A DNA stretch of 64,000 nt from Chitinophagaceae bacterium. Lineage in GTDB: Bacteria; Bacteroidota; Bacteroidia; Chitinophagales; Chitinophagaceae. The DNA lies in assembly GCA_004028795.1 (NCBI GenBank), contig SAIW01000016.1, forward strand, positions 1-64,000, given 5' to 3'. The position numbers were made by a program, and so were the translations under genes. This document shows positions 1 through 64,000 of the stretch, in pieces (positions within the stretch are counted from its first letter, which is position 1; each line of letters opens with the position of its first letter). The notes beneath the pieces were generated by a model. The model did no database searches. It worked only from the letters and a program-made list of their open reading frames with translations, and had not been told where the DNA came from.

Positions 1-2
1 TA

Positions 3-3000
3 CACTTACAAGCTAATACACCAACAACAGGTACAGGTATCTGGCAACAGATAAGCGGACCGAATACCGGTGCATTCAGCAATCAAAACAATGCTTCAAC
101 TACAGTTAACGGTTTAATTGCAGGTACTTATTTATTTGCATGGAACATAAGCAACAATGTTTGTGCAAGTTCTGTTGATACGGTTCAAATCATTATTCAA
201 CCAACATTAATTAATGAAATTGATACAACCACTATCACTATTTGTTACGGGCAAACTGCAAAAGCAACAGGAAAAACAATTAACGGCGGTAATGGAATTT
301 ATAATTATCAATGGCAACAAAGTGCAGATGGTATTAGCTGGAATAATATTACTAATGCAGATTCTGCAAACTATACTTTTAAACCTTTAACGAATATTTT
401 TATAAGAAGAAATGTTTCATCGGGTGCATGTTTTAATACAAGTAGTATAACTGCAGTAAAAGTGCAGCAGGCAATTAATAACAATACCATTAGTTCAACA
501 CAAATTGTTTGTAAAAATGTTGCTGCTGATACATTAAGAGGCAATACACCAACAGGTGGTAATGGTATTTATAACTATCAATGGCAACAAAGCAGCGATA
601 GCATTTCATGGAACGATATTGCAGGAGCTGTAAGCAAAAATTATTTCGCAGGCATTCTTACACAAAAAACATTTTACAGAAGGATAATTACATCGGGTGC
701 ATGTGTAGCCAATCAGCAAAGCATCAGTAATATTATCAGTATTACGGTAAACCCTGATGCTGTTGCAGGTTTCAGTGTACAAACTTTACAAGCTTGTGAA
801 CCATTTAAGTTAGATAGTAATCTTATCAAAATCATTCCATCACCATATAATAAAAATTATACATGGTTATTGAATGATTCTATAATCAGCAATCAAAATT
901 ATTTCCCTGTCATCAGTTTAGGCAGCAATTATAGTAGCGTAAACATTCAATTAATTGCTTCAAGTATTTATAACTGTAAACCAGATACTGCTAAACAAAA
1001 CATAACAGTATTGCATAAGGCCAAAACCAACTTTACATTAAGTGACACTGTTGGTTGCGGACCATTAACAATCAACATAACTAATACAACAGGTAATACC
1101 GGTACATATAATTATGTATGGAATTTCGGTAACGGACAAACTTCAACACAACAGCAGCCGGGTAATATTTTTTTCAATTATTCAGTAAGCGGACATGATA
1201 CATCTTACATTATTTCACTGAAAGCAATGAATGTTTGTGATACTGTTTCAGCAATAAAAACTGTTACTGTTAAAAGAAAAGCACTTATCAATTTTACTGC
1301 AAATCCTTTAAGTGGTTGTTCTCCTTTAATTGTTCATTTTAATAATCAATCTGTTGGTGATAATGTTAGTTATAAATTTTTATTTGGCGATGGAACAGAT
1401 AGCGTAATTCAATCTCCGTCTGCATTTCAACATATTTATCATTCAGGTAGCAATACTGTTATTCCAACTGTTTTCATTGCACAAAACAATTGCGGCATTG
1501 ATAGTGTTTTCAACAATATCCGTATTCAACCAAATCCATCAATTATAAATATTAGTGCTGATAGTGCAGTATGCGGTAACACTATTGCTTTAATAAATCA
1601 AACCAAAAATGCCAATACTTTCATCTGGAATTTTGGCGATGGTAATTCAATTACAACGCATTCAACCAACGATACTATTAAACATATTTACACTTCGGCA
1701 GGCAATTATACAGTAAGTATAAAAATCAGTAATGGTTGTTCTGATACTACTATTTTCAGAAACTTTTATCTATATCAAAAGCCGGCACCATTATTTATTG
1801 CACCGATTAATATTTGTATCGGTGATAGTGTTTTATTCACTAATCAATCTGATACAACGAATACATTTAACTGGTTATTCGGAGATGGTACTACATCAAC
1901 TCAAATTAATCCTTTACACTTCTATCAAACAGCAGGTAATTATACAGTTTCATTAACTGCAACTAAACAATATGCTTACGCTTCCTGCAGTACAACAGTT
2001 TCTAAACCAATACATATAGTTGGCCAGAAAGCAGGGCGAATGCAGCTTTCAGACAGTATCAGTAATTGTCTTCCTTTTACTATTACTGCCATCAATAAAA
2101 GTGCAGTAACAACCAATACTGTTTGGAATTTCGGCGATGGCAACAATGCAACGGGAGATTCTGTTCAACATGCATACAATAATAACGGCCAATTTAAAAT
2201 CAACATGAAAGCAACATCAACAGGTGGCTGTGTATATGTTGATAGCGGCTACGTTCGTATTACTTCACCTACCGGAAACTTACAAACACATGCAGGTTAT
2301 AATTGTGTGAACAGCAATATTGTATTTACAGCTTCAACCAATAATACAGATTCTATTAAATGGAATTTCGGCGATAGCAGTATCATCACTTCCACACTTA
2401 ATAATATTAAACACAGTTATACAAAAGCAGGTACTTACTTTGTTACCGCACAATTAATAAATAAGCAAGGTTGCACAGTTAAGCTACCGGTTGTTGATAC
2501 CGTTACAGTTGATGCAGTTACCGCCAACTTTAACATAACAGCAGATTATGAATGCGGTAAAACAACTTATCATTTAACAGATTCAAGCAGTGCCTACTAT
2601 GGTACAACTGATTTATTATGGAAAGTAAATAATATTCCCGCAGGTAATACCAAATCAATTAATCCGGTTTATACATCAGATGGCAATCATGCAGTGGTAT
2701 TATTTGCCCATTCTTCAACAGGTTGTATTGATTCTGCCAAAGCCAATCTGAATGTATTTGTGCATCAGTTTCCGCAGGCAACTATTAATGGTATTGCAGA
2801 TGCCTGCAAGTCTGTACTGTTAAGTCTTGGCTCTTCTGTTGTTTCAAGAGATTCTGTTTTCTATCGTTTGTGGGATTTAGGAAACGGCTCTACTTCAAAA
2901 GATACAATGGTACAGGTTACTTATTTCAGTGCAGGTAGTTATTCAGTTAAATTTACTGTTGGCACTGTAAACAAATGTTATGATAGTGCCATGAAAGCTT

Positions 3001-4010
3001 TAAGTGTTCACCCCGAGCCTGCAATTACCCTACAGCAACCATTACGAATTTGTAAAGGAGATACAGCCACATTAATTGCAAATGGTGCAGCAAGTTATAT
3101 ATGGAAAGATGCTGCTAATAATATCATCTGTACTAACTGCGACAGCATTAAAGTAAAACCTTCAACTAATACCACTTACAATGTAATAGGTTATAGCCAA
3201 TATGGTTGTAGTAATGTAAACAATGCAACCATAAATGTGGTACAGCCTTTTGTTATGCAGGCTTCTAATAACGATAGTATTTGTGTTGGTAAAACTGTTC
3301 AGTTGTTTGCAAGAGGTGGTAATACTTTCAATTGGTATCCTTCAACAGGTTTAAATACAACAACAGGGCAAACTGTTTTTGCTAAACCACTTACCACAAC
3401 CACATATCATGTTATCGGTAAAGATGCTTACGGTTGTTTTGCAGATACATCAACCATAACCATTAAAGTTGGTGATGCTACTAAACTGAATATTGGTAAA
3501 GACACTGTGCTGATGGCAGGTAATACTTACACATTCAATCCCGTAACATCAAGAAATGATATTGTTAAGTGGGATTGGAAAGGTGCTGCTTTCAGTTGTA
3601 ATAATTGCAGTACACCAACAGCAAAAATTATTTATGATGAATGTATCAGTTGTACTGCTACCAACACTTTCGGTTGTGTAAGCACCGATACTACTTGTAT
3701 TAAAACATTCTGCCCTACAGCAGAAGTATTTGTACCGAATGCATTTACACCGGATGGCGATGGTATTAATGATAAGTTAGTTGTACAGGGAAAAGGTATT
3801 AAACAGGTAAAAAGTTTCAGGGTATTTAACCGTTGGGGTGAATTGGTTTTTGAAAGAACCAACTTTAATGTTGGCGACCCTGCTTATGGTTGGGATGGAA
3901 CCGTAAGAGGTAAAGCAGCTTCACCTGATATATATGTGTATGTGTGTGAAGTTATTTGTGAGAAAGGCTACCCTGCTGTATTTAAAGGCAATACAGCTAT
4001 ATTGAAATGA
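3..4010 (+). CDS. Giant PKD-repeat surface protein with gliding/T9SS C-terminal domain (5' truncated)
   Basis: The reading frame is open to the left edge, so the true start lies upstream; the GTG at 462 is internal. The visible part starts with Ig-like modules, two of which are tandem copies 90 codons apart (conserved YQWQQS). About eight PKD-like modules follow, with WNFGDG, FLFGDG, WLFGDG and WDLGNG cores. The last ~95 residues form a gliding-motility/T9SS type B sorting domain (PNAFTPDGDGIND, then FNRWGELVFE and GWDG). Proteins of this architecture (SprB-like adhesins) are exported by the type IX system and attached to the cell surface. A PorP/SprF gene follows, the usual partner. Cys pairs and Asn/Ser/Thr richness suit an extracellular protein. 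The ligand cannot be predicted. Confidence 0.93.
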   Translation, partial: HLQANTPTTGTGIWQQISGPNTGAFSNQNNASTTVNGLIAGTYLFAWNISNNVCASSVDTVQIIIQPTLINEIDTTTITICYGQTAKATGKTINGGNGIYNYQWQQSADGISWNNITNADSANYTFKPLTNIFIRRNVSSGACFNTSSITAVKVQQAINNNTISSTQIVCKNVAADTLRGNTPTGGNGIYNYQWQQSSDSISWNDIAGAVSKNYFAGILTQKTFYRRIITSGACVANQQSISNIISITVNPDAVAGFSVQTLQACEPFKLDSNLIKIIPSPYNKNYTWLLNDSIISNQNYFPVISLGSNYSSVNIQLIASSIYNCKPDTAKQNITVLHKAKTNFTLSDTVGCGPLTINITNTTGNTGTYNYVWNFGNGQTSTQQQPGNIFFNYSVSGHDTSYIISLKAMNVCDTVSAIKTVTVKRKALINFTANPLSGCSPLIVHFNNQSVGDNVSYKFLFGDGTDSVIQSPSAFQHIYHSGSNTVIPTVFIAQNNCGIDSVFNNIRIQPNPSIINISADSAVCGNTIALINQTKNANTFIWNFGDGNSITTHSTNDTIKHIYTSAGNYTVSIKISNGCSDTTIFRNFYLYQKPAPLFIAPINICIGDSVLFTNQSDTTNTFNWLFGDGTTSTQINPLHFYQTAGNYTVSLTATKQYAYASCSTTVSKPIHIVGQKAGRMQLSDSISNCLPFTITAINKSAVTTNTVWNFGDGNNATGDSVQHAYNNNGQFKINMKATSTGGCVYVDSGYVRITSPTGNLQTHAGYNCVNSNIVFTASTNNTDSIKWNFGDSSIITSTLNNIKHSYTKAGTYFVTAQLINKQGCTVKLPVVDTVTVDAVTANFNITADYECGKTTYHLTDSSSAYYGTTDLLWKVNNIPAGNTKSINPVYTSDGNHAVVLFAHSSTGCIDSAKANLNVFVHQFPQATINGIADACKSVLLSLGSSVVSRDSVFYRLWDLGNGSTSKDTMVQVTYFSAGSYSVKFTVGTVNKCYDSAMKALSVHPEPAITLQQPLRICKGDTATLIANGAASYIWKDAANNIICTNCDSIKVKPSTNTTYNVIGYSQYGCSNVNNATINVVQPFVMQASNNDSICVGKTVQLFARGGNTFNWYPSTGLNTTTGQTVFAKPLTTTTYHVIGKDAYGCFADTSTITIKVGDATKLNIGKDTVLMAGNTYTFNPVTSRNDIVKWDWKGAAFSCNNCSTPTAKIIYDECISCTATNTFGCVSTDTTCIKTFCPTAEVFVPNAFTPDGDGINDKLVVQGKGIKQVKSFRVFNRWGELVFERTNFNVGDPAYGWDGTVRGKAASPDIYVYVCEVICEKGYPAVFKGNTAILK
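201..750 (+). repeat. Tandem duplication of a 270-bp Ig-like module inside the adhesin gene
   Basis: The block around 281-470 recurs at 551-740 with an exact 270-bp (90-codon) offset. Both copies read through a shared NGIYNYQWQQS core, a SGACxxN segment and similar flanks. Nucleotide similarity is high in the core, so duplication or gene conversion is recent relative to the PKD modules downstream. More copies may lie left of the window. Confidence 0.75.
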
Positions 4011-4027
4011 TGATTAATGAAATGCAC

Positions 4028-4113
4028 CGTCATTTCGAAGGTTCTTGCCGAGAAATCTCTTGGTTACGATGATGAGATTTCTCGTTGGGCACGAACCCAA
4101 TCTCGAAATGACG
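4028..4113. repeat. Palindromic dispersed repeat, family A, copy 1
   Basis: Imperfect inverted repeat. The left arm begins CGTCATTTCGAAGGTTC and runs to GAGAAATCTC; the right arm begins GAGATTTCTCGTTGGGC and ends TCTCGAAATGACG. It lies just after the stop of the adhesin gene. Related copies are at 5837-5962, 6226-6309 and 7009-7096. REP-like extragenic palindrome; a role as RNA hairpin or terminator is possible. Confidence 0.8.
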
Positions 4114-4120
4114 AAAAAAA

Positions 4121-4145
4121 GATTGCTTCGTTCCTCGCAATGACG
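4121..4145 (-). repeat. Half-copy of family B repeat (CGTCATTGCGAGGAACGAAGC)
   Basis: On the minus strand this reads CGTCATTGCGAGGAACGAAG followed by CAATC. The same arm opens the elements at 31784-31825 and 34233-34302. It abuts a family A copy, and both families share the GTCATTnCGA end, so they may be related palindromic elements. Confidence 0.7.
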
Positions 4146-4172
4146 AAACAAATAATAAAACATGAAACATTG

Positions 4173-4278
4173 GTTAACTCATAAAGCACCTCATTTGTTT
4201 CGGTCACGATGAAATCGTGATTGGAAAAATGCGAAGCATATTTTTCCAAAGAAAGAAATGCAGTGCTGTTGAGTTAAC
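4173..4278. repeat. Nested palindrome with cloverleaf-like folding potential
   Basis: The outer arms are GTTAACTCATAAAGCAC (4173-4189) and GTGCTGTTGAGTTAAC (4263-4278). Inside are two separate hairpins: CACGAT-GAA-ATCGTG near 4205-4219 and GGAAAAATGC-GAA-GCATATTTTTCC at 4223-4247. The whole could fold as a three-way junction 5' of the PorP/SprF gene. No second copy was recognised in the window. It lacks tRNA landmarks. Confidence 0.55.
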
Positions 4279-4303
4279 AAAGCCACACGGCTATGAGTGA
4301 AAA

Positions 4304-5332
4304 ATGAAAACAAGGTGGTTATACATATTATCTATTTTACTGTGCATAGCAACTACAACAGCTATCGCACAAGACCTTACTTTTTCTCAATTCTATGAAC
4401 AGCCTTTATTAAGAAACCCTGCACTCTCAGGCGTTTTTACAGGCGACTTAAGAATTGCAGCTGCTTACCGCGACCAATGGAGCAGCTTCACCATACCATT
4501 CCGTACAGCAGCATTAAGTATTGAAAATAAAATACCTGTAGGCAAAGCCAATGATGTGTTTACCATTGCAGGGCAATTCAGTTTAGATGCTGCGGGTGAT
4601 ATTCAGTTAAAAAGAACACAACTGTTACCCGCATTATGTTTTCATAAATCATTAAGCGATGATAAAGACACTTACTTATCCATTGCATTTATGGGCGGGC
4701 CTGTGTTCAGTCAGTTTGACCCTACCTTATTAAAATTCGGTGATCAATATGTTGGCGGTGCTTATAGTTCATCCAATGCTACTGCACAACCTATTAAAGG
4801 CAGCGGTTATACTTATTGGGATTTGAATACCGGCATTTGTTTCAGTACCAGCTTTAATGAAGATGGCAGAATGTACATTGGTGCAAGTATGGCACATGTA
4901 AACAACCCTGTTATACATTCTGTTACCGGCGTTATTGATAATTTTTTAATGCCGAAGTACACATTGAATTTTGGTATTAATACGCCCGTAAGTACTACAG
5001 CCCGTGTAATTGCCTTTGCGGATTACTTTGCTCAAAACGGCCACAGGCAACTGTTAGGTGGTTTTTTATACGGTTGGGATATTCAGAAATATTATGATAC
5101 CAACCCTTTTACTTTTTATATAGGCAGTTTTGTAAGATGGAATGATGCCATAATACCTGTGGTAAAAATGGATATGAATCATATAACCATCGGCATCAGT
5201 TACGATGCCAATTACAGCAAACTCAATACAGTCTCCAATTGGCGTGGCGGTTTAGAACTAACTGCCTCCTATACAGGTTTTTTAAAAGTCCGCAACAGCA
5301 CTTTAGATAAGGTAAGGTGTGTGAAGTTTTAG
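4304..5332 (+). CDS. PorP/SprF family type IX secretion system membrane protein
   Basis: A 342-residue protein with an N-terminal signal peptide ending TAIAQ. The family signature follows at once: DLTFSQFYEQPLLRNPALSGVFTGD (residues ~24-48), then YRDQWSSF. The rest alternates short beta strands, as expected of an outer-membrane barrel. In Flavobacterium johnsoniae the homologue SprF is needed to secrete the adhesin SprB; paralogues next to large gld-CTERM proteins are thought to serve their neighbour. Here it lies ~290 bp downstream of the PKD adhesin on the same strand, so it is probably the dedicated partner of that protein. Confidence 0.9.
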   Translation: MKTRWLYILSILLCIATTTAIAQDLTFSQFYEQPLLRNPALSGVFTGDLRIAAAYRDQWSSFTIPFRTAALSIENKIPVGKANDVFTIAGQFSLDAAGDIQLKRTQLLPALCFHKSLSDDKDTYLSIAFMGGPVFSQFDPTLLKFGDQYVGGAYSSSNATAQPIKGSGYTYWDLNTGICFSTSFNEDGRMYIGASMAHVNNPVIHSVTGVIDNFLMPKYTLNFGINTPVSTTARVIAFADYFAQNGHRQLLGGFLYGWDIQKYYDTNPFTFYIGSFVRWNDAIIPVVKMDMNHITIGISYDANYSKLNTVSNWRGGLELTASYTGFLKVRNSTLDKVRCVKF

Positions 5333-5385
5333 GAGGTTTTCAAATGAGAAGTTTTGGATATATTTGGATTACAGCTATACTGACA

Positions 5386-5814
5386 ATGGACAAAAAAGAT
5401 TTAGTAAATATCTTCGACAATATTTTAAAACCAAATGGATTTAAACGAAAAGGTAATTATTGGCGACTTGATGGTGACGAACTAATTAAAATAGTAAATC
5501 TTCAAAAATCTCAATGGGGCAATCAATATTATATTAATTATGGTTTCGACTTTAAAGACCTACAATATAATAAAGTAGCGATGCATATTTACAGAAGAAT
5601 TATATCGACAGATATAAATGAAAGTAATGTTCTTGACTTTGGAAAAAATTTTTTAGGCGACAGAATAAAAGTGATTGAAGGGCTACTGAAAAACATACTT
5701 GAAATATTTAATAATAATGACTCAATAGCAGACTTGCTTAAAAATATTAAACAACGATCGCATCTTAATGACGTTCCACTTAAAGTGAAAGAATTTCTTG
5801 GTATCAAGACCTAA
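5386..5814 (+). CDS. DUF4304 domain-containing protein
   Basis: About 142 residues, no signal peptide. The sequence MDKKDLVNIFDNILKPNGFK opens the domain as in DUF4304 proteins, followed by KRKGNYWRL and INLQKSQWGNQYYINYGF. The function of this family is not known. I chose the start at 5386 because the domain begins there. An in-frame ATG at 5344 is preceded at 5331-5337 by AGGAGGT, an unusually good Shine-Dalgarno match for this phylum, and would add 14 residues. The gene lies directly after the PorP/SprF gene but looks unrelated to it; family members occur sporadically in many phyla. Confidence 0.75.
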   Translation: MDKKDLVNIFDNILKPNGFKRKGNYWRLDGDELIKIVNLQKSQWGNQYYINYGFDFKDLQYNKVAMHIYRRIISTDINESNVLDFGKNFLGDRIKVIEGLLKNILEIFNNNDSIADLLKNIKQRSHLNDVPLKVKEFLGIKT

Positions 5815-5836
5815 AGCATGGCTTATAATTGATAAT

Positions 5837-5962
5837 CGTCATTTCGAAGGTTTCTTCACAGCAATGTTTCTCGCAGAGGACATTGCGTAAACACGTTAAC
5901 AAAAAACAATGTCCCTTGCAGGAGACATTTTTTAGAAGCAGAAACCCAATCTCCAAATGACG
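5837..5962. repeat. Family A palindrome, copy 2, interrupted
   Basis: The outer ends CGTCATTTCGAAGG (left) and CCAATCTCCAAATGACG (right) match the other family A copies. The middle is replaced by a segment starting CTTCACAGCAATGTTTCTCG (from 5854) that contains its own CAATGT...ACATTG hairpins. The same segment recurs at 6131-6168, so this looks like one small element inside another. Confidence 0.65.
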
Positions 5963-5988
5963 GTATAAAATGTTGCTATAAAATACTG

Positions 5989-6030
5989 CAGTACAAGTGA
6001 GTGACACAACGAAGATGCCACGAAGAAAAA
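5989..6030 (+). repeat. Dispersed repeat, family C (GTACAAGTGAGTGACACAAC), copy 1
   Basis: Reads GTACAAGTGAGTGACACAAC then GAAGATGCCACGAAG. Related copies: 15988-16026 and 58443-58483 on the same strand, and a more diverged one at 19738-19770 on the other strand. All are intergenic. Confidence 0.65.
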
Positions 6031-6040
6031 ATGTTGACTT

Positions 6041-6131
6041 AAAAAATTACATTACAAACCAATAGCCGATTAACTGACATAATATACCAATTACAAGCCC
6101 TGCATAAATCTCAAAGTTGGTATGGCTGTTT
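6041..6131 (-). pseudogene. Decayed duplicate of the 3' end of the adjacent PAP2-like gene
   Basis: About 90 bases match 6315-6404 with six differences. On the minus strand the fragment still reads in frame as HTNFEIYAGLVIGILCQLIG followed by YWFVM and a stop; the intact gene has Ala in place of the Val and the second-last Ile. Three of the five codon changes are synonymous, suggesting it once belonged to a functioning paralogue. It breaks off exactly where the CTTCACAGCAATG element starts (6131). Confidence 0.8.
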
Positions 6132-6168
6132 TCTTCACAGCAATGTCTCTCGCAGAGGATATTGCGTC
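6131..6168 (+). repeat. Short element, second copy of the CTTCACAGCAATGT segment
   Basis: Matches 5852-5888 with only a few differences (TCTTCACAGCAATGTYTCTC, then GCAGAGGAYATTGCGT). In each place it interrupts another recognisable sequence: a family A palindrome, or a duplicated gene end. Confidence 0.6.
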
Positions 6169-6225
6169 ACTTCACCAAATAAAATACGCTCATTCCAAAC
6201 AATTCATTTATTTTAATCCATAACC

Positions 6226-6309
6226 GTCATTTCGAGGTTCGTGCCGAGAAATCTCATCTTATATAACTAAAAGATTTCTCGTTGGGCAGGAACCCAATCT
6301 CGAAATGAC
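6226..6309. repeat. Family A palindrome, copy 3
   Basis: Complete copy with arms CGTCATTTCGAGGTTCGTGC...GAGAAATCTC and AGATTTCTCGTTGGGC...TCTCGAAATGACA. It separates the gene remnant from the stop codon of the intact PAP2-like gene. Confidence 0.8.
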
Positions 6310-6319
6310 ACTATAAAAA

Positions 6320-6970
6320 TTACATTACAAACCAATAACCGATTAACTGGCATAATGCACCAATTGCAAGCCCTGCATAAATTTCAAAGTTGGTATGGCT
6401 GTTTAAAATTAATCTGCTTGTGCAAACAATTCCTGCTATTATCGTAGCAATACCTATTTCAATGTATAACGGTGTTTGATAAAAGAAAGAGCATAAAACG
6501 ATGGCTGTTACTGCTCCGCCCATAGCCAACGCATGTAAACTTATTTTAATAAAATTGTTGAGTATTAAACCTGCTACCGTACTCATAAAAATACCGAAGT
6601 AAAAAAACTTCAATGCTTCGGGCTGGTCTTTCATATTACGGCTTAAATAATACATCCACCAGTAAAAGAACATGGTTATTACATAAGGAATAATACGTTC
6701 TTTTTGTGTTCTTAAGAAAATGCTCTTCGTTAAATCTAACTTCCATAATAAAAACACCGCAAAGGCAGGAAAGAAAGCCGTCATCCAGAAAGTGCTGAAT
6801 AATTTAAGTTTTAATTGCCAGGAGGTAATGCCTGCAAACTCATACGGAAACTGCCAAGCCAAAAAAAATATAATGTAAGTTGGGATGAATAAAGGATGTA
6901 ACAGGTATGAAACCAACTTTGCAAATAATGCTGTTAGTTTATTGGGTTGATATGCTATTGCTTCATTCAT
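6320..6970 (-). CDS. PAP2-related integral membrane protein
   Basis: 216 residues with about six hydrophobic segments. Degenerate type 2 phosphatidic-acid-phosphatase motifs can be lined up: KERIIPY (~92-98) for KxxxRP, SLHALAMGG (~147-155) for PSGH, and SRLILNSHTNFEIYAG (~187-202) for SRxxxxxHxxxD, with Glu in place of Asp. Family members remove phosphate from lipid-linked substrates such as undecaprenyl pyrophosphate, but the weak motifs leave activity uncertain. It is monocistronic, flanked on both sides by palindromic repeats, and a fragment of a second copy of its 3' end lies just downstream. Confidence 0.75.
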   Translation of the reverse strand: MNEAIAYQPNKLTALFAKLVSYLLHPLFIPTYIIFFLAWQFPYEFAGITSWQLKLKLFSTFWMTAFFPAFAVFLLWKLDLTKSIFLRTQKERIIPYVITMFFYWWMYYLSRNMKDQPEALKFFYFGIFMSTVAGLILNNFIKISLHALAMGGAVTAIVLCSFFYQTPLYIEIGIATIIAGIVCTSRLILNSHTNFEIYAGLAIGALCQLIGYWFVM

Positions 6971-7008
6971 TTTTATATCACTAATTAAAGCTAATTACAC
7001 GAATGACT

Positions 7009-7096
7009 GTCATTTCGAAGGTTCGTGCCTGAGAAATCTCTTTGTTATTAATTGATGAGATTCCTCGTTGGGCATGAACCCAATCTCGGAATGACA
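7009..7096. repeat. Family A palindrome, copy 4
   Basis: TGTCATTTCGAAGGTTCGTG with GAGAAATCTC opposite GAGATTCCTCGTTGGGC with TCTCGGAATGACA. It fills the gap between the 3' end of rpoN and the start of the PAP2-like gene, both on the minus strand. Confidence 0.8.
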
Positions 7097-7109
7097 ACCA
7101 AGAGTTCAT

Positions 7110-8600
7110 TTATAATTCCTTTCTTAACCTTGCTACCGGAATATTTAATTGCTCTCTGTATTTGGCAACTGTTCTGCGGGCAATATTATACCCTTTTTCA
7201 TTCAGCATATCTGTTAAAGTTTCATCTGCCAATGGTTTGCGTTTATCTTCTGCTTCAATTAAATCGCTCAATATTTTTTTCACTTCTCTGGTACTTACTT
7301 CTTCTCCGCTATCGGTACTTAAACTTTCGCTAAAGAAGAATTTTAATCTGTATGTTCCGAATTCTGTTTGTACAAATTTACTGTTGGCTACACGGCTTAC
7401 GGTTGAAATATCCAATCCTGTTTTTTCGGCAATGTCTTTTAAAATCATGGGTCTCATTTCAGTTTCATCGCCTGTTAAAAAGAATTGCTCCTGGTGACGC
7501 ATAATAGCACCCATTGTACTTAACAAAGTATGCTGCCTTTGTTTAATCATATCAATAAACCATTTGGCTGCATCTATTTTTTGTTTAATAAAGAGTACCG
7601 CTTCTTTCTGACGTTTATCTTTTTTACTGCCTTTATCATACTCTTTCATCATATCCCTGTAACCTTCGCTGATGCGTAAGTCAGGTGCATTACGGCTGTT
7701 TAAAGTAAGCTCTAATTTTCCTGCATTATTAATAATGAAAAAATCAGGTACCACATAGCTTTCAGCTTTATTAATACCACCAACATTACCACCAGGTTTG
7801 GGGTTTAATTTGATGATTTGCTGAATTACTTCTCTTAACTGTTCATCAGTTAACTCTAAGCCCCGTTGTATTTTTTCGTAATGTTTTTTGGTAAACTCAT
7901 CAAAGTATTTATCTAATACTTTAATAGCCATTTCAACACCGGTGCCTTCATCTTTTTTTCTGTACAGTTGCAGCAATAAACATTCTTTTAAATCTCTTGC
8001 GGCTACGCCGGGAGGATCGAACTGTTGAATTTGTTTGATTAACGCTTCTACTTCTTTTTCATCTGTGATAATATTCTGGCGAAAAGCCAAATCATCTACA
8101 ATGCTGCTTAGTTCTCTGCGTAAGTAACCGTCATCATCTAAACTGCCCACTAACTGTTCGGCAATTTTATATTGACGTTCATCAACATCTAAAGTAGAAA
8201 GCTGTTCATTCAATACATCAAAAAAGCTGCTCTCATTTTTTATAGGCATTACTTTTTTATCATCAGCTTCGGGGTAGTTATCATCTCTTGTTTTATAATC
8301 TCCCACTTCGTCATCACCTTCGCTCACATATTCACTGATGTCTATATTATCATAATCATCTTCACTGCCATCCTGTTCGTAATCATCTTCACTGCTTTCA
8401 AATTCATCTTTTGCATTGATATCGTCAAGGTCTGTTTCCTGCCCATCTTCGCCTGCTTCTAATGCAGGATTTTCTTCCAGTTCTTCTTTAATACGTTCTT
8501 CTAAATTGGCAGTAGGAATCTGCAGCAATTTCATTAACTGAATTTGCTGCGGTGATAATTTTTGCAGAAGCTTTTGCTGTAAAGATTGGCTTAGACTCAT
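7110..8600 (-). CDS. rpoN: RNA polymerase sigma-54 factor
   Basis: 496 residues. Region I is the Gln/Leu-rich activator-interacting segment (MSLSQSLQQKLLQKLSPQQ, residues 1-50). Region II (~50-125) is very acidic, rich in Asp/Glu/Ser. The core-binding domain follows, then a helix-turn-helix around TGLDISTVSRVANSKFV. The C-terminal RpoN box ARRTVAKYRE (474-483) reads the -24 GG element. Sigma-54 directs RNA polymerase to -24/-12 promoters and depends on AAA+ activators; none is encoded in this window. The gene stands alone between a repeat-filled gap and a divergent small gene. Confidence 0.97.
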   Translation of the reverse strand: MSLSQSLQQKLLQKLSPQQIQLMKLLQIPTANLEERIKEELEENPALEAGEDGQETDLDDINAKDEFESSEDDYEQDGSEDDYDNIDISEYVSEGDDEVGDYKTRDDNYPEADDKKVMPIKNESSFFDVLNEQLSTLDVDERQYKIAEQLVGSLDDDGYLRRELSSIVDDLAFRQNIITDEKEVEALIKQIQQFDPPGVAARDLKECLLLQLYRKKDEGTGVEMAIKVLDKYFDEFTKKHYEKIQRGLELTDEQLREVIQQIIKLNPKPGGNVGGINKAESYVVPDFFIINNAGKLELTLNSRNAPDLRISEGYRDMMKEYDKGSKKDKRQKEAVLFIKQKIDAAKWFIDMIKQRQHTLLSTMGAIMRHQEQFFLTGDETEMRPMILKDIAEKTGLDISTVSRVANSKFVQTEFGTYRLKFFFSESLSTDSGEEVSTREVKKILSDLIEAEDKRKPLADETLTDMLNEKGYNIARRTVAKYREQLNIPVARLRKEL

Positions 8601-8734
8601 AAGGCTCTAATCTGCTTTTTATTTACGGGTTGTGCAATTTATGTTAGATAATTCCCCATTTTGAGGAATGAATTAACTAAGCAAACTGCACGCCAATATC
8701 TTCCGTAAATTTACATGCAAACTAAAGCAAGAAA

Positions 8735-9004
8735 ATGATTAAACAGATTTGTTTATTTGCTAATTTCTTATTAATGAATGTGGCAACTTATACGCAACCG
8801 CCATTGAATTATTATCTGTTGCAGCAAAAGAAAGACAGCCTTGTAAACAAAAACATATTTACTGTAATTCCGAAAAATTATTATGTACAACAACTCGGCT
8901 TTATTTGCAAGCAGGAATTTAAGTTTGAGAAAGCTACTAAAATTCCTTTACGTATTCGTTTAGGAAGTTTAGAATATTGTAATCAATTGGAAGGTAAGAG
9001 ATAA
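8735..9004 (+). CDS. Small conserved hypothetical protein (89 aa)
   Basis: No domain function is known to me. The C-terminal half ([18 protein letters not shown], then [20 protein letters not shown]) resembles a short protein often seen in Bacteroidota genomes, which supports a real gene. The N-terminus is hydrophobic (residues 1-20) and could be a signal peptide or anchor. It is divergent from rpoN across 134 bases and convergent with the large beta-barrel gene. I chose the first ATG because the hydrophobic segment starts there. Confidence 0.7.
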
Positions 9005-9023
9005 TTTTTATGTGAATAAACCG

Positions 9024-9049
9024 CCGCCGAAGTTGCTAACTGTCGGCGG
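9024..9049. terminator. GC-rich hairpin between convergent genes
   Basis: CCGCCGA and TCGGCGG form a 7-bp stem with a 12-base loop between the convergent ends of the 89-aa gene and the beta-barrel gene. Both sides are AT-rich but have no long T-run, so this is a weak bidirectional terminator candidate. Confidence 0.4.
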
Positions 9050-9064
9050 GGTTAAGAAATACAT

Positions 9065-11866
9065 TTAATTACCGATTGTTTTTATTACCACATTTGGCCC
9101 GCCCGCAGTTTTGCCCGCTTTATTTAAGATATAGGTAAAGCTTAACAGGAAGTATTGCTGCAATACATTGTAGCGACTATCTTCAATATAGTTTTGATTG
9201 GATGAACGTGTAATACCTAAGTTTTTATTTAAAATATCATAAGCTGATAATTTAAATTCTGCTCTGCTGTTCTTTAAAAAACTTTTGGCAATACTGGCAT
9301 TCCAGATTGGAATACTTGTGTTATAACCATCTACTCTGCCGGTATTAATTACATAGTTTAACTTATTGTTCAATACTAATTTCCATGGCAGGTAATTCGT
9401 AACATCGGCTGTATACTGTTGTGTTACATATTGGGTATTTAATTGCGGTTGTAATGAATATGCTGAATTATTAAACCGAACATTAGCTATTGCTTGTACA
9501 TCAATTACATTATCAATACCATAACTGTAAGTAAATGTTGGTGTTATTGAACTGTTATCAATCGCATTCATAGCTCCGTTTAAATAAGCAATAGAATGTG
9601 TGTAGTTATAACCCATTGATACATCTATTCTCGATTTCAACTTAATAATCGGGAACCCATAACTCGCATTAATTAATCCGAACAAAACACCGTTAGCATT
9701 TACGGGCATAGATTTTCTAACCCCATTGGTAATATCATCTGCATTTACAATGGCATTTTGTGTAACATTAAATAATGCTAATGCAAAGAAATTTTTACGT
9801 GTAGCAGGGTCTGCAGCAAAATAATTAATAGTGAAATTGTTTACATAAGAGCGTTTTAAATCGGGGTTACCGGTTGTAATATTCAATGGGTCGCTCACAT
9901 TATCTACCGGTTGTAATTGTGTGGTTGAGGGTTGTAGTGTTGATGTACTGTAATCGAAACGAATGTTTTTATAATTACTGAATTTATATTGCAAATTGGA
10001 ATTCGGCAATACATCAGTAAAAGACTGATTGATGTTGTTACCTGTTGTTTGATTGATGCTTTGCAATTGAGCAGCCTGCAAAGAAGCTCCTACGGTATAA
10101 TTGATTTTCTTTTGATTGCTTCTGAAATTAATACTACCGCCGCTGTATAAATAATTGCTTTTGAAATTATTGGTTAATGCAGCATTAGCTATATCATGCT
10201 TGCCTGTTGATGAATTATAGTTATAGGTTTGTTTATTGCTTTCTCCTGTATTACTGTTTATAAACCCTGTAAACTCTACTAAAGAACGTTTGCCTACAGG
10301 TTCTGTATAAGTAATGTTGCCACCAACATTTCTTGTTACTGCATCTAAATTATTTGTTTGATTCAGTATTGAATCTTTAGCAGTACCTCCGCTGTAAAAA
10401 CTTGTTTTGGCATTAATAGAACCATTCTGCATACTATGGTTATAGGTTCCGTTGAAGTTGCCTGAAATAGTTCTTCCTTTTTTCTTAAAGCGTTGTCTGT
10501 ATAATGCAGTAGTACCCAGGTTATAGCCTTCTGAATGGGTATAGTTATTATTATAACCGTCATTCAACTTTATATTATTCAAATCAATTGAACTGAAAGT
10601 ATTGCTGCTGTAATTATTTTGCTGTTGCCAGCTTAACACGGGTGTAATTTTTAATGAACTGAAAGAATCTAATTTTTGATCGAATGCCATATTAACCCTT
10701 TGTTGATTAATATCAGTTACACTGTTTGTTGATGATGAATAAGTATAATTATTTCCCGGCAGTAAATATTGGCGTTTAGTATCTCTGTCTGTATTTAAAT
10801 GAATATCGCTTAGAGTTCCACTGGCATTCACATCCGTCTTTTTATTCCAGTTATCATTATAATTTACACCACCCGCATACGTTTCTGCAATGCCTTGTTG
10901 GTTTTGCCCCAAACCTGTAACAGGCAAACCTGCAGTAGCAGGGCCATCACTTGTTGTAATACGAATATTACCACCGCCGTTACGCATACCCTTTGATAAT
11001 TCTCCTGTAAAATTCAATACATCACCAATACTGAAACCTTGTTTATTGGTATTGTTTGCCATACCGATGAATGATAATTGCTGGTCGCCATTAAATTTGT
11101 TGATATTACTCTGAACTTCAAACCTATCATTTGTTCCTGCACCTGCGGTGGCTCTTCCGAACAAAGCATGATTTCTGTCTTTCTTTAATTTCAGGTTGAT
11201 TGCTTTTTGCGAATTGCCATCATCAACGCCTGTAAACTCGCTCTGGTCGCTCTTTTTATCGAATACCTGTACTTTATCAACTGCATCTGCATCTAAATTT
11301 TTGGTAGCCATTTTAGGGTCGCCGTTAAAAAAGTCTTTGCCGTTTACAAATACACGGTTTACTTTTTCACCATTCACTCTAACAGTTCCATCTGCATCAA
11401 TTGTTACACCGGGCAATTTCTTCAATAAATCTTCTACCACTGCATTGGGTTGTGTTTTAAAGTTTTCTGTATTGAATTCTAATGTATCATTATTCATTAC
11501 AACAGGTGGCCGTTTTGCATTAACGGTAACATTACCTGCCAGCTTTACATCAACCATGTTCACATTACCGATATTTATTTCATCTCCTGCAACTGCAATT
11601 TTTTTCCATACCGGCATAAAACCAACATAAGAAGTAGATAATAAATAAACACCCTGATTAACCTGTTTTAAAATAAACTTACCTGTTGAATCTGCTCTTG
11701 TAAAATTGATTAAGGTGGAATCTTTTTCATTTACCAAAGAAACAGTGGCATATGCCAATCCTTTTTTTGAAGCCGTATCATATACTACCCCTTTTATAAC
11801 AGCTTTCTGAGCAATAATTACTGAAGAGAAAATAAGCATTATCAATACTGAAAAAATATAACGCAT
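9065..11866 (-). CDS. TonB-dependent-receptor-like outer membrane beta-barrel protein
   Basis: 933 residues. Signal peptide (ends SSVIIAQ), a carboxypeptidase-regulatory/CnaB-like domain (~23-110; KGVVYDTASKKGLAYATVSL), a plug domain (~125-230; VVEDLLKKLPGVTIDADGTV and VFVNGKDFFNGDPKMA), then a long barrel of alternating aromatic strands of the OMP_b-brl_3 type. Such proteins sit in the outer membrane; some import ligands with TonB, and no substrate can be predicted here. The upstream region carries three TTAACC direct repeats and a TAnnTTTG box spaced like those before the GLPGLI gene at 18857. In other Bacteroidota, GLPGLI genes are often found next to barrels of this class, so a shared regulator and joint role are likely. 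Confidence 0.9.
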   Translation of the reverse strand: MRYIFSVLIMLIFSSVIIAQKAVIKGVVYDTASKKGLAYATVSLVNEKDSTLINFTRADSTGKFILKQVNQGVYLLSTSYVGFMPVWKKIAVAGDEINIGNVNMVDVKLAGNVTVNAKRPPVVMNNDTLEFNTENFKTQPNAVVEDLLKKLPGVTIDADGTVRVNGEKVNRVFVNGKDFFNGDPKMATKNLDADAVDKVQVFDKKSDQSEFTGVDDGNSQKAINLKLKKDRNHALFGRATAGAGTNDRFEVQSNINKFNGDQQLSFIGMANNTNKQGFSIGDVLNFTGELSKGMRNGGGNIRITTSDGPATAGLPVTGLGQNQQGIAETYAGGVNYNDNWNKKTDVNASGTLSDIHLNTDRDTKRQYLLPGNNYTYSSSTNSVTDINQQRVNMAFDQKLDSFSSLKITPVLSWQQQNNYSSNTFSSIDLNNIKLNDGYNNNYTHSEGYNLGTTALYRQRFKKKGRTISGNFNGTYNHSMQNGSINAKTSFYSGGTAKDSILNQTNNLDAVTRNVGGNITYTEPVGKRSLVEFTGFINSNTGESNKQTYNYNSSTGKHDIANAALTNNFKSNYLYSGGSINFRSNQKKINYTVGASLQAAQLQSINQTTGNNINQSFTDVLPNSNLQYKFSNYKNIRFDYSTSTLQPSTTQLQPVDNVSDPLNITTGNPDLKRSYVNNFTINYFAADPATRKNFFALALFNVTQNAIVNADDITNGVRKSMPVNANGVLFGLINASYGFPIIKLKSRIDVSMGYNYTHSIAYLNGAMNAIDNSSITPTFTYSYGIDNVIDVQAIANVRFNNSAYSLQPQLNTQYVTQQYTADVTNYLPWKLVLNNKLNYVINTGRVDGYNTSIPIWNASIAKSFLKNSRAEFKLSAYDILNKNLGITRSSNQNYIEDSRYNVLQQYFLLSFTYILNKAGKTAGGPNVVIKTIGN

Positions 11867-11885
11867 GTTAGTTTTATTTACTGCC

Positions 11886-11893
11886 CAAAAGTA
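11886..11893 (-). promoter_or_regulatory. Candidate -7 box (TACTTTTG) of the beta-barrel gene
   Basis: Minus-strand TACTTTTG fits the Bacteroidota TAnnTTTG -7 consensus. It lies 19 bases before the ATG and 21 bases after the third TTAACC repeat. Confidence 0.55.
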
Positions 11894-11914
11894 TTGGCAG
11901 CAACTAACAATAAC

Positions 11915-11951
11915 GGTTAATGAAGCTATGTGAAAGGTTAATAAAGGTTAA
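11915..11951 (-). promoter_or_regulatory. Triple TTAACC direct-repeat operator upstream of the beta-barrel gene
   Basis: On the minus strand TTAACC occurs at 11951-11946, 11941-11936 and 11920-11915, giving start-to-start distances of 10 and 21 bp. The same arrangement, including the TTwA spacer and a TTTCA after the second repeat, is at 18779-18815. Direct repeats about one and two helical turns apart are typical of OmpR-family operators. Confidence 0.65.
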
Positions 11952-11969
11952 AGAAAAAAGAAAGTTGAT

Positions 11970-12386
11970 TTATAATTCAGATAGATAATCTGTGATTGTT
12001 ATAATTTTTGTTTTGCCAATTTTCTTTAAAACTAAAAGATCATGATCACCGGTAAGTAAATGAGTTGCTTTACCATCTTTTGATAACGTTAATAAGAAAT
12101 TATCTTTAGAGTCTCTGCAAATATTTATATCAGAAGTTACAGAAATGAATAATGCTTTTTCATGCATTTTTATTAATAAATTTTCTAAGTCGCTCACTAA
12201 AAAATATTTCCTGAATTTAGGCCGCTGAGCTACCTCTATAAATTCACTAATAAGTTCTTTGCTAAAAAGGAGAATACAGTCATTATTATTTAACAGAGAA
12301 TCAATTTTTGAATAGTTACCAGTTAATAGAAAACTTATCCAAAGGTTAGTATCAATAATAATTCTATGCTTTTGTTTTGTTAGCAT
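11970..12386 (-). CDS. PIN-domain toxin of a toxin-antitoxin pair
   Basis: 138 residues forming one PIN domain of the COG1569-type family. Acidic residues fit the metal-binding ribonuclease site: D12 in IIIDTN, E48 in ELISEF, D95 in RDSKDNFLL, and D114/D116 in LTGDHDLL. PIN toxins cut RNA and are held inactive by a partner protein. The reading frame overlaps the 3' end of the upstream 74-residue gene by 23 bases, the usual coupled toxin-antitoxin arrangement. Confidence 0.9.
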   Translation of the reverse strand: MLTKQKHRIIIDTNLWISFLLTGNYSKIDSLLNNNDCILLFSKELISEFIEVAQRPKFRKYFLVSDLENLLIKMHEKALFISVTSDINICRDSKDNFLLTLSKDGKATHLLTGDHDLLVLKKIGKTKIITITDYLSEL

Positions 12387-12588
12387 ATCTTTTTGCTCTT
12401 ACACTTTCTACTTCTTTTGTTATTTCTTCTAAGGTGAGTGGTGCTTTTGAAGCTTTTTTACGAAGTTGTTTAACTGTACTCAAGAAAGAATTATCTGTAC
12501 TTTTTGAAAGAGCAATAAGATTCAGGTCTGCCAAATCTTGCAGCAATTTATCTGCTTTAGGGTTTAATATATCTACTTGATATGTCAT
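12364..12588 (-). CDS. Antitoxin for the PIN-domain toxin
   Basis: 74 residues, upstream of and overlapping the PIN toxin. The start MTYQVDILNPKADKLLQDLA resembles small antitoxins found beside PIN genes in Bacteroidota. The N-terminus probably supplies dimerisation or DNA binding, and the basic C-terminus (KEVESVRAKRYANKTKA) would wrap the toxin. The assignment rests mainly on context and size. Antitoxins usually repress their own promoter; I see no clear palindrome in the short upstream gap. Confidence 0.82.
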   Translation of the reverse strand: MTYQVDILNPKADKLLQDLADLNLIALSKSTDNSFLSTVKQLRKKASKAPLTLEEITKEVESVRAKRYANKTKA

Positions 12589-12636
12589 AGAAAGATGAAG
12601 GTAAGAACAAGTGGTCTTTATCTCATTAAAAATTTA

Positions 12637-13161
12637 TCATCTTTTAATAATCACTTTTGTACCAACAGGCAGCTTAGCAAAAATTTCATCTATGTACGCA
12701 TTTTTGGTACTAACGCAGCCCATTGTCCAGTTTTGGTATTGGTCAACAGCAAACTCTTCATGTGGCCATGTGCCGTGTATACCAATCTCTCCGCCAATTT
12801 GTGCATTGGCAGGTATTAAGCCTTGGGCTTTACGTTCATTAAACTTTTTATAATCGTCTGCTGTAGGATAATCAAGTGCCAGAAATTTATCCCATTTCGG
12901 GTGAGGGCGTTTGGCAGTAATATGATAAGTTCCTTCCGGTGTTTTTCTATCGCCCTGCATCATTTTGTCTCCCAAATCTTTACTACCGAATACTACAGGA
13001 TAACTTATTAACCAGTTGCCGTATTCATCATATACTTTCAATTCATAACTATGTTTTTCAACCACAACATAATAATCGTTTGCATCGGCAACAGCATTTT
13101 TAAAAGATGTATTCAGCAGCATGAAAGCGGGTAATGCTGCAAGAAAAAAATGTTTTTTCAT
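12637..13161 (-). CDS. L,D-transpeptidase (YkuD) family protein
   Basis: 174 residues: a signal peptide (1-26), then a YkuD catalytic domain. H129 in IGIHGTW and C149 in WTMGCVST form the HxG...S/TxGCxS catalytic motif. KTPEGTYHI at ~73-81 is another family landmark. These periplasmic enzymes make or exchange 3-3 cross-links or attach proteins to peptidoglycan using the nucleophilic Cys. It is monocistronic, separated from the antitoxin by 48 bases, and has no partner domain (no SH3, no LysM). Confidence 0.9.
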   Translation of the reverse strand: MKKHFFLAALPAFMLLNTSFKNAVADANDYYVVVEKHSYELKVYDEYGNWLISYPVVFGSKDLGDKMMQGDRKTPEGTYHITAKRPHPKWDKFLALDYPTADDYKKFNERKAQGLIPANAQIGGEIGIHGTWPHEEFAVDQYQNWTMGCVSTKNAYIDEIFAKLPVGTKVIIKR

Positions 13162-13346
13162 CTTATATTTCTGTTTTCACTGTTTGTCAGATGGAATTTC
13201 ACTTAATAAAATATTCATCACTTCAGGCTTAGAATAAATATTTTATCATGCTTTATTTCATTACGGTACCTGAATTGAAACGAAAATTATGAAAAAAGAT
13301 TATGTGCAATAAAGGGTTTTACAAAATTTTACCTTAATAAAAAGCA

Positions 13347-13372
13347 AACGCCTCCTTTTTTACGGGAGGCGT
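13347..13372 (-). terminator. Rho-independent terminator of the sigma/anti-sigma/OMP operon
   Basis: On the minus strand AACGCCTCC pairs with GGAGGCGTT around a 8-base loop, followed by TTGCTTTTTATT. It lies 23 bases past the stop of the outer membrane protein gene. Confidence 0.75.
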
Positions 13373-13394
13373 TACAAAAATTTAATGTAAAATA

Positions 13395-14264
13395 CTACCA
13401 ATTACTGAATCTTATTCCCACAGCGTAAGGTGTTTGTTTTAAGCCTGTACTTTCCTTATGTAAATCATTTAAACTATAGCTGCCATACAATCTTACAGGT
13501 CCTAACCCCAACTCACCTACCACAGCAAAACGCCAGGGCTGCAACATCATATCTCCATGATATTTCTGTTTACCGCGTTCTGCACTTATTTGTTTAGTGT
13601 GAGAACCCACAAGGTAACCGGCACTTACACCAAAGCTCATACTTAATGCTCGTTTTTTATTGGGGTAGGGATTGATATTAACCATAAACGGAACTGTAAG
13701 ATAGCCTGCGTATAATTTGTTTTTTGAAAAACCGATTGAATCATTAAAAACATAAGGTGTAGGAGAACTGCGGTAGCTGAGGCTTCTGTCGTATCTGAAA
13801 TTATACATTTCTAAGCCCAAGCCGTATTTAAGGTTTAATACATGGTTAGCCACATTCATTTTCTGCATAAAAAACCAGATGTTGGCATTAGATGATTTAC
13901 CACTGTTTAATGCCATACTGTTTTGATTAACCTGACCATCAGCAGGGCGACCTGTTTTTAAATAACCCATACCCTGTGCAGCGGTATAATTGGTGTTATC
14001 AACTAAGTTAGTAAACCCTAAATCGAAGATGAACCAGTTGGTGCTTATATTACCGGGTTTCTTTTTAATTGATTTATCCTTTCCCTTAAAATTAATATTG
14101 ATGTTAATCTTTTCATCATCGGTTAACTTACCGTCTTTATTCTTTTTAATAATTATAAAGTTGCCCACTTGAACAGTATCCGTTGGTTTTGCTGTTGTAT
14201 CAGTTTGTGCAAAGCTCAGTTGTACCAGCCCGCTTAAAGCAAGCAACATCATCAAATGTTTCAT
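13395..14264 (-). CDS. Outer membrane beta-barrel protein, third gene of the ECF sigma operon
   Basis: 289 residues. A signal peptide (ends VQLSFAQ) precedes a charged, Lys-rich stretch (~50-70), then a small barrel with alternating strands and a terminal aromatic (GIRFSNW) as expected for outer-membrane insertion. I cannot name a specific function; it resembles PorT-like barrels of the phylum. It lies 19 bases after the anti-sigma-like gene and shares the operon terminator at 13347-13372, so the sigma factor probably drives its expression. Confidence 0.75.
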   Translation of the reverse strand: MKHLMMLLALSGLVQLSFAQTDTTAKPTDTVQVGNFIIIKKNKDGKLTDDEKINININFKGKDKSIKKKPGNISTNWFIFDLGFTNLVDNTNYTAAQGMGYLKTGRPADGQVNQNSMALNSGKSSNANIWFFMQKMNVANHVLNLKYGLGLEMYNFRYDRSLSYRSSPTPYVFNDSIGFSKNKLYAGYLTVPFMVNINPYPNKKRALSMSFGVSAGYLVGSHTKQISAERGKQKYHGDMMLQPWRFAVVGELGLGPVRLYGSYSLNDLHKESTGLKQTPYAVGIRFSNW

Positions 14265-14283
14265 AAACTATAGATTTTAATTT

Positions 14284-15360
14284 TTACTTAGATTGTTTTA
14301 CAGGAATAGAAGCAATAGAGAGTTTAGCTTCTTCCTCATCTCTTGATTTGTTGAATAAACGGCCAACTTTTTTTAACAGGCCTTTTACTTTGTCTTTATT
14401 CAATTTCATATTACCAACATATACGGGATTGTTTTCTTCTTCATCGGTATTCAGTTCTTTATAAACAGCCTGTTGAACATAATTATTATTATCATTCTTT
14501 ACTGCTGCTGTTGTTACAATTGGTTTTTCAGAAAAATCGCTTTTAACTGCTATAGTTTCTTGTGGCGTTGTAACAATATCATTGTTTTTAATAGCCGGTC
14601 TGTTTTGTGCAACAGATGTATTATTATCCGGTATTATTATATTTTGTTGTTGGGTATTGTTTAATGGAACAGGGAGGTTATTAGATTTTTTAGGTTGAGT
14701 TGGTGCTGATTTTTCTGTTGTTGCAACAGTTTTATCTTCTTTATTTTCAGTTGTTGTTACAGCGGTATTAGTGGTTTTATCTTTTACTGATACTGCTTTA
14801 TCTGACGGAACAGTAGCAGGCTTTGTTACAGCAAATTCTCCACCATTAACAACTGCGGGCTTTTGATTGAATAAGGAATAACTCAGCACAATCAAACCCA
14901 ATACTGCAGCAGCTATTGATATACGTTGCCAACTTAAATAAACAACTCTTCTTTCTGCTTTTCTGTATAACGTTTCTTTGTAAGGATAAGGAATTGTTTC
15001 TGCCTCAAGCTTAGTTTGTTTTAATGCTGTAAAAGCTTGTTGTAATTGCGGATGTTGTAATACAAATGTTTCTACTGCTGTTTTTTCATTGTTATTCAAC
15101 TCATCATCTACATACAATAAAAACTTTTCTTCACTATTGGTTGCATTAATAAAAGCATCTTCATTTTTAAACAACAATTCTTTCCCTTCAAAATGAATAG
15201 CTGTTGAAGGCATTACAGTTTGTTGCAATGCTGTTAATTCAATAGCTAAATCAGGATTTTGCTGAATGAAAGCATCAACAGCAGCTTTCTGTTCTGCATT
15301 CAATTCATTGTCTGTGTACAATAAAAAGAATTCTTCGTAATTATTTCTGTTGATGTTCAT
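14284..15360 (-). CDS. Membrane anti-sigma-factor-like protein with duplicated N-terminal domain
   Basis: 358 residues, one base after the sigma factor gene. The cytoplasmic N-terminus holds two copies of one module: FFLLYTDNELNAEQKAAVDAF (~11-31) and KFLLYVDDELNNNEKTAVET (~79-98), each followed by QxP and an ALxQT segment. These resemble anti-sigma zinc-finger domains but lack the His/Cys ligands. One membrane segment (~147-164, AAAVLGLIVLSYSLF) is followed by a low-complexity Thr/Asn/Gln/Lys region and a basic C-terminus outside. It likely binds and holds the adjacent sigma factor at the membrane; the signal is unknown. Confidence 0.8.
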   Translation of the reverse strand: MNINRNNYEEFFLLYTDNELNAEQKAAVDAFIQQNPDLAIELTALQQTVMPSTAIHFEGKELLFKNEDAFINATNSEEKFLLYVDDELNNNEKTAVETFVLQHPQLQQAFTALKQTKLEAETIPYPYKETLYRKAERRVVYLSWQRISIAAAVLGLIVLSYSLFNQKPAVVNGGEFAVTKPATVPSDKAVSVKDKTTNTAVTTTENKEDKTVATTEKSAPTQPKKSNNLPVPLNNTQQQNIIIPDNNTSVAQNRPAIKNNDIVTTPQETIAVKSDFSEKPIVTTAAVKNDNNNYVQQAVYKELNTDEEENNPVYVGNMKLNKDKVKGLLKKVGRLFNKSRDEEEAKLSIASIPVKQSK

Positions 15361-15361
15361 G

Positions 15362-15847
15362 TTATAAAACGTTTTCAGGTTTAACCAAATAATCTCTCAA
15401 AATAATTCTTGCTCTATGCAGGTAAACTTTTACCTGACTATCACTTAAACCTGTAATTTTTCCTATTTCTTCATAATTATAACCTTCATAATCTTTCAGC
15501 ATTACCAAACTTCTTTGTGTTTCATTTAATTGATTCAGTGCATTCATCAACACTTTTTTAGTGTGCGAATGTTGCTGATAACCGATTTTTGTTTCTTCAT
15601 TAAAATCTTCTTTCAAAGAAATTCTTTTCACTTTACGCAAATGATCAATCATCTGGTTGTAAGCAATGGTGAAAAGATATGATTTTGCTTTTTCGTTTTC
15701 TACGTTTTCTCTGTTACGCCATAATTTTTCGAATGCAGTCTGCACTACATCTCTCGCATCTTCTTCGTGCTTAAGATTTTTTACAATAAACCTGAACACA
15801 TTGTCGGCATAAAGGTTTACACATTCGTTGTATTGTTTTTCCGTCAT
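15362..15847 (-). CDS. ECF-type RNA polymerase sigma factor
   Basis: 161 residues, the size of an extracytoplasmic-function sigma factor. Region 2 lies at ~8-75 (VNLYADNVFRFIVKNL, DVVQTAFEKLW, YLFTIAYNQMIDHLRK). Region 4 at ~105-155 contains YEEIGKITGLSDSQVKVYLH. It is the first gene of a three-gene minus-strand operon with an anti-sigma-like protein and an outer membrane protein, so it probably controls its own operon. The target promoter is not evident from the sequence. Confidence 0.93.
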   Translation of the reverse strand: MTEKQYNECVNLYADNVFRFIVKNLKHEEDARDVVQTAFEKLWRNRENVENEKAKSYLFTIAYNQMIDHLRKVKRISLKEDFNEETKIGYQQHSHTKKVLMNALNQLNETQRSLVMLKDYEGYNYEEIGKITGLSDSQVKVYLHRARIILRDYLVKPENVL

Positions 15848-15925
15848 AAACAGTAGCGGTTATTTTCTTATTGCTTTGTTTAATTTGTTGTACGTTGAAT
15901 GGAGTATTTTGTTACAGTAAAATAA

Positions 15926-15955
15926 AAAAATCCTGCGGAAAGTGCAGGATTTATA
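15926..15955 (-). terminator. Rho-independent terminator (minus strand)
   Basis: On the minus strand AAATCCTGC pairs with GCAGGATTT around a 7-base loop and is followed by TTTTATTTTAC. It lies between the small Cys-rich gene at 16047 and the sigma operon, so it would end the transcript of the former. Confidence 0.75.
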
Positions 15956-15987
15956 TTTTGAGTGTTTCTGTTGATTGAAAAACTGAA

Positions 15988-16026
15988 CGTAGAAGTGAGT
16001 GACACAACAGGCGATGCCATAAAAAA
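15988..16026 (+). repeat. Dispersed repeat, family C, copy 2
   Basis: Reads GTAGAAGTGAGTGACACAAC then AGGCGATGCCATAAAAAA, close to 5989-6030. Intergenic, between the terminator at 15926 and the small gene at 16047. Confidence 0.65.
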
Positions 16027-16046
16027 CTATTGCCTGAAACAAAAAG

Positions 16047-16247
16047 TTAAACGATAAAATGATTTAACGGATTGTGCAGAATATTCTGCCTGCTGTCTCC
16101 CTCATTACTTTTGGGACATTTTTGCTCGCAGCATTTTTTAACCGGGCAAGCAAATTTTTCAGGTACCGTAAGGCTTTGAAAGTAAATAATAGCAGCAATA
16201 CTTATTGCAAACAAAAAGAAAGATTGTAAAAATATTTGCCGCTTCAT
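16047..16247 (-). CDS. Small Cys-rich membrane-anchored protein (66 aa)
   Basis: One hydrophobic segment near the N-terminus (~5-25, SFFLFAISIAAIIYFQ) is followed by a Cys-rich stretch ACPVKKCCEQKC (~34-45) and a polar tail ending NILHNPLNHFIV. The five clustered Cys suggest metal binding or disulfides outside the membrane, but no known family is recognised. Similar short proteins appear to occur in related genomes (recollection only). A good terminator follows at 15926-15955 and the start ATG sits 80 bases from the response regulator's stop. Confidence 0.55.
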   Translation of the reverse strand: MKRQIFLQSFFLFAISIAAIIYFQSLTVPEKFACPVKKCCEQKCPKSNEGDSRQNILHNPLNHFIV

Positions 16248-16326
16248 AAGCTGGGTTTTGAATGTAAAACGAAATTAGTTGTTGTTTGTTACACTTATTT
16301 TAAAAAAAAGTTAAGTAAGGTTAAAA

Positions 16327-17013
16327 TCATGAAACCACAAATCTATATCCTACACCTTTAATGGTTAATATTTCCAAAGCTGTGTCTTCTTTTAAATAGC
16401 CCCGTAGCTTGGTAATATACACATCTAAATTGCGGCTGTTAAAAAAAGAATCGTTGCCCCAAATGTGGTTTAATAAATCTTTTCTTTCAATAATTGAGTT
16501 TTTGTTTTGAAAAAGAAACTTAAGCAACTCACTTTCTCTGAAGGATAATTTCTTTTCTTCGTTACCAATACTTAGCACCTGTTTATTTAAATGAAACTGA
16601 TACTTACCTAATTGAATAAACTCACTGGTATTTATAAAAGGGTTTTCTTTTTTAACACGCAATAAATTTTCTATACGAACGATTAACTCTTCCATACTGA
16701 AAGGCTTTCTTATATAATCGTTAGCACCCAATTTAAAGCCTTTTACTACATCGTCTGTTTGTGTTTTAGCTGTAAGAAAAATAATAGGTACATCATCATT
16801 TAATTTTCTTATAGCTTCTGCTAATTCAAAACCATTTCTGTTAGGCAACATAATATCTAACACACAAATATCCGGTTCGGTTTCCTGAAAAACAGGAATT
16901 ACTTTATCGCCGTCAGCTTCCATAGTTACATCAAAGCCACGCCCTTCAAGGGTTTCTTTAACTATCTTCCCTAAAAACAATTCATCTTCTACATATAAAA
17001 TTTTAATACTCAT
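16327..17013 (-). CDS. OmpR-family response regulator
   Basis: 228 residues. The receiver domain has the acidic pocket YVEDE (8-11) and phospho-acceptor D53 in CVLDIMLP, with the switch residues in FLTAKT and K105-like RKPFSMEE. The C-terminal winged helix (~135-228) contains RESELLKFLF and RNLDVYITKLRGYL, then GVGYRFV. The gene follows the kinase with a 4-base overlap (ATGA), so the two are translationally coupled. The nearest candidate operator is the TTAACC triple repeat at 18779-18815 between the kinase gene and the divergent GLPGLI gene; a matching operator precedes the barrel gene at 9065-11866. Confidence 0.95.
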   Translation of the reverse strand: MSIKILYVEDELFLGKIVKETLEGRGFDVTMEADGDKVIPVFQETEPDICVLDIMLPNRNGFELAEAIRKLNDDVPIIFLTAKTQTDDVVKGFKLGANDYIRKPFSMEELIVRIENLLRVKKENPFINTSEFIQLGKYQFHLNKQVLSIGNEEKKLSFRESELLKFLFQNKNSIIERKDLLNHIWGNDSFFNSRNLDVYITKLRGYLKEDTALEILTIKGVGYRFVVS

Positions 17014-18734
17014 GCTATAGGAAGTTGAATAATAAATGTGCTGCCATTACCTTTGGTACTTTCAACTGTTATGCTGCCATTATGTTTTTTTATAATTTCT
17101 GCTACATAACTTAAACCCAACCCGTAACCTTTTACATTATGATGACCGCCCGTTGGCACACGGAAAAATTTATCGAATATTTTATGCTGATATTCTGGTG
17201 CAATACCAATACCATTATCTTTTACAGCTATAATTAATTTGTCATCTGCTCTTTTTAAACTCAGTTGCACTTCAGCATTTTGTCCGCTGTATTTTAAAGC
17301 ATTATCTAACAGATTAAACAATACACTTGTAATATGCAACCTGTCTGCTTTTGCTAAGAAATAATTTCCTTCTGTTCCTAACTTAAGCGAAGCATGTTGA
17401 TTCATTGCCTGCAACTGCATACTGCTGATAACTTCTTCTGCTAATTGTTTAATATCAACAGATTCAATATTTAATTCTATGGCTTTGCTTTCAAACATAG
17501 AAAGCTTTAAAACTTTATCAACCAATAAACTCAATCGTTGCAATTCTGAAGATGATATGTTTAAATACTCTTTTGTTTTTTCAGGGTTTTGAATGGCATC
17601 AAAATTTTTCAATGCTTCAATAGCTACATTAACTGTTGCAATAGGCGTTTTTAATTCATGGGTTATATTACTGATGAATTCATCTTTTATTAATGCTAAC
17701 TTTTGTTGTGCAGCAAGGTTTCTGTATAAATAAATGAATGATAAAGTGGTAAGAATAATTAATAAGAGTGATACCGTTATCGGCATAGAAATTTTCTGTA
17801 CAATAAACCAAAACGGATTAGTGAAAGATGCTTTGTACGCATAAGGGCTATCAAAGCCTATTTCGGCATAACCTGTAGAAAGTTTTTTTGAAGTAGTATC
17901 AATTTTTACATCTTTCTGTTCATACATTTTTATAGTGTAAGTCAATTTTATTTTACTCTCAGCCAGCTTTATCTTATAAACACTATCTACTTTTTTAATC
18001 GGAATAGAATCGTACAAAGACCTCACTTTAAGAACTAAATTTTTTAATTGTTCAGAAGCGTTCATTCCTTTAGCATCAAAAGTTGCACGTATAAAATTTT
18101 TATTTTTAGTATTATTTAAAATAACAGTTGTATCGAGTGTGGTTTTATTTTTTTGCTGATTTAATTTTGAAGTAAACGCTGCTAAGTCCGGAGGTAATTT
18201 TCCTGAATCGTTGGTGCTTATTACTATTTTTACATTACCGCTTTTGCCCGCCAACTTAGCAATGCTATCAATCTTACCTTCACTGTTTATTATTGACAAT
18301 GGTACCCGGCGAACTATAAAATGAGAATCATTAATGATTTGATTTTCTGTTGAAACATGTGCTGCATCTGCTTTTACTTTAAACCCCTTTTTAAAAAAAG
18401 TTTTACCAAGCTGTTTATCATTTATTATTTTAATAGTGTCTGTTGAAAATTTATCAATAACAATTGCAGGAGGTATAGTTGGCGTTTTTCCTTCGGCAAT
18501 ATTGGCTTCCCGGAATTTATCAGGCATTGGAATCTTCATGTGATTAGAATCAAAATCAAATCTGAAGTTCTTATTTTGTAATTGCTGTACAGCATTTCTC
18601 AACAACACATCCGTTTCTTTTTTCAAGCCATTCCATTCCTCATTATATAATTTATTAAGCCAATAAGTTTGAAAGGCTGCTATAAAAACAATAGCCGCTA
18701 TCATTAAAAGCTTAGAGAAAAATAACTTATTCAT
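17010..18734 (-). CDS. Sensor histidine kinase
   Basis: About 574 residues from the ATG at 18734; a further ATG at 18779 would add 15 residues that lack signal features and run through the presumed promoter. An N-terminal membrane segment (LLMIAAIVFIAAF) and a second at ~315-335 enclose a periplasmic domain of ~270 residues of unknown fold. The cytoplasmic part has the H-box ITHELKTPIAT (His ~358), N-box FNLLDNALKYS, G1 DNGIGIAP and G2 GYGLGLSYV. It probably autophosphorylates and passes phosphate to the coupled regulator downstream. The stimulus is unknown; the large periplasmic domain suggests envelope sensing. Confidence 0.94.
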   Translation of the reverse strand: MNKLFFSKLLMIAAIVFIAAFQTYWLNKLYNEEWNGLKKETDVLLRNAVQQLQNKNFRFDFDSNHMKIPMPDKFREANIAEGKTPTIPPAIVIDKFSTDTIKIINDKQLGKTFFKKGFKVKADAAHVSTENQIINDSHFIVRRVPLSIINSEGKIDSIAKLAGKSGNVKIVISTNDSGKLPPDLAAFTSKLNQQKNKTTLDTTVILNNTKNKNFIRATFDAKGMNASEQLKNLVLKVRSLYDSIPIKKVDSVYKIKLAESKIKLTYTIKMYEQKDVKIDTTSKKLSTGYAEIGFDSPYAYKASFTNPFWFIVQKISMPITVSLLLIILTTLSFIYLYRNLAAQQKLALIKDEFISNITHELKTPIATVNVAIEALKNFDAIQNPEKTKEYLNISSSELQRLSLLVDKVLKLSMFESKAIELNIESVDIKQLAEEVISSMQLQAMNQHASLKLGTEGNYFLAKADRLHITSVLFNLLDNALKYSGQNAEVQLSLKRADDKLIIAVKDNGIGIAPEYQHKIFDKFFRVPTGGHHNVKGYGLGLSYVAEIIKKHNGSITVESTKGNGSTFIIQLPIA

Positions 18735-18741
18735 TACACAA

Positions 18742-18749
18742 CAAAAATA
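18742..18749 (-). promoter_or_regulatory. Candidate -7 box (TATTTTTG) for the kinase/regulator pair
   Basis: Minus-strand TATTTTTG matches TAnnTTTG. It lies only 7 bases before the chosen ATG, so the transcript would be nearly leaderless. It is inside the frame if the upstream ATG at 18779 were used. Confidence 0.35.
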
Positions 18750-18778
18750 GGTGCTCTGTATTCGTTCAAAATTTTTCA

Positions 18779-18815
18779 TTAACCTTAATTAACCTTTCAG
18801 CAACCCTGCTTAACC
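18779..18815 (+). promoter_or_regulatory. Triple TTAACC direct-repeat operator upstream of the GLPGLI gene
   Basis: TTAACC at 18779-18784, 18789-18794 and 18810-18815: start-to-start distances 10 and 21 bp, identical to the set at 11915-11951. The third repeat covers the -33 region of the promoter at 18827. It lies in the divergent gap between the kinase and GLPGLI genes, so it could serve both. Confidence 0.68.
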
Positions 18816-18826
18816 TGCCCGAACAA

Positions 18827-18834
18827 TAGTTTTG
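18827..18834 (+). promoter_or_regulatory. Candidate -7 box (TAGTTTTG) of the GLPGLI gene
   Basis: Matches TAnnTTTG, 11 bases after the third TTAACC repeat and 22 bases before the ATG at 18857. No clear -33 TTTG is present, which fits activator dependence. Confidence 0.55.
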
Positions 18835-18856
18835 ATGCAGAATAAAAACCAAACGA

Positions 18857-19687
18857 ATGAAAAAAGTTTTTCTCTTAATGAATGCAGCCCTGTTATTTAC
18901 CGTTGCCCATGCACAGCTAAAAGAAGGCACTATTGTGTATGAAAGAAAAATAAATATGCACCGCAATATTCAGGATGAACAAATGAAAGCAATGATACCT
19001 GAATTTAATACTGATAAATTTATACTGCTTTTCAGTGATAGTGTTTCAGTTTACAAATTACAACCGAAAGATGAAATGCCCGACCCTTTTGATAACGGTG
19101 GAGGCGGAAGAGTTGTTATAAGAATTAATGGAGCAGATGGTGGTGAAACATTCAGAAATTATACAGCATACAGAGCAGTTTCATCTCAGGAATTGGGTGC
19201 TAAAAATTATATAATTGAAGACAGTATTCGCCCGTTGAAATGGAAATTGACTGATGAAACAAAAAAAATTATGGGTCATACCTGCCATAAAGCAACAGCT
19301 AAACAAATTGTAATGACGGGCGGCGGAATGAGAATTATGACAAATACTAACGGCAACACAACAGTTGACAGCAGCAAAGCAGGCAATGGTATGCAGAAAA
19401 AAGAAGTTGAGGTAATTGCCTGGTATGCAGATGATATTACTGTACCCGCAGGGCCAAGTGCTTATTGCAGTTTACCGGGTGCTATTTTAGAAATAAATGT
19501 AGATAACGGAGCAACTATTTTTACAGCAGCAGAAATAAAAAATGAAGTGAATAAAAAAGAATTAAAAGAGCCTACCAAAGGCAAAAAAGTTACGCCAGAT
19601 GAATTCAGAAAAATGCAAATGGAATTAATGCAAAACAATATGCAACAAATGGGTGGCGGAATGAGAACATTCAGAATGGGAAGTTAG
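18857..19687 (+). CDS. GLPGLI family protein
   Basis: 276 residues. A signal peptide (ends TVAHAQ) is followed by the family opening EGTIVYERKINMHRN. The middle has KLTDETKKIMGHTCHKATA (~131-149), where GLPGLI proteins carry a conserved Cys, then WYADDITVPAGPSAYCSLPG (~197-216), the site of the name-giving GLPGLI-like motif (here SLPGAI). The C-terminus is Met/Gln/Gly-rich. The function of this periplasmic or cell-surface family is unknown. It is divergent from a kinase/regulator pair and shares its operator type with the barrel gene at 9065. Confidence 0.9.
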   Translation: MKKVFLLMNAALLFTVAHAQLKEGTIVYERKINMHRNIQDEQMKAMIPEFNTDKFILLFSDSVSVYKLQPKDEMPDPFDNGGGGRVVIRINGADGGETFRNYTAYRAVSSQELGAKNYIIEDSIRPLKWKLTDETKKIMGHTCHKATAKQIVMTGGGMRIMTNTNGNTTVDSSKAGNGMQKKEVEVIAWYADDITVPAGPSAYCSLPGAILEINVDNGATIFTAAEIKNEVNKKELKEPTKGKKVTPDEFRKMQMELMQNNMQQMGGGMRTFRMGS

Positions 19688-19737
19688 TTTTTGTACCAAG
19701 CTGCAATGCTACTATTAAACTATTGTTGTCCAAAGGA

Positions 19738-19770
19738 CTCCTTCGGAGCGTCGCACACTTGTACTGTGTA
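19738..19770 (-). repeat. Dispersed repeat, family C, diverged copy
   Basis: On the minus strand ACACAGTACAAGTGTGCGAC then GCTCCGAAGGAG. Shares GTACAAGTG and the following TGxGAC with 5989-6030. It sits in the gap after the GLPGLI gene. Confidence 0.45.
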
Positions 19771-19798
19771 ACAATACTCAACAAATAAAGCAAGCCGA

Positions 19799-20239
19799 TT
19801 AATTGACTCCTTTTTTTTGTAAATTATCTATTTCGTTAATGAATTTTGATAGAATTGTAACCGCCTGAATTGTACGTGTTTGATAAAAATACGTCTTCAA
19901 CCACCTGTCTTTATTAATTAGAAATTCATCTTTGTTATTCTTCTTAAATGAATCTACTCTCTTCATATAATTCCATAATTTTTCTCCATTACTATTTACA
20001 ATTAATTTTTCAACAACAATAAAACTTTCTCCACTCGAATCTGCTTTATTCAAAGAATCTTTCAAAGCAGTAATAAACCTTTTTTCGTTAATTAAAAAGT
20101 TATTATTACTATTTTCTACTTTAAGTAATGTTAGTGAATCATTAATCTGTTCAAATTTATTTAAAGCTTTATCATCTGAGGATTTACAGCTAATTAAGAA
20201 CAGTAATAAAACATAATATACAATATTTAGTTTTATCAT
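19799..20239 (-). CDS. Hypothetical lipoprotein
   Basis: 146 residues with a lipoprotein signal (LLFLISC; modified Cys ~18). The mature part is helical and charged (FEQINDSLTLLKVEN, NLLKDSLNKAD-like stretches) and contains LIVNSNGEKLWNYMKRVDSF. I do not recognise the family. The start codon overlaps the stop of the upstream DegT aminotransferase by one base (TAATG), so they are co-transcribed; a link in function is only suggested by this coupling. Confidence 0.7.
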   Translation of the reverse strand: MIKLNIVYYVLLLFLISCKSSDDKALNKFEQINDSLTLLKVENSNNNFLINEKRFITALKDSLNKADSSGESFIVVEKLIVNSNGEKLWNYMKRVDSFKKNNKDEFLINKDRWLKTYFYQTRTIQAVTILSKFINEIDNLQKKGVN

Positions 20240-21456
20240 TAAACAGTTTCAATTTCTTTACTCAACACTTTTTTAATAGCTGCAACCATCTTCTCCCCTT
20301 TATCATGCAGTTGTTCTTCTGTCCACAATAAACTAATGGCGGTAGAAATACAACGGCTCATTACTGCATCACTTTCACTAAAGTCCTGTGTTTGCAATTT
20401 TATTAATGCTGCTTTTTGTGCATCATTCAAATTAAATAATGCAGTCCCTTCTTTTAAATGATTCCATTGTTTTATGTAATGCCAGTTATTAGCATACCAA
20501 TAAAAATTACCCGCTAAAATATTTTGGGCTTTCATTTCAGCAACAAATGCTTTGGTTAATTCTTCTGTTGGTAAAAACCAACTTAAAAAAGTACAGCTAT
20601 CCCCATCTTCATCAGGCACCACTCTAAAGCTTACTTCAGGTATTTGTGCCAGCATATTTTTTAATGTTGTATGGTTTTTCTTTTGAATAGCTAAGAACTT
20701 ATCTAACTTTCTAATCTGTGCTAAACCAACAGCAGCATGCAATTCACTTATTCTGAAATTATATCCTAAAAACGGGTGAAGGTCTGCACCTCTGTCAACA
20801 CCTTTATGGTCATGACCGTGGTCTGTAAAGCCATCGCATTTAACATACACGTCTTCACTGTTTGTCATAACCACACCGCCTTCTGCACAGGTAATTGTTT
20901 TTACAAAATCAAAGCTAAAGGTTCCTGCATGGCCGATTGTGCCTAATTTCTTTCCTTTATAAGTGCCACCAATACTTTGGCAGGCATCTTCCAATAATAT
21001 TAAATGGTGTTCATTGCAGATATGTTTCAATGCATCTAAATCTGCCATACTGCCGCACATATGTACGGGCATTACACATTTGGTTTTTCTGGTAATTGCA
21101 TTTAAAACAGCCTGCGGATTCAAGGTTAATGTTTCATCAACATCAACCAAAACAGGCACCGCACCCATGCTTAATACGGCTTCAAAACTTGCTACAAATG
21201 TGAAGCTGGGCATTATCACTTCATCGCCTGCACCAATACCTAATGCAGCCATTGCAGTAGTTAAAGCTGCTGTACCGCTACTGGTTAGCTGAGCGTATTT
21301 ACTGCCGAAGGTGTTACAGATTTCTTTTTCTAATTCAATACTTTTCCAAATGCCTTTACGTGCAGCATCAAAACCATAACGCATTAATATTCCTGTTTCC
21401 AACACATCATTTACTTCTTTTTTTTCTTCTTCACCCCATAATTCAAATCCTGGCAT
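20239..21456 (-). CDS. DegT/DnrJ/EryC1/StrS family PLP-dependent aminotransferase
   Basis: 405 residues. Sugar aminotransferase fold: SSGTAALTTAMAALGIGAGD (~58-77) for cofactor phosphate binding, the LLEDACQSIGG motif (~152-162) with the PLP-facing Asp, and the Schiff-base Lys in FDFVKTITCAEGG. The opening MPGFELWGEEEKKEV resembles, from memory, KdnA-type enzymes that aminate C8 of the lipopolysaccharide sugar Kdo; no KdnB-like alcohol dehydrogenase is adjacent, so the substrate is open. It acts in the cytosol, probably in surface polysaccharide synthesis. A small lipoprotein gene overlaps its stop. Confidence 0.9.
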   Translation of the reverse strand: MPGFELWGEEEKKEVNDVLETGILMRYGFDAARKGIWKSIELEKEICNTFGSKYAQLTSSGTAALTTAMAALGIGAGDEVIMPSFTFVASFEAVLSMGAVPVLVDVDETLTLNPQAVLNAITRKTKCVMPVHMCGSMADLDALKHICNEHHLILLEDACQSIGGTYKGKKLGTIGHAGTFSFDFVKTITCAEGGVVMTNSEDVYVKCDGFTDHGHDHKGVDRGADLHPFLGYNFRISELHAAVGLAQIRKLDKFLAIQKKNHTTLKNMLAQIPEVSFRVVPDEDGDSCTFLSWFLPTEELTKAFVAEMKAQNILAGNFYWYANNWHYIKQWNHLKEGTALFNLNDAQKAALIKLQTQDFSESDAVMSRCISTAISLLWTEEQLHDKGEKMVAAIKKVLSKEIETV

Positions 21457-21579
21457 ACAATAAAGTTTAAAAAGTTTAAAGTTTACAGTTCAACACTTGC
21501 AAAAGTATAGAAATATCGATTGAAGGAAATTTTTGTTGATGAATGAAAAGGTTTGTGAAATGAAATATTCCTTTGCAGT

Positions 21580-22233
21580 ATGAAGCACCTAATTTTTTAT
21601 TGCTACGATGCTTATTGCGGTTGGTGTTATGGTTTTAGTCCCGTTATAAAAAAAATAGCTGAAACATTTAGAAATGAATTTGATTTTGAAGTATTAAGCG
21701 GCGGAATGATTATTGGCGATAGACCAACATCAATAGAAGCAATTGCCCCTGTTATTCAATCACATTATAAACGTGTGGAAGAATTAACAGGCATACAATT
21801 TGGCGAAGATTTTTTATGGCATGCTTTTAACCCTGATAAAAGTGATTGGTTTTTAAGCTCTGAAAAACCTGCTATCGCCATGTGTATTTTTAAAGAAATT
21901 TATCCGGAGCAGCAGGTTGCTTTTGCAAGCGATTTACAATATGCTTTGAATTATGAAGGCAGAGATTTAACTGATGATGAAGCTTACCGCCATTTGCTTG
22001 TGCAATATAATATTGACGTAAATGATTTCTATGAAAAGCTGCACAGCGAAGCATATAAAGAAAAAGCTTACTATGAATTTCAGTTGTGTAAACAGTTACA
22101 GGTTACCGGTTACCCTTGTGTATTGTTGCAAGCAAACGATTCAAAATTTTATTTATTAAGCAGAGGTTATACCGATTATGAAACACTAAAAACAAGAATT
22201 GAAAATGTGTTAAAAGAATTAGCTGCTCAGTAA
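21580..22233 (+). CDS. DsbA family thioredoxin-fold protein
   Basis: 217 residues, no signal peptide. The N-terminal strand HLIFYCYDAYCGWCYGF carries a CxxC active site (C13-C16). The helical insert and C-terminal VTGYPCVLL (the cis-Pro loop, GYP) match the FrnE-like/2-hydroxychromene isomerase branch of the DsbA family. It is probably a cytosolic thiol-disulfide oxidoreductase, with unknown client. Its 3' end overlaps the convergent alpha/beta hydrolase by 7 bases. Confidence 0.88.
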   Translation: MKHLIFYCYDAYCGWCYGFSPVIKKIAETFRNEFDFEVLSGGMIIGDRPTSIEAIAPVIQSHYKRVEELTGIQFGEDFLWHAFNPDKSDWFLSSEKPAIAMCIFKEIYPEQQVAFASDLQYALNYEGRDLTDDEAYRHLLVQYNIDVNDFYEKLHSEAYKEKAYYEFQLCKQLQVTGYPCVLLQANDSKFYLLSRGYTDYETLKTRIENVLKELAAQ

Positions 22234-23072
22234 AGATGGTATAGCAAATTTTCAATCTCTGCTTTATGCTGCCAGGGAATAAAATGGTTGGCATTATGAA
22301 TGGTAATGGTATCAATTTTTTCTGCATTTATTAATGCTTGGGCACCAAATGCCATATTACCATAAGCTACGAATTGGTCTTTATCTCCATGCACAAAATA
22401 AACGGGACAGGTAACTTTAGAAAAATCGTTTTGTAATAATTGCAAATCTTTTTTTAAATACCAAAGCTCTGCATTAGATGGTCTGAAAGCCCCGGGCAAT
22501 AAGAATTTCAGCGGGTTATTAATAAACAATGACCTCCAATATTCTTTAGGTTCCTGATGGGTATCTATTGAACCTGCCAGCACAATAATTCCTGAAAATA
22601 AATCCGGATTATCGGCAGCTAATTTAATAACGAGTGGTCCACCTAATGAATGCCCAACCAGAAAAAAAGGTTTCTTATTATTTATTTTTATCAGCAACGG
22701 TGAGATAATAGCTGCTTGCTGTTGCAGGTTAACTGCATCACCAAAATTACTGTATCCAAAGCCCGGCCTATCAATAGCAATCATTCTGAATTTAGTAAGC
22801 AGTAAACTATCTTTTAAATATTCTTTAAATGCATCCCAGCTTCCGGGAGAACCGTGTACAAAAAATAAAGTTGGCAAAGTATCTAATCCTGTTACAGCAT
22901 AATGCAGACTATTCCCTTTTATTTTAAATGTATGAAATTGAATAGCTACATTGGCTTTATCAAATTCAGTTTTTGCAACTGCATCACTCATTCTCATTTT
23001 CATACAGCCTGATGCAAATAATAACCACGCTACTAATAGTGTTAAAGGGATATAAACTTTTTTTGAACGCAT
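22227..23072 (-). CDS. Alpha/beta hydrolase, putative lipoprotein
   Basis: About 281 residues from the ATG at 23072, chosen because a lipoprotein signal (LLVAWLLFASGC) follows directly and it leaves 13 bases after the upstream gene's stop; an ATG at 23132 would overlap that gene. The core has the oxyanion loop FVHGSPGSW, the nucleophile elbow GHSLGG, an acid in VHGDKDQF and the catalytic His in NANHFIPW. Substrate unknown; likely an envelope-bound esterase or lipase. It is the last gene of a long minus-strand run. Confidence 0.85.
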   Translation of the reverse strand: MRSKKVYIPLTLLVAWLLFASGCMKMRMSDAVAKTEFDKANVAIQFHTFKIKGNSLHYAVTGLDTLPTLFFVHGSPGSWDAFKEYLKDSLLLTKFRMIAIDRPGFGYSNFGDAVNLQQQAAIISPLLIKINNKKPFFLVGHSLGGPLVIKLAADNPDLFSGIIVLAGSIDTHQEPKEYWRSLFINNPLKFLLPGAFRPSNAELWYLKKDLQLLQNDFSKVTCPVYFVHGDKDQFVAYGNMAFGAQALINAEKIDTITIHNANHFIPWQHKAEIENLLYHLY

Positions 23073-23085
23073 ATGAATAATGTTC

Positions 23086-24129
23086 TTAAGAAAGAAATCT
23101 AAAATAAGCCATACTTTCTTTATGCATAGCAATACCCTTCTTAAAACTCAAATATGCATAACCTTTTGCATGATTACTTATTGAAATTTTATAAAGCATT
23201 TGCCAATGCCTGATAATTTCTTTCCAGGCAAAAAAAATGGAGTGCTTGGGATCGTAAATATGAGTAGGCTCACTGCCTGCACCATTCAGTTCAATAATTT
23301 TCCAGTTTTTACCGGCTTTTAAATCTTCCCAGCAATTAAATTTTATATCCAACCTTCCATAATAAAAACCAGTAACTTGTTTAGCAGCTATATCAATAAC
23401 ATTTATCAATGCATCATCAATTAAAAAAGAAACATCGGTAAATAAACAGCCCCTTGCATGATTACCGAACGGCAGTACAATAATTTTTTCACTTTCAGCG
23501 GGAACCGTATTTAATAAAGATTTATCAACTAATTGCAACAATGCTTTTTCTTGTAAAATATATCTGGAGTTACTGAATAATAAAGTTTGTACAGTATTAA
23601 TTCCATCACCAATTACATGTACAAACTCTTTATAAACTATACTTGTAATGATACCTTTACCACTATCAGGAAAACGTACATAAAAAATACCTGCTTCCTT
23701 TTCATAAGCTATATATTCCTGAATAATAAAAGGTACCGAAAAGCTTGCTACCGCCTGCATACACTCCTGTTCATTATTTACTTTCATCACACTCTTTCCC
23801 TGCAAGCCGATATCCGGTTTTATGATTAAAGGGAAAGAAAGCTGATGCAAAACAAGTTGTTGTTTAATGCTTTCATAATCTGTTGCAGGTTGAAACGAAA
23901 CAGCAATAGGTTTGTATTGAGCAGGAATTAACACATCAATTTCTGTTTTACTTTCCATTAAAAAGCCACCATTTTTTATAGATGGATTGGCAGCATTAAA
24001 AAAGAAAAAAGACTTTGCTTTAATGCAAAGCCATATCCAGTAAGGGTAAATTAAAAAATACACCACATGCATAGGCCAATACTCCCAGTGCATCAACCGA
24101 ATAAAAAATGTTGATTTACGTAACTGCAT
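23086..24129 (-). CDS. ATP-grasp domain protein (D-Ala-D-Ala ligase-like)
   Basis: 347 residues. The N-terminal ~45 residues are aromatic-rich (HVVYFLIYPYWIWLCIKA) and may associate with the membrane. An ATP-grasp fold follows: PLIIKPDIGLQGKSVMKV (~100-117) with the ATP-binding Lys and glycine loop, then GRLDIKFNCW and ELNGAGSEPTHIYDP, which carry the metal-binding acidic residue and Asn. Such enzymes join a carboxylate to an amine through an acyl-phosphate. It differs from true Ddl by the membrane-like N-terminus and by gene context (NRDE and hydrolase neighbours). Substrate unknown. Confidence 0.82.
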   Translation of the reverse strand: MQLRKSTFFIRLMHWEYWPMHVVYFLIYPYWIWLCIKAKSFFFFNAANPSIKNGGFLMESKTEIDVLIPAQYKPIAVSFQPATDYESIKQQLVLHQLSFPLIIKPDIGLQGKSVMKVNNEQECMQAVASFSVPFIIQEYIAYEKEAGIFYVRFPDSGKGIITSIVYKEFVHVIGDGINTVQTLLFSNSRYILQEKALLQLVDKSLLNTVPAESEKIIVLPFGNHARGCLFTDVSFLIDDALINVIDIAAKQVTGFYYGRLDIKFNCWEDLKAGKNWKIIELNGAGSEPTHIYDPKHSIFFAWKEIIRHWQMLYKISISNHAKGYAYLSFKKGIAMHKESMAYFRFLS

Positions 24130-24135
24130 TAATTA

Positions 24136-24861
24136 TTATACTGCTTGTTTTTGTTGTAAGGGGATATTTAAACAATGTGTTTCATTTTGCAGCATATCAT
24201 TATACTGCATAATAGCAAGCGATGGACTGATATGAATAGAAGTGATACTCACAGTAAACAACTCATTGGCTCTGTTCATTAACAAACCATACTCATTATT
24301 GCCTTTGCCCGCTGTGGCATGAAACTGTATAATATTTTGTTGAGTTAAATGATGTTTTTGCTGCAACCAATTAGTAAACCATTGTTCTCTTTCAGCTATC
24401 ATAACATTATTGTATAATGTAACTGAACTCCAGATATGCGGTAAATTGGCATCTTTCTCTTCTATCAATAATTCAATTTCATTCCATCTGCATTGATACA
24501 GTTTGCCTTGCAGAAATAATATTACTGTAAATGGTTCTATTCCTTTTAAATCCTTATCCATTAAAGCTTTCAAAACATTGTACTGATTGAAGATATGTGT
24601 AAGAATTAAGCCTCTGCTATGTTTATAAGGTGGATTACTTTCATGCTTAACTGCTGCACCATTCAGCAAAACTCCTGCATTACCTTTTTGATTAACTATA
24701 AACCAGGTGCCATTGCTATCAACATCTTTGGGGTAAAACAATTTTCCGTTTTCACTATTATATGCAGATGGTTGCAGTGCAATACTTCTTTGTTTTTTTT
24801 CGTCTCTGTTAGAAGTAAAGATTACTCCATTTTGAACAGGAAAAAAAGTTACTGTGCACAT
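24136..24861 (-). CDS. NRDE family protein (TANGO2-like)
   Basis: 241 residues. The first residues MCTVTF and NRDE at 18-21 are the hallmarks of this family, which has an N-terminal-nucleophile-hydrolase-like fold with Cys2 at the active position. Later NGTWFIVNQKGNAGVLLNG is also typical. Biochemical role is not established; the eukaryotic relative TANGO2 is linked to lipid/heme handling. The 5' end overlaps the DinB-like gene by 13 bases and the ATP-grasp gene follows after 6 bases, so it lies inside one operon. Confidence 0.9.
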   Translation of the reverse strand: MCTVTFFPVQNGVIFTSNRDEKKQRSIALQPSAYNSENGKLFYPKDVDSNGTWFIVNQKGNAGVLLNGAAVKHESNPPYKHSRGLILTHIFNQYNVLKALMDKDLKGIEPFTVILFLQGKLYQCRWNEIELLIEEKDANLPHIWSSVTLYNNVMIAEREQWFTNWLQQKHHLTQQNIIQFHATAGKGNNEYGLLMNRANELFTVSITSIHISPSLAIMQYNDMLQNETHCLNIPLQQKQAV

Positions 24862-25307
24862 GATTCACGGTATTTTACAGTTGAAGGTGCCACACCAAAG
24901 TTTGCAGATACATTGTATTTATTCAATTCTGCCAAACCTATTTTTATTAATGCCAAATGATGAATTAAATGTTCATTACAATACAACAACTCTCTGTTAT
25001 AACTGCTGTTATAGGCAATGCCTTCATTAATAACAGTTATCGGTTTATCTTCTTTAGCAACATTTATTGCAATTGCTTTAAAACTTTGTGAAGCATATTC
25101 CGGTAAGGTTTCTAACACAGTATCTCTTTTACGTAAGCTATAATCAACAACACTATCATTATAATTATCTATCAAACAGGTGTACATTTCAACAGAATGA
25201 CGTACATGCTTACCAATAGATGTTGCTGATAAACTTTTGCAGGCATAAACATAGTCCTCCCTATCCATCATTTCAAGCAGTTCTATTATATCATTAAAAT
25301 ATAGCAT
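24849..25307 (-). CDS. DinB-like superfamily protein
   Basis: 152 residues, an all-helical protein. HVRHSVEMY (~35-43) and EHLIHHLALIKIGL (~113-126) supply His residues in the pattern of the DinB/YfiT four-helix metal-binding fold. Its function is unknown; related enzymes are metal-dependent thiol transferases. It overlaps the downstream NRDE gene by 13 bases and follows the DoxX gene by 8 bases. Confidence 0.75.
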   Translation of the reverse strand: MLYFNDIIELLEMMDREDYVYACKSLSATSIGKHVRHSVEMYTCLIDNYNDSVVDYSLRKRDTVLETLPEYASQSFKAIAINVAKEDKPITVINEGIAYNSSYNRELLYCNEHLIHHLALIKIGLAELNKYNVSANFGVAPSTVKYRESCAQ

Positions 25308-25315
25308 ACTTGAAA

Positions 25316-25708
25316 TTATTTTTTAAAAGGTAAAAGTTGTAACAATTGTTTTCTATTGATTATTATTAAAACTAAGCTTGCAATAAAAACCAATAATCCG
25401 TAAATAAATAATTGACCGCCATCATTCATTACTACTATTCCCAACAGAAAAATATGTGTTGCCAATGCACCGGCCATTATTCCTAATGCCACTATTGCAC
25501 CATATACGGTAGTTTTAGGAATTAAGATTAATACAGAAGCAATTAATTCTGCAATGCCCGTTCCTATTCTGCCCCAGGGCTCAATACCTACTTTTGTAAA
25601 TATGTAAACAGATTCTTCGGCTGCAGAAAATTTAAAATACAAGGTTTGTAACATTATTACTGCAGCAATTAATCTGCAAATCCAACTGATAATGATTAAG
25701 GGTTTCAT
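25316..25708 (-). CDS. DoxX family membrane protein
   Basis: 130 residues with four predicted membrane helices (residues ~5-25, ~45-65, ~68-92, ~100-120). The KFSAAEES and EPWGRIGTGIAELIASVLIL segments match the DoxX/DoxD small quinone-interacting membrane proteins. It lies between a YHS-domain gene and a DinB-like gene on the same strand, a context that suggests an electron-transfer or metal-related role in the envelope. Confidence 0.85.
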   Translation of the reverse strand: MKPLIIISWICRLIAAVIMLQTLYFKFSAAEESVYIFTKVGIEPWGRIGTGIAELIASVLILIPKTTVYGAIVALGIMAGALATHIFLLGIVVMNDGGQLFIYGLLVFIASLVLIIINRKQLLQLLPFKK

Positions 25709-25734
25709 GTTATTTTGGTTTAGGAATGATGTAA

Positions 25735-26211
25735 TTATGGTTTATAAATTTTAACCCAATTGGCATCGGCACTTTTCATTAGTTTTTGTTCATCTGCATT
25801 CCACTTGTTTAATGTGTTGTTAAAAAAACTGTGGTAGAAAAGATACAACTTGCCATTGGTAATTTTATATGTTTCCGGGTCTACTTCTACTTTGGTTCCA
25901 TCATTGCCCATTGCATATGCACACCAACCACCGTATTGCGGTTCGTATTGAGTGGGATTTTTTAAGAAAGCATCTTTATTAGCAGCATTGCTGAAATAAT
26001 ATGTAATACCTTGATATACTGCTGCATAACTGCTATTGCCTTTTGCAGGCTTAGTTTGCTTAAAATAGCTTACAACATCGTATCCGTTTAAAGCCAAAGT
26101 ATTTTTAGCAAGGTTAAATTCTTTTTTTCTTTCAGTAGAATTGTCTGTTTGTGCTACTAACAGAGAAGTAGTTGAGGTTATTAATAACAGCACAAGTAAT
26201 GTTTGTTTCAT
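25735..26211 (-). CDS. YHS domain-containing secreted protein
   Basis: 158 residues with a signal peptide (ends SLLVAQ). The YHS-like core is ALNGYDVVSYFK, then ITYYFSNAANKDAFLKNPTQ and YEPQYGGWCAYAMGN (~86-100), with conserved Cys and aromatic residues. YHS modules often bind metal and occur with copper and heme-copper systems; homologues with this layout are annotated only as YHS family proteins. It stands between an outer-membrane barrel and DoxX. Confidence 0.88.
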   Translation of the reverse strand: MKQTLLVLLLITSTTSLLVAQTDNSTERKKEFNLAKNTLALNGYDVVSYFKQTKPAKGNSSYAAVYQGITYYFSNAANKDAFLKNPTQYEPQYGGWCAYAMGNDGTKVEVDPETYKITNGKLYLFYHSFFNNTLNKWNADEQKLMKSADANWVKIYKP

Positions 26212-26272
26212 GTAATGGTTTTTATTGTAAAGTATTTTTATTAAAAACGGAATTTAGTTTTTTTCCTTACAG

Positions 26273-27193
26273 CTAAAAAGCAACTTTATATTGAATATTT
26301 AATACAGCACTTCTGGTTAAACCATCTGCACGCACATCTCTTACAATCAGCGGTGTTGCTGCAATTAATTCTAATTCGTTTTTATTGGCAAAGGTTTTTA
26401 CCAAATTAATTCCTGCATTAAGCGTTAACCCGTTAGAGCCTGTAATGGCTTGTTTAGTATTAAAACGATTGGTATAATTATCATCACCTAAATGATATAT
26501 AAACAGTAAATTAGGTTTAATGCTTATTGATTGCTTTTGTATCGGTAAAAAATAACCCAACCTTAATAAGGCATCAGGCTTTCTTTCAAACAAATTGGTA
26601 GAAGCAAAATTGTTTACTCTGGTATCTGAATATTCATCAGTAAAAAAACTGTTTTTATTATTATTGATAACAGGAATTTGAACACCTGCACTAATGTCTA
26701 TCCGCTTTTTAAACAGATAACTTATTCCACCTACCAAATCATAAGTTCCTAAGCTGCTTTGATAATCTAAGGGCAATGGTTTACCGTTTAAGTTTTTATC
26801 GTTTGAAGTAGTAAGCGGAATTTTAAATGCAGCTAAAAAAGTAATGTTTTCATTTTTTATTTTAGGTTGAAAAGAACTTACCAGAAAAATATCTCCCGCA
26901 TTAAAAGTATTACCCAAAAAACCTGAAGCATAAGTACCGGTAATTTTAGCATGAAAATTCCATCGGGCATTAAGCCTTCTGCCATAATCTATATAAGGGT
27001 TTAAAGAAATGGTTGATTGTTCTCCAACACCTACATTTATTCCTGCTGCTACTTCATTTGCAGAAGAGGCTTTTTTGTTTGGTGAATGGGTTTTCAAAAC
27101 ATCTAAACTACAAAAACCTGCATCGCTGCAACCTTGTGCAGCAACAAGTTTACACAACAATAAAAACGAGAAAGAGCATAACAATTTTTTCAT
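26273..27193 (-). CDS. Outer membrane beta-barrel protein, DM13/YHS cluster
   Basis: 306 residues. A signal peptide (ends LVAAQ) and a short Cys-containing start (GCSDAGFCSLD) precede a barrel of alternating hydrophobic strands ending VLNIQYKVAF. It resembles transporter-like outer membrane proteins annotated only as hypothetical. It follows the DM13 lipoprotein gene after 6 bases and precedes the YHS gene, so the three secreted products probably form one system. Confidence 0.72.
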   Translation of the reverse strand: MKKLLCSFSFLLLCKLVAAQGCSDAGFCSLDVLKTHSPNKKASSANEVAAGINVGVGEQSTISLNPYIDYGRRLNARWNFHAKITGTYASGFLGNTFNAGDIFLVSSFQPKIKNENITFLAAFKIPLTTSNDKNLNGKPLPLDYQSSLGTYDLVGGISYLFKKRIDISAGVQIPVINNNKNSFFTDEYSDTRVNNFASTNLFERKPDALLRLGYFLPIQKQSISIKPNLLFIYHLGDDNYTNRFNTKQAITGSNGLTLNAGINLVKTFANKNELELIAATPLIVRDVRADGLTRSAVLNIQYKVAF

Positions 27194-27199
27194 AATATA

Positions 27200-27619
27200 T
27201 TATTTAAGTATTGCTGAGCCGAATAAATGATTGAATTGCTGACAATGAATTAATACATAAGCATACTCTGATGGGGTTACTCCTGCAGGAATATCGTAGA
27301 GTTGATTACCTGTTGTTGATTGTAATGACCCGAGATTAATAAAGTTGGAAGGAATATTATCTTTTGATAAATAAACTTTTAAATCTGGTCCGTTGCTGCT
27401 ATTAAAATTTTCCAATGCCAATTGATACCTGTTATTAACCTTATAAATTTTAGCAACACCAGAAACAGCTCCGTAAGGGCCATTAACGAAATTACCTGTG
27501 TTAAAAAGTTTTGCAATAGTTGTATCTACCATTTGGTTTACTGCAGCTGAGGTAGTAGATTCTTTTTTGCAGGAAATAATTAAAATAACTAAGCCCAATA
27601 ACAGTAGTTTTAATTTCAT
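27200..27619 (-). CDS. DM13 domain lipoprotein
   Basis: 139 residues with a lipoprotein signal (LVILIISC, Cys ~17). The remainder is a DM13 domain: GNFVNGPYGAVSGVAKIYKV, GPDLKVYLS, and YVLIHCQQFNHLFGSA with the conserved Cys near the C-terminus. DM13 is proposed, from comparative work on DOMON/DM13 proteins, to take part in electron transfer using this Cys. It is the first gene of the minus-strand run that includes the barrel, YHS and DoxX genes. Confidence 0.88.
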   Translation of the reverse strand: MKLKLLLLGLVILIISCKKESTTSAAVNQMVDTTIAKLFNTGNFVNGPYGAVSGVAKIYKVNNRYQLALENFNSSNGPDLKVYLSKDNIPSNFINLGSLQSTTGNQLYDIPAGVTPSEYAYVLIHCQQFNHLFGSAILK

Positions 27620-27725
27620 ATTGCATTTTAAAAGGCTTTACGTATCAACCAAGTAGTGCTTACAGCCTAATTGTTAAAAAAAAGTTTAACAGTTTTCCCC
27701 TTATTTTGCAGCCTCAATATTTGTT

Positions 27726-28148
27726 ATGGAATACAGTAAGTTAATATCAGTATCAGGTTTCTCAGGTTTGTTTGAATTAGTTAGCAGTAAGAATGACGGA
27801 GCTGTAGTTCGTTCTTTAGAAGATGGCAGCACTAAGTTTGTAAGCAGCCGTGTTCATAACTTTTCTCATTTGGAAAGCATTGAAGTGTACACCATTCGTG
27901 AGAATGTTAATTTAATTGAAGTTTTTAAAGCAATGAATGAAAGCAAAGAAGCATTACCCGATGAAAAAGATAACAAAGCAATAAAAAAATATTTTGAAAA
28001 AGTATATGCTGATATGGATTTTGAAAGAGTGTATGACAGCGACCGTAAAAAAATGATTAAATGGTTTGCCGTTTTAAAAAGCAAAAACATTGAATTGAAA
28101 TTAAGTGAGGAAGAAGTAAATGATGATGCTGAAAACACTGAAGCATAA
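27726..28148 (+). CDS. DUF5606 domain-containing protein
   Basis: 140 residues, no signal peptide. The N-terminus MEYSKLISVSGFSGLFELV followed by SKNDGAVVRSLEDGSTKFV matches DUF5606 of Bacteroidota, a cytosolic protein of unknown function with an SH3-like start. The C-terminus is acidic. A strong bidirectional terminator follows, so it is its own transcript, divergent from the DM13 operon. Confidence 0.88.
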   Translation: MEYSKLISVSGFSGLFELVSSKNDGAVVRSLEDGSTKFVSSRVHNFSHLESIEVYTIRENVNLIEVFKAMNESKEALPDEKDNKAIKKYFEKVYADMDFERVYDSDRKKMIKWFAVLKSKNIELKLSEEEVNDDAENTEA

Positions 28149-28162
28149 TCTTTAAATGAAAT

Positions 28163-28199
28163 AATTAAAAAGCCATCAAAACTTGATGGCTTTTTAATT
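28163..28199. terminator. Strong bidirectional Rho-independent terminator
   Basis: AATTAAAAAGCCATCAA and its exact complement TTGATGGCTTTTTAATT form a 17-bp stem with a 3-base loop just after the DUF5606 gene. Confidence 0.9.
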
Positions 28200-28235
28200 T
28201 TTGAAATAAATAAGTAAATTAGCTAAAACATTTTT

Positions 28236-28451
28236 ATGGAAGCTTTGCAAATTGATAACGAATTAACTCAACGCATTGCCCAATTAAATATTTCGCAAAA
28301 AGAATCTTTATTAAAATTGTTAGATTCTTTAACCAATGATGATATTGATTTGATTGAATACAGCAAAGAGTTAGAAGAAGCTAATGCTGCTATTGATGCA
28401 GGCGAATTTTATACACACCAACAAGCTTTGCAATTAATAAATGGAAAGTAA
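28236..28451 (+). CDS. Antitoxin of a ParE/RelE-type pair
   Basis: 71 residues, acidic and helical. QRIAQLNISQKESLLKLLDSL fits a dimerising N-terminal region and the C-terminus ELEEANAAIDAGEFYTHQQ is of the type that wraps ParE toxins. It precedes and overlaps the toxin gene by 11 bases. The assignment rests on size, charge and linkage. Confidence 0.82.
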   Translation: MEALQIDNELTQRIAQLNISQKESLLKLLDSLTNDDIDLIEYSKELEEANAAIDAGEFYTHQQALQLINGK

Positions 28452-28746
28452 TACCAAAATTATTGTTTGGAATAAAGTGGCTCTTTTACAATTTCAAAAA
28501 GCTATATCATTTATCAAAGAAAAGTCGCCTCAGAATGCAGAAAAAGTAAAAAATGTTTTAATCGCCTTGATTGAAAGATTATCTATTCATCCTGAAAATT
28601 TTCCTCCGGATAAATACAAACAAAATAACGATGGCAACTATCGGGCTTTTGAAAAATATCATTTCAGGATTTCATATTACGTTACTGCACATGAAATACG
28701 AATTTTAAGAATAAGGCATACAAAAAGAAAACCTTTGAATTATTAA
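28441..28746 (+). CDS. ParE/RelE superfamily toxin
   Basis: 101 residues. The fold is recognisable from WNKVALLQFQKAISFIKEKS (~10-29), then ERLSIHPENFPPDKYKQNND and YRAFEKYHFRISYYV, ending in EIRILRIRHTKRKPLNY with the basic HTxR element. ParE toxins inhibit gyrase, RelE toxins cut mRNA; the sequence alone does not settle which. Overlap with the antitoxin suggests translational coupling. Confidence 0.88.
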   Translation: MESNTKIIVWNKVALLQFQKAISFIKEKSPQNAEKVKNVLIALIERLSIHPENFPPDKYKQNNDGNYRAFEKYHFRISYYVTAHEIRILRIRHTKRKPLNY

Positions 28747-28816
28747 GTTCTTCATTCCTGCAAAAAAACGCAAGCCTTGTAAGTTTTTACTAAATTGAGC
28801 AGCCAATTAAAAAAGT

Positions 28817-31783
28817 ATGAAGAAACTGTTCATTGCCTTTTGCCTTTTGCTTTTTGCCTTCAGCTCAAATGCTCAATCATTTTACAATCATTCCAAAGCA
28901 GCTGATAAATGGGTTAAAAAACAATTCAGAAAACTCAGTAAAAAAGAAAGGATTGCTCAGCTTATCATCATTCGTGCACACAGTAATCTCGGGCAAGATC
29001 ATATTACCTCGGTTACCAATTTAATTAACCAATACAATGTTGGCGGTTTATGTTTTTTTCAGGGTGGGCCTGTAAGGCAGGCTATGCTTACCAACTATTA
29101 TCAAAGCATTACTAAAACACCTTTAATGGTTTGTATTGACGGAGAATGGGGTTTAGGAATGAGACTTGACAGTGTTATCAATTTCCCCAGACAATTAATG
29201 ATGGGTGCTGTTGGCAATGCTCAATTAATTTATCAATTCGGTAAAGCTGTTGGCGAACAATGTAAACGTGTTGGTGTGCAGGTAAACTATGCCCCTGATA
29301 TTGATGTAAATAATAATCCTGATAATCCTGTAATTAACGACAGGAGTTTTGGAGAAGATAAATACAAAGTGGCTTTATACGGAACGGAATATATGCGTGG
29401 TATGCAGGAGGTAAACATTATGGCTTGTGCCAAACATTTTCCAGGTCATGGTGATGTGGCTGTTGATAGCCATAAAGATTTACCTGTCATCAAAAAAACA
29501 AGAGAGCAGTTAGATAATTTAGAATTATATCCATTCAAAGAATTAATTAAAGCGGGTGTAGGAAGTATGATGATTGCACATTTATATATTCCTGCTATTG
29601 ATACAACGGCTAATCAGGCAACATCTTTATCACAAAAAAATGTAACGGGTTTATTAAAAGAAGAATTGGGTTTTAAAGGCATCACTTTCACAGATGGTTT
29701 AGGCATGCAGGGCATTACTAAATTCTATCCATCCGGCGAAGCAAGTGTGCAGGCTTTAATTGCCGGTAATGATATGCTTTGTTTACCTGAAGATGTAGCG
29801 GGCAGTATCGAAAAAGTGTTACAGGCCATTAAAGACAGGAAATTAAATTGGGATGATATTAATGCAAGAGTGAAGAAAGTTTTATTAGCAAAATATAATC
29901 TGGGTTTAAATAATTTCAAACCCATTGAAACAGAAAATATTGTTGCTGATTTAAATCTGCAGACAAAAAAAATAAATGAGCTTTTAGCAAAGAATGCTAT
30001 TACGCTGTTAAGAAACAGCAATACTTCATTACTTCCTTTGAAGGCTAATAAAGTTGCTTACATCTCCATCGGTTCACCAAAAGAAAATGTAATAGCAGCA
30101 AGGCTTAGAAAAGAAAACAATGCAGATGTATATTTATTTGGAAGCAAAGCTGCTGTTGGTAAAGAAGTAATGGATGATTTGAGTAAAATGAATGTCGTTG
30201 ATAAAACCGATAGTGCCGCTGTTACACAATTAGTTCAAACTTTACAGCAAAAAAATTATGATGCAGTAATTGTTGGTGTACACAATTACAGCAGAAGGCC
30301 GGCTAATAATTACGGCATCAATAAACCAACTGTTTATTTATTGAATGAGTTGAATAAATTTAATCAATCAGCCTTTTTATTTTTCGGTAATCCTTATGCT
30401 ATTAAAAATTTATGCGATGCCAAAAACCTCTTTGCCTGTTATGAAGATGATGACATTACGCAAAACACATCAGCAGATATTTTACAAGGCAAATCGCAAC
30501 CCAAAGGCAAACTGTCTGTAACGGTTTGCAATGATTTGAAGTTTGGTGATGGCATTGCGTATAACAGTTATTTTCCTTCAGCAACTCCTCAATCAATTCA
30601 TGTTAATACAGAGAAATTGCAGGCAATAGATTCTATTGCCAACGATGCCGTTGCAAAAGGTGCATTTCCCGGCTGCGTTGTATTAGCAGCAAAAGATGGC
30701 AAAATCATTTATCATAAAGCATTTGGTAATACTTCTACAACAAGCAATCAACCTGTATCCATTAATACTGTTTACGATTTAGCTTCTGTTACTAAAGTTT
30801 CTGCAACAACTGTAAGTATTATGAAGTTGTATGAAGAAGGAAAAATAAGTTTAGATAAAACATTGGGAGATTATTTACCCTGGACAAAAGGAACAGACAA
30901 AGCTCTACTTACATTAAGAAATATTTTACTGCATCAGGCAGGGTTAAATCCTTTCATTCCGTTTTACAGAGAAGTAATTGATACCGCATCAGGAGAACCT
31001 AAATGGACTGTTTTTTCAACTGTTCAAGATGCACAACATCAATACCGTGCTGCAGAAAATTTATATGTACGTAACGATTGGGAAGACACTTTATACAAAC
31101 GCATTTTACAAAGCAAGCTCACTGCACCAAATAAATATGTGTACAGCGATAATGATTTTATTTTCTTAGGAAAGATTGTAGAAGCAGTTAGCGGCAAGCC
31201 TTTGAATGAATATGCCAGAGAAAATTTTTATGAACCGTTGAATATGCTTACTACCGGTTTTCACCCAAGAGAAAGAATGCCATTAGAAGACATTGCCCCA
31301 ACGGAATTAGAAAAACATTTTCGCCGTCAATTAATTTGGGGAGATGTACATGATGAAGGTTCAGCCATGTTCGGCGGTGTTGCCGGTCATGCCGGTTTAT
31401 TCAGCAATGCCTACGATTTAGCACAGTTATATCAGATGTTATTGAATGGCGGTGAACTGAATGGTAAAAGATTTTTTAAGAAAGAAACTGTTGATTTATT
31501 TACTGCTTACAACAGCGATGTTAGTCGCCGGGGTTTGGGTTTTGATAAACCTGAAAAAGACAATGCAACCAATAAGTCTCCTTACCCATCAAAGTTGGCA
31601 TCGCTGCAAACTTTTGGCCACACAGGGTTTACGGGCACCTGTGTTTGGGTTGACCCGAAGTATAATATCGTTTACATCTTCTTATCAAACCGTGTTAATC
31701 CTACAAGAGATAATAACAAACTAAGCAGTTTAGGTGTGAGAGGAAAGATTCAGGATGTGATAATCAGTGCTGTTAGTAACTAA
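28817..31783 (+). CDS. Glycoside hydrolase family 3 / beta-lactamase-like serine hydrolase fusion
   Basis: 988 residues with a signal peptide (ends SSNAQ). Residues ~30-370 form a GH3 N-terminal domain of the NagZ type: KHFPGHGD (206-213) followed by VAVDSHKDLP supplies the acid/base dyad, and FTDGLGMQGI carries the nucleophile Asp. A linker domain leads to a class C beta-lactamase/PBP-like domain (~595-985) with S657xxK660 in ASVTK, YSDND (YxN) and HTGFTG (KTG equivalent). The two parts suggest removal of GlcNAc and attack on a peptide or ester in cell-wall material in the periplasm. Such fusions are known in Bacteroidota. Confidence 0.93.
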   Translation: MKKLFIAFCLLLFAFSSNAQSFYNHSKAADKWVKKQFRKLSKKERIAQLIIIRAHSNLGQDHITSVTNLINQYNVGGLCFFQGGPVRQAMLTNYYQSITKTPLMVCIDGEWGLGMRLDSVINFPRQLMMGAVGNAQLIYQFGKAVGEQCKRVGVQVNYAPDIDVNNNPDNPVINDRSFGEDKYKVALYGTEYMRGMQEVNIMACAKHFPGHGDVAVDSHKDLPVIKKTREQLDNLELYPFKELIKAGVGSMMIAHLYIPAIDTTANQATSLSQKNVTGLLKEELGFKGITFTDGLGMQGITKFYPSGEASVQALIAGNDMLCLPEDVAGSIEKVLQAIKDRKLNWDDINARVKKVLLAKYNLGLNNFKPIETENIVADLNLQTKKINELLAKNAITLLRNSNTSLLPLKANKVAYISIGSPKENVIAARLRKENNADVYLFGSKAAVGKEVMDDLSKMNVVDKTDSAAVTQLVQTLQQKNYDAVIVGVHNYSRRPANNYGINKPTVYLLNELNKFNQSAFLFFGNPYAIKNLCDAKNLFACYEDDDITQNTSADILQGKSQPKGKLSVTVCNDLKFGDGIAYNSYFPSATPQSIHVNTEKLQAIDSIANDAVAKGAFPGCVVLAAKDGKIIYHKAFGNTSTTSNQPVSINTVYDLASVTKVSATTVSIMKLYEEGKISLDKTLGDYLPWTKGTDKALLTLRNILLHQAGLNPFIPFYREVIDTASGEPKWTVFSTVQDAQHQYRAAENLYVRNDWEDTLYKRILQSKLTAPNKYVYSDNDFIFLGKIVEAVSGKPLNEYARENFYEPLNMLTTGFHPRERMPLEDIAPTELEKHFRRQLIWGDVHDEGSAMFGGVAGHAGLFSNAYDLAQLYQMLLNGGELNGKRFFKKETVDLFTAYNSDVSRRGLGFDKPEKDNATNKSPYPSKLASLQTFGHTGFTGTCVWVDPKYNIVYIFLSNRVNPTRDNNKLSSLGVRGKIQDVIISAVSN

Positions 31784-31825
31784 CGCCATTGCGAGGAACG
31801 AAGCAATCTAACATTGCAATGACGA
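31784..31825. repeat. Family B repeat, short form
   Basis: Left arm CGCCATTGCGAGGAACGAAG + CAATCT, directly joined to a short right end ATTGCAATGACG. It begins right after the stop of the GH3 fusion gene and looks like an internally deleted copy of the element at 34233-34302. Confidence 0.65.
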
Positions 31826-31833
31826 CATTTATT

Positions 31834-32033
31834 TCTTTGCGAAACTTTGCGTCTCTTGCGACTCTGCGGTAAAATAAATTTCTGCTCGCAGAAAACTTAT
31901 GCCTATTCATTTGAGATTTTATTGACACTGATAAAACTAATTTGTATCATACAAATAAGTTGTGTCTCCACATCTTATCTAATCTCTTTGCGAAACTTTG
32001 CGTTCACTGCGACTCTGCGGTAAAATAAATTTT
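31834..32033 (+). repeat. Direct repeat pair (TCTTTGCGAAACTTTGCGT) upstream of the S9 peptidase
   Basis: Two near-identical ~48-base units at 31834-31881 and 31985-32033. Each reads TCTTTGCGAAACTTTGCGT, then a variable 5-6 bases, TTGCGACTCTGCGG or CTGCGACTCTGCGG, and TAAAATAAATTT. The ~100 bases between them show nothing further. The second copy ends 28 bases before the peptidase start. Confidence 0.75.
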
Positions 32034-32060
32034 ACTACATTCATAGCTCAACTATTTGCT

Positions 32061-34202
32061 ATGAAGAAAATTATTATTGCTGTTACATGTTCTTTAATGT
32101 TTGCAGTTGCTTTCGCACAAAAAGAAAAAATGAAAGTAACAGATTTGCTGAATGTAAAAACCATCAGTAATGTTGTTTTAAATAATGATGGCAGTAAAGC
32201 TGCATTTACGGTTACCACCATTGAACCTGATAATGATAACAAGGGAGATTATAAATATGTAAACAACATTTGGTTAGTGGCAACAGATGGTTCTGCTGCA
32301 CCAAAACAATTAACATCATTACCATCATCGCAGGCAGCGTTTAGTCCTGATGGAAAACAAATAGCATTCGTTCGTTTAGCAGAAGGTAAGCCACAAATAT
32401 TTGTATTACCATTAGATGGCGGGGAAGCTATTCAGCTAACTAAATTCAAATATGGAGCTGGTACACCTAAATGGACTGCCGACGGCAAACAGATTATTTT
32501 TTCTTCTAACATCAACCTAAAAGATTTATTGGTTGATACTTTTTTGAATCCCAAAAAAGAATTGCCTTTATGGAATTATGAACGTGCAGGTTTTACCAAT
32601 AACAGCAATTTAAAAACCAATACTGCCAAACCCAATGCAGATGGAAATATAGAAGAAATAAGAGCGTATTTAGAACAGGATGAAAAAGATAAAAAGGCTA
32701 AAGTGCTTACCAAGCTTCAGTTTCAGGAAGAATCAACAACATCCAACGAATACTCTTTCAATCATTATTTTATTACCAATGCAATACCTAATGCAACAGT
32801 AAAGCCATTAACACATGGCTTTTATTCATTCTCCAATCCTCAATTAGATATTGCCAATAACCGTTTAATTATTGATGCAAAAGTTGATGATGTAACTATG
32901 CCCGACAGAGTTTTAGAAAATGAAATTTATGCCATTAGTTTGAGTGATGGAACGATGAAACCACTGCTGGCAAAGAAAGATATAAGCTATAGCAGTGCAA
33001 CATTATCACCAAGCAGTAAATGGTTGGCATATACCTACAGCAACACAGGCTTTGTAAGTGTGCCAGCATTAGCAATTATTCCTTCCAACGGAAATGAAAG
33101 CAATAAAATTGAACTTCCTTTTGACAGAACCAAAGGAAGTTTTGTTTGGAGTGAAGATGAAAAATATCTGTACTTCACTGCACAAAGCAATGGTGGCGTG
33201 GTTTTATGCAAAGCAGATATTGCTGCCAAAAAAGTAGAAGTACTAACAGATTATAATACAGGTATTTTAAGTTTTGCTTTAAAAGGAAATAAAATAATTT
33301 ATGCAAAGAATGATGTTACAACACCATCTGAATTATTTATTGCAGATGCTAATGCCAAGGGTACTGTAAAAATTTCTTCATTTAATACATGGGTTGCAGA
33401 AAAGCAATTATCCCTTCCTGAAAAACATACTTTCAAAAATAGTAAAGGTTTAACTGTTGAGTATTGGGTGATGAAACCCTATAATTACGAAGCCGGTAAA
33501 AGATATCCTTTGTTATTAGAAATACATGGTGGACCAAGTGCTATGTGGGGACCGGGTGAAGCCAGCATGTGGCATGAGTTTCAATACTTCTGTTCACAAG
33601 GTTATGGTGTAGTATATTCTAACCCACGCGGTAGTGGTGGTTATGGTTATGATTTCTTAAAAGCCAATGTAAATGATTGGGGTGATGGACCAACCAGCGA
33701 TGTATTAACTGCATTAGATAAAACTGTTGCAGAAGGTTGGGCAGATACAAGCAAACTATTAATTACCGGTGGCTCTTATGCAGGCTATTTAGTTAGCTGG
33801 ATTATTGCACACGACCATCGTTTTAAAGCTGCATGCTCGCAAAGAGGTGTGTATGATTTAAGTACATTTTTCGGTGAAGGCAATGCCTGGCGTTTAGTGC
33901 CGAATTATTGGGGCGGTTACCCTTGGCAGAAAGATATAAGGAAAATGTTGGATGAGCAATCACCTATTACTTATGTACAAAACATTACTACGCCTTATAT
34001 TATTTTTCACGGAGAGAATGATTTAAGAACAGGTGTTATACAAGGCGAAATGTTGTACAAAAGTTTAAAGGTTTTAGGAAGACCAGTTGAATATGTTCGC
34101 CACCCCGGAGCCACACATGAAATAACAAGAAGCGGCAATAACCGCCAACGCATAGATCAAATGCTGCGTACCTATGAGTTTTTTGAAAGATGGATTCATT
34201 AG
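32061..34202 (+). CDS. S9 family prolyl oligopeptidase
   Basis: About 713 residues from the ATG at 32061, which directly opens a signal peptide (ends VAFAQ); an in-frame ATG at 31998 lies in repeat DNA and I reject it. A seven-bladed propeller-like N-terminal part (FSPDGKQIAFV, SPSSKWLAYT) precedes the alpha/beta hydrolase domain. Catalytic residues: S~572 in GGSYAGYL, D~654 in GENDLRTG, H~686 in PGATHE. LLEIHGGPSAMW carries the oxyanion loop. It trims peptides in the periplasm in a dipeptidyl/acyl-aminoacyl peptidase manner; exact specificity unknown. Confidence 0.93.
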   Translation: MKKIIIAVTCSLMFAVAFAQKEKMKVTDLLNVKTISNVVLNNDGSKAAFTVTTIEPDNDNKGDYKYVNNIWLVATDGSAAPKQLTSLPSSQAAFSPDGKQIAFVRLAEGKPQIFVLPLDGGEAIQLTKFKYGAGTPKWTADGKQIIFSSNINLKDLLVDTFLNPKKELPLWNYERAGFTNNSNLKTNTAKPNADGNIEEIRAYLEQDEKDKKAKVLTKLQFQEESTTSNEYSFNHYFITNAIPNATVKPLTHGFYSFSNPQLDIANNRLIIDAKVDDVTMPDRVLENEIYAISLSDGTMKPLLAKKDISYSSATLSPSSKWLAYTYSNTGFVSVPALAIIPSNGNESNKIELPFDRTKGSFVWSEDEKYLYFTAQSNGGVVLCKADIAAKKVEVLTDYNTGILSFALKGNKIIYAKNDVTTPSELFIADANAKGTVKISSFNTWVAEKQLSLPEKHTFKNSKGLTVEYWVMKPYNYEAGKRYPLLLEIHGGPSAMWGPGEASMWHEFQYFCSQGYGVVYSNPRGSGGYGYDFLKANVNDWGDGPTSDVLTALDKTVAEGWADTSKLLITGGSYAGYLVSWIIAHDHRFKAACSQRGVYDLSTFFGEGNAWRLVPNYWGGYPWQKDIRKMLDEQSPITYVQNITTPYIIFHGENDLRTGVIQGEMLYKSLKVLGRPVEYVRHPGATHEITRSGNNRQRIDQMLRTYEFFERWIH

Positions 34203-34232
34203 GGAATGGAAAGAGGGGAATACAAACGGGAT

Positions 34233-34302
34233 GTCATTGCGAGGAACGAAGCAATCTTTCTTTGGAGTGAGATTGCCTCAGGCAAGAGCCTTCGCAATGA
34301 CA
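34233..34302. repeat. Family B repeat, full palindromic copy
   Basis: GTCATTGCGAGGAACGAAGC + AATCT on the left and AGATTGCCTC...CCTTCGCAATGAC on the right. It lies between the convergent S9 peptidase and amidase genes and could serve as an RNA hairpin for both. The GTCATTGCGAGGAACGAAGC sequence is a widespread bacterial intergenic repeat. Confidence 0.7.
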
Positions 34303-34320
34303 TTACAATAAAACCTAATT

Positions 34321-35502
34321 CTATTTCTGTGATTTTACCTGTGTAACCCAATCGTTCAAAGCTTTATAAACCTGTGTTACCACTTTAGTTTGAAACTTAG
34401 GATTAATAATTTTCTTTTCATCATCTGCATTACTTAAAAAGCCGATTTCCAATAAAGCATTTACAAAATCTGTTGGTGCATTTAATGTAAAGTTGAAGTT
34501 GCCAACATTGCCGAATTCATCCATATTTATTTCAAGCATTCGCTTTAAAATGCTTTGTGTTAAAGGCCTGAAACCAATATGCTTGTAATAAGTACTGCTG
34601 CCGCTAACCGAAGTATTGTTAGATGAATTCAAATGCAGGCTTATCAATACATCTGGATTTTTTTCCTGCAAAAACAATACACGGTCTCTGATATCGAAGC
34701 TCGTATCCGTAGTTCTTGTCATTACAGTTTTTATACCATTTTTCTTTAATAATTTTTCTAATGCTTTGGCATATACCAAGGTTAATATTTTTTCACTTGC
34801 TTTTGTATTAATACCATCTGTACCTGAGTTATTACCACCATGCCCTGCATCAATAGCTATCACCATTTTTTTCAAACTCAATACCTCAGGCTGGCGTTTC
34901 ACTTTTACTATTAATTGTTTGCCTTTGTAACCAATGCTGTAACCCCAATGCTGCTGATGTTTTAAATCGATGGTTACTTCAACTACATCATCTTCAATTT
35001 GTTTGTAATAAACATTGCGTATTTCTTTTAATGATTGCAGCTGTGTTATCCAGTTGGTGTTGCTTTGCACACCGTATAACTGCAACATAATTTTTGAAGG
35101 ATTAATTTCCATCCAACTTTTATAAGGTATATGTTCATCAATACTTATAGCCAGAATATCATAGCAACTATCTGTACCGCTTACTTTCCATGAATTGGTT
35201 AAATAAAAAGGCTTTTCTTTTGTTGTTGAATCTTTTTGTATGAAGGCTTTATCAATAAAAGCAGAATGATTTTTTGATAGTTGAACCTGATATAAGCCAC
35301 CTGTTGAATCAATCACTCGCATTAAAACATTTGTATCTATATAACCCAGCTTGGCTCCTCCTAATCTATCATCTCCTAAACCATAAGCTAATGATGGCAA
35401 TTTGCCTTTTGTTTTTGCCAACCAGTAATGTTTAGTAGAATCCTGAGCATGTAAAGAAAGCGATAAAATAAAGCAACCGATAAGGAGTATGTTTTTGTTC
35501 AT
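34321..35502 (-). CDS. N-acetylmuramoyl-L-alanine amidase (Amidase_3)
   Basis: About 393 residues from the ATG at 35502, which opens a signal peptide (ends LSLHAQ); the earlier ATG at 35553 lies inside a terminator hairpin. The N-terminal ~220 residues have an SH3-like/AMIN-like character. The amidase domain (~225-390) has zinc ligands in AIDAGHGG, the E after IKTKASEK, HLNSS and the catalytic Glu in LLEIGFLSN. It cleaves the amide between MurNAc and L-Ala in peptidoglycan, acting in cell separation or turnover. Confidence 0.92.
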   Translation of the reverse strand: MNKNILLIGCFILSLSLHAQDSTKHYWLAKTKGKLPSLAYGLGDDRLGGAKLGYIDTNVLMRVIDSTGGLYQVQLSKNHSAFIDKAFIQKDSTTKEKPFYLTNSWKVSGTDSCYDILAISIDEHIPYKSWMEINPSKIMLQLYGVQSNTNWITQLQSLKEIRNVYYKQIEDDVVEVTIDLKHQQHWGYSIGYKGKQLIVKVKRQPEVLSLKKMVIAIDAGHGGNNSGTDGINTKASEKILTLVYAKALEKLLKKNGIKTVMTRTTDTSFDIRDRVLFLQEKNPDVLISLHLNSSNNTSVSGSSTYYKHIGFRPLTQSILKRMLEINMDEFGNVGNFNFTLNAPTDFVNALLEIGFLSNADDEKKIINPKFQTKVVTQVYKALNDWVTQVKSQK

Positions 35503-35516
35503 TGCATGAAAGTAAT

Positions 35517-35548
35517 AAAAAAACAACGGGACGTATAAACATCCCGTT
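35517..35548 (-). terminator. Rho-independent terminator (minus strand)
   Basis: AACGGGATGT pairs with ACGTCCCGTT (with G-U pairs), followed on the minus strand by a T-run. It ends the DUF4270/outer membrane protein transcript before the amidase gene. Confidence 0.8.
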
Positions 35549-35578
35549 GCCATTTATAAAATATAAAATGAAATTTTA

Positions 35579-36862
35579 TTAATCGTAACGAACTAATTTT
35601 CTTGAACGCCAGAAATCTCTGTAACTGAATGAAATTGTTAACTGCGTAAAGTTTTCTCTTATTAAACCGTTTTCGGTAGTACCTCTTCTGCCTATTTCTA
35701 ATGCAGCATTAATACCCACAGACGAGCCATTTAAAAAGTATAAATTAAAGCCACCGCCCAATGTACCGCCTACTTCATCAATTTGATAGCCATTAATTCT
35801 CAGATAAGATGTTCTGTAAAATGCACCGACCTGTAGAAAATTTCTTTCTACCGAAGCAACTGTATTTCCTGATAAATCTCTGTATGCATTTTTCTTGGCA
35901 TATTCAAAACCTAAAGCAAACTTATTACTGTTTACCAAACTATAGCTGATGCCCTTATAATTTAAACTGCTCCATCCTTCATAATTATAATCAGCAGCAA
36001 AAGTTAATTTATCATTTAAAATAGCTGCTACACCCACACCATACATAACTGGTAAAGTAAAGAAGGTGCTTTTATAAACATAATCACTTCTTAAGGTAGT
36101 ATTACCATCAGTAACCAACAAACTATAATCAGCATTTAATTTGGTTTGATAAGAACCTGTAATACCTACTGCATAATTCCATTTTTTTCTGCGATGTGTT
36201 TTGTATTGTGCCCCGAATTTAAAGTATGGGTTATAAATAGTTATATAACGTGTAGAGGTTAAAGAACTATCGCCAACACTGCCTAAAACAGATTCGGTTT
36301 CGTTTAAATGCCCGAACAAATAAGAAGCCTGCACACCTACTGAAAAATTAGAATCTATCCTGAAACTGTTGGTAAGAAAAATATTATTCACCCCACCTTC
36401 ACCCTGATAATAAGTAGTTGCTGTTGATGGTGTACCCAAAATAGATTTCTGACCAAACATTGAATATTTTGCGGTGCTGAAAGGCATAATACCTAAAGTA
36501 GTTGCCCAATAAGATTTCGGTTTAATACCCAAAAGCATTTTTCTGAACTGAACATCAGATGAATTATTCTGTGTTGAAGAAGTAATCGGCCTACCTGCAT
36601 AGTTTACATCTTTAAACCTTGCAGAAACTTCCATTGTAAAATAATGAAGGTCTAAAGCTGCATTGGCAGCCGGGTTGGCATTGTATAAAAATCTGTTGGA
36701 AGATAAAGCCATACCTGCATGGCCCATGCCCGATGTTCTGTCGAAATAACTTTTTTCAATATCGCCGATACCTATAATTGAATAAGGAGAATTATTCTGC
36801 TGAGCCACTGCATAGTTTGATATGCAGCACAGGAAAATAATATAGGATAGAAACTGCTTCAT
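35579..36862 (-). CDS. Outer membrane protein, FadL/OmpP1-like
   Basis: About 427 residues from the ATG at 36862, which directly precedes a signal peptide (ends NYAVAQ); the ATG at 36922 would overlap the upstream gene. The mature N-terminus SPYSIIGIGDIEKSYFDRTS followed by GMGHAGMALSS and NPAAN resembles FadL-type transporters, whose N-terminus plugs the barrel. The rest is a strand-rich barrel ending ISFSYRDFWRSRKLVRYD. It follows the DUF4270 lipoprotein gene by 7 bases, so the two are co-expressed. Confidence 0.75.
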   Translation of the reverse strand: MKQFLSYIIFLCCISNYAVAQQNNSPYSIIGIGDIEKSYFDRTSGMGHAGMALSSNRFLYNANPAANAALDLHYFTMEVSARFKDVNYAGRPITSSTQNNSSDVQFRKMLLGIKPKSYWATTLGIMPFSTAKYSMFGQKSILGTPSTATTYYQGEGGVNNIFLTNSFRIDSNFSVGVQASYLFGHLNETESVLGSVGDSSLTSTRYITIYNPYFKFGAQYKTHRRKKWNYAVGITGSYQTKLNADYSLLVTDGNTTLRSDYVYKSTFFTLPVMYGVGVAAILNDKLTFAADYNYEGWSSLNYKGISYSLVNSNKFALGFEYAKKNAYRDLSGNTVASVERNFLQVGAFYRTSYLRINGYQIDEVGGTLGGGFNLYFLNGSSVGINAALEIGRRGTTENGLIRENFTQLTISFSYRDFWRSRKLVRYD

Positions 36863-36869
36863 TTGTTTA

Positions 36870-38204
36870 TTAAGGTTGAATGGCTGCATAAGTAATTTGT
36901 AAGCTGATACTGTTAGTAGCATTATTCTTATTGGCTAAAACAACTCTGCTGAATTGTGTTTCATAAGGTCCTGATGGCGGAGCAAATAAAACACCATTGT
37001 TGGTTATATTAATTGATGGGTCTGATAAAAGTGCTTTTAAGTAAGCAGTAACGTCGTAAGAATAGTAAGTGTTTTCCCCATTTATATTATCTATTATTAA
37101 GTTACCATATTGAACGCTTGGTGTTCCATTTGAAGATATAACAGTTAAATTTGAACCTAATTGATTTAAAATATTAGTACCTGCTAAACGCATTTGGCTT
37201 GGCAAATAATAAAAGGTACTGAATGTTGAGGTCTTTGGTCTTATTATTAAAACAGCACTAAGCAATTTTACATAATTAGGCGTGCCTAAAAGATCTCTTA
37301 TACTGGGGAAAGTAATCTTTGCAGTTATACCTGTTGATGGTTGTGAGAACGCAGCATTACCTGTTAAAGCATTATCCATTTCATGAAGAGAAGTACCTAA
37401 AGCTGCTATAGGCGTTCCCGTTCTGTCTGCAGTAACATTAGTAAAATGATGCTGGTTATTAGAAAGCGTAAACTCAACTTTCATGTCTGTTGTTACTACA
37501 CCATATTTTTTATAGTTGATACGCATCGTTAGGCTATCTGCTAATCCTAAAATCATTTGGTTATTGGTACCACCTCCTAATCTCAATCCTTTAAAATAGT
37601 CTAAGAAAACACTGGCTGTTTTAATAGTATCGCTGCCTCTTTGCAACATACCGAATAATTGTTGCCCCAAAACATCACTTAATCTTATAGCAATAGTATC
37701 TGTAAAGGTTGGGCGAACAATTACATCTGTTGAACCTAATGCGGTAGTATTATAATTAAATTTATCAATGTTGTATAAATAGCTGCCGTTATCCCAAGGC
37801 ACAATATTATCAGTTAATTTATTTACATCAATATGAAGCTTCTGTGTAGAGTCTCCATAATAGTTTGTTCCTTTTTTAAGTTTTAATATCAATGTTAAAG
37901 AATCGTAAGAAGTATATTGATAAGTATCAGAATAACTTGGCGGAGCAATTTCCAAAAAAGTCTGAGCCTGAATTTTTCCGAAATACGGGTCAGTATAACC
38001 ACCAACCAATGTTACACCTCTGCCTGATGTAATAAATGAATCTGTAAAAATGGTAGATATTTTGGGCGAAAAAGTATCAACACGAATAATTTGTGTAGCC
38101 CCATTATCTAAATAAACATTTCCGAAAGCTATATCGGTTTTATTGCAAGCTGTTTCAACAGCAATAATTGCAACTAAAAAAAACAGGTAGTAAATTTTCT
38201 TCAT
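36870..38204 (-). CDS. DUF4270 family lipoprotein
   Basis: About 444 residues from the ATG at 38204, chosen because the lipoprotein signal starts there (VAIIAVETAC); a further ATG at 38249 adds 15 charged residues. The body is strand-rich with VGGYTDPYFGKIQAQTFLEI, typical of DUF4270, a family restricted to Bacteroidota and of unknown function. It starts a two-gene minus-strand operon and is divergent from the Kelch/DUF4907 pair. Confidence 0.88.
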   Translation of the reverse strand: MKKIYYLFFLVAIIAVETACNKTDIAFGNVYLDNGATQIIRVDTFSPKISTIFTDSFITSGRGVTLVGGYTDPYFGKIQAQTFLEIAPPSYSDTYQYTSYDSLTLILKLKKGTNYYGDSTQKLHIDVNKLTDNIVPWDNGSYLYNIDKFNYNTTALGSTDVIVRPTFTDTIAIRLSDVLGQQLFGMLQRGSDTIKTASVFLDYFKGLRLGGGTNNQMILGLADSLTMRINYKKYGVVTTDMKVEFTLSNNQHHFTNVTADRTGTPIAALGTSLHEMDNALTGNAAFSQPSTGITAKITFPSIRDLLGTPNYVKLLSAVLIIRPKTSTFSTFYYLPSQMRLAGTNILNQLGSNLTVISSNGTPSVQYGNLIIDNINGENTYYSYDVTAYLKALLSDPSINITNNGVLFAPPSGPYETQFSRVVLANKNNATNSISLQITYAAIQP

Positions 38205-38323
38205 AAAGTCAATTGGCATCAGTAAACTCAATTTTACCAAACGGGGCAAATATATTTATGTAGTTCTCAACTTAATCATTTGCAAAATATTTTAACTTCT
38301 ATTTTTGTTTGAAACAAGCCCCC

Positions 38324-38331
38324 TATATTTG
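38324..38331 (+). promoter_or_regulatory. Candidate -7 box (TATATTTG) of the Kelch/DUF4907 operon
   Basis: Matches TAnnTTTG; TTTG motifs at 38304 and 38308 could serve as the -33 element although the spacing is a little short. The transcript would have a leader of about 105 bases. Confidence 0.4.
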
Positions 38332-38445
38332 CCGCTCGCTTTTGCAGACAAAAAATAAATATTCGTCAGGCAAATGAGATTGAAAATCCATTTTAACGAT
38401 TTTCAGACACACTATACAAATAATTTGGGCAAAATTTTTAAAACG

Positions 38446-39522
38446 ATGAAGCAAGTAAAGTACTTATTTTTTCTTCCCGTAGCTATCTGCTTATTTACCT
38501 TATCAGCATGTAATTCTACTTCTACAACAGACCCTACCACTTCAAGCGGTAACTGGGTTAGACGTGCAGAGTGCGATTGTAATGCACGCACAAAAGCAGT
38601 TTCTTTTGTAATTGGCGATACTGCATATATAGCCACCGGAATTGATGGCAATAATGTTCGTTATCAGGATGTTTGGGCTTATGACCAAAACAAAAATTTC
38701 TGGACACAAAGGGCTCAGTTTGGTGGCTCTGCCCGTAATAGTGCTGTAGCTTTTGCAGTTGGCACCAAAGGTTATATAACTACAGGTTATGATGGCGTAA
38801 ATCGCTTACAGGATACTTGGGAATATGACCAAGCTACTAATAAATGGACTCAAAAAGCTAATTTACCGGACCCACCAAATGCCCCTGTTGGAAGCGGTGC
38901 AAGACGCGATGCTGTTGGTTTTGGAATCGGTACAGCAGGTTATGTGTATTCAGGTTATAATGGTGGTGATACCAAAGATATTTGGCAATTCACTCCTGCA
39001 ACGAATACATGGACTCAGATTGTTAGTAATGGTGGAACAAAAAGAGAACAAGGAATCGTTTTTGTTTATAACAACAAAGCTTATTTGTTTACAGGTATCA
39101 ATAACGGTCAAACTTCTACAGTAAATGATGGTTGGGTATTTGACCCATCACAAATAAGCTCTACAAATGGACCTTGGACTCAATTAAGAAACATTACTAA
39201 TACCAGCAGCGATAGCTACGATGATGACTATACTGATATTGTTAGAAATAATGCAGTTGCATTTGTTATAAATAATAATGGGGTTCCGAAAGGTTATTTA
39301 ACCTGCGGCCAAAACGGTGGTTACACTAAAAAAACCTGGGAATATGACTTTGCAAGTGACTTATGGACACGTAAAACAACTTATGAAAGAACTGAACGCG
39401 GCGGTGCTGTAGCTTTTGCTGTAAAAGGAAGAGGTTTTGTCGCATTAGGCAGTAACAGCAGCTATTATTTAGATGATTTAGATGAGTTTTTACCAGCAGC
39501 AACTTATGACCCAAATGACTAA
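38446..39522 (+). CDS. Kelch-repeat beta-propeller lipoprotein
   Basis: About 358 residues from the ATG at 38446, which precedes a lipoprotein signal (ICLFTLSAC); an ATG at 38374 would add 24 residues without signal features. Five to six Kelch motifs of ~50 residues are visible, for example GYITTGYDGVNRLQDTWEYD, GYVYSGYNGGDTKDIWQF and FVALGSNSSYYLDDLDEF, each with a Trp about six to eight residues after the motif. It should form a surface propeller for protein or glycan binding. The stop overlaps the DUF4907 start by 8 bases. Confidence 0.88.
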   Translation: MKQVKYLFFLPVAICLFTLSACNSTSTTDPTTSSGNWVRRAECDCNARTKAVSFVIGDTAYIATGIDGNNVRYQDVWAYDQNKNFWTQRAQFGGSARNSAVAFAVGTKGYITTGYDGVNRLQDTWEYDQATNKWTQKANLPDPPNAPVGSGARRDAVGFGIGTAGYVYSGYNGGDTKDIWQFTPATNTWTQIVSNGGTKREQGIVFVYNNKAYLFTGINNGQTSTVNDGWVFDPSQISSTNGPWTQLRNITNTSSDSYDDDYTDIVRNNAVAFVINNNGVPKGYLTCGQNGGYTKKTWEYDFASDLWTRKTTYERTERGGAVAFAVKGRGFVALGSNSSYYLDDLDEFLPAATYDPND

Positions 39523-39910
39523 GCCATTATTTTTAATAGCAGCTATTACAGGTTTGATTATTGCTTCATCATCCTGTAATCAACAACAAAAACAGGAAGA
39601 AACAAAAACAGTTTTACCTGCTGATGCCGTTGCCAAACGACAATTTGATGCTGCTAAAAAGCACGATAGTATTTATGTTGAATTGAAAATTATAAAAACA
39701 GATTTCGGTTACGGGTATGAGATTTATAAAAATCATCAACCCTTTATAAGACAGGATTTTATTCCGGCTATTGAAGGCAGAAAAGGTTTTGTAAATGAAG
39801 AAGAAGCTAAAAGATTAGCCAACTATATCATAAAAAAAATGACGGAAGGCAAAATGCAGTTTCCTTCTGTAACACCCGCCGAAATTGATAGTTTACATAT
39901 AACACATTAA
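39515..39910 (+). CDS. DUF4907 domain-containing lipoprotein
   Basis: About 131 residues from the ATG at 39515 (alternatives 39482 and 39506 only extend the tail before the signal). Signal ends SSSC. The domain contains GYGYEIYKNHQPFIRQDFIP followed by AIEGRKGF and EEAKRLANYIIKKM, typical of DUF4907, a small periplasmic family of unknown function. It overlaps the Kelch gene and ends at a strong bidirectional terminator. Confidence 0.85.
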   Translation: MTKPLFLIAAITGLIIASSSCNQQQKQEETKTVLPADAVAKRQFDAAKKHDSIYVELKIIKTDFGYGYEIYKNHQPFIRQDFIPAIEGRKGFVNEEEAKRLANYIIKKMTEGKMQFPSVTPAEIDSLHITH

Positions 39911-39913
39911 ATA

Positions 39914-39943
39914 AAAAACTCTTAGTAAATGCTAAGAGTTTTT
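39914..39943. terminator. Bidirectional Rho-independent terminator
   Basis: AAAAACTCTTAG and CTAAGAGTTTTT make a 12-bp stem with a 6-base loop between the convergent DUF4907 and LytTR genes. The 3' end of the LytTR gene runs into it. Confidence 0.88.
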
Positions 39944-40282
39944 TTCTATCATCTTATCTAAAGCAGGCTTAAATGAAAGCCCCAGCGGTATTCTGTGATT
40001 GCCGATTGTTATTTCACTTCTTGTTATTGTATCTATTTGTTTTATCGAAACGATATAAGACCTGTGTACTCTTATAAAATCATCTGCTGATAACTTAGTC
40101 TCAAATTCTTTCAAATTTTGTAAGGTTGTTAAAGGTGTAGCTTTCCCTTTTAAATAAATTTGAGTGTAATCTCTTAATCCTGAAAAAAATAATACGTCTG
40201 CTAAAATTATTTTTACCAGTTTGTACTCAGATTTTACAAACAGAAATTCTCTGTGTTGCTTATTGGCAGTTGTATTCGGCAT
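39932..40282 (-). CDS. Stand-alone LytTR DNA-binding regulator
   Basis: 116 residues, consisting almost only of a LytTR domain: DVLFFSGLRDYTQIYLKGKA (~29-48), then LKEFETKLSADDFIRVHRSY (~57-76) and IDTITRSEITIGNHRIPLG. Most LytTR proteins carry a receiver domain or membrane part; this one has neither, so it is not an obvious response regulator. Its stop codon lies in the terminator shared with the Kelch/DUF4907 operon, a likely target. Confidence 0.88.
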   Translation of the reverse strand: MPNTTANKQHREFLFVKSEYKLVKIILADVLFFSGLRDYTQIYLKGKATPLTTLQNLKEFETKLSADDFIRVHRSYIVSIKQIDTITRSEITIGNHRIPLGLSFKPALDKMIEKNS

Positions 40283-40324
40283 TGTATAAAATTAAAAAGT
40301 ATAGCTGTAATAAAGCGTTAAATA

Positions 40325-40358
40325 AAAATGCACCATGAAAATTCTCCATGATGCATTT
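40325..40358 (-). terminator. Terminator of the NifU-like gene
   Basis: On the minus strand AAATGCATCATGG opposes CATGGTGCATTT with one mismatch and is followed by TTTATTTAA. It lies 27 bases past the stop of the NifU-like gene. Confidence 0.7.
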
Positions 40359-40385
40359 AAATATTTATGCTAAAACAAAAAATAA

Positions 40386-40985
40386 TTATTCTGCTTCTGC
40401 TACTACTTCTTTTACTTCAGGTATCATTCTTTTCATCATACCTTCAATACCTGCCTTTAAGGTAATCATTGATGAAGGGCAACCGCTGCAACTTCCCTGC
40501 AACATCAAATTCACCACACCTTCGTTATAACTTTTAAATTGAATAGCACCGCCATCCATTTCAACAGCAGGCTTTACATAATTTTCTAATAACTCCTTCA
40601 CACGTTTTACTACATCATCGTCATCTGCTGCAATGGTATTACTTGCTTCCTGCTTTACTTTAGCTACTTCTTCTTCATTAACTACAACACCGCCGTTCTC
40701 TAAATAATCTTTTAAAAATTGTTTGATGTTAGGAATAACATCCTGCCAATCTTCAATATCACCTGTTTTAGTAAGTGTAACAAAGTTGCTGGCTATAAAA
40801 ACACTTTTTATAAAAGGAAAACTGAACAATTCTTTTGCTAATGGAGATGGGCCCGCAGTACTTTCATCCTGAAAATCTATGCTCTTACCTGGGTACAATA
40901 ATTTGTTAGCCACAAACTTCATTGTTTCGGGGTTAGGAGTCATTTCAGTATAAATACTGATGATTGGGTTTCCTGTTTTAATCAT
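40386..40985 (-). CDS. NifU-like Fe-S cluster scaffold/carrier protein
   Basis: 199 residues. The N-terminal domain (ISIYTEMTPNPETMKFVANK, ~10-29) is the Nfu/scaffold domain; the C-terminal NifU domain (~120-195) has YVKPAVEMDGGAIQFKSY and the cluster-binding GSCSGCPSS (CxxC). It transfers 4Fe-4S clusters to client enzymes. IspG, a 4Fe-4S enzyme, is encoded just upstream on the same strand, so a supply link is plausible. The start fits family alignments. Confidence 0.93.
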   Translation of the reverse strand: MIKTGNPIISIYTEMTPNPETMKFVANKLLYPGKSIDFQDESTAGPSPLAKELFSFPFIKSVFIASNFVTLTKTGDIEDWQDVIPNIKQFLKDYLENGGVVVNEEEVAKVKQEASNTIAADDDDVVKRVKELLENYVKPAVEMDGGAIQFKSYNEGVVNLMLQGSCSGCPSSMITLKAGIEGMMKRMIPEVKEVVAEAE

Positions 40986-41070
40986 AACACATCTGTTTAG
41001 TCAAATACAAAAATAAAGTTTTGATTTGGGCTGAAAATATTGTTGGCACTGATTTTTCGTTTATCGAAAT

Positions 41071-43113
41071 TTAAGCAGGCTCTATCCAAGCTTCATTTTC
41101 TTTCAATAAATTAATTAATTCATCTACTGCAATTTCACTGTCAATATTTTTCTTCACTATTTCTTTGCCTTTGTACAAAGTAATTTTTCCAACGCCACTG
41201 CCAACATAACCAAAATCTGCATCGGCCATTTCTCCCGGCCCGTTTACAATACAGCCCATAATAGCAATTTTTACCCCTTTTAAATGATTGGTTCTGTTAC
41301 GGATTTTTGCTGTTGTTTCCTGTAAATCGAATAAGGTTCTGCCGCAACTGGGGCAGGATATATACTCTGTTTTTGAAATGCGTGTACGTGTTGCCTGAAG
41401 AATGCTGAAAGCTGTATTATTAATGAATTGCTCAACAGAATTGTTTTGCAAATAATTTCTGCCTACTGTTGACTGTTGACTGTTGACTGTTGACTGACTA
41501 TAGCTTTCACTTGTCATGCCAAAACAAACACCATCACCAAACCCATCTAATAATAATGCTCCTGCTTCTGTAGCATAATGAATTAAATGTTCATCTGTTG
41601 TTTGCCAATAACTGTCAACCACAATTACAACAGGGTTTTCAATTTTTCGGTTCATTAATTCAACAAACATTCTTCTTATGGCTTGCATTGCATTTTTTCT
41701 TTTTGAAGAAAGGCACAATACAACAGATTTATTATTTGCTAATTCATCTAAATAAGTAAAATCATTAATAGTCGTATCATCACTAAAAGCATCTAACATT
41801 ACAAAATTTAAAGACGCATGATGGTTGTTTGATTCAATAAAATCTTTTGTGTTATAGATGGGAAGATATTTATCTGTGTCACTCGCAGTAATAGCATAAT
41901 CAGGCCATGTTATCACTTTTAATGTTCCCGGCAATGCAAAGTTTAATTCTGCTTTTCCTGTGAAAATATAGTCTGCTGCAGTATCGCTAATATTCCATTT
42001 ATCACTTGCTTCATCATAAGTATAACCAACGCTTTGCAATGTTTGCGGAGTAATATTTTCAACCTTACTTATATCTGCAATTACAACAGGCACATGGTTT
42101 CCGCCAATATTATCAACTGCAAATGTTTTTCTTCTTTTATAGTTGAAAGGCGAAAAAGGAATCGGGAATTGGGAATTGGGAATCGCAAGTTCAGCAATTT
42201 TCGATTTTTGATTTTCGATTTTCGGTTTTCCTTCTTCATATCTTTTCACTAAATCTTTACAAACAGGAATTTCAAATTCAGGGTCTTCTGTTAAAGAAAC
42301 ACGAATAGTATCGCCAATACCATCTTCTAATAAAGTACCAATACCAGCAGCACTTTTAACGCGACCATCTTCTCCATCGCCTGCTTCTGTAACACCCAAA
42401 TGCAAAGGATAAATTTCGCCAAACTCGGCATCCATTTGTTGTATTAATAACCGATAAGCCTGCACCATAACCTGCGGGTTGCTGGCCTTCATACTTAAAA
42501 TAATATTATGATATGATTCGCTTCTTGCAATACGTAAAAACTCCATAGCACTTTCTACCATACCGTTGGGTGTATCGCCGTAACGGCTCATAATTCTATC
42601 ACTTAAAGAACCATGATTGGTACCTATTCTCATGGCTGTTCCATACTCTTTACAAATTTTAACCAAGGGTGTAAATCGTTCCTGAATACGTTCTATTTCT
42701 TCTGCATATTCCGCATCGGTATATTCAATCTGTTCAAACTTTTTCTTATCAACATAATTGCCGGGGTTAACTCTTACTTTCTCCACAATTCTTGCAGCAA
42801 TTTCTGCAGCGTTAGGTGTAAAGTGAATATCTGCTACCAACGGCGTTGTATAACCACGTTTACGTAATTCGTTTTTTATGTTTAATAAATTATCTGCCTC
42901 CTTTTTACTTGGTGCTGTAATACGCACCAGCTCTGCACCTGCTTCAATACAACGAATACTTTGCTCAACAGTAGCAAGGGTGTTCATCGTATCTGTAGTT
43001 GTCATGGTTTGTAAGCGAATGGGGTTCAGGTTACCGATAAGTAAACCACCTACATTTACTTCTTTTGTTTGTAAACGATTGTATTGTGTTAACGAGTTAC
43101 AATAGAGTTCCAT
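41071..43113 (-). CDS. ispG: (E)-4-hydroxy-3-methylbut-2-enyl-diphosphate synthase, long form
   Basis: 680 residues. It converts methylerythritol cyclodiphosphate to HMBPP in isoprenoid synthesis, using a 4Fe-4S cluster. The N-terminal TIM barrel (~1-290) has VRITAPSKKEAD, VADIHFTP and KVRVNPGN. A long insert domain, typical of Bacteroidota, Chlamydia and plants, follows. The C-terminal cluster domain has SCPSCGRTLFDLQ, GCIVNGPGE and DFGYVGSG. Oddly, two spots contain tandem heptamer DNA read in frame: residues ~297-319 (KIENQKSKIAE...PNSQFPIPFS) and ~541-549 (STVNSQQSTV). Both look like loop insertions and leave the frame open. Confidence 0.95.
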   Translation of the reverse strand: MELYCNSLTQYNRLQTKEVNVGGLLIGNLNPIRLQTMTTTDTMNTLATVEQSIRCIEAGAELVRITAPSKKEADNLLNIKNELRKRGYTTPLVADIHFTPNAAEIAARIVEKVRVNPGNYVDKKKFEQIEYTDAEYAEEIERIQERFTPLVKICKEYGTAMRIGTNHGSLSDRIMSRYGDTPNGMVESAMEFLRIARSESYHNIILSMKASNPQVMVQAYRLLIQQMDAEFGEIYPLHLGVTEAGDGEDGRVKSAAGIGTLLEDGIGDTIRVSLTEDPEFEIPVCKDLVKRYEEGKPKIENQKSKIAELAIPNSQFPIPFSPFNYKRRKTFAVDNIGGNHVPVVIADISKVENITPQTLQSVGYTYDEASDKWNISDTAADYIFTGKAELNFALPGTLKVITWPDYAITASDTDKYLPIYNTKDFIESNNHHASLNFVMLDAFSDDTTINDFTYLDELANNKSVVLCLSSKRKNAMQAIRRMFVELMNRKIENPVVIVVDSYWQTTDEHLIHYATEAGALLLDGFGDGVCFGMTSESYSQSTVNSQQSTVGRNYLQNNSVEQFINNTAFSILQATRTRISKTEYISCPSCGRTLFDLQETTAKIRNRTNHLKGVKIAIMGCIVNGPGEMADADFGYVGSGVGKITLYKGKEIVKKNIDSEIAVDELINLLKENEAWIEPA
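41466..41493. repeat. Heptamer tandem repeat CTGTTGA x4 inside ispG
   Basis: Four perfect copies of CTGTTGA (TCAACAG on the coding strand). Translated as QSTVNSQQSTV in a loop shortly before the Cys-containing domain of IspG. Confidence 0.9.
42158..42185. repeat. Heptamer tandem repeat GGAATYG x4 inside ispG
   Basis: Four copies: GGAATCG, GGAATTG, GGAATTG, GGAATCG. On the coding strand this contributes IPNSQFPIPFS. Confidence 0.9.
42197..42224. repeat. Heptamer tandem repeat ATTTTYG x4 inside ispG
   Basis: Four copies: ATTTTCG, ATTTTTG, ATTTTCG, ATTTTCG, separated by 11 bases from the GGAATYG block. On the coding strand this contributes KIENQKSKI. Confidence 0.9.
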
Positions 43114-43182
43114 GAATATGTTTGAAAAAGTGAAATAGCAAAATTGCCTAAAAATGAAATACTTTCAATTAAATTAATTGCT

Positions 43183-44031
43183 ATGAAAATTTTAATTATA
43201 ACAATATGGAGCCTTTGTTGTTTGAATTTATCAGCACAACAAGGTAAATCTTTTCGTATAACATCAACCTATGCTATGTTTCCTGATTCGATACGAAATA
43301 AAGAACCAAGAATATACGATGGTAAAACCTATACAGCATCTGAGCATTATAATGATAGCAGTGCTTATATTTTTGTACCTGATTATTTTGATAAAAACAA
43401 ACCTTTTACATATGTAGTATATTTTCATGGATGGGGTAATAACATTGATAGTGCATTGGTTCAGTATAAATTGAAAGAACAATTTTATAATGCTCAGCTT
43501 AATGCCATTTTTATTTTTCCTGAAGGACCTAAGAATGCTCCGGATAGTTATGGGGGCAAGTTTGAAAAGCCGGATACATTTAATTATTTTATGAAGGATG
43601 CTGAGCAATTCTTAAAGAGAGAAAAATTGATTACTACAAAGCAACAGGCAAATATCATCTATGCAGGTCATAGCGGTGCTTACAGGGTAATGAGCTATTT
43701 ATTGCTTCACTCAACATATAATTGCAAAGGCATTTTACTGTTTGATGCTTTGTATGCAGAATTAGAAAAATTCAGTATGTATTTACAAATGCATCCTTCC
43801 TGTAAATTGATTGATATTTATACAGATAATGGCGGAACAATTCAAAACTCAAAAATTTTAATGACCGATATGCTTGCCTGGCATTGGCCGTTTCTTTCAA
43901 CGGAAGAAGATGACGTAACTCAATCTCAATTAAAAACCAACAGAATTATTTTTCTGCACAGTAAAAACAAGCACAACGATGTTGTTAGTTTAAACAACAA
44001 TTTCACCAGATTTCTACAGGCAGTTTTTTAA
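43183..44031 (+). CDS. Secreted alpha/beta hydrolase (esterase-like)
   Basis: About 282 residues from the ATG at 43183, which opens a signal peptide (ends LNLSAQ); the TTG 39 bases earlier is not needed. YVVYFHGWGNN (~78-88) supplies the oxyanion loop, YAGHSGAYRV (~163-172) the nucleophile Ser, and SKNKHNDV near the C-terminus a candidate catalytic His. The fold resembles feruloyl-esterase/depolymerase-type hydrolases. Substrate unknown. It precedes the starch locus on the same strand but with a separate ~160-base gap holding candidate operators. Confidence 0.78.
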   Translation: MKILIITIWSLCCLNLSAQQGKSFRITSTYAMFPDSIRNKEPRIYDGKTYTASEHYNDSSAYIFVPDYFDKNKPFTYVVYFHGWGNNIDSALVQYKLKEQFYNAQLNAIFIFPEGPKNAPDSYGGKFEKPDTFNYFMKDAEQFLKREKLITTKQQANIIYAGHSGAYRVMSYLLLHSTYNCKGILLFDALYAELEKFSMYLQMHPSCKLIDIYTDNGGTIQNSKILMTDMLAWHWPFLSTEEDDVTQSQLKTNRIIFLHSKNKHNDVVSLNNNFTRFLQAVF

Positions 44032-44107
44032 AAATGTTTAGCTTTTTCAAGCTAAATCCCCCTTTTTCTGGCACAATTGAAAAAAATATTTTGAAAAATT
44101 TTTCTAT

Positions 44108-44156
44108 TGTGTTAAAAACACACATCTTTGCTAACAATGTGTAAAAAATACACATT
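44108..44156 (+). promoter_or_regulatory. Two TGTGT/ACACA palindromes upstream of the amylase
   Basis: TGTGT-TAAAA-ACACA at 44108-44122 and TGTGT-N7-ACACA at 44138-44154 (within the larger palindrome AATGTGTA-N5-TACACATT, 44136-44156). Their centres are 31 bp apart, close to three helical turns. Candidate dimeric-regulator sites in the promoter region of the starch genes. Confidence 0.45.
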
Positions 44157-44157
44157 A

Positions 44158-44171
44158 TGTTAACGTTTGCA
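44158..44171 (+). promoter_or_regulatory. LacI/MalR-like operator upstream of the amylase
   Basis: TGTTAACGTTTGCA fits the LacI-family consensus TGnAAnCGnTTnCA with one mismatch, and ends 18 bases before the start codon. LacI-type regulators commonly control maltodextrin genes; no such regulator is encoded in this window. Confidence 0.5.
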
Positions 44172-44189
44172 ATTCCCTCTTAACGCCAT

Positions 44190-47078
44190 ATGAGACTAAT
44201 TTTTACATTTCTCTCGCTTTGCCTTTTGTTACAAACAAAAGCCCAGTTATTAAATTGGTCTCCTTCTTTTATTCAGGAATCATCATCTGCAATTACCATA
44301 ACAGCTGATGCAACAAAAGGTAATCAGGGTTTAAATAATTATACACCTACAACAGATGTATATGTTCATATAGGAGTAATTACTACACTCAGCACAAGTG
44401 CATCAGATTGGAAATATGTTCCTGCATTTTGTGTTTGGGGAACAACCAATGCATCTGCACAATGCACACCATCAGGAGCCAATCAGTGGACATTTACTAT
44501 TAACGGTGGTTTAAGAACTTTCTTCGGTATTACAAATACATCTGAAAAAATTTTAAAGATTGCTATCCTTTTCAGAAATGGTGCGGGTAGTAAAAAATTA
44601 GCTAATGCAGATGGAGGCGATATGTATATTCCTGTTTATGATAATGGTTTATATGCCAGAATTGATAACCCTTTACGCCAACCTAATTATACATTATCTC
44701 CCGAAACAATCAGCAAAAACGTAAGTGATAACATAAGCATTACTGCTAATGCAAGTCAGGCATCTACATTAAAAATTTTCTTTAACGGCACACAGGTAAA
44801 TACTGCTTCATCAGTAACAACCTTAACTGCAAATTCAACTATAACTGCAACAGGCACACAACAAATTATTGCTGAAGCCAATAACGGAACTACAACTTCA
44901 AGAGATACTATAAACTTTTTAGTAAGTGGCGGAACAAATGTTGCAGCTTTACCTGCCGGCGTAAAGGATGGCATTAACTATGAAAGCGGAGATACTTCCA
45001 TTACGCTTGTTTTATATGCCCCAAATAAAAATAAGGTTTCTGTAATAGGAGATTTTAATAACTGGACAGAAACACTGGCTTCGCAAATGAACAAAACACC
45101 CGATGGAAACCGTTTCTGGGTGCGGATTACAGGGCTTACGCCGGGCGTTGAATATGCTTATCAATATTATATAGATAATACTTTAAAAGTAGCTGATTAT
45201 TATACAGAAAAAATATTAGACCCTAATAATGATCAGTACATTCCATCTGCAACATATCCATCATTAAAGCCTTATCCAACAGGCAAAGCCACGGGCATTG
45301 TAAGTATTTTTCAAACAGCTAAACCTGCTTATACTTTTACAGCAAGTTCTTACACCCGCCCCGATAAAAAGAACTTAGTTATCTATGAATTATTAGTAAG
45401 AGATTTTATTGCTGCACATAATTTTCAAACTTTAAAAGATACCCTTACGTATTTAAAACGTTTAGGTGTTAATGCTATTGAAGTGATGCCTTTCAGTGAA
45501 TTTGAAGGAAATATAAGCTGGGGTTACAATCCTGATTTCTTTTTAGCACCCGATAAATACTACGGAACTGAAACAGCCATTAAACAATTTATTGATGAGT
45601 GTCATAGACAAGGCATAGCAGTAATTATGGATATGGTAATGAACCATTGCATGAACAGTGCTCCGCAAGCTCAAATGTATTGGGATGCTGCAAATAATCG
45701 GCCCGCAGCAAATAACCCTTGGTTAAATGTTACAGCAACACATCCATACAGCGTTGGAAATGATTTTAACCATGAAGCACAAGCCACTAAAGATTTGGTT
45801 GCAAGAGTGGTAAGACATTGGCTAACAAATTATAAGATAGATGGCTTCAGGTGGGATTTAGCTAAAGGCTTTACCCAAACAAATAATCCGACAGATGTAA
45901 ATGCCTGGAGTGCTTACGATGCAAGCCGTATTGCCATTTGGAAAAGAATTTACGATACTATGCAGGCGGCATCAGCCAACTCAATATGCATATTAGAACA
46001 TTTTGCTGCCAATGCAGAAGAAATAGAATTATCTAATTACGGAATGCTGTTATGGGGCAACAGTAATTACAGTTATAACCAAAGTACAATGGGTTATGCA
46101 AGCGGTTCAGATATTAGTGATGGTATTTCAAAAAACAGAGGTTGGACAAACCCTTATTTGGTTACTTATCAGGAAAGCCATGATGAAGAAAGACTGCTAT
46201 TTAAAAATATAAATTACGGTAACAGTTCTGGTTCATACAACGTAAAAGACACCACAACTGCATTAAGCCGAAATGCAATGGCAGCAGCATTTTGGGCAAT
46301 GATACCGGGACCGAAAATGTTATGGCAATTTGGTGAATTAGGTTACCATTATTCAATTAATACCTGCGGAGATTTAACAGTAAATAATAATTGCAGAACA
46401 GATGCAAAACCCATCAGGTGGGATTTTTATAATAATGCTAACCGCAAGGCTTTGTTTGATGTGTATTCAAAATTGATTAAGCTTAAACTAACACCTAACT
46501 TCTTTACCACCTTTACCACTAATAATGTTACCTGGAATACATCCGGTTTATTCAAATCATTAGTATTAAATGATGATTCATTAAAAGTTGTTGTGATAGG
46601 CAATTTTGATGTAACTGCACAAACAGGCTCTGTAACATTTCCAACAGCCGGTATTTATTACAGTTATTTAGGTAGCACTTATCGCACAGCAACAGGCAGT
46701 GCAGAAAATATAACACTGCAACCCGGGGAATACTATGTTTATGCAAGCAGGAATATCAATAACATAGTGGTAACTGCTGTTAACAATCCAACTGTTACTG
46801 CAAACGATTTACAAATAAGCATTGCACCAAATCCGGTTTCAGGCAATGCAACCATTCAATATACTATTCCGCAAAGCGGCAATGTAACTATCAATGTAAA
46901 AAATTTGAACGGAAATAATATAGCAACATTAATTAATGCATTCAAAGCAAAAGGCACACAAACTATTGCTTTAAACAGTAATGGTTTTAATGCACAAACT
47001 TTAAGCAATGGTTTGTATTTGCTTGAATTAACAGTAAACGGAACAAGAAGAACTGAAAAATTTATAATAGCAAAATAG
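44190..47078 (+). CDS. Secreted GH13 alpha-amylase family protein with T9SS sorting domain
   Basis: 962 residues with a signal peptide (ends LLQTKAQ). The N-terminal modules include a CBM48-like domain (VSVIGDFNNWTE, ~290). The GH13 catalytic barrel spans ~400-740: region I MDMVMNHC, region II GFRWDLAKGF (nucleophile D556), region III ICILEHFA (acid E603), region IV YQESHDEERL (D665). The last ~75 residues (APNPVSGNATIQYTIPQSGN...NGLYLLELTVNG) are a type A T9SS domain, so the enzyme is exported across the outer membrane. It degrades alpha-1,4-glucans outside the cell and heads the Sus locus. Confidence 0.93.
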   Translation: MRLIFTFLSLCLLLQTKAQLLNWSPSFIQESSSAITITADATKGNQGLNNYTPTTDVYVHIGVITTLSTSASDWKYVPAFCVWGTTNASAQCTPSGANQWTFTINGGLRTFFGITNTSEKILKIAILFRNGAGSKKLANADGGDMYIPVYDNGLYARIDNPLRQPNYTLSPETISKNVSDNISITANASQASTLKIFFNGTQVNTASSVTTLTANSTITATGTQQIIAEANNGTTTSRDTINFLVSGGTNVAALPAGVKDGINYESGDTSITLVLYAPNKNKVSVIGDFNNWTETLASQMNKTPDGNRFWVRITGLTPGVEYAYQYYIDNTLKVADYYTEKILDPNNDQYIPSATYPSLKPYPTGKATGIVSIFQTAKPAYTFTASSYTRPDKKNLVIYELLVRDFIAAHNFQTLKDTLTYLKRLGVNAIEVMPFSEFEGNISWGYNPDFFLAPDKYYGTETAIKQFIDECHRQGIAVIMDMVMNHCMNSAPQAQMYWDAANNRPAANNPWLNVTATHPYSVGNDFNHEAQATKDLVARVVRHWLTNYKIDGFRWDLAKGFTQTNNPTDVNAWSAYDASRIAIWKRIYDTMQAASANSICILEHFAANAEEIELSNYGMLLWGNSNYSYNQSTMGYASGSDISDGISKNRGWTNPYLVTYQESHDEERLLFKNINYGNSSGSYNVKDTTTALSRNAMAAAFWAMIPGPKMLWQFGELGYHYSINTCGDLTVNNNCRTDAKPIRWDFYNNANRKALFDVYSKLIKLKLTPNFFTTFTTNNVTWNTSGLFKSLVLNDDSLKVVVIGNFDVTAQTGSVTFPTAGIYYSYLGSTYRTATGSAENITLQPGEYYVYASRNINNIVVTAVNNPTVTANDLQISIAPNPVSGNATIQYTIPQSGNVTINVKNLNGNNIATLINAFKAKGTQTIALNSNGFNAQTLSNGLYLLELTVNGTRRTEKFIIAK

Positions 47079-47139
47079 AAGAACACACAAAATACTTTAT
47101 TAAAATTTTTTACTTGTAAAACCAGTAAACTCAACAACT

Positions 47140-50136
47140 ATGAATGTAAAACGACTGCTTGCATTAGTGCTGCCATTGCTATGTTTCAGCATAGCCACTT
47201 TTGCACAAGACAAAACAGTTACAGGAAAAGTAACTGACTCAAAAGACGGAAGCCCTGTGGTAGCAGCTTCTGTGTTGGTTAAAGGAACTAAAATAGGAAC
47301 ATCAACAAATGCTGATGGTTCTTTTACTTTGAAAGTTCCTGCTTCAGCAACAACTTTATTTATTTCATCTGTCGGTTTCGGAACTCAAGAAGTTGCTATC
47401 GGTAATACTCCTTTGAGTATCAGCCTTCAGGCAACCAACAATAACCTGAACGAAGTAGTGGTTATTGGTTATGGTACCGCCCGCAAGAAAGACGTAACAG
47501 GCTCTGTTGCCGTTGTTACTGCTAAAGACTTTAATAAAGGAGCCATCACAACTCCCGAACAATTAATTACGGGTAAAGTAGCCGGTGTGCAGGTTACATC
47601 AAACAGTGGTGCACCCGGTAGCGGTAGCACTATCCGCATTCGTGGTGGTGCATCTTTAAATGCCAGCAACGATCCTTTAATTGTTGTTGATGGTGTGCCT
47701 TTAAGCAATAACGGTATCAGCGGTGTAGCCAACCCTTTATCATTAATTAATCCTAATGATATTGAAAGCTTCAACATATTAAAAGATGCTTCTGCAACTG
47801 CTATTTACGGTGCAAGAGGTTCTAATGGTGTAATACTGATTACTACTAAAAAAGGAAAAAGCGGTAAACCTGTTTACAATTTCAGCTCACAGAACTCTTT
47901 AGCTACATTATCTAAAAAAGTAGACGTATTAAGTGCTGACCAATTCAGAAACTATGTTAACGCCAATGGCAACAGTACTTTAAAATCTTTATTAGGCACT
48001 GCAAGTACAGATTGGCAGAATGAAATTTATCAAACAGCATTTACCAGTGATAACAGTTTAAGTGTTTCGGGTACTGTTAAAAGCATTAAAATGCCTTATC
48101 GTATTTCAGGAGGCTTTTTAAACCAGGACGGTATTTTAAAAACAGGCAATATTCAGCGTACTACTTTATCTGTAAATGTTTCTCCTAAATTCTTCAATGA
48201 TCATTTAACAGTAAACATCAGTTTATTAGGAGCTCAAAGCAATAACAGATTTGCTAATGAAGGTGCAATAGGTGCTGCTGTAACTTTCGATCCTACCCAA
48301 CCCGTTTATTCCGGAACAAAAAGATTTGGTGGTTATTGGGAATGGTTAGACCCTACAACAACTTCCGGTTTAAAAAGCTTAACACCCAGAAACCCTGTAA
48401 GTCTTTTACAATTACGTAACGATAAAAGTACTGTACAAAGAAGTGTTGGTAGTGCACAGGTAGATTATAAATTCCATTTCTTACCTGACTTACACGCTAA
48501 AGTAAACGTTATGTATGATTTATCTAAAGGTACAGGAACAGTATATGTTTCAGACAGTGCAGCAAGTGCTTACAATCGTGCACAGGACGTTAATAATAAT
48601 TACAAAAGCGGTGTAAATAATCAATACAAACAAATTACTTCCAATAAATTTTTGCAGGCTTATCTGAATTATACAAAAGATATCAAATCAATAAAAAGCC
48701 GTGTAGATATTACAGGAGGTTATGAATACAATGATTACTTAACTACCAACTACAGCTTTGCAGATTATTTTGCCGATGGCACTAAAGTAAAAAACTCAGA
48801 TCCTACTTACTTATATGATGAACCAAGAAATACAATTGTTTCTTTTTTTGGAAGAGCATTTTATTCTTACAAGAATCGTTACATGTTAACAGCAACAATT
48901 CGTAGAGATGGTTCTTCTAAATTCAGCCCTAGTTATCGTTTTGGTAATTTCCCAGCGTTAGGTTTTGCATGGAATATGAAAGATGAGTCTTTCTTAAAGA
49001 ATGTAAACTTAATCAATACCTTAAAACTTCGCTTAGGCTATGGTGTTACAGGTCAGCAAGATTTCGGTTCTAATGGATATATTTCGTTTTATTATTTAAG
49101 TAATTCTACAGCTCAATATCAATTTGGAAATACATTTTATCCAATGTATAGACCAAGCGGATATGCTGCCAATACAAAATGGGAGGAAACAACAACTTAT
49201 AATGCAGCAGTAGATTTCGGATTATTAAATAATAGAATAACAGGAACTATAGAATTTTATCAAAAAAATACTAAAGATTTATTAAATAGCATTGCTCAAC
49301 CCGCAACTGCTAATTTTTCAAATATTGTAACAACAAATGTTGGTTCAATGGAAAACAAAGGGGTTGAATTAACATTAAACACCATTCCTTATCAGTCAAA
49401 GGATTTAACCTGGGAGTTTGGATTTAATGTTACTTACAATGAAAATAAAATAACTAAGCTTACTATTAACGATGATCCGAATTATCCGGGAGCATTGACA
49501 GGTGGTATCTCTGGTGGTACAGGTAATACCATTCAAATTCAATCTGTAGGTTCTCCGCGTAATTCTTTCTATGTATATCAACAGGTGTACGATAAATTAG
49601 GTAACCCTATTGATAATTTATTTGTTGACAGAAACAGAGATGGTATTATAAGCGATAAAGATTTATATAAATACAAAAGCCCGGACCCAACCGTATTCTT
49701 AGGTGTTAACTCAAATGTTAACTATAAAAAATGGAGTGCCGGTTTTGTAATGCGTGCCAATATTGGTAACTATGTATATAATAACGTTGCTTCAAGTACA
49801 GGAACTGCGAGAAACATTTTAAACCCGCTTGGTTTCTTAGCTAACGGTTCATCAGATTTATTAAAAACCAATTTCAGCGGAAACGGTTCTCAATATTTCT
49901 TATCAGACTACTATGTCCAAAATGCTTCCTTCTTAAGAATGGATAATATTAACGTTAACTACAACTTCGGTAAAGTATTAAACAATAAAACAAGTTTAAG
50001 AGTAGGTGCTTTTGTTCAGAATGCATTTGTTATTACCAGTTATAAAGGTGTTGACCCTGAAATAAACGGTGGTATAGATAATAATTTCTATCCACGTCCG
50101 AGAGTATTTGCATTAAGCGTAAACCTTGATTTTTAA
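47140..50136 (+). CDS. susC: SusC/RagA family TonB-linked outer membrane protein
   Basis: 998 residues. Signal peptide (ends FSIATFAQ), carboxypeptidase-regulatory-like domain (~25-105; KVTDSKDGSPVVAASVLVKG, GTSTNADGSFTLKVP), the SusC motif NEVVVIGYGTARKKDVTG, a plug domain (~110-230), then a TonB-dependent barrel. In Bacteroides SusC imports maltooligosaccharides with SusD as lid. It lies 61 bases after the amylase and 26 before SusD, so the locus should be one transcript. Substrate is inferred from the neighbouring amylase and SusE/F. Confidence 0.95.
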   Translation: MNVKRLLALVLPLLCFSIATFAQDKTVTGKVTDSKDGSPVVAASVLVKGTKIGTSTNADGSFTLKVPASATTLFISSVGFGTQEVAIGNTPLSISLQATNNNLNEVVVIGYGTARKKDVTGSVAVVTAKDFNKGAITTPEQLITGKVAGVQVTSNSGAPGSGSTIRIRGGASLNASNDPLIVVDGVPLSNNGISGVANPLSLINPNDIESFNILKDASATAIYGARGSNGVILITTKKGKSGKPVYNFSSQNSLATLSKKVDVLSADQFRNYVNANGNSTLKSLLGTASTDWQNEIYQTAFTSDNSLSVSGTVKSIKMPYRISGGFLNQDGILKTGNIQRTTLSVNVSPKFFNDHLTVNISLLGAQSNNRFANEGAIGAAVTFDPTQPVYSGTKRFGGYWEWLDPTTTSGLKSLTPRNPVSLLQLRNDKSTVQRSVGSAQVDYKFHFLPDLHAKVNVMYDLSKGTGTVYVSDSAASAYNRAQDVNNNYKSGVNNQYKQITSNKFLQAYLNYTKDIKSIKSRVDITGGYEYNDYLTTNYSFADYFADGTKVKNSDPTYLYDEPRNTIVSFFGRAFYSYKNRYMLTATIRRDGSSKFSPSYRFGNFPALGFAWNMKDESFLKNVNLINTLKLRLGYGVTGQQDFGSNGYISFYYLSNSTAQYQFGNTFYPMYRPSGYAANTKWEETTTYNAAVDFGLLNNRITGTIEFYQKNTKDLLNSIAQPATANFSNIVTTNVGSMENKGVELTLNTIPYQSKDLTWEFGFNVTYNENKITKLTINDDPNYPGALTGGISGGTGNTIQIQSVGSPRNSFYVYQQVYDKLGNPIDNLFVDRNRDGIISDKDLYKYKSPDPTVFLGVNSNVNYKKWSAGFVMRANIGNYVYNNVASSTGTARNILNPLGFLANGSSDLLKTNFSGNGSQYFLSDYYVQNASFLRMDNINVNYNFGKVLNNKTSLRVGAFVQNAFVITSYKGVDPEINGGIDNNFYPRPRVFALSVNLDF

Positions 50137-50162
50137 TTCAGCAACACATTAAATAAATTATC

Positions 50163-51752
50163 ATGAAAAATAATATTATCAAACAATGGTTGGTTGGCGG
50201 GCTAACTGCAGGGCTATTAGTTTCCTGCACAAAGAACTTAGATATATTGCCTACAAATGGTAATACTGCTGCAACTGTTTACAGCACATCATTCGGTTAC
50301 AAAGAAGCTTTTGCTAAAGTATATGGAAGCTTTGCATTAACAGGAAACTCAGGCCCGGCGGGTAATGGAGATGTGCAGGGAATTGATGAAGGTACTTCAG
50401 ATTTTTTCCGTTTATACTGGAAAGCACAGGAATTAAGCACCGATGAAGCAGTGGTTGCTTGGGGCGATCCTGGTATTCAGGATTTTCATAAAATGAACTG
50501 GACATCTGATAACCCGATGTTAAAAGGAGTTTACTATCGTTCAGCTTATCAGATTACTTTATGTAACGATTTTATTAATCAGGCTTCTGATGCCAATTTA
50601 GCAAGCAGAGGTATTCCAAGTGCATCTGCAGATTCAATTCGCAAATACAGAGCAGAAGCAAGATTTTTAAGAGCTTATCAATATTCTATTTTAATGGATT
50701 TGTTTGGTAATCCACCGTTTGCTACAGAAAATGATGCTATAGGTACTTTTCTTCCTAAACAAATTAAAAGAGCAGATTTATTTACTTATATAGAAAGTGA
50801 ATTAAAAGCTATTGATGCCGATTTATTGGCACCTAAAACAAATGAATACGGTCGTGCAGATAAAGCTGCAGCGTGGGCTTTATTAGCAAGAATTTATTTG
50901 AATGCTCAGGTTTATACGGGTACAGCAAGATGGACTGATGCAATCACCTATGCTTCTAAAGTAATCAATGCGGGCTATTCATTAACTACCAACTATAAAT
51001 GGTTAATGTTAGCCGATAATAATTTAAATACCAACGAGTTTATTTTAACCATTAACTACGATGGTACTAAAACGCAAGGTTATGGTGGAACCACTTTCTT
51101 AACACATGCTGCAGTTGGCGGTTCTATGACAGCTGCAAACTATGGTATTGATGGTGGTTGGGGTGGTACACGTTGTACTAAAAAATTGGTACAATTATTT
51201 CCCGATGCTACCGGTACTGCAGATAAACGCTCTCAGTTTTATACAAATGGTCAGAACATGGACATTAATGATTTAACAGTATTTACAGATGGCTATGCAG
51301 TTACTAAGTATGTTAATAAAACAAGAGCAGGTGCTAATGGTTCTAATCAAACATTTGTTGATATTGATATGCCTATCTTCCGTTTACCTGAAATGTATTT
51401 AATTTATGCCGAAGCTGTATTAAGAGGCGGCTCTGGCGGAGATGTATTAACTGCATTAGGCTATATAAATGCATTAAGAACAAGAGCTTACGGTAATACA
51501 TCTGGTAATATATTAGGCACACAACTTACTACAGATTTTATTTTAGATGAACGTGCAAGAGAACTGTATTGGGAAGGCTTTCGCCGTACAGATTTAATTC
51601 GTTATGGTAAGTTTACTACAGCTGCTTATTTATGGCCATGGAAAGGTGGTGTAAAAGACGGATCTGCTGTTAGCGATTTCCGTAACTTATATCCATTACC
51701 ATCATCTGATGTATCAGCAAATTCCAACTTAACGCAAAATCCCGGTTATTAA
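50163..51752 (+). CDS. susD: RagB/SusD family nutrient-binding lipoprotein
   Basis: 529 residues with a lipoprotein signal (GLLVSC, Cys ~22). The SusD TPR-like core is recognisable in SIRKYRAEARFLRAYQYSIL (~157-176), LFGNPPFATE and the C-terminal FILDERARELYWEGFRRTDL (~459-478). It binds glycans on the cell surface and closes over the paired SusC channel. Confidence 0.95.
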   Translation: MKNNIIKQWLVGGLTAGLLVSCTKNLDILPTNGNTAATVYSTSFGYKEAFAKVYGSFALTGNSGPAGNGDVQGIDEGTSDFFRLYWKAQELSTDEAVVAWGDPGIQDFHKMNWTSDNPMLKGVYYRSAYQITLCNDFINQASDANLASRGIPSASADSIRKYRAEARFLRAYQYSILMDLFGNPPFATENDAIGTFLPKQIKRADLFTYIESELKAIDADLLAPKTNEYGRADKAAAWALLARIYLNAQVYTGTARWTDAITYASKVINAGYSLTTNYKWLMLADNNLNTNEFILTINYDGTKTQGYGGTTFLTHAAVGGSMTAANYGIDGGWGGTRCTKKLVQLFPDATGTADKRSQFYTNGQNMDINDLTVFTDGYAVTKYVNKTRAGANGSNQTFVDIDMPIFRLPEMYLIYAEAVLRGGSGGDVLTALGYINALRTRAYGNTSGNILGTQLTTDFILDERARELYWEGFRRTDLIRYGKFTTAAYLWPWKGGVKDGSAVSDFRNLYPLPSSDVSANSNLTQNPGY

Positions 51753-51781
51753 GATAATTTGTAACATTAAAAAAAATTATT

Positions 51782-52621
51782 ATGAAAACATTACTTACAA
51801 AAATATTGCTGCTAAGTGCAACAATAAGTATGTTATGGTCTTGCCAGAAAGATCAGGCAATGGAAGTATTTCAGGGTGGTACTGCCCCTGTATTAACTGC
51901 ATCGGTAACCACAACTATTCCATTAGGTTACAGTACAGCAGCTAATGAAGCTGTAAAACTATCATGGACAAACCCTTCGTATCAATTTGCATCAGGAGTT
52001 AGTTCTCAAGATGTAACTTATTTAGTTGAGATAGATACAAGTGGTGCCAACTTTACCAATCCGAACAAGAAAACACTTTCTTTTAGTAAAGATTTAAGTG
52101 TGTCTATTTCTCAAAGCAGCTTAAATGATTATCTGTTAAATCAATTGTTGCTTAATACCACAATGACTCATAATATTGAGATAAGAGTTACTGCCAGCCT
52201 TAATGGTACAACAGCAACCAAACTTGTTTCAAATGTGTTGAAGTTTGCTGTTACACCTTATGCTATTCCTCCTAAAGTAAACCCTCCTACAACAGGTAAA
52301 TTATATTTAGTAGGAAGTGCTACCGCCGGCGGATGGAGTAACCCTGTTCCTGTACCAACTCAGCAGTTTACGCAAGTAAGTGCTACACTTTATACCATTA
52401 CTATTAACCTTACAGGTGGTCAGGAATATTTATTCCTTCCATTGAATGGAGATTGGGGACACAAATTTGCCTGCAATAAAACAACTTCTCCTCCTGATGG
52501 AAATATTGGTGGAGATTTCGGCTTCGATTGGAATGACAACTTCCCTGGCCCATCAGCAACAGGTACCTATAAAATTGATGTTGACTTTCAAAGAGGCAAA
52601 TTCACAGTAACCAAACAATAA
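51782..52621 (+). CDS. SusE domain outer membrane starch-binding lipoprotein
   Basis: 279 residues. Lipoprotein signal ends SMLWSC (Cys ~21). An N-terminal SusE domain (~30-160; VKLSWTNPSYQF, VTYLVEIDTSG) is followed by one starch-binding-like module (~170-279) starting GKLYLVGSATAGGWSNPVPV and ending YKIDVDFQRGKFTVTKQ. In Bacteroides SusE helps hold starch at the surface. The single binding module distinguishes it from the longer neighbour. Confidence 0.9.
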   Translation: MKTLLTKILLLSATISMLWSCQKDQAMEVFQGGTAPVLTASVTTTIPLGYSTAANEAVKLSWTNPSYQFASGVSSQDVTYLVEIDTSGANFTNPNKKTLSFSKDLSVSISQSSLNDYLLNQLLLNTTMTHNIEIRVTASLNGTTATKLVSNVLKFAVTPYAIPPKVNPPTTGKLYLVGSATAGGWSNPVPVPTQQFTQVSATLYTITINLTGGQEYLFLPLNGDWGHKFACNKTTSPPDGNIGGDFGFDWNDNFPGPSATGTYKIDVDFQRGKFTVTKQ

Positions 52622-52646
52622 CTTTTCAAAACTTAAATAATAAGAC

Positions 52647-54062
52647 ATGAAAAATATTTTTAAACTATTAACCTTTGGTTTTCTGGCAACAATATTTTTT
52701 GTTGCCTGCGAAAAAAAGGTTGGCGATTTACCGGTGTACAGCAATGGTACAGCAGTTACGCTTGCTGCATCTGCTACAACCATTGCACCTGCTGTTGCAG
52801 ACTCAGATAAAGTAGCACTAACATTAACATGGAGTAACCCTAATTATTCTGTTGATTCTTCAACAGTAAAATATGTTATTGAAATTGATTCAACAGGTAG
52901 AAACTTTGCTAAAGAAACAACTACTACTGTTATCGGTACACGTTCTGCTTCTTTCACTGCAAAACAAATAAATAACATTCTATTAAACTATGGTTTTGCT
53001 TATAATACTGCTTATAATATTGATGTTAGAATTACATCTTCTCAAGGCAACAATAACGAGCAGTTAAAGTCAAATACTATTGTTATTAATTTCAAAACCT
53101 ATTTAGTGCCTCCAAAAGTAGCACCTCCTGCATCAGGTAAGTTATTTTTAGTAGGTAGTGCAACTGCCAGCGGATGGAGTAATCCTGTAGCTGTTCCTTC
53201 ACAACAATTTACCAAATTAGACAACACAACTTATCAGGGAACATTCTTTTTAATCGGTGGTAATCAATATTTACTATTGCCTGTAAACGGAGATTGGAGT
53301 AATAAATATGCTGTTGCCGATGGCACACTTGCAGGCTTAAGTGCAGGTGGAGATTTTGGTTATAATGGCGGTAATAATGCTTTCAATTCAAACTTCCCGG
53401 GTCCTGCAAAAACAGGTATGTACACTATTAGAGTAGATTTCCAAAAAGGAAAATTCACTGTAACACCTGTAGGTACATGGGGATTAATGTATGTTCCGGG
53501 CGATTATCAAGGTTGGACTCCTGCAACTGCACCAACATTAGGCTCTCCTAAGAATGACGGAAGTTTTGATGGTTATGTAAATATTCCATCAGGAGGTACC
53601 TATCAATTTAAATTAAATACGACACCTGACTGGAGTAATTCATTTGGTGACGGAGGCGGCGGAACATTAAGTTCAAGTGGTGGTAATATGCAGTTTCCGG
53701 GAGCGGGCTACTATCGTATTGTTGCCAACACTACTGCAAAAACATGGTCTGCTACTAAAACTACCTGGAGCTTAATAGGAAGTTTTGCTGCCAGCAATTG
53801 GAGTACAGATATTCCTATGACTTACGATGCAGGCTCAAACACATGGTCTGCTACTATTACAACTGCAGCAGGTGACCAATTCAAATTCAGAGCCAACAGT
53901 GATTGGGGTATTAATTTAGGAGAAACCAATAATACAGGAAGTTTAAGTTATAACGGCGATAATATTGGTGATGCCAGTAAAAATTATGCAATACCGGCAG
54001 GCTCTCATAAAGTTACTTTATACCTTGGCAGTTCAGGTTACTATACTTATTACGTTCAATAA
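52647..54062 (+). CDS. SusF/SusE-like starch-binding lipoprotein with three binding modules
   Basis: 471 residues with a lipoprotein signal (TIFFVAC). A SusE domain (~30-155; VALTLTWSNPNYSVDSSTVK) is followed by three binding modules: ~160-280 starting GKLFLVGSATASGWSNPVAV, ~280-375 (MYVPGDYQGWTPATAPT) and ~375-471 (WSLIGSFAASNWSTDIPM). Aromatic residues typical of glycan platforms are conserved in each. It closes the operon and a strong terminator follows. The first module is nearly the same as that of the preceding SusE, suggesting duplication. Confidence 0.9.
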   Translation: MKNIFKLLTFGFLATIFFVACEKKVGDLPVYSNGTAVTLAASATTIAPAVADSDKVALTLTWSNPNYSVDSSTVKYVIEIDSTGRNFAKETTTTVIGTRSASFTAKQINNILLNYGFAYNTAYNIDVRITSSQGNNNEQLKSNTIVINFKTYLVPPKVAPPASGKLFLVGSATASGWSNPVAVPSQQFTKLDNTTYQGTFFLIGGNQYLLLPVNGDWSNKYAVADGTLAGLSAGGDFGYNGGNNAFNSNFPGPAKTGMYTIRVDFQKGKFTVTPVGTWGLMYVPGDYQGWTPATAPTLGSPKNDGSFDGYVNIPSGGTYQFKLNTTPDWSNSFGDGGGGTLSSSGGNMQFPGAGYYRIVANTTAKTWSATKTTWSLIGSFAASNWSTDIPMTYDAGSNTWSATITTAAGDQFKFRANSDWGINLGETNNTGSLSYNGDNIGDASKNYAIPAGSHKVTLYLGSSGYYTYYVQ

Positions 54063-54093
54063 TAGTTGTTGAGTTTCTGATATGGGTTTTTAC

Positions 54094-54115
54094 AGGGCAG
54101 CATTAATGCTGCCCT
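54094..54115 (+). terminator. Terminator of the starch locus
   Basis: AGGGCAGCATT and AATGCTGCCCT form a perfect 11-bp inverted repeat followed by TCTTTTTG, 31 bases after the SusF stop. Confidence 0.88.
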
Positions 54116-54171
54116 TCTTTTTGTATATACACAAATAAACATTCATTACATTGCAACAATAATTACTTTGT

Positions 54172-55047
54172 ATGTTGTATTCCATGACAGGCTATGGCAG
54201 GGCTGAAAAAAACATTGGCGATAAAACTTTTTTAGTAGAACTACGTTCGTTAAACGGAAAGCAATTCGATTTACGATTACAAATTCCCGCATTGCTGAAA
54301 CCATATGAATTTGAAATAAGAAATATGCTGAACGAAGGTTTAGAGCGTGGCAGTGTAGAATGTTTAATTAACATCAAACAAAGCGGAGCATCAAAGCCGG
54401 TAACCATTAATACAGATCTGTTGAAAGCTTACTATCAATCTGTAACAACAGTTGCTAATGAAATTAATGCACCTGTAAATGATTTATTAGCTGCTGTTCT
54501 TCGCTTACCTGAAGTTGTTATTAACTCTACAGAAATATTAAGTGAAGATGAATGGAAGCAATTTGAAAAATTACTGGGTGAAGCAATTGGTTTACTAAAC
54601 AAACACAGAATAGAAGAAGGTAAAGCATTAGAAACAGATTTATTGGAAAGACTTGCCAATATTAATATTCAGCAAGAAGCAATCATTGCTTTAGAGCCAC
54701 GTAGGAGGCAAAAAATAAAAGAAGGTTTAACTAAAATTTTAGAGGAAAATGTAGGTGCAGATAAGTATGATGCCAACCGTTTAGAACAGGAGCTGATTTA
54801 TTACATAGAAAAGATTGATATAAGCGAAGAGCAGGTTCGTTTAAAAAACCATTGCGATTATTTTAAATCTACCTTAAACGGAAAAGAAAAAAGTAAGGGC
54901 AAAAAACTGTCTTTTATTTTACAGGAATTCGGCAGAGAAATTAATACCACAGGTTCTAAAGCATACGATGCAGAAATTCAGAAATGTGTGGTATTAATGA
55001 AGGATGAATTAGAGAAAGCCAAAGAACAGGTTTTAAACGTTTTATAA
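54172..55047 (+). CDS. yicC: YicC/YloC family endoribonuclease
   Basis: 291 residues. Starts MLYSMTGYGRAE, the invariant YicC opening, with SLNGKQFDLRLQIP and LERGSVECLINI next. The C-terminal DUF1732 domain has DANRLEQELIYYIEKIDISE and SFILQEFGREINTTGSKAYD. E. coli YicC and B. subtilis YloC are endoribonucleases. Head of a cluster with gldH and a two-component pair. Confidence 0.95.
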   Translation: MLYSMTGYGRAEKNIGDKTFLVELRSLNGKQFDLRLQIPALLKPYEFEIRNMLNEGLERGSVECLINIKQSGASKPVTINTDLLKAYYQSVTTVANEINAPVNDLLAAVLRLPEVVINSTEILSEDEWKQFEKLLGEAIGLLNKHRIEEGKALETDLLERLANINIQQEAIIALEPRRRQKIKEGLTKILEENVGADKYDANRLEQELIYYIEKIDISEEQVRLKNHCDYFKSTLNGKEKSKGKKLSFILQEFGREINTTGSKAYDAEIQKCVVLMKDELEKAKEQVLNVL

Positions 55048-55065
55048 TTTATTGAAAAGAATTGC

Positions 55066-55518
55066 ATGAAATTATTGGCAGCAATAGCATTTGTATTATT
55101 CATTACATCCTGCAATACAATGGGTGTATATGAGAAAACAGTTTTCTTTCCTGAACATAACTGGAAATCGGCAGATACCGCTTCTTTTACTTTTCAGGTA
55201 GAAGATACCGCATCTTTATACAATATGTTTATCATTTTAAGACATGAAGATGCTTATGGCTTTAAAAACATCTGGTTAAATATTCATGTAAAAGATGCAG
55301 ACTCATCTTACACTATTAAAAGAGAATTTCAATTGGCAGATAACAAACACTGGTTGGGTGCTGCCATGGATGATATTATTGAACACAGGATAAGTTTTAA
55401 TACTGCACCAACAAAACTTAAAAAAGGCAACTATACTTTCACTTTACAACAAACCATGAGAGAAGAGCCTTTGCAGCATATTTTAAATGCAGGCATTCGT
55501 GTTGAAAAACAACAGTAA
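55066..55518 (+). CDS. gldH: Gliding motility lipoprotein GldH
   Basis: 150 residues with a lipoprotein signal (VLFITSC, Cys ~16). VYEKTVFFPEHNWKSADTAS, FTFQVEDTASLYNMFIILRH (~42-61) and KNIWLNIHV match GldH. In Flavobacterium GldH is required for gliding and chitin use, though its exact role is not settled. It lies 18 bases after yicC and shares one base (TAATG) with the downstream kinase gene, so the three are co-transcribed. Confidence 0.9.
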   Translation: MKLLAAIAFVLFITSCNTMGVYEKTVFFPEHNWKSADTASFTFQVEDTASLYNMFIILRHEDAYGFKNIWLNIHVKDADSSYTIKREFQLADNKHWLGAAMDDIIEHRISFNTAPTKLKKGNYTFTLQQTMREEPLQHILNAGIRVEKQQ

Positions 55519-56525
55519 TGAGTTTCGTTAAAAAACATCAGTTAGCCATTGTTACAGCAGCCTATTGGTTTTTATTATTGTACATAGTTGCTGCATTATT
55601 ATGGTGGTTTATTGCATTAAATAAACAAAATAATGCAATGGCTCAGTACAAGCTGGCTGAGTTAAAAAGAGATAACCCCTCTTTTATTTACGATGCTGTA
55701 AAAATTGAAAATGAGCAGCACAGAAAAACTGCTCAGTATATTGGTGAAGGAAGTACTTTTTTATTATTGATATTAATTGTTGCTGTTTTTGTTTACAGAA
55801 TTGTAAGAAGGCAATTAAAGCTATCGCAACAGCAGCAAAACTTTATGATGGCTGTTACACATGAATTAAAAACACCCATTGCCATTACACAATTAAACTT
55901 AGAAACCTTACAAAAGCGAAAGCTTGATGATACAACCAAAGAAAAATTAATCAACAATACTTTACAGGAAGCAGGCAGGCTGAATAATTTATGCAACAAC
56001 ATTTTACTTTCTGCCAAGTTAGAAGGTAAATACGATTATCATTTTCAAAATATTGCACTAAGTGAATTGTTATTTAAAACAGTTGCAGATTTTACTGCAA
56101 GATTCCCTCAAAGACATTTTCAATCTTCCATTCAGGAAAATATTTTTATTAATGCAGAAGAGTTATTGCTGCAAATGCTTTTTAATAATTTAATTGAGAA
56201 TGCAGTAAAATATTCACCGAAAGAAAAACCTGTAAACATTGCTCTTCAACAAAAAAATAGTAAAATAATTTTTACTATAACAGATGAAGGTGCCGGAATA
56301 AAAAATGAAGAGAAGAAAAAAGTGTTTGAAAAATTTTATCGTTCGGGCAATGAAAACACCCGCTATACAAAAGGAACTGGTTTAGGTTTATACTTATGCA
56401 GCAGAATAGCTAAAAGGCATAATGCAACTATTACGCTTACAGATAATCAACCGCAGGGAAGTATTTTTACAGTAACATTTCATTATAATGCCAACAACAT
56501 CAAAAGCAAATATTTTATTGGTTGA
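55518..56525 (+). CDS. Sensor histidine kinase (short)
   Basis: 335 residues with two membrane segments (~15-34 and ~79-95) enclosing only ~45 extracytoplasmic residues. H-box MAVTHELKTPIAI (H115), N-box FNNLIENAVKYS, G1 DEGAGI, G2 GTGLGLYLC. The small outside loop suggests membrane rather than ligand sensing. It overlaps gldH by one base and the downstream regulator by 38 bases, strong translational coupling. Confidence 0.93.
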   Translation: MSFVKKHQLAIVTAAYWFLLLYIVAALLWWFIALNKQNNAMAQYKLAELKRDNPSFIYDAVKIENEQHRKTAQYIGEGSTFLLLILIVAVFVYRIVRRQLKLSQQQQNFMMAVTHELKTPIAITQLNLETLQKRKLDDTTKEKLINNTLQEAGRLNNLCNNILLSAKLEGKYDYHFQNIALSELLFKTVADFTARFPQRHFQSSIQENIFINAEELLLQMLFNNLIENAVKYSPKEKPVNIALQQKNSKIIFTITDEGAGIKNEEKKKVFEKFYRSGNENTRYTKGTGLGLYLCSRIAKRHNATITLTDNQPQGSIFTVTFHYNANNIKSKYFIG

Positions 56526-57192
56526 AGATGAAGAAAATCTTCATGAAGCATTAAAACTAAACCTTACATTAGAAGGTTATGAAGTTACTTCTGCTTATAC
56601 AGGAAGCAGTGCTTTAAAAGCTGTAGAAAACGAATATTTCGATTTGATTATTATGGATGTAATGCTACCGGAAATAGACGGGATAAGCATTACAGAAACC
56701 ATACGTGTTTCAAATAACGATGTACCTATTTTAATATTAAGTGCTAAAAACAGCGGTACAGATAAAATTTTAGGGCTGAGAAAAGGTGCAGATGATTATT
56801 TAACCAAGCCTTTTAACTTAGAAGAATTATTGCTGCGTGTTGAAAAGATGATTAACAAAAACAGAAAGCTGCAGGAAAAACAAACCGTTGGTGATACTTA
56901 CACATTTGATAATTACACTATAGATTTTAAAGCACAAATAGCTATTGTAAACAACCAGGAAATTACATTAAGCAAAAAAGAAACAATGCTGCTGAAACTG
57001 TTAATTGAGAATGAAGGAGAAGTAGTAACCAGAGAAAGAATTTTACAGGTTGTTTGGGGTTATAATGTTTATCCTACCACCAGAACTATAGATAATTTTA
57101 TTCTCAACTTCCGAAAATATTTTGAAGCCGATAGTCGCAATCCGCAACACTTTCATTCCGTTCGTGGGGCAGGTTATAAGTTTACGAAGTAG
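56488..57192 (+). CDS. OmpR-family response regulator
   Basis: 234 residues. Receiver domain with LLVEDEEN (~10-17) and phospho-acceptor D57 in IIMDVMLP; K in YLTKPFNLEE. The winged-helix domain has LSKKETMLLKLLIENEGEVV and TRTIDNFILNFRKYFE, ending GAGYKFTK. The ATG lies inside the kinase gene, 38 bases before its stop. Confidence 0.95.
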   Translation: MPTTSKANILLVEDEENLHEALKLNLTLEGYEVTSAYTGSSALKAVENEYFDLIIMDVMLPEIDGISITETIRVSNNDVPILILSAKNSGTDKILGLRKGADDYLTKPFNLEELLLRVEKMINKNRKLQEKQTVGDTYTFDNYTIDFKAQIAIVNNQEITLSKKETMLLKLLIENEGEVVTRERILQVVWGYNVYPTTRTIDNFILNFRKYFEADSRNPQHFHSVRGAGYKFTK

Positions 57193-57290
57193 GTCAATAA
57201 TTTTTTCATCTTATTTCTTTTATTAACAACAGCCTGCTTTGCTTTTGTTTCAGCTTTAATTAAATTAAGTTTGTTACAAACCAACTGTAC

Positions 57291-58424
57291 ATGAGTTTAG
57301 CAACACTTGCAGATTTTTTGAATCCCGTTAACCTTGCTGTTATTTCAGATGATGAAGGTTACAGAGATACACAATTAGGAAAACATGTTACAGTATATGA
57401 AACAATTTTTCCTGATATAACCCATGCTGATTTAATTATTGTTGGTTGTGAAGAATACCGAGGCAGCGGGAAGTTTACGGTTGAAGAAGGCAGTGCAGAT
57501 GCTATAAGAAAAAAATTTTATAGTTTATACCATTGGCATAAAGACGTTAGCGTTGCAGATATCGGGAATATAAAAAAAGGCGAAAGCTTACAGGATAGTT
57601 ACGCTGCTATAAAAACAGTTGTTAAAGAATTAATTGAAGCAGGTAAACGTGTGGTAATTATTGGAGGCTCGCATGATATTACATTAGCACAATACAATGC
57701 TTATGTTGAACAACAAAAAATTATTGAAGCGGTTTGTGTAGATGCCAAGATTGATTTGGATATGGATAGTGCATTGCCGGCTGATAAGTTTTTAATGGAA
57801 ATGCTTACGGGCGAACCCAACTTCATAAAACATTACACCCATATCGGTTTTCAAAGTTATTATGTACATCCGCAGATGTTGGAAACCATTGATAAACTCA
57901 GGTTTGATTGCTGGCGTGTTGGAAAAGTAAAAGAAGCTATAGAAGAAATTGAACCTGCTATTCGCAATGCATCTTTATTTTCATTTGATATATCTGCTAT
58001 TCAACATGCACATGCACCTGCCAATTATTTAACACCCAATGGTTTTAACGGAGAAGAAGCCTGTACATTAATGCAATATGCAGGTATGAGTACCAACCCA
58101 TGCAGTATCGGTATTTATAATTTTTTGCATGAGCAGGATGAAAATAATTTAACAACCATACAAATTGCACATATGTTGTGGTATGTAATGGATGGTATAC
58201 ATAAAGGAAAGAAAGAAAGCAGTGTAGAACAACGTGATAATTTTAATGAGGTAACCTTAGCTTTTGCAGAATTTGATACCGTGTTTTTACAAAGTAAAAA
58301 AACAGGTCGTTGGTGGATGCAAACACATGATGGTAAAATGTTGGCATGCAGTAAAGGCGATTATTACATTGCCTCACAAAATGAAATACCCGAACGCTGG
58401 ATGCGTTATGCAGAGAGGAATTAA
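57291..58424 (+). CDS. Arginase/formimidoylglutamase-fold protein with altered metal site
   Basis: 377 residues. The ureohydrolase fold is clear from VVIIGGSHDITLAQY (H128), CVDAKIDLD (151-157) and LFSFDISAIQHAHAP (229-243). In classical enzymes these motifs are GGxHxxT, DAHxD and SFDxDxxDP, giving six manganese ligands. Here the His of DAHxD is Lys153, and the second and third Asp of the last motif are Ser235 and Gln238. The usual binuclear site therefore cannot form in the standard way. Homologues in Bacteroidota are commonly annotated formimidoylglutamase; the true reaction, if any, is uncertain. No histidine-degradation genes are adjacent. Confidence 0.85.
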   Translation: MSLATLADFLNPVNLAVISDDEGYRDTQLGKHVTVYETIFPDITHADLIIVGCEEYRGSGKFTVEEGSADAIRKKFYSLYHWHKDVSVADIGNIKKGESLQDSYAAIKTVVKELIEAGKRVVIIGGSHDITLAQYNAYVEQQKIIEAVCVDAKIDLDMDSALPADKFLMEMLTGEPNFIKHYTHIGFQSYYVHPQMLETIDKLRFDCWRVGKVKEAIEEIEPAIRNASLFSFDISAIQHAHAPANYLTPNGFNGEEACTLMQYAGMSTNPCSIGIYNFLHEQDENNLTTIQIAHMLWYVMDGIHKGKKESSVEQRDNFNEVTLAFAEFDTVFLQSKKTGRWWMQTHDGKMLACSKGDYYIASQNEIPERWMRYAERN

Positions 58425-58442
58425 TGTTGCCATGAAAAGCTA

Positions 58443-58483
58443 CAGATGAAGTGATTGCGACGCAACGAAGACGCCATGAAAAA
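58443..58483 (+). repeat. Dispersed repeat, family C, copy 3
   Basis: Reads GATGAAGTGATTGCGACGCAAC then GAAGACGCCATGAAAAA, aligning with GTACAAGTGAGTGACACAAC...GATGCCA at 5989. It starts 19 bases after the stop of the arginase-fold gene. Confidence 0.6.
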
Positions 58484-58506
58484 TACAGCCGGTATCATAA
58501 AAAATA

Positions 58507-58532
58507 AAAGCCTCACTTGTATGTGAGGCTTT
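58507..58532. terminator. Bidirectional Rho-independent terminator
   Basis: AAAGCCTCAC pairs with GTGAGGCTTT around a 6-base loop, with T-rich flanks on both strands, between the convergent arginase-fold and M13 peptidase genes. Confidence 0.88.
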
Positions 58533-58553
58533 CTTTATATCGATAAGTTATTA

Positions 58554-60602
58554 TTACCAGATATGTGTTCTTTGCTCAGGGGTTTTATACATTTTATCTC
58601 CGGGCTTAACATCAAAAGCTTCATACCATGCATCAATATTGGTTATGGGTGCATTGGTTCTGTGTATACCGGGAGAATGCGGATCTGTTTTAATTAATTG
58701 TGCTTCTGTATCGGGTAAGGTATTGTTTCTCCAAACCTGTGCCCAGCCTAAGAAGAAGCGTTGTTGCGGTGTTAATCCATCAATCTTTTTACCTTCTTTA
58801 AACTGTTTGGTTTTACTGAATGCTTCGTATGCAATACTTAATCCGCCAAGATCTGCCAGATTTTCTCCCAATGTTAATCTGCCCTGTACATGAATGGTAT
58901 CCTGCACGGTTAATGCATCGTATTGTTTTACTACTTCATCTGCTTTGGTTTTAAACTTATCTGCATCTTCTTTTTGCCACCAGTCTTTTAAGTTTCCAAC
59001 AGCATCAAACTGTCTTCCCTGATCATCAAAACCATGTGTCATTTCATGACCGATAACAGCGGCAATGCCGCCGTAGTTTACCGCATCATCTGCACCAAAA
59101 TCAAAGAACGGAAATTGTAAAATTCCTGCAGGAAAAGTAATATCGTTATTGCTCGGACTGTATTGTGCATTAATGGTTGGCGGCGTCATTCCCCACTCGC
59201 TTCTGTCAACCGGTTTACCCATTTTGCTTACATTATAGTTGTAGAACCAAACAGCACATGTTTTTACATTTTTAAAGAAATTATCCGGTGTTGTTTCAAT
59301 GCCTTCGTAGCTTCTCCATTTATCAGGATATGCAATTTTTTTAGCAAAGGCATTTAATTTTTCTAATGCTTTTTGTTTAGTGGCTTCGCTCATCCAATCT
59401 AAACGTTTAATTCTTTCAGCAAAAGTAGCCTGCATATTATTAACTAAATTAACCATGTATGCTTTTGCTTCCGGCTTAAAATATTTTTCTACATACAATT
59501 CGCCAATCATATCACCCAGCATTCTGTCAATCAAACTACTCATTCTTTCCCAACGTGGTGTAGGTACTTTTTGTCCGGTTTGTGCTTTGGTAAATTCAAA
59601 ATCTGCATCAACAAATTCATGGCTTAAATAAGGTGCAGCACTTCTTATAAGGTTCCAGCGTAAATAGCTTCTCCAGTCATTTAAAGAGTATTCAGTTAAC
59701 ATGCTGTTTACTTTTTTTAAGAATGCGGGATTGCCTACTAATACACTATCAGCACCATTAATTTTTGCTTCTTTTAAAATAGCTGCCCAGTTTAAGTAAG
59801 GTGTTGTTTTACTTAGATCGTTTACCGCAAACTTGTTATACGTTTTATTCGGGTCCCGCATTTCAATTCTGCTCATTTGTGCATTAGCCAAAGTAGTTTC
59901 AATTTTTAAAACGGAAGCTGCACTGACAGCAGCGGTTGTTGCATTTTCACCAACCAAGGCAAACATTTTTTGCAAATAGGTTTTGTATGCTTCGCGAATT
60001 TTAACGCTTCTTGCATCATCCTTTAAATAATAATCTCTATCAGGCAAAGTAGTACCGCCTTGCCCGATGGAAGGAATATACACCATTACATTTTTTCTAT
60101 CAGGTCCCACATTCATTCCGAATAACGGGCTACCCAATGCATTTACTCTAAGGTTTACCACTTCATGCACGATTTCTGCAATGCTTGTAATGCTGTTTAA
60201 TCTTTCTAAATCGGCTTTAATAGGTTCGTAACCTTTAGCTTCAATAGCCAAACTATCCATTCCGCTTTTATAAAAGTCGCCTATCACTTGTGTTTTACGG
60301 TCTCTGTCAGTAGCTGTTGCAGCCGCTTCTAATAAAGATTGTAAACGTTTAGAACTCTCCTGTCTTAATTCATCAAAGCTACCCCAACGTGTTCTTGATG
60401 CAGGCACAGGATTATTTTTTACCCAATTGCCATTGGCATATTGATAAAAATTATCGCCCGGTTTTACTGATGCATCCATGTTGGCTTTATCAATGTATTT
60501 TTTCTTTTCGGGTGGCGTTGTTTTTTTCTTTCCACCATCTGCAGCAAAAGAAACGCTGCTTAATAAAACAGAAGCAATTAGTAAATGATGTTGTACTTTC
60601 AT
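58554..60602 (-). CDS. M13 family zinc metallopeptidase
   Basis: About 682 residues from the ATG at 60602, which opens a signal peptide (ends SVSFAA); the ATG at 60647 adds 15 residues. PGDNFYQYANGNWVKNNPVP (~48-67) is the M13 N-terminal motif. The zinc site is GHEMTHGFDDQG (H519, H523) with third ligand E580 in GENLADLGG. The C-terminus has RTNAPITNIDAWYEAFDVKP. Neprilysin/PepO-like enzymes cleave short peptides; this one should act in the periplasm or outside. Monocistronic. Confidence 0.94.
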   Translation of the reverse strand: MKVQHHLLIASVLLSSVSFAADGGKKKTTPPEKKKYIDKANMDASVKPGDNFYQYANGNWVKNNPVPASRTRWGSFDELRQESSKRLQSLLEAAATATDRDRKTQVIGDFYKSGMDSLAIEAKGYEPIKADLERLNSITSIAEIVHEVVNLRVNALGSPLFGMNVGPDRKNVMVYIPSIGQGGTTLPDRDYYLKDDARSVKIREAYKTYLQKMFALVGENATTAAVSAASVLKIETTLANAQMSRIEMRDPNKTYNKFAVNDLSKTTPYLNWAAILKEAKINGADSVLVGNPAFLKKVNSMLTEYSLNDWRSYLRWNLIRSAAPYLSHEFVDADFEFTKAQTGQKVPTPRWERMSSLIDRMLGDMIGELYVEKYFKPEAKAYMVNLVNNMQATFAERIKRLDWMSEATKQKALEKLNAFAKKIAYPDKWRSYEGIETTPDNFFKNVKTCAVWFYNYNVSKMGKPVDRSEWGMTPPTINAQYSPSNNDITFPAGILQFPFFDFGADDAVNYGGIAAVIGHEMTHGFDDQGRQFDAVGNLKDWWQKEDADKFKTKADEVVKQYDALTVQDTIHVQGRLTLGENLADLGGLSIAYEAFSKTKQFKEGKKIDGLTPQQRFFLGWAQVWRNNTLPDTEAQLIKTDPHSPGIHRTNAPITNIDAWYEAFDVKPGDKMYKTPEQRTHIW

Positions 60603-60673
60603 CGTGTGTTTTTTTTGGGGGCTTGAAGTTAATGAAATAGTTTTCAATTGGAATTGTTGTTAAAATAATAATC

Positions 60674-61996
60674 ATGCATTTTTTAAAAAGATTCAACCGA
60701 TATTCTGCTTTATTCCTTTCACTTTCTTCCTTATTTTTTTTCTCCTGTTCAGTTCAAAAACAAATTGCCAAACAGGCCAAAAAATCAATACTTACCGATA
60801 GCAATTTTTTGCCTGCACATGTTGGTATTGCATTATTTGATGTAAGCAAACAACAATATGTTTACAGTTATCAAAGCAATAAATATTTTGTACCTGCAAG
60901 TAATACCAAACTACTAACCTGTTATGCTGCTATGAAATATTTGGGTGATAGTTTGGTTGGTTTGAAGTATATAAACGATGAAGGTGAATACACTATAAAA
61001 TTTACCGGTGACCCTACCTTATTGCACCCTGATTTTAAGCAACAACCTGTGTATGATTTCTTCAAAAAAAATCATGATAACATTACTGTAATTCCTGCCG
61101 ATTGGAAAGCGGAGAAGTACGGTATGGGTTGGGCATGGAATGATTATGATGCAGATTATATGCCCGAACGTAGTGCTATGCCTGTATTTGGCAATACTGT
61201 TCGTTTTAATAAAAAAGGCAATGCAGTTATTGCCATGCCAAAAGCTTTTCAGGATTCGTTATTACTATTGGCTGATACCAGACAGAATAAATTCAGCATT
61301 ACACGTAATCAGTTTACAAACGATTTTACTGTTAAGGCTGCTAATACAACATTTAAAGGAACAGAGATTCCTTTTGTTACTTCATTTGATATGGGCATTG
61401 CTTTATTGCAGGATAGCTTACACAATGATATTACTGCTGTTGATGCTGAAGTGAAAAGTACCACAAGCTGGAAAAAATTATACTCTCAGCCTACTGACTC
61501 ATTATTAAAAATTATGATGCACAGAAGTGATAATTTTTTTGCTGAACAAACTTTATTGATGGTAAGTAATGAGCAGTTAGGTTATATGAGCGACAGTAAA
61601 ATAATTGATACTTTATTAAAAACAGATTATGCTGCCATGCCCCAAAAGCCACGCTGGGTTGATGGCAGCGGTTTAAGCAGGTATGATTTAGTTACACCGC
61701 AGGATTTTGTTTTTGTGTTGAATAAAATGAAGCAGGATTTTAACTGGAACAGAATTACAGGCATTTTACCAACAGGCAATGAAGGAACATTAGCAGGTTT
61801 GTATAAAAACTATGCAGGAAAAATTTACGCTAAAACAGGTACACTTAGCGGTGTTGTTGCATTAAGCGGATTTATAATAACTAATAAAGGCAAGCAATAT
61901 ATTTTTTCTTTAATGGTTAATGCACATCAAACAGCTGCATCTAATATTCGCAAAGGATTTGAGAAATTTTTAAGTGGCGTTATTGAGAAATATTAA
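60674..61996 (+). CDS. dacB: D-alanyl-D-alanine carboxypeptidase/endopeptidase (PBP4)
   Basis: 440 residues. Lipoprotein-like signal (SLFFFSC, Cys ~25). Penicillin-binding motifs: S76xxK79 in VPASNTKLLT, SDN in MHRSDNFFAEQ, and KTG in YAKTGTLSGV. A large insert between the first two is typical of PBP4. It removes terminal D-Ala or opens cross-links in peptidoglycan. Divergent from the M13 peptidase gene across 71 bases. Confidence 0.92.
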   Translation: MHFLKRFNRYSALFLSLSSLFFFSCSVQKQIAKQAKKSILTDSNFLPAHVGIALFDVSKQQYVYSYQSNKYFVPASNTKLLTCYAAMKYLGDSLVGLKYINDEGEYTIKFTGDPTLLHPDFKQQPVYDFFKKNHDNITVIPADWKAEKYGMGWAWNDYDADYMPERSAMPVFGNTVRFNKKGNAVIAMPKAFQDSLLLLADTRQNKFSITRNQFTNDFTVKAANTTFKGTEIPFVTSFDMGIALLQDSLHNDITAVDAEVKSTTSWKKLYSQPTDSLLKIMMHRSDNFFAEQTLLMVSNEQLGYMSDSKIIDTLLKTDYAAMPQKPRWVDGSGLSRYDLVTPQDFVFVLNKMKQDFNWNRITGILPTGNEGTLAGLYKNYAGKIYAKTGTLSGVVALSGFIITNKGKQYIFSLMVNAHQTAASNIRKGFEKFLSGVIEKY

Positions 61997-62004
61997 ATAA
62001 AAAA

Positions 62005-62034
62005 AAGAGGCTGCTTTTTTTAAAGCAACCTCTT
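62005..62034 (-). terminator. Minus-strand Rho-independent terminator of a small transcript
   Basis: AAGAGG-C-TGCTTT and AAAGCA-A-CCTCTT form a 12-bp stem with one mismatch. The T-run follows only on the minus strand (TTTTTTATTTAA); on the plus strand the hairpin is followed by AGTCTTG. It is therefore oriented to end a transcript from the minus strand, although it sits right after the plus-strand PBP4 gene. Confidence 0.75.
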
Positions 62035-62077
62035 AGTCTTGATAATTTTGATGCTCGGTACTTACTTACTGATAAGG

Positions 62078-62137
62078 TTAAGAAATAATCATTACGATTA
62101 AAATTAAAGCAATCAAAACAATAAATGGCTTTAACAT
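62078..62137 (-). CDS. Candidate 19-residue hydrophobic peptide
   Basis: A complete small frame, MLKPFIVLIALILIVMIIS, lies alone between two hairpins. It is a single membrane-spanning segment with one Lys at the N-terminus. An oriented minus-strand terminator starts 43 bases past its stop, and the hairpin at 62223-62243 separates it from the PDH E2 gene, so it would be an independent transcript. TACTTTAG on the minus strand near 62170 is a one-mismatch TAnnTTTG candidate. No family is recognised; expression is unproven. Confidence 0.45.
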   Translation of the reverse strand: MLKPFIVLIALILIVMIIS

Positions 62138-62222
62138 AACAACTAACGGGGGGTTTAAGGTGTCGACTAAAGTAGTAATTTTTTTATTGATTTTTAAAAG
62201 ATGTACATGTTATTAAATTATT

Positions 62223-62243
62223 AAGCCCCGAAATTCGGGGCTT
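62223..62243 (-). terminator. Terminator of the PDH E2 gene
   Basis: AAGCCCCG-AAATT-CGGGGCTT palindrome about 30 bases past the stop of the E2 gene, followed on the minus strand by AATAATTTAATAAC. The T-run is poor but the stem is GC-rich. Confidence 0.65.
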
Positions 62244-62275
62244 AATAATTATTCAATTATAAACAAACTGTTTGG

Positions 62276-63928
62276 TTATACCAACATTCTCAAAGGCTCT
62301 TCTAACAAGCTTTTCAGCGTTTGCAGGAACGCTGCACCTGTAGCACCGTCAACAACTCTGTGGTCGCAACTTAATGTTACTTTCATAACATTTCCCGGAA
62401 CAACAGCACCATTCTTTACAACAGGTACCTGTGCAATGCCACCAACAGCCAATATACATGCATCGGGTGGATTGATGATGGCAGTAAACTCATCAATACC
62501 AAACATGCCTAAATTAGAAATAGTAAATGTACTTCCTTCCCAATCGCTCGGTTGTAATTTCTTATCTTTTGCTTTTTGTGCAAATTCTTTAACCTGTGTA
62601 GTTATTTGGCTTAAACTTAATGTATCTGCAAAACGAACAACAGGTACTAATAAACCTTCATCAACAGCTACTGCTACACCGATATTTATATGATGATTAA
62701 TTCTTATTTTATCTCCCAACCAGCTGCTGTTAATTTTCGGATGTTGTTTTAATGCGATAGCTGTTGCTTTCAACACTAAATCGTTAAAGCTGATTTTTAC
62801 TTTAGCATTTTCATTCAGCTTGGTACGGGCAGCAACTGCTGCATCCATATCAATGCTCATAGTTAAATAAAAATGCGGAGCGGTAAATAAGCTTTCACTT
62901 AAACGCTTCGCAATTACTTTACGCATTTGAGAAACAGGAACTTCATCGAATGAAACCTGACCAGCAGGTGCAGCAGCAACAACCTTTGGTGCTTCTGCTT
63001 TAACAGGCTCTGATGATGCAGCAGGTTGTGCAGAAGGTTTATAATTATCAATATCGCTTTTGGTTATTCTGCCGTTATCGCCACTGCCTTTTACATATCT
63101 TAAATCAATGCCTTTTTCTTCTGCTAATTTTTTAGCTAAAGGAGAAGCAAATATTCTTCCTTCATTCACCACTTCCTGTTGTTGAGGTTGAGGCGGAACG
63201 GCAGCTTTTGCAGGTTCTGCTTTGGTTTCAGATTTTACTTCTTCTGCTTTCGGACTTTCAGACTTTCCGCTTCCGCCTTTTACAGCAGCAACTATCGCAT
63301 TCACGTCTAAACCTTCTTTGCCAATAATACACAGCAAATCGTTAACTAAAATTTTTTCTCCTGCTTTTGCACCTTGGTATAATAAAATTCCATCTTTATA
63401 ACTTTCCAATTCCATGGTGGCTTTATCAGTTTCAATATCAGCCAGCACTTCTCCTTTCTTAACTGTATCACCAACATTTTTATTCCATGCTGCAATAACG
63501 CCTTCAGTCATGGTATCACTTAATCTTGGCATTAAAACAACTTCCTCCATTTTGCTTACATCAAGAGAAGCAGATGATGGTTGACTGGTAACAGGTGGCT
63601 GATTAGTTGTTGCTTTACTGTCATCTTGCTTTGGTGCTTCAGCAGGTTTTGATGCACTACCTCCGTTAATTAAACCACTGATATCTTCACCTGCTTTTCC
63701 GATTATTGCTAATAAATCATTAACCTGCAATTTGCCACCTTTTGCTGTACCGATATGTAATAAAGTTCCGTTTTGGTAGCTTTCTAATTCCATAGTGGCT
63801 TTATCGGTTTCTATTTCAGCCAATAAATCGCCTTTTTTAACTGTATCGCCCACTTTCTTGTGCCATGCTGCAATAACACCTTCTGTCATGGTATCACTCA
63901 GGCGGGGCATTAAAATTACTTCGGCCAT
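62276..63928 (-). CDS. pdhC: Pyruvate dehydrogenase complex dihydrolipoamide acetyltransferase (E2)
   Basis: 550 residues. Two lipoyl domains (~1-78 and ~130-205), each with ETDKATMELES containing the lipoylated Lys. Long Ala/Pro/Lys linkers follow. The E1/E3-binding domain (~260-295) has FASPLAKKLAEEKGIDLRYV, KGSGDNGRITKSDID. The C-terminal acyltransferase domain (~320-550) ends with SCDHRVVDGATGAAFL, which carries the catalytic His and Asp. It moves acetyl groups from pyruvate to CoA. The E1 and E3 genes are not in the window; similarity to other 2-oxoacid E2 subunits makes pyruvate the likely but not proven substrate. Confidence 0.93.
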   Translation of the reverse strand: MAEVILMPRLSDTMTEGVIAAWHKKVGDTVKKGDLLAEIETDKATMELESYQNGTLLHIGTAKGGKLQVNDLLAIIGKAGEDISGLINGGSASKPAEAPKQDDSKATTNQPPVTSQPSSASLDVSKMEEVVLMPRLSDTMTEGVIAAWNKNVGDTVKKGEVLADIETDKATMELESYKDGILLYQGAKAGEKILVNDLLCIIGKEGLDVNAIVAAVKGGSGKSESPKAEEVKSETKAEPAKAAVPPQPQQQEVVNEGRIFASPLAKKLAEEKGIDLRYVKGSGDNGRITKSDIDNYKPSAQPAASSEPVKAEAPKVVAAAPAGQVSFDEVPVSQMRKVIAKRLSESLFTAPHFYLTMSIDMDAAVAARTKLNENAKVKISFNDLVLKATAIALKQHPKINSSWLGDKIRINHHINIGVAVAVDEGLLVPVVRFADTLSLSQITTQVKEFAQKAKDKKLQPSDWEGSTFTISNLGMFGIDEFTAIINPPDACILAVGGIAQVPVVKNGAVVPGNVMKVTLSCDHRVVDGATGAAFLQTLKSLLEEPLRMLV

Positions 63929-64000
63929 AATCGTTTGCTCTTTAAAATTGGGCGTGAAATTAATGTAATTTATGGTAGTAGCAAGTATTGATTTTTGACT

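Follow-up and report, generated by a model that had tools for sequence, protein, structure and literature searches.

Operators of the OmpR/PhoB family, among them the pho box and the OmpR boxes, are built of head-to-tail half-sites 10–11 bp apart, which are bound by winged-helix response regulators (RRs) and lie by or over the −35/−33 region. The main sigma factor of the Bacteroidota uses promoters with the sequence TAnnTTTG.

Two published two-component systems are close to the locus described here. The PhoPR system of Riemerella anatipestifer comprises an OmpR-type regulator and a kinase (PMC9603813, PMC5399024). In the sections of PMC9603813 available to us, PhoP is reported to bind upstream of its own operon, of GLPGLI genes and of an outer-membrane barrel gene, with 583 peaks and a broad regulon, and the most conserved bases of the motif obtained by DAP-seq are given as TTTAACA. 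In the HaeSR system of Porphyromonas gingivalis (PG0719-PG0720), the regulator binds its own promoter and the promoters of outer-membrane uptake genes (available parts of PMC3764172 and PMC8757827). PG0720 seems to affect two GLPGLI genes as well: PG1492 and PG1908 carry negative values in a table for which the column heading lay outside the part of PMC8757827 at hand. The order of the genes in HaeSR is regulator and then kinase, whereas in the locus described here it is kinase and then regulator.

Here we describe a 37-bp element that is, with high probability, the operator of an adjacent OmpR-type RR; it would lie between two divergent promoters and have an OMP_b-brl_3 gene as a second target. 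A literature search, with most subscription papers outside its coverage, returned no description that we recognised of this operator, and the regulon that it marks is apparently undescribed and widely conserved.

Genes and Putative Operators of the Window

The window is the whole stretch of DNA that was analysed, 64,000 nucleotides of a Chitinophagaceae genome (assembly GCA_004028795.1, contig SAIW01000016.1, positions 1 to 64,000 of the forward strand). Its relevant features are as follows.

18857–19687, plus strand: GLPGLI gene (TIGR01200, PF09697 Porph_ging)
17010–18734, minus strand: histidine kinase (HK) gene (HisKA, HATPase_c), N-terminal region without a family
16327–17013, minus strand: OmpR/PhoB-family RR gene (Response_reg and Trans_reg_C)
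9065–11866, minus strand: outer-membrane β-barrel gene (PF14905 OMP_b-brl_3 and CarboxypepD_reg)
18779–18815, plus strand: putative operator 1, GLPGLI/HK-RR divergent promoter, 37 bp, four half-sites with 10-11-10 spacing
18779–18784, plus strand: operator 1 half-site H1, TTAACC, exact match
18789–18794, plus strand: operator 1 half-site H2, TTAACC, exact match
18800–18804, plus strand: operator 1 half-site H3, GCAAC, degenerate, from the column table of 108 related sites
18810–18815, plus strand: operator 1 half-site H4, TTAACC, promoter-proximal, exact match
18827–18834, plus strand: TAGTTTTG, predicted −7 box of the GLPGLI promoter, 11 bp past H4
18742–18749, minus strand: TATTTTTG, probable −7 box of the HK-RR promoter, 29 bp from H1
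11915–11951, minus strand: putative operator 2, OMP_b-brl_3 promoter, with H1 at 11951–11946, H2 at 11941–11936, H3 at 11930–11926 (CATAG) and H4 at 11920–11915
11886–11893, minus strand: TACTTTTG, predicted −7 box of the OMP promoter, 21 bp past H4

The sequence-only reading of this DNA had located TTAACC at 18779, 18789 and 18810 (starts 10 and 21 bp apart) with TAGTTTTG 11 bases farther on, and these positions are exact; its placement of the repeats between a kinase/OmpR-regulator pair and a divergent GLPGLI gene is likewise correct (HK and RR genes on the minus strand, GLPGLI on the plus strand). It had counted three repeats. The three exact TTAACC are present, but the operator has four half-sites, and the degenerate GCAAC at 18800–18804 had been overlooked. 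The second copy of the operator, the kinase-side promoter box and the second target, OMP_b-brl_3, go beyond that reading, as does the fourth half-site. Only 7 bp separate the end of the TATTTTTG box from the probable HK start codon (ATG, 18734), so the transcript would be very short or leaderless. An alternative, longer HK start at 18779, taken from the open reading frame listing, would extend the gene into operator 1.

TTAACC alone occurs in the window at chance frequency (57 copies, as compared with 51.3 ± 6.7 in shuffled sequences). The spaced triple of TTAACC is expected to match 0.13 times in the window even with up to three mismatches, and from base composition 0.00028 exact copies are expected in the 3.43-Mb genome. 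Two exact copies were found in the genome, both within the window, at 18779–18815 (plus strand) and 11951–11915 (minus strand), and each stands ahead of one member of the gene pair GLPGLI/OMP_b-brl_3, the second of which lies 7 kb from operator 1. These copies are the only places in the window where three TTAACC occur on one strand within 100 bp. Two further genome matches with three mismatches are counted as chance because, under the same tolerance, a reversed control pattern is matched 8 times.

The region between the two operators (13395–15847, minus strand) contains a gene for an ECF-type sigma factor (15362–15847), a gene for a 358-residue protein of no clear family (14284–15360) and a gene for a protein with a sub-threshold match to OMP_b-brl_2 (13395–14264).

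Proteins Encoded at the Locus

Both domains of the RR, the receiver (PF00072) and the Trans_reg_C winged helix (PF00486), score above the cut-off. Residue Asp53, which we take from the family to be the phospho-acceptor aspartate, is invariant across 65 aligned sequences. The best-scoring named family for the RR is RprY (NCBIfam NF051850), at 244.5 bits against a curated cut-off of 370. The structure model of the kinase has a mean pLDDT of 71.6, and nothing was drawn from it about the signal because its N-terminal region is mostly below 50.

The GLPGLI protein of the window scores 140.8 bits against TIGR01200 (cut-off 50), and all 47 aligned GLPGLI proteins, including this one, match TIGR01200 at E ≤ 0.001; PF14905 matches all five barrel proteins scanned. 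PF09697 is listed as a family of unknown function, and the literature search returned no function for GLPGLI proteins or for this kinase/regulator pair. The model of the GLPGLI protein (mean pLDDT 86) was compared with known structures by Foldseek. It matches the N-terminal domain of PNGase F-II (E 1.6e-8), and there are matches to ependymin (E 8e-4) and, more weakly, to LolA-type half-barrels (LolA, E 6e-3 and 0.018). A role as a carrier of hydrophobic cargo is only a lead because the query-normalised TM-scores of these matches are all ≤ 0.5.

Conservation of the Putative Operator in Related Loci

Orthologous loci carry the repeats, the absence of which from such loci the sequence-only reading had named as evidence against itself. 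The triple with at most one mismatch is present in 135 of 394 genomes of the family, as compared with 15 of the 394 for any match to the reversed control pattern (counted from the table). A scan of public genomes with the pattern TTAACCTTNATTAACMTT-N13-TTAACC returned at least 117 loci. The 80 of these for which a taxon was named all appear to be Bacteroidota and include Saprospiraceae, Cyclobacteriaceae, Chitinophagaceae, Bacteroidales, Runella, Emticicia, Belliella and others. Among the loci listed, there are 119 sites outside the window. A GLPGLI gene follows 78 of them and an OMP_b-brl_3 gene follows 33; most of the remaining 8 are too close to the end of a contig or locus for the gene to be seen. 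A kinase gene is divergent from 69 of these 78 GLPGLI sites, and at the other nine the upstream DNA is shorter than 1.5 kb; where at least 1.5 kb is present, the kinase is divergent in 63 of 63.

The third half-site, operator positions 22–26, has the consensus TCAAG in 108 related sites, with A25 conserved at 87% and the other positions at 50–60%. H2 and H4 were fixed by the search pattern, and positions 22–26 lie outside it. In five loci of a sister clade of regulators (two of which, L297 and L298, had been chosen by motif), a full TTAAC stands one base before the H3 position, in the arrangement 0, 10, 20, 31. The conservation of A25 and its neighbours outside the search pattern, together with the sister-clade TTAAC one base earlier, led us to prefer four half-sites and to reject an operator of only three. 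With its 10-11-10 spacing, the element therefore would have room for two tandem dimers and does not resemble three independent boxes.

Association of the Putative Operator with the Regulator

Orthologues of the RR were identified with a profile of 65 sequences at E ≤ 1e-75 in the 394 family genomes, 174 of which have one. Motif and regulator occur together in 117 genomes, the regulator alone in 57, the motif alone in 18 and neither in 202. The odds ratio is 23, and the Fisher p of 2e-36 overstates the evidence because related loci share ancestry and are not independent. Three genomes of the same genus have neither the motif nor an RR match at E ≤ 1e-75, and their best kinase matches span the catalytic part only.

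We looked at loci selected without the motif. In 19 of 20 loci from the 57 family genomes that have the RR and lack the strict motif, at least two tandem TTAAC are present in the divergent promoter, with three half-sites in the array in only 8 of the 19; the 20th locus is cut by its contig. Of 37 loci found across the phylum by protein search with the RR alone, 33 carry two or more TTAAC in tandem in the divergent promoter, and the other four have fewer than two on the divergent strand. The corresponding rates in Markov-shuffled controls are 1.2% (family loci) and 1.9% (phylum loci). In 10 of the 37 phylum loci the array can be read on the opposite strand too; all 10 are built of GTTAAC, and their orientation is undefined because this sequence is self-complementary. 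None of six paralogous OmpR-type regulators of the same genome has a TTAAC array in the 2.7 kb upstream. The proposal that the repeats form the operator of the adjacent RR, made in the sequence-only reading, is thus strongly supported, as far as comparison of genomes can do so, by the divergent kinase, the co-occurrence with the RR, the RR-first search and the paralogue control.

Of the motif-only genomes, G038, G112, G167, G170, G065, G173 and G342 were looked into. The first four have a partial RR match, which lies at a contig end in G112 and G170 and on the same contig as the motif in G167 and G170. The motif in G065 looks like chance, with no partner gene and no box. In G173 (locus L336) the operator precedes a shortened barrel gene, and in G342 (L340) there is no barrel gene behind it; no RR orthologue was found at E ≤ 1e-75 in either genome.

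Promoter Geometry

In the loci listed together with the window there are 121 sites, and a box of the form TAnnTT[TC][GA] follows the operator at 21 bp in 110 of them, at 10 or 11 bp in 7 and at 20 bp in 1; no such box was found downstream in the remaining 3. On the kinase side, 69 of the 78 GLPGLI sites with readable DNA there have TAnnTTTG at 27–29 bp from H1, and none of the 34 OMP sites of the listed loci and the window does. Neither box formed part of the pattern used to find the loci. The OMP sites serve as an internal control for this box because 33 of the 34 are without a divergent kinase. No clearly conserved −33 element is seen on either side (108 sites downstream), and downstream there is weak enrichment of T (~50%) at a few places.

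In the window, the spacer between H4 and the box is 11 bp at the GLPGLI promoter and 21 bp at the OMP promoter. At both promoters the promoter-proximal half-site would lie on the polymerase face, next to or over −33 (transcription starts are predicted). The sequence-only reading had placed the third repeat over the −33 region, as for an activator. This position holds for the GLPGLI promoter of the window, but it is a variant of the window's lineage, and the usual site is one helical turn upstream. The GLPGLI box is also at 10 or 11 bp in two groups of loci: (i) L041, L150, L217, L229 and L230, the regulators of which cluster with that of the window in the tree, and (ii) L077, L082, L224, L225 and L226, in which the barrel proteins are 54–60% identical to that of the window. 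In these ten loci the OMP box is at 21 bp where it is readable. The shorter spacer is found in L104, L116, L122, L131 and L146 as well. The predicted GLPGLI promoter of the window's lineage thus sits one helical turn closer to the operator (11 versus 21 bp).

Arrangement of Putative Targets and Relationships of the Regulator

The position of the operator varies with the arrangement of the two target genes. The following counts were made with a relaxed score and without de-duplication of the loci. In 45 loci the OMP gene follows GLPGLI on the same strand within 400 bp; it has an operator of its own in none of them, and 43 of the 45 GLPGLI genes have one. An OMP gene on the opposite strand has its own operator in all 19 loci that include its start; in 10 others the start is cut off. 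In six loci with the two genes on the same strand and farther apart, the site is at GLPGLI in three and at the barrel gene in three, and the barrel gene comes first in the latter.

Eight genomes of genus g29 keep the HK-RR pair and have no GLPGLI or OMP match in the 6.5–8 kb fetched. In all eight H1-H2 is kept and H4 is gone. Loss of the whole operator in this genus had been considered and was dropped, since the tandem count shows that H1-H2 is kept. A division in which H1-H2 would be the autoregulatory part and H3-H4 the target-promoter part fits these loci.

In a tree of 82 regulator sequences, built by a quick method and with long paralogue branches, the window's regulator is placed among 40 sequences that form one clade (SH-aLRT 99) inside a larger clade of 58 (SH-aLRT 96). 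The [0, 10, 31] layout is found in 33 of the 40, many of which had been chosen by motif. The larger clade includes eleven regulators of families f5 and f8 that have three TTAAC at 0, 10 and 20. GLPGLI and barrel matches are present in all eleven of these loci (8 kb fetched). In five of them at most 260 bp separate the array from the GLPGLI gene downstream, and in six the array is not directly upstream. A deep locus of the main clade has a TTAAC array before the gene for an AhpC/TSA protein. The sister clade contains the RprY-like paralogue from the genome itself, along with regulators of another class, and many TTAAC(A) arrays precede other genes there, for example that of a Por_Secre_tail protein. 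Five sister-clade loci, L291, L292, L297, L298 and L322, have four full TTAAC and no GLPGLI match in 8.5–9 kb. In L293, from a genome of another class, a segment of about 740 bp with the operator, the kinase start and the start of the divergent gene appears to be duplicated in tandem (1635 and 2374), and the kinase promoter of L325 (G484) has five TTAAC at 0, 10, 30, 40 and 50.

The recognition helix has the sequence SRNLDVY in the window's clade and mostly ARSMDVY/F or GRSMDVY/F elsewhere. That this change may go with TTAACC as opposed to TTAACA is only an idea because there are exceptions (TTAACG, TTAACT) and the search pattern introduces bias.

Proposed Mechanism and Alternatives

We infer the following mechanism. 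The kinase would phosphorylate the RR, and dimers of the phosphorylated protein would fill H1-H2 and H3-H4 in a head-to-tail arrangement. The dimer nearest the promoter would lie on the same face of the DNA as RNA polymerase and would recruit it at promoters that have a −7 box and no clearly conserved −33 element; transcription of the HK-RR pair would be adjusted, up or down, by the same operator on its other side. That GLPGLI would be activated in preference to being repressed is suggested by the helical phase and by the fact that no −33 element is clearly conserved. In this way a sensor would very probably be linked to one family of envelope genes through a design that is conserved across many Bacteroidota.

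The operator could be one for the RR and the bound protein could still repress GLPGLI and OMP_b-brl_3, or act in a mixed way with the 10-bp shift reversing the sign. H4 covers the −33 region at the GLPGLI promoter, where a bound protein could block polymerase, and among PhoP-bound GLPGLI genes in R. anatipestifer three are down and two are up in a phoP mutant (PMC9603813, in the part available). Against repression, the phase of the box is kept (10, 11, 20 or 21 bp) in 118 of the 121 sites in the listed loci and the window, and promoters without a clear −33 element are what would be expected if they depend on an activator. We therefore regard repression or mixed action as unlikely, and activation as the preferred outcome.

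A different transcription factor, such as an RprY-like paralogue, might be the main reader of the site, with the adjacent RR merely sharing it. The sister clade, which includes the genome's own paralogue G000:C22:16079, has a similar recognition helix, and in other families its kinase promoters carry TTAAC arrays; because of these arrays, cross-talk between regulators within one genome is possible. Yet G000:C22:16079 itself has no array in the 2.7 kb upstream, and within the family the motif tracks the orthologue of the adjacent RR down to its absence from the three same-genus genomes without the RR; a different main reader is accordingly improbable. It is scarcely credible that the repeats are due to chance or are a functionless AT-rich feature. 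A single TTAACC is no more frequent than chance predicts, but the exact triple, expected some 0.0003 times per genome, is found twice before partner genes, and other families keep it at set distances from the promoter boxes on either side. Recognition by the adjacent RR thus remains the preferred reading.

A wider reading, which we consider conceivable but somewhat short of an even chance, is that the locus represents an old module of the Bacteroidota. In it, an RprY-like branch of regulators would read a code of helically repeated TTAAC, and the core duty would be to co-express GLPGLI, as a LolA-like periplasmic carrier, with OMP_b-brl_3. Whenever the barrel gene left the operon, the operator would go with it; loss of the targets would bring the loss of half of the operator, and the shift of the promoter by one turn would separate two modes of activation from the same operator in one cell.

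An operator with two defined targets makes both the GLPGLI protein and the kinase/regulator pair testable. It is also a readable motif with which the regulon can be called in many genomes, and the natural promoter pairs with 11- and 21-bp spacers are suited to the study of activation in Bacteroidota.

Comparison with Known Systems

Apart from this RR, the genome encodes one at 43% identity that the tree places in the sister clade. For HaeSR, TTAAC does not occur in the main text of PMC8757827 or in the portion of the text of PMC3764172 examined. To place R. anatipestifer PhoP, short peptides derived from the qPCR primers in the available part of PMC5399024 were used together with a scan of kinase G-boxes, which gave no match in the relevant group. 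PhoPR is the nearest published case and resembles the system proposed for the window in binding at its own operon and in having GLPGLI and outer-membrane targets, although the available sections of the PhoP report give neither a spaced-repeat architecture nor a promoter geometry such as those of the window operator. The half-sites of the window are TTAACC, TTAACA and TTTAACA are present in related loci of other families, and the PhoP motif is known to us from the wording of a figure legend.

Very probably the element is a tandem operator of the OmpR/PhoB type and thus of a known kind, as its direct half-sites, 10–11 bp apart within the target promoter, indicate. It differs from the described operators of this type in its TTAAC code and in its four half-sites with a degenerate third. 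Unlike them, it is combined with a −7 box of the form TAnnTTTG that lacks a clear −33 element, and one operator is held in fixed geometry to two divergent promoters.
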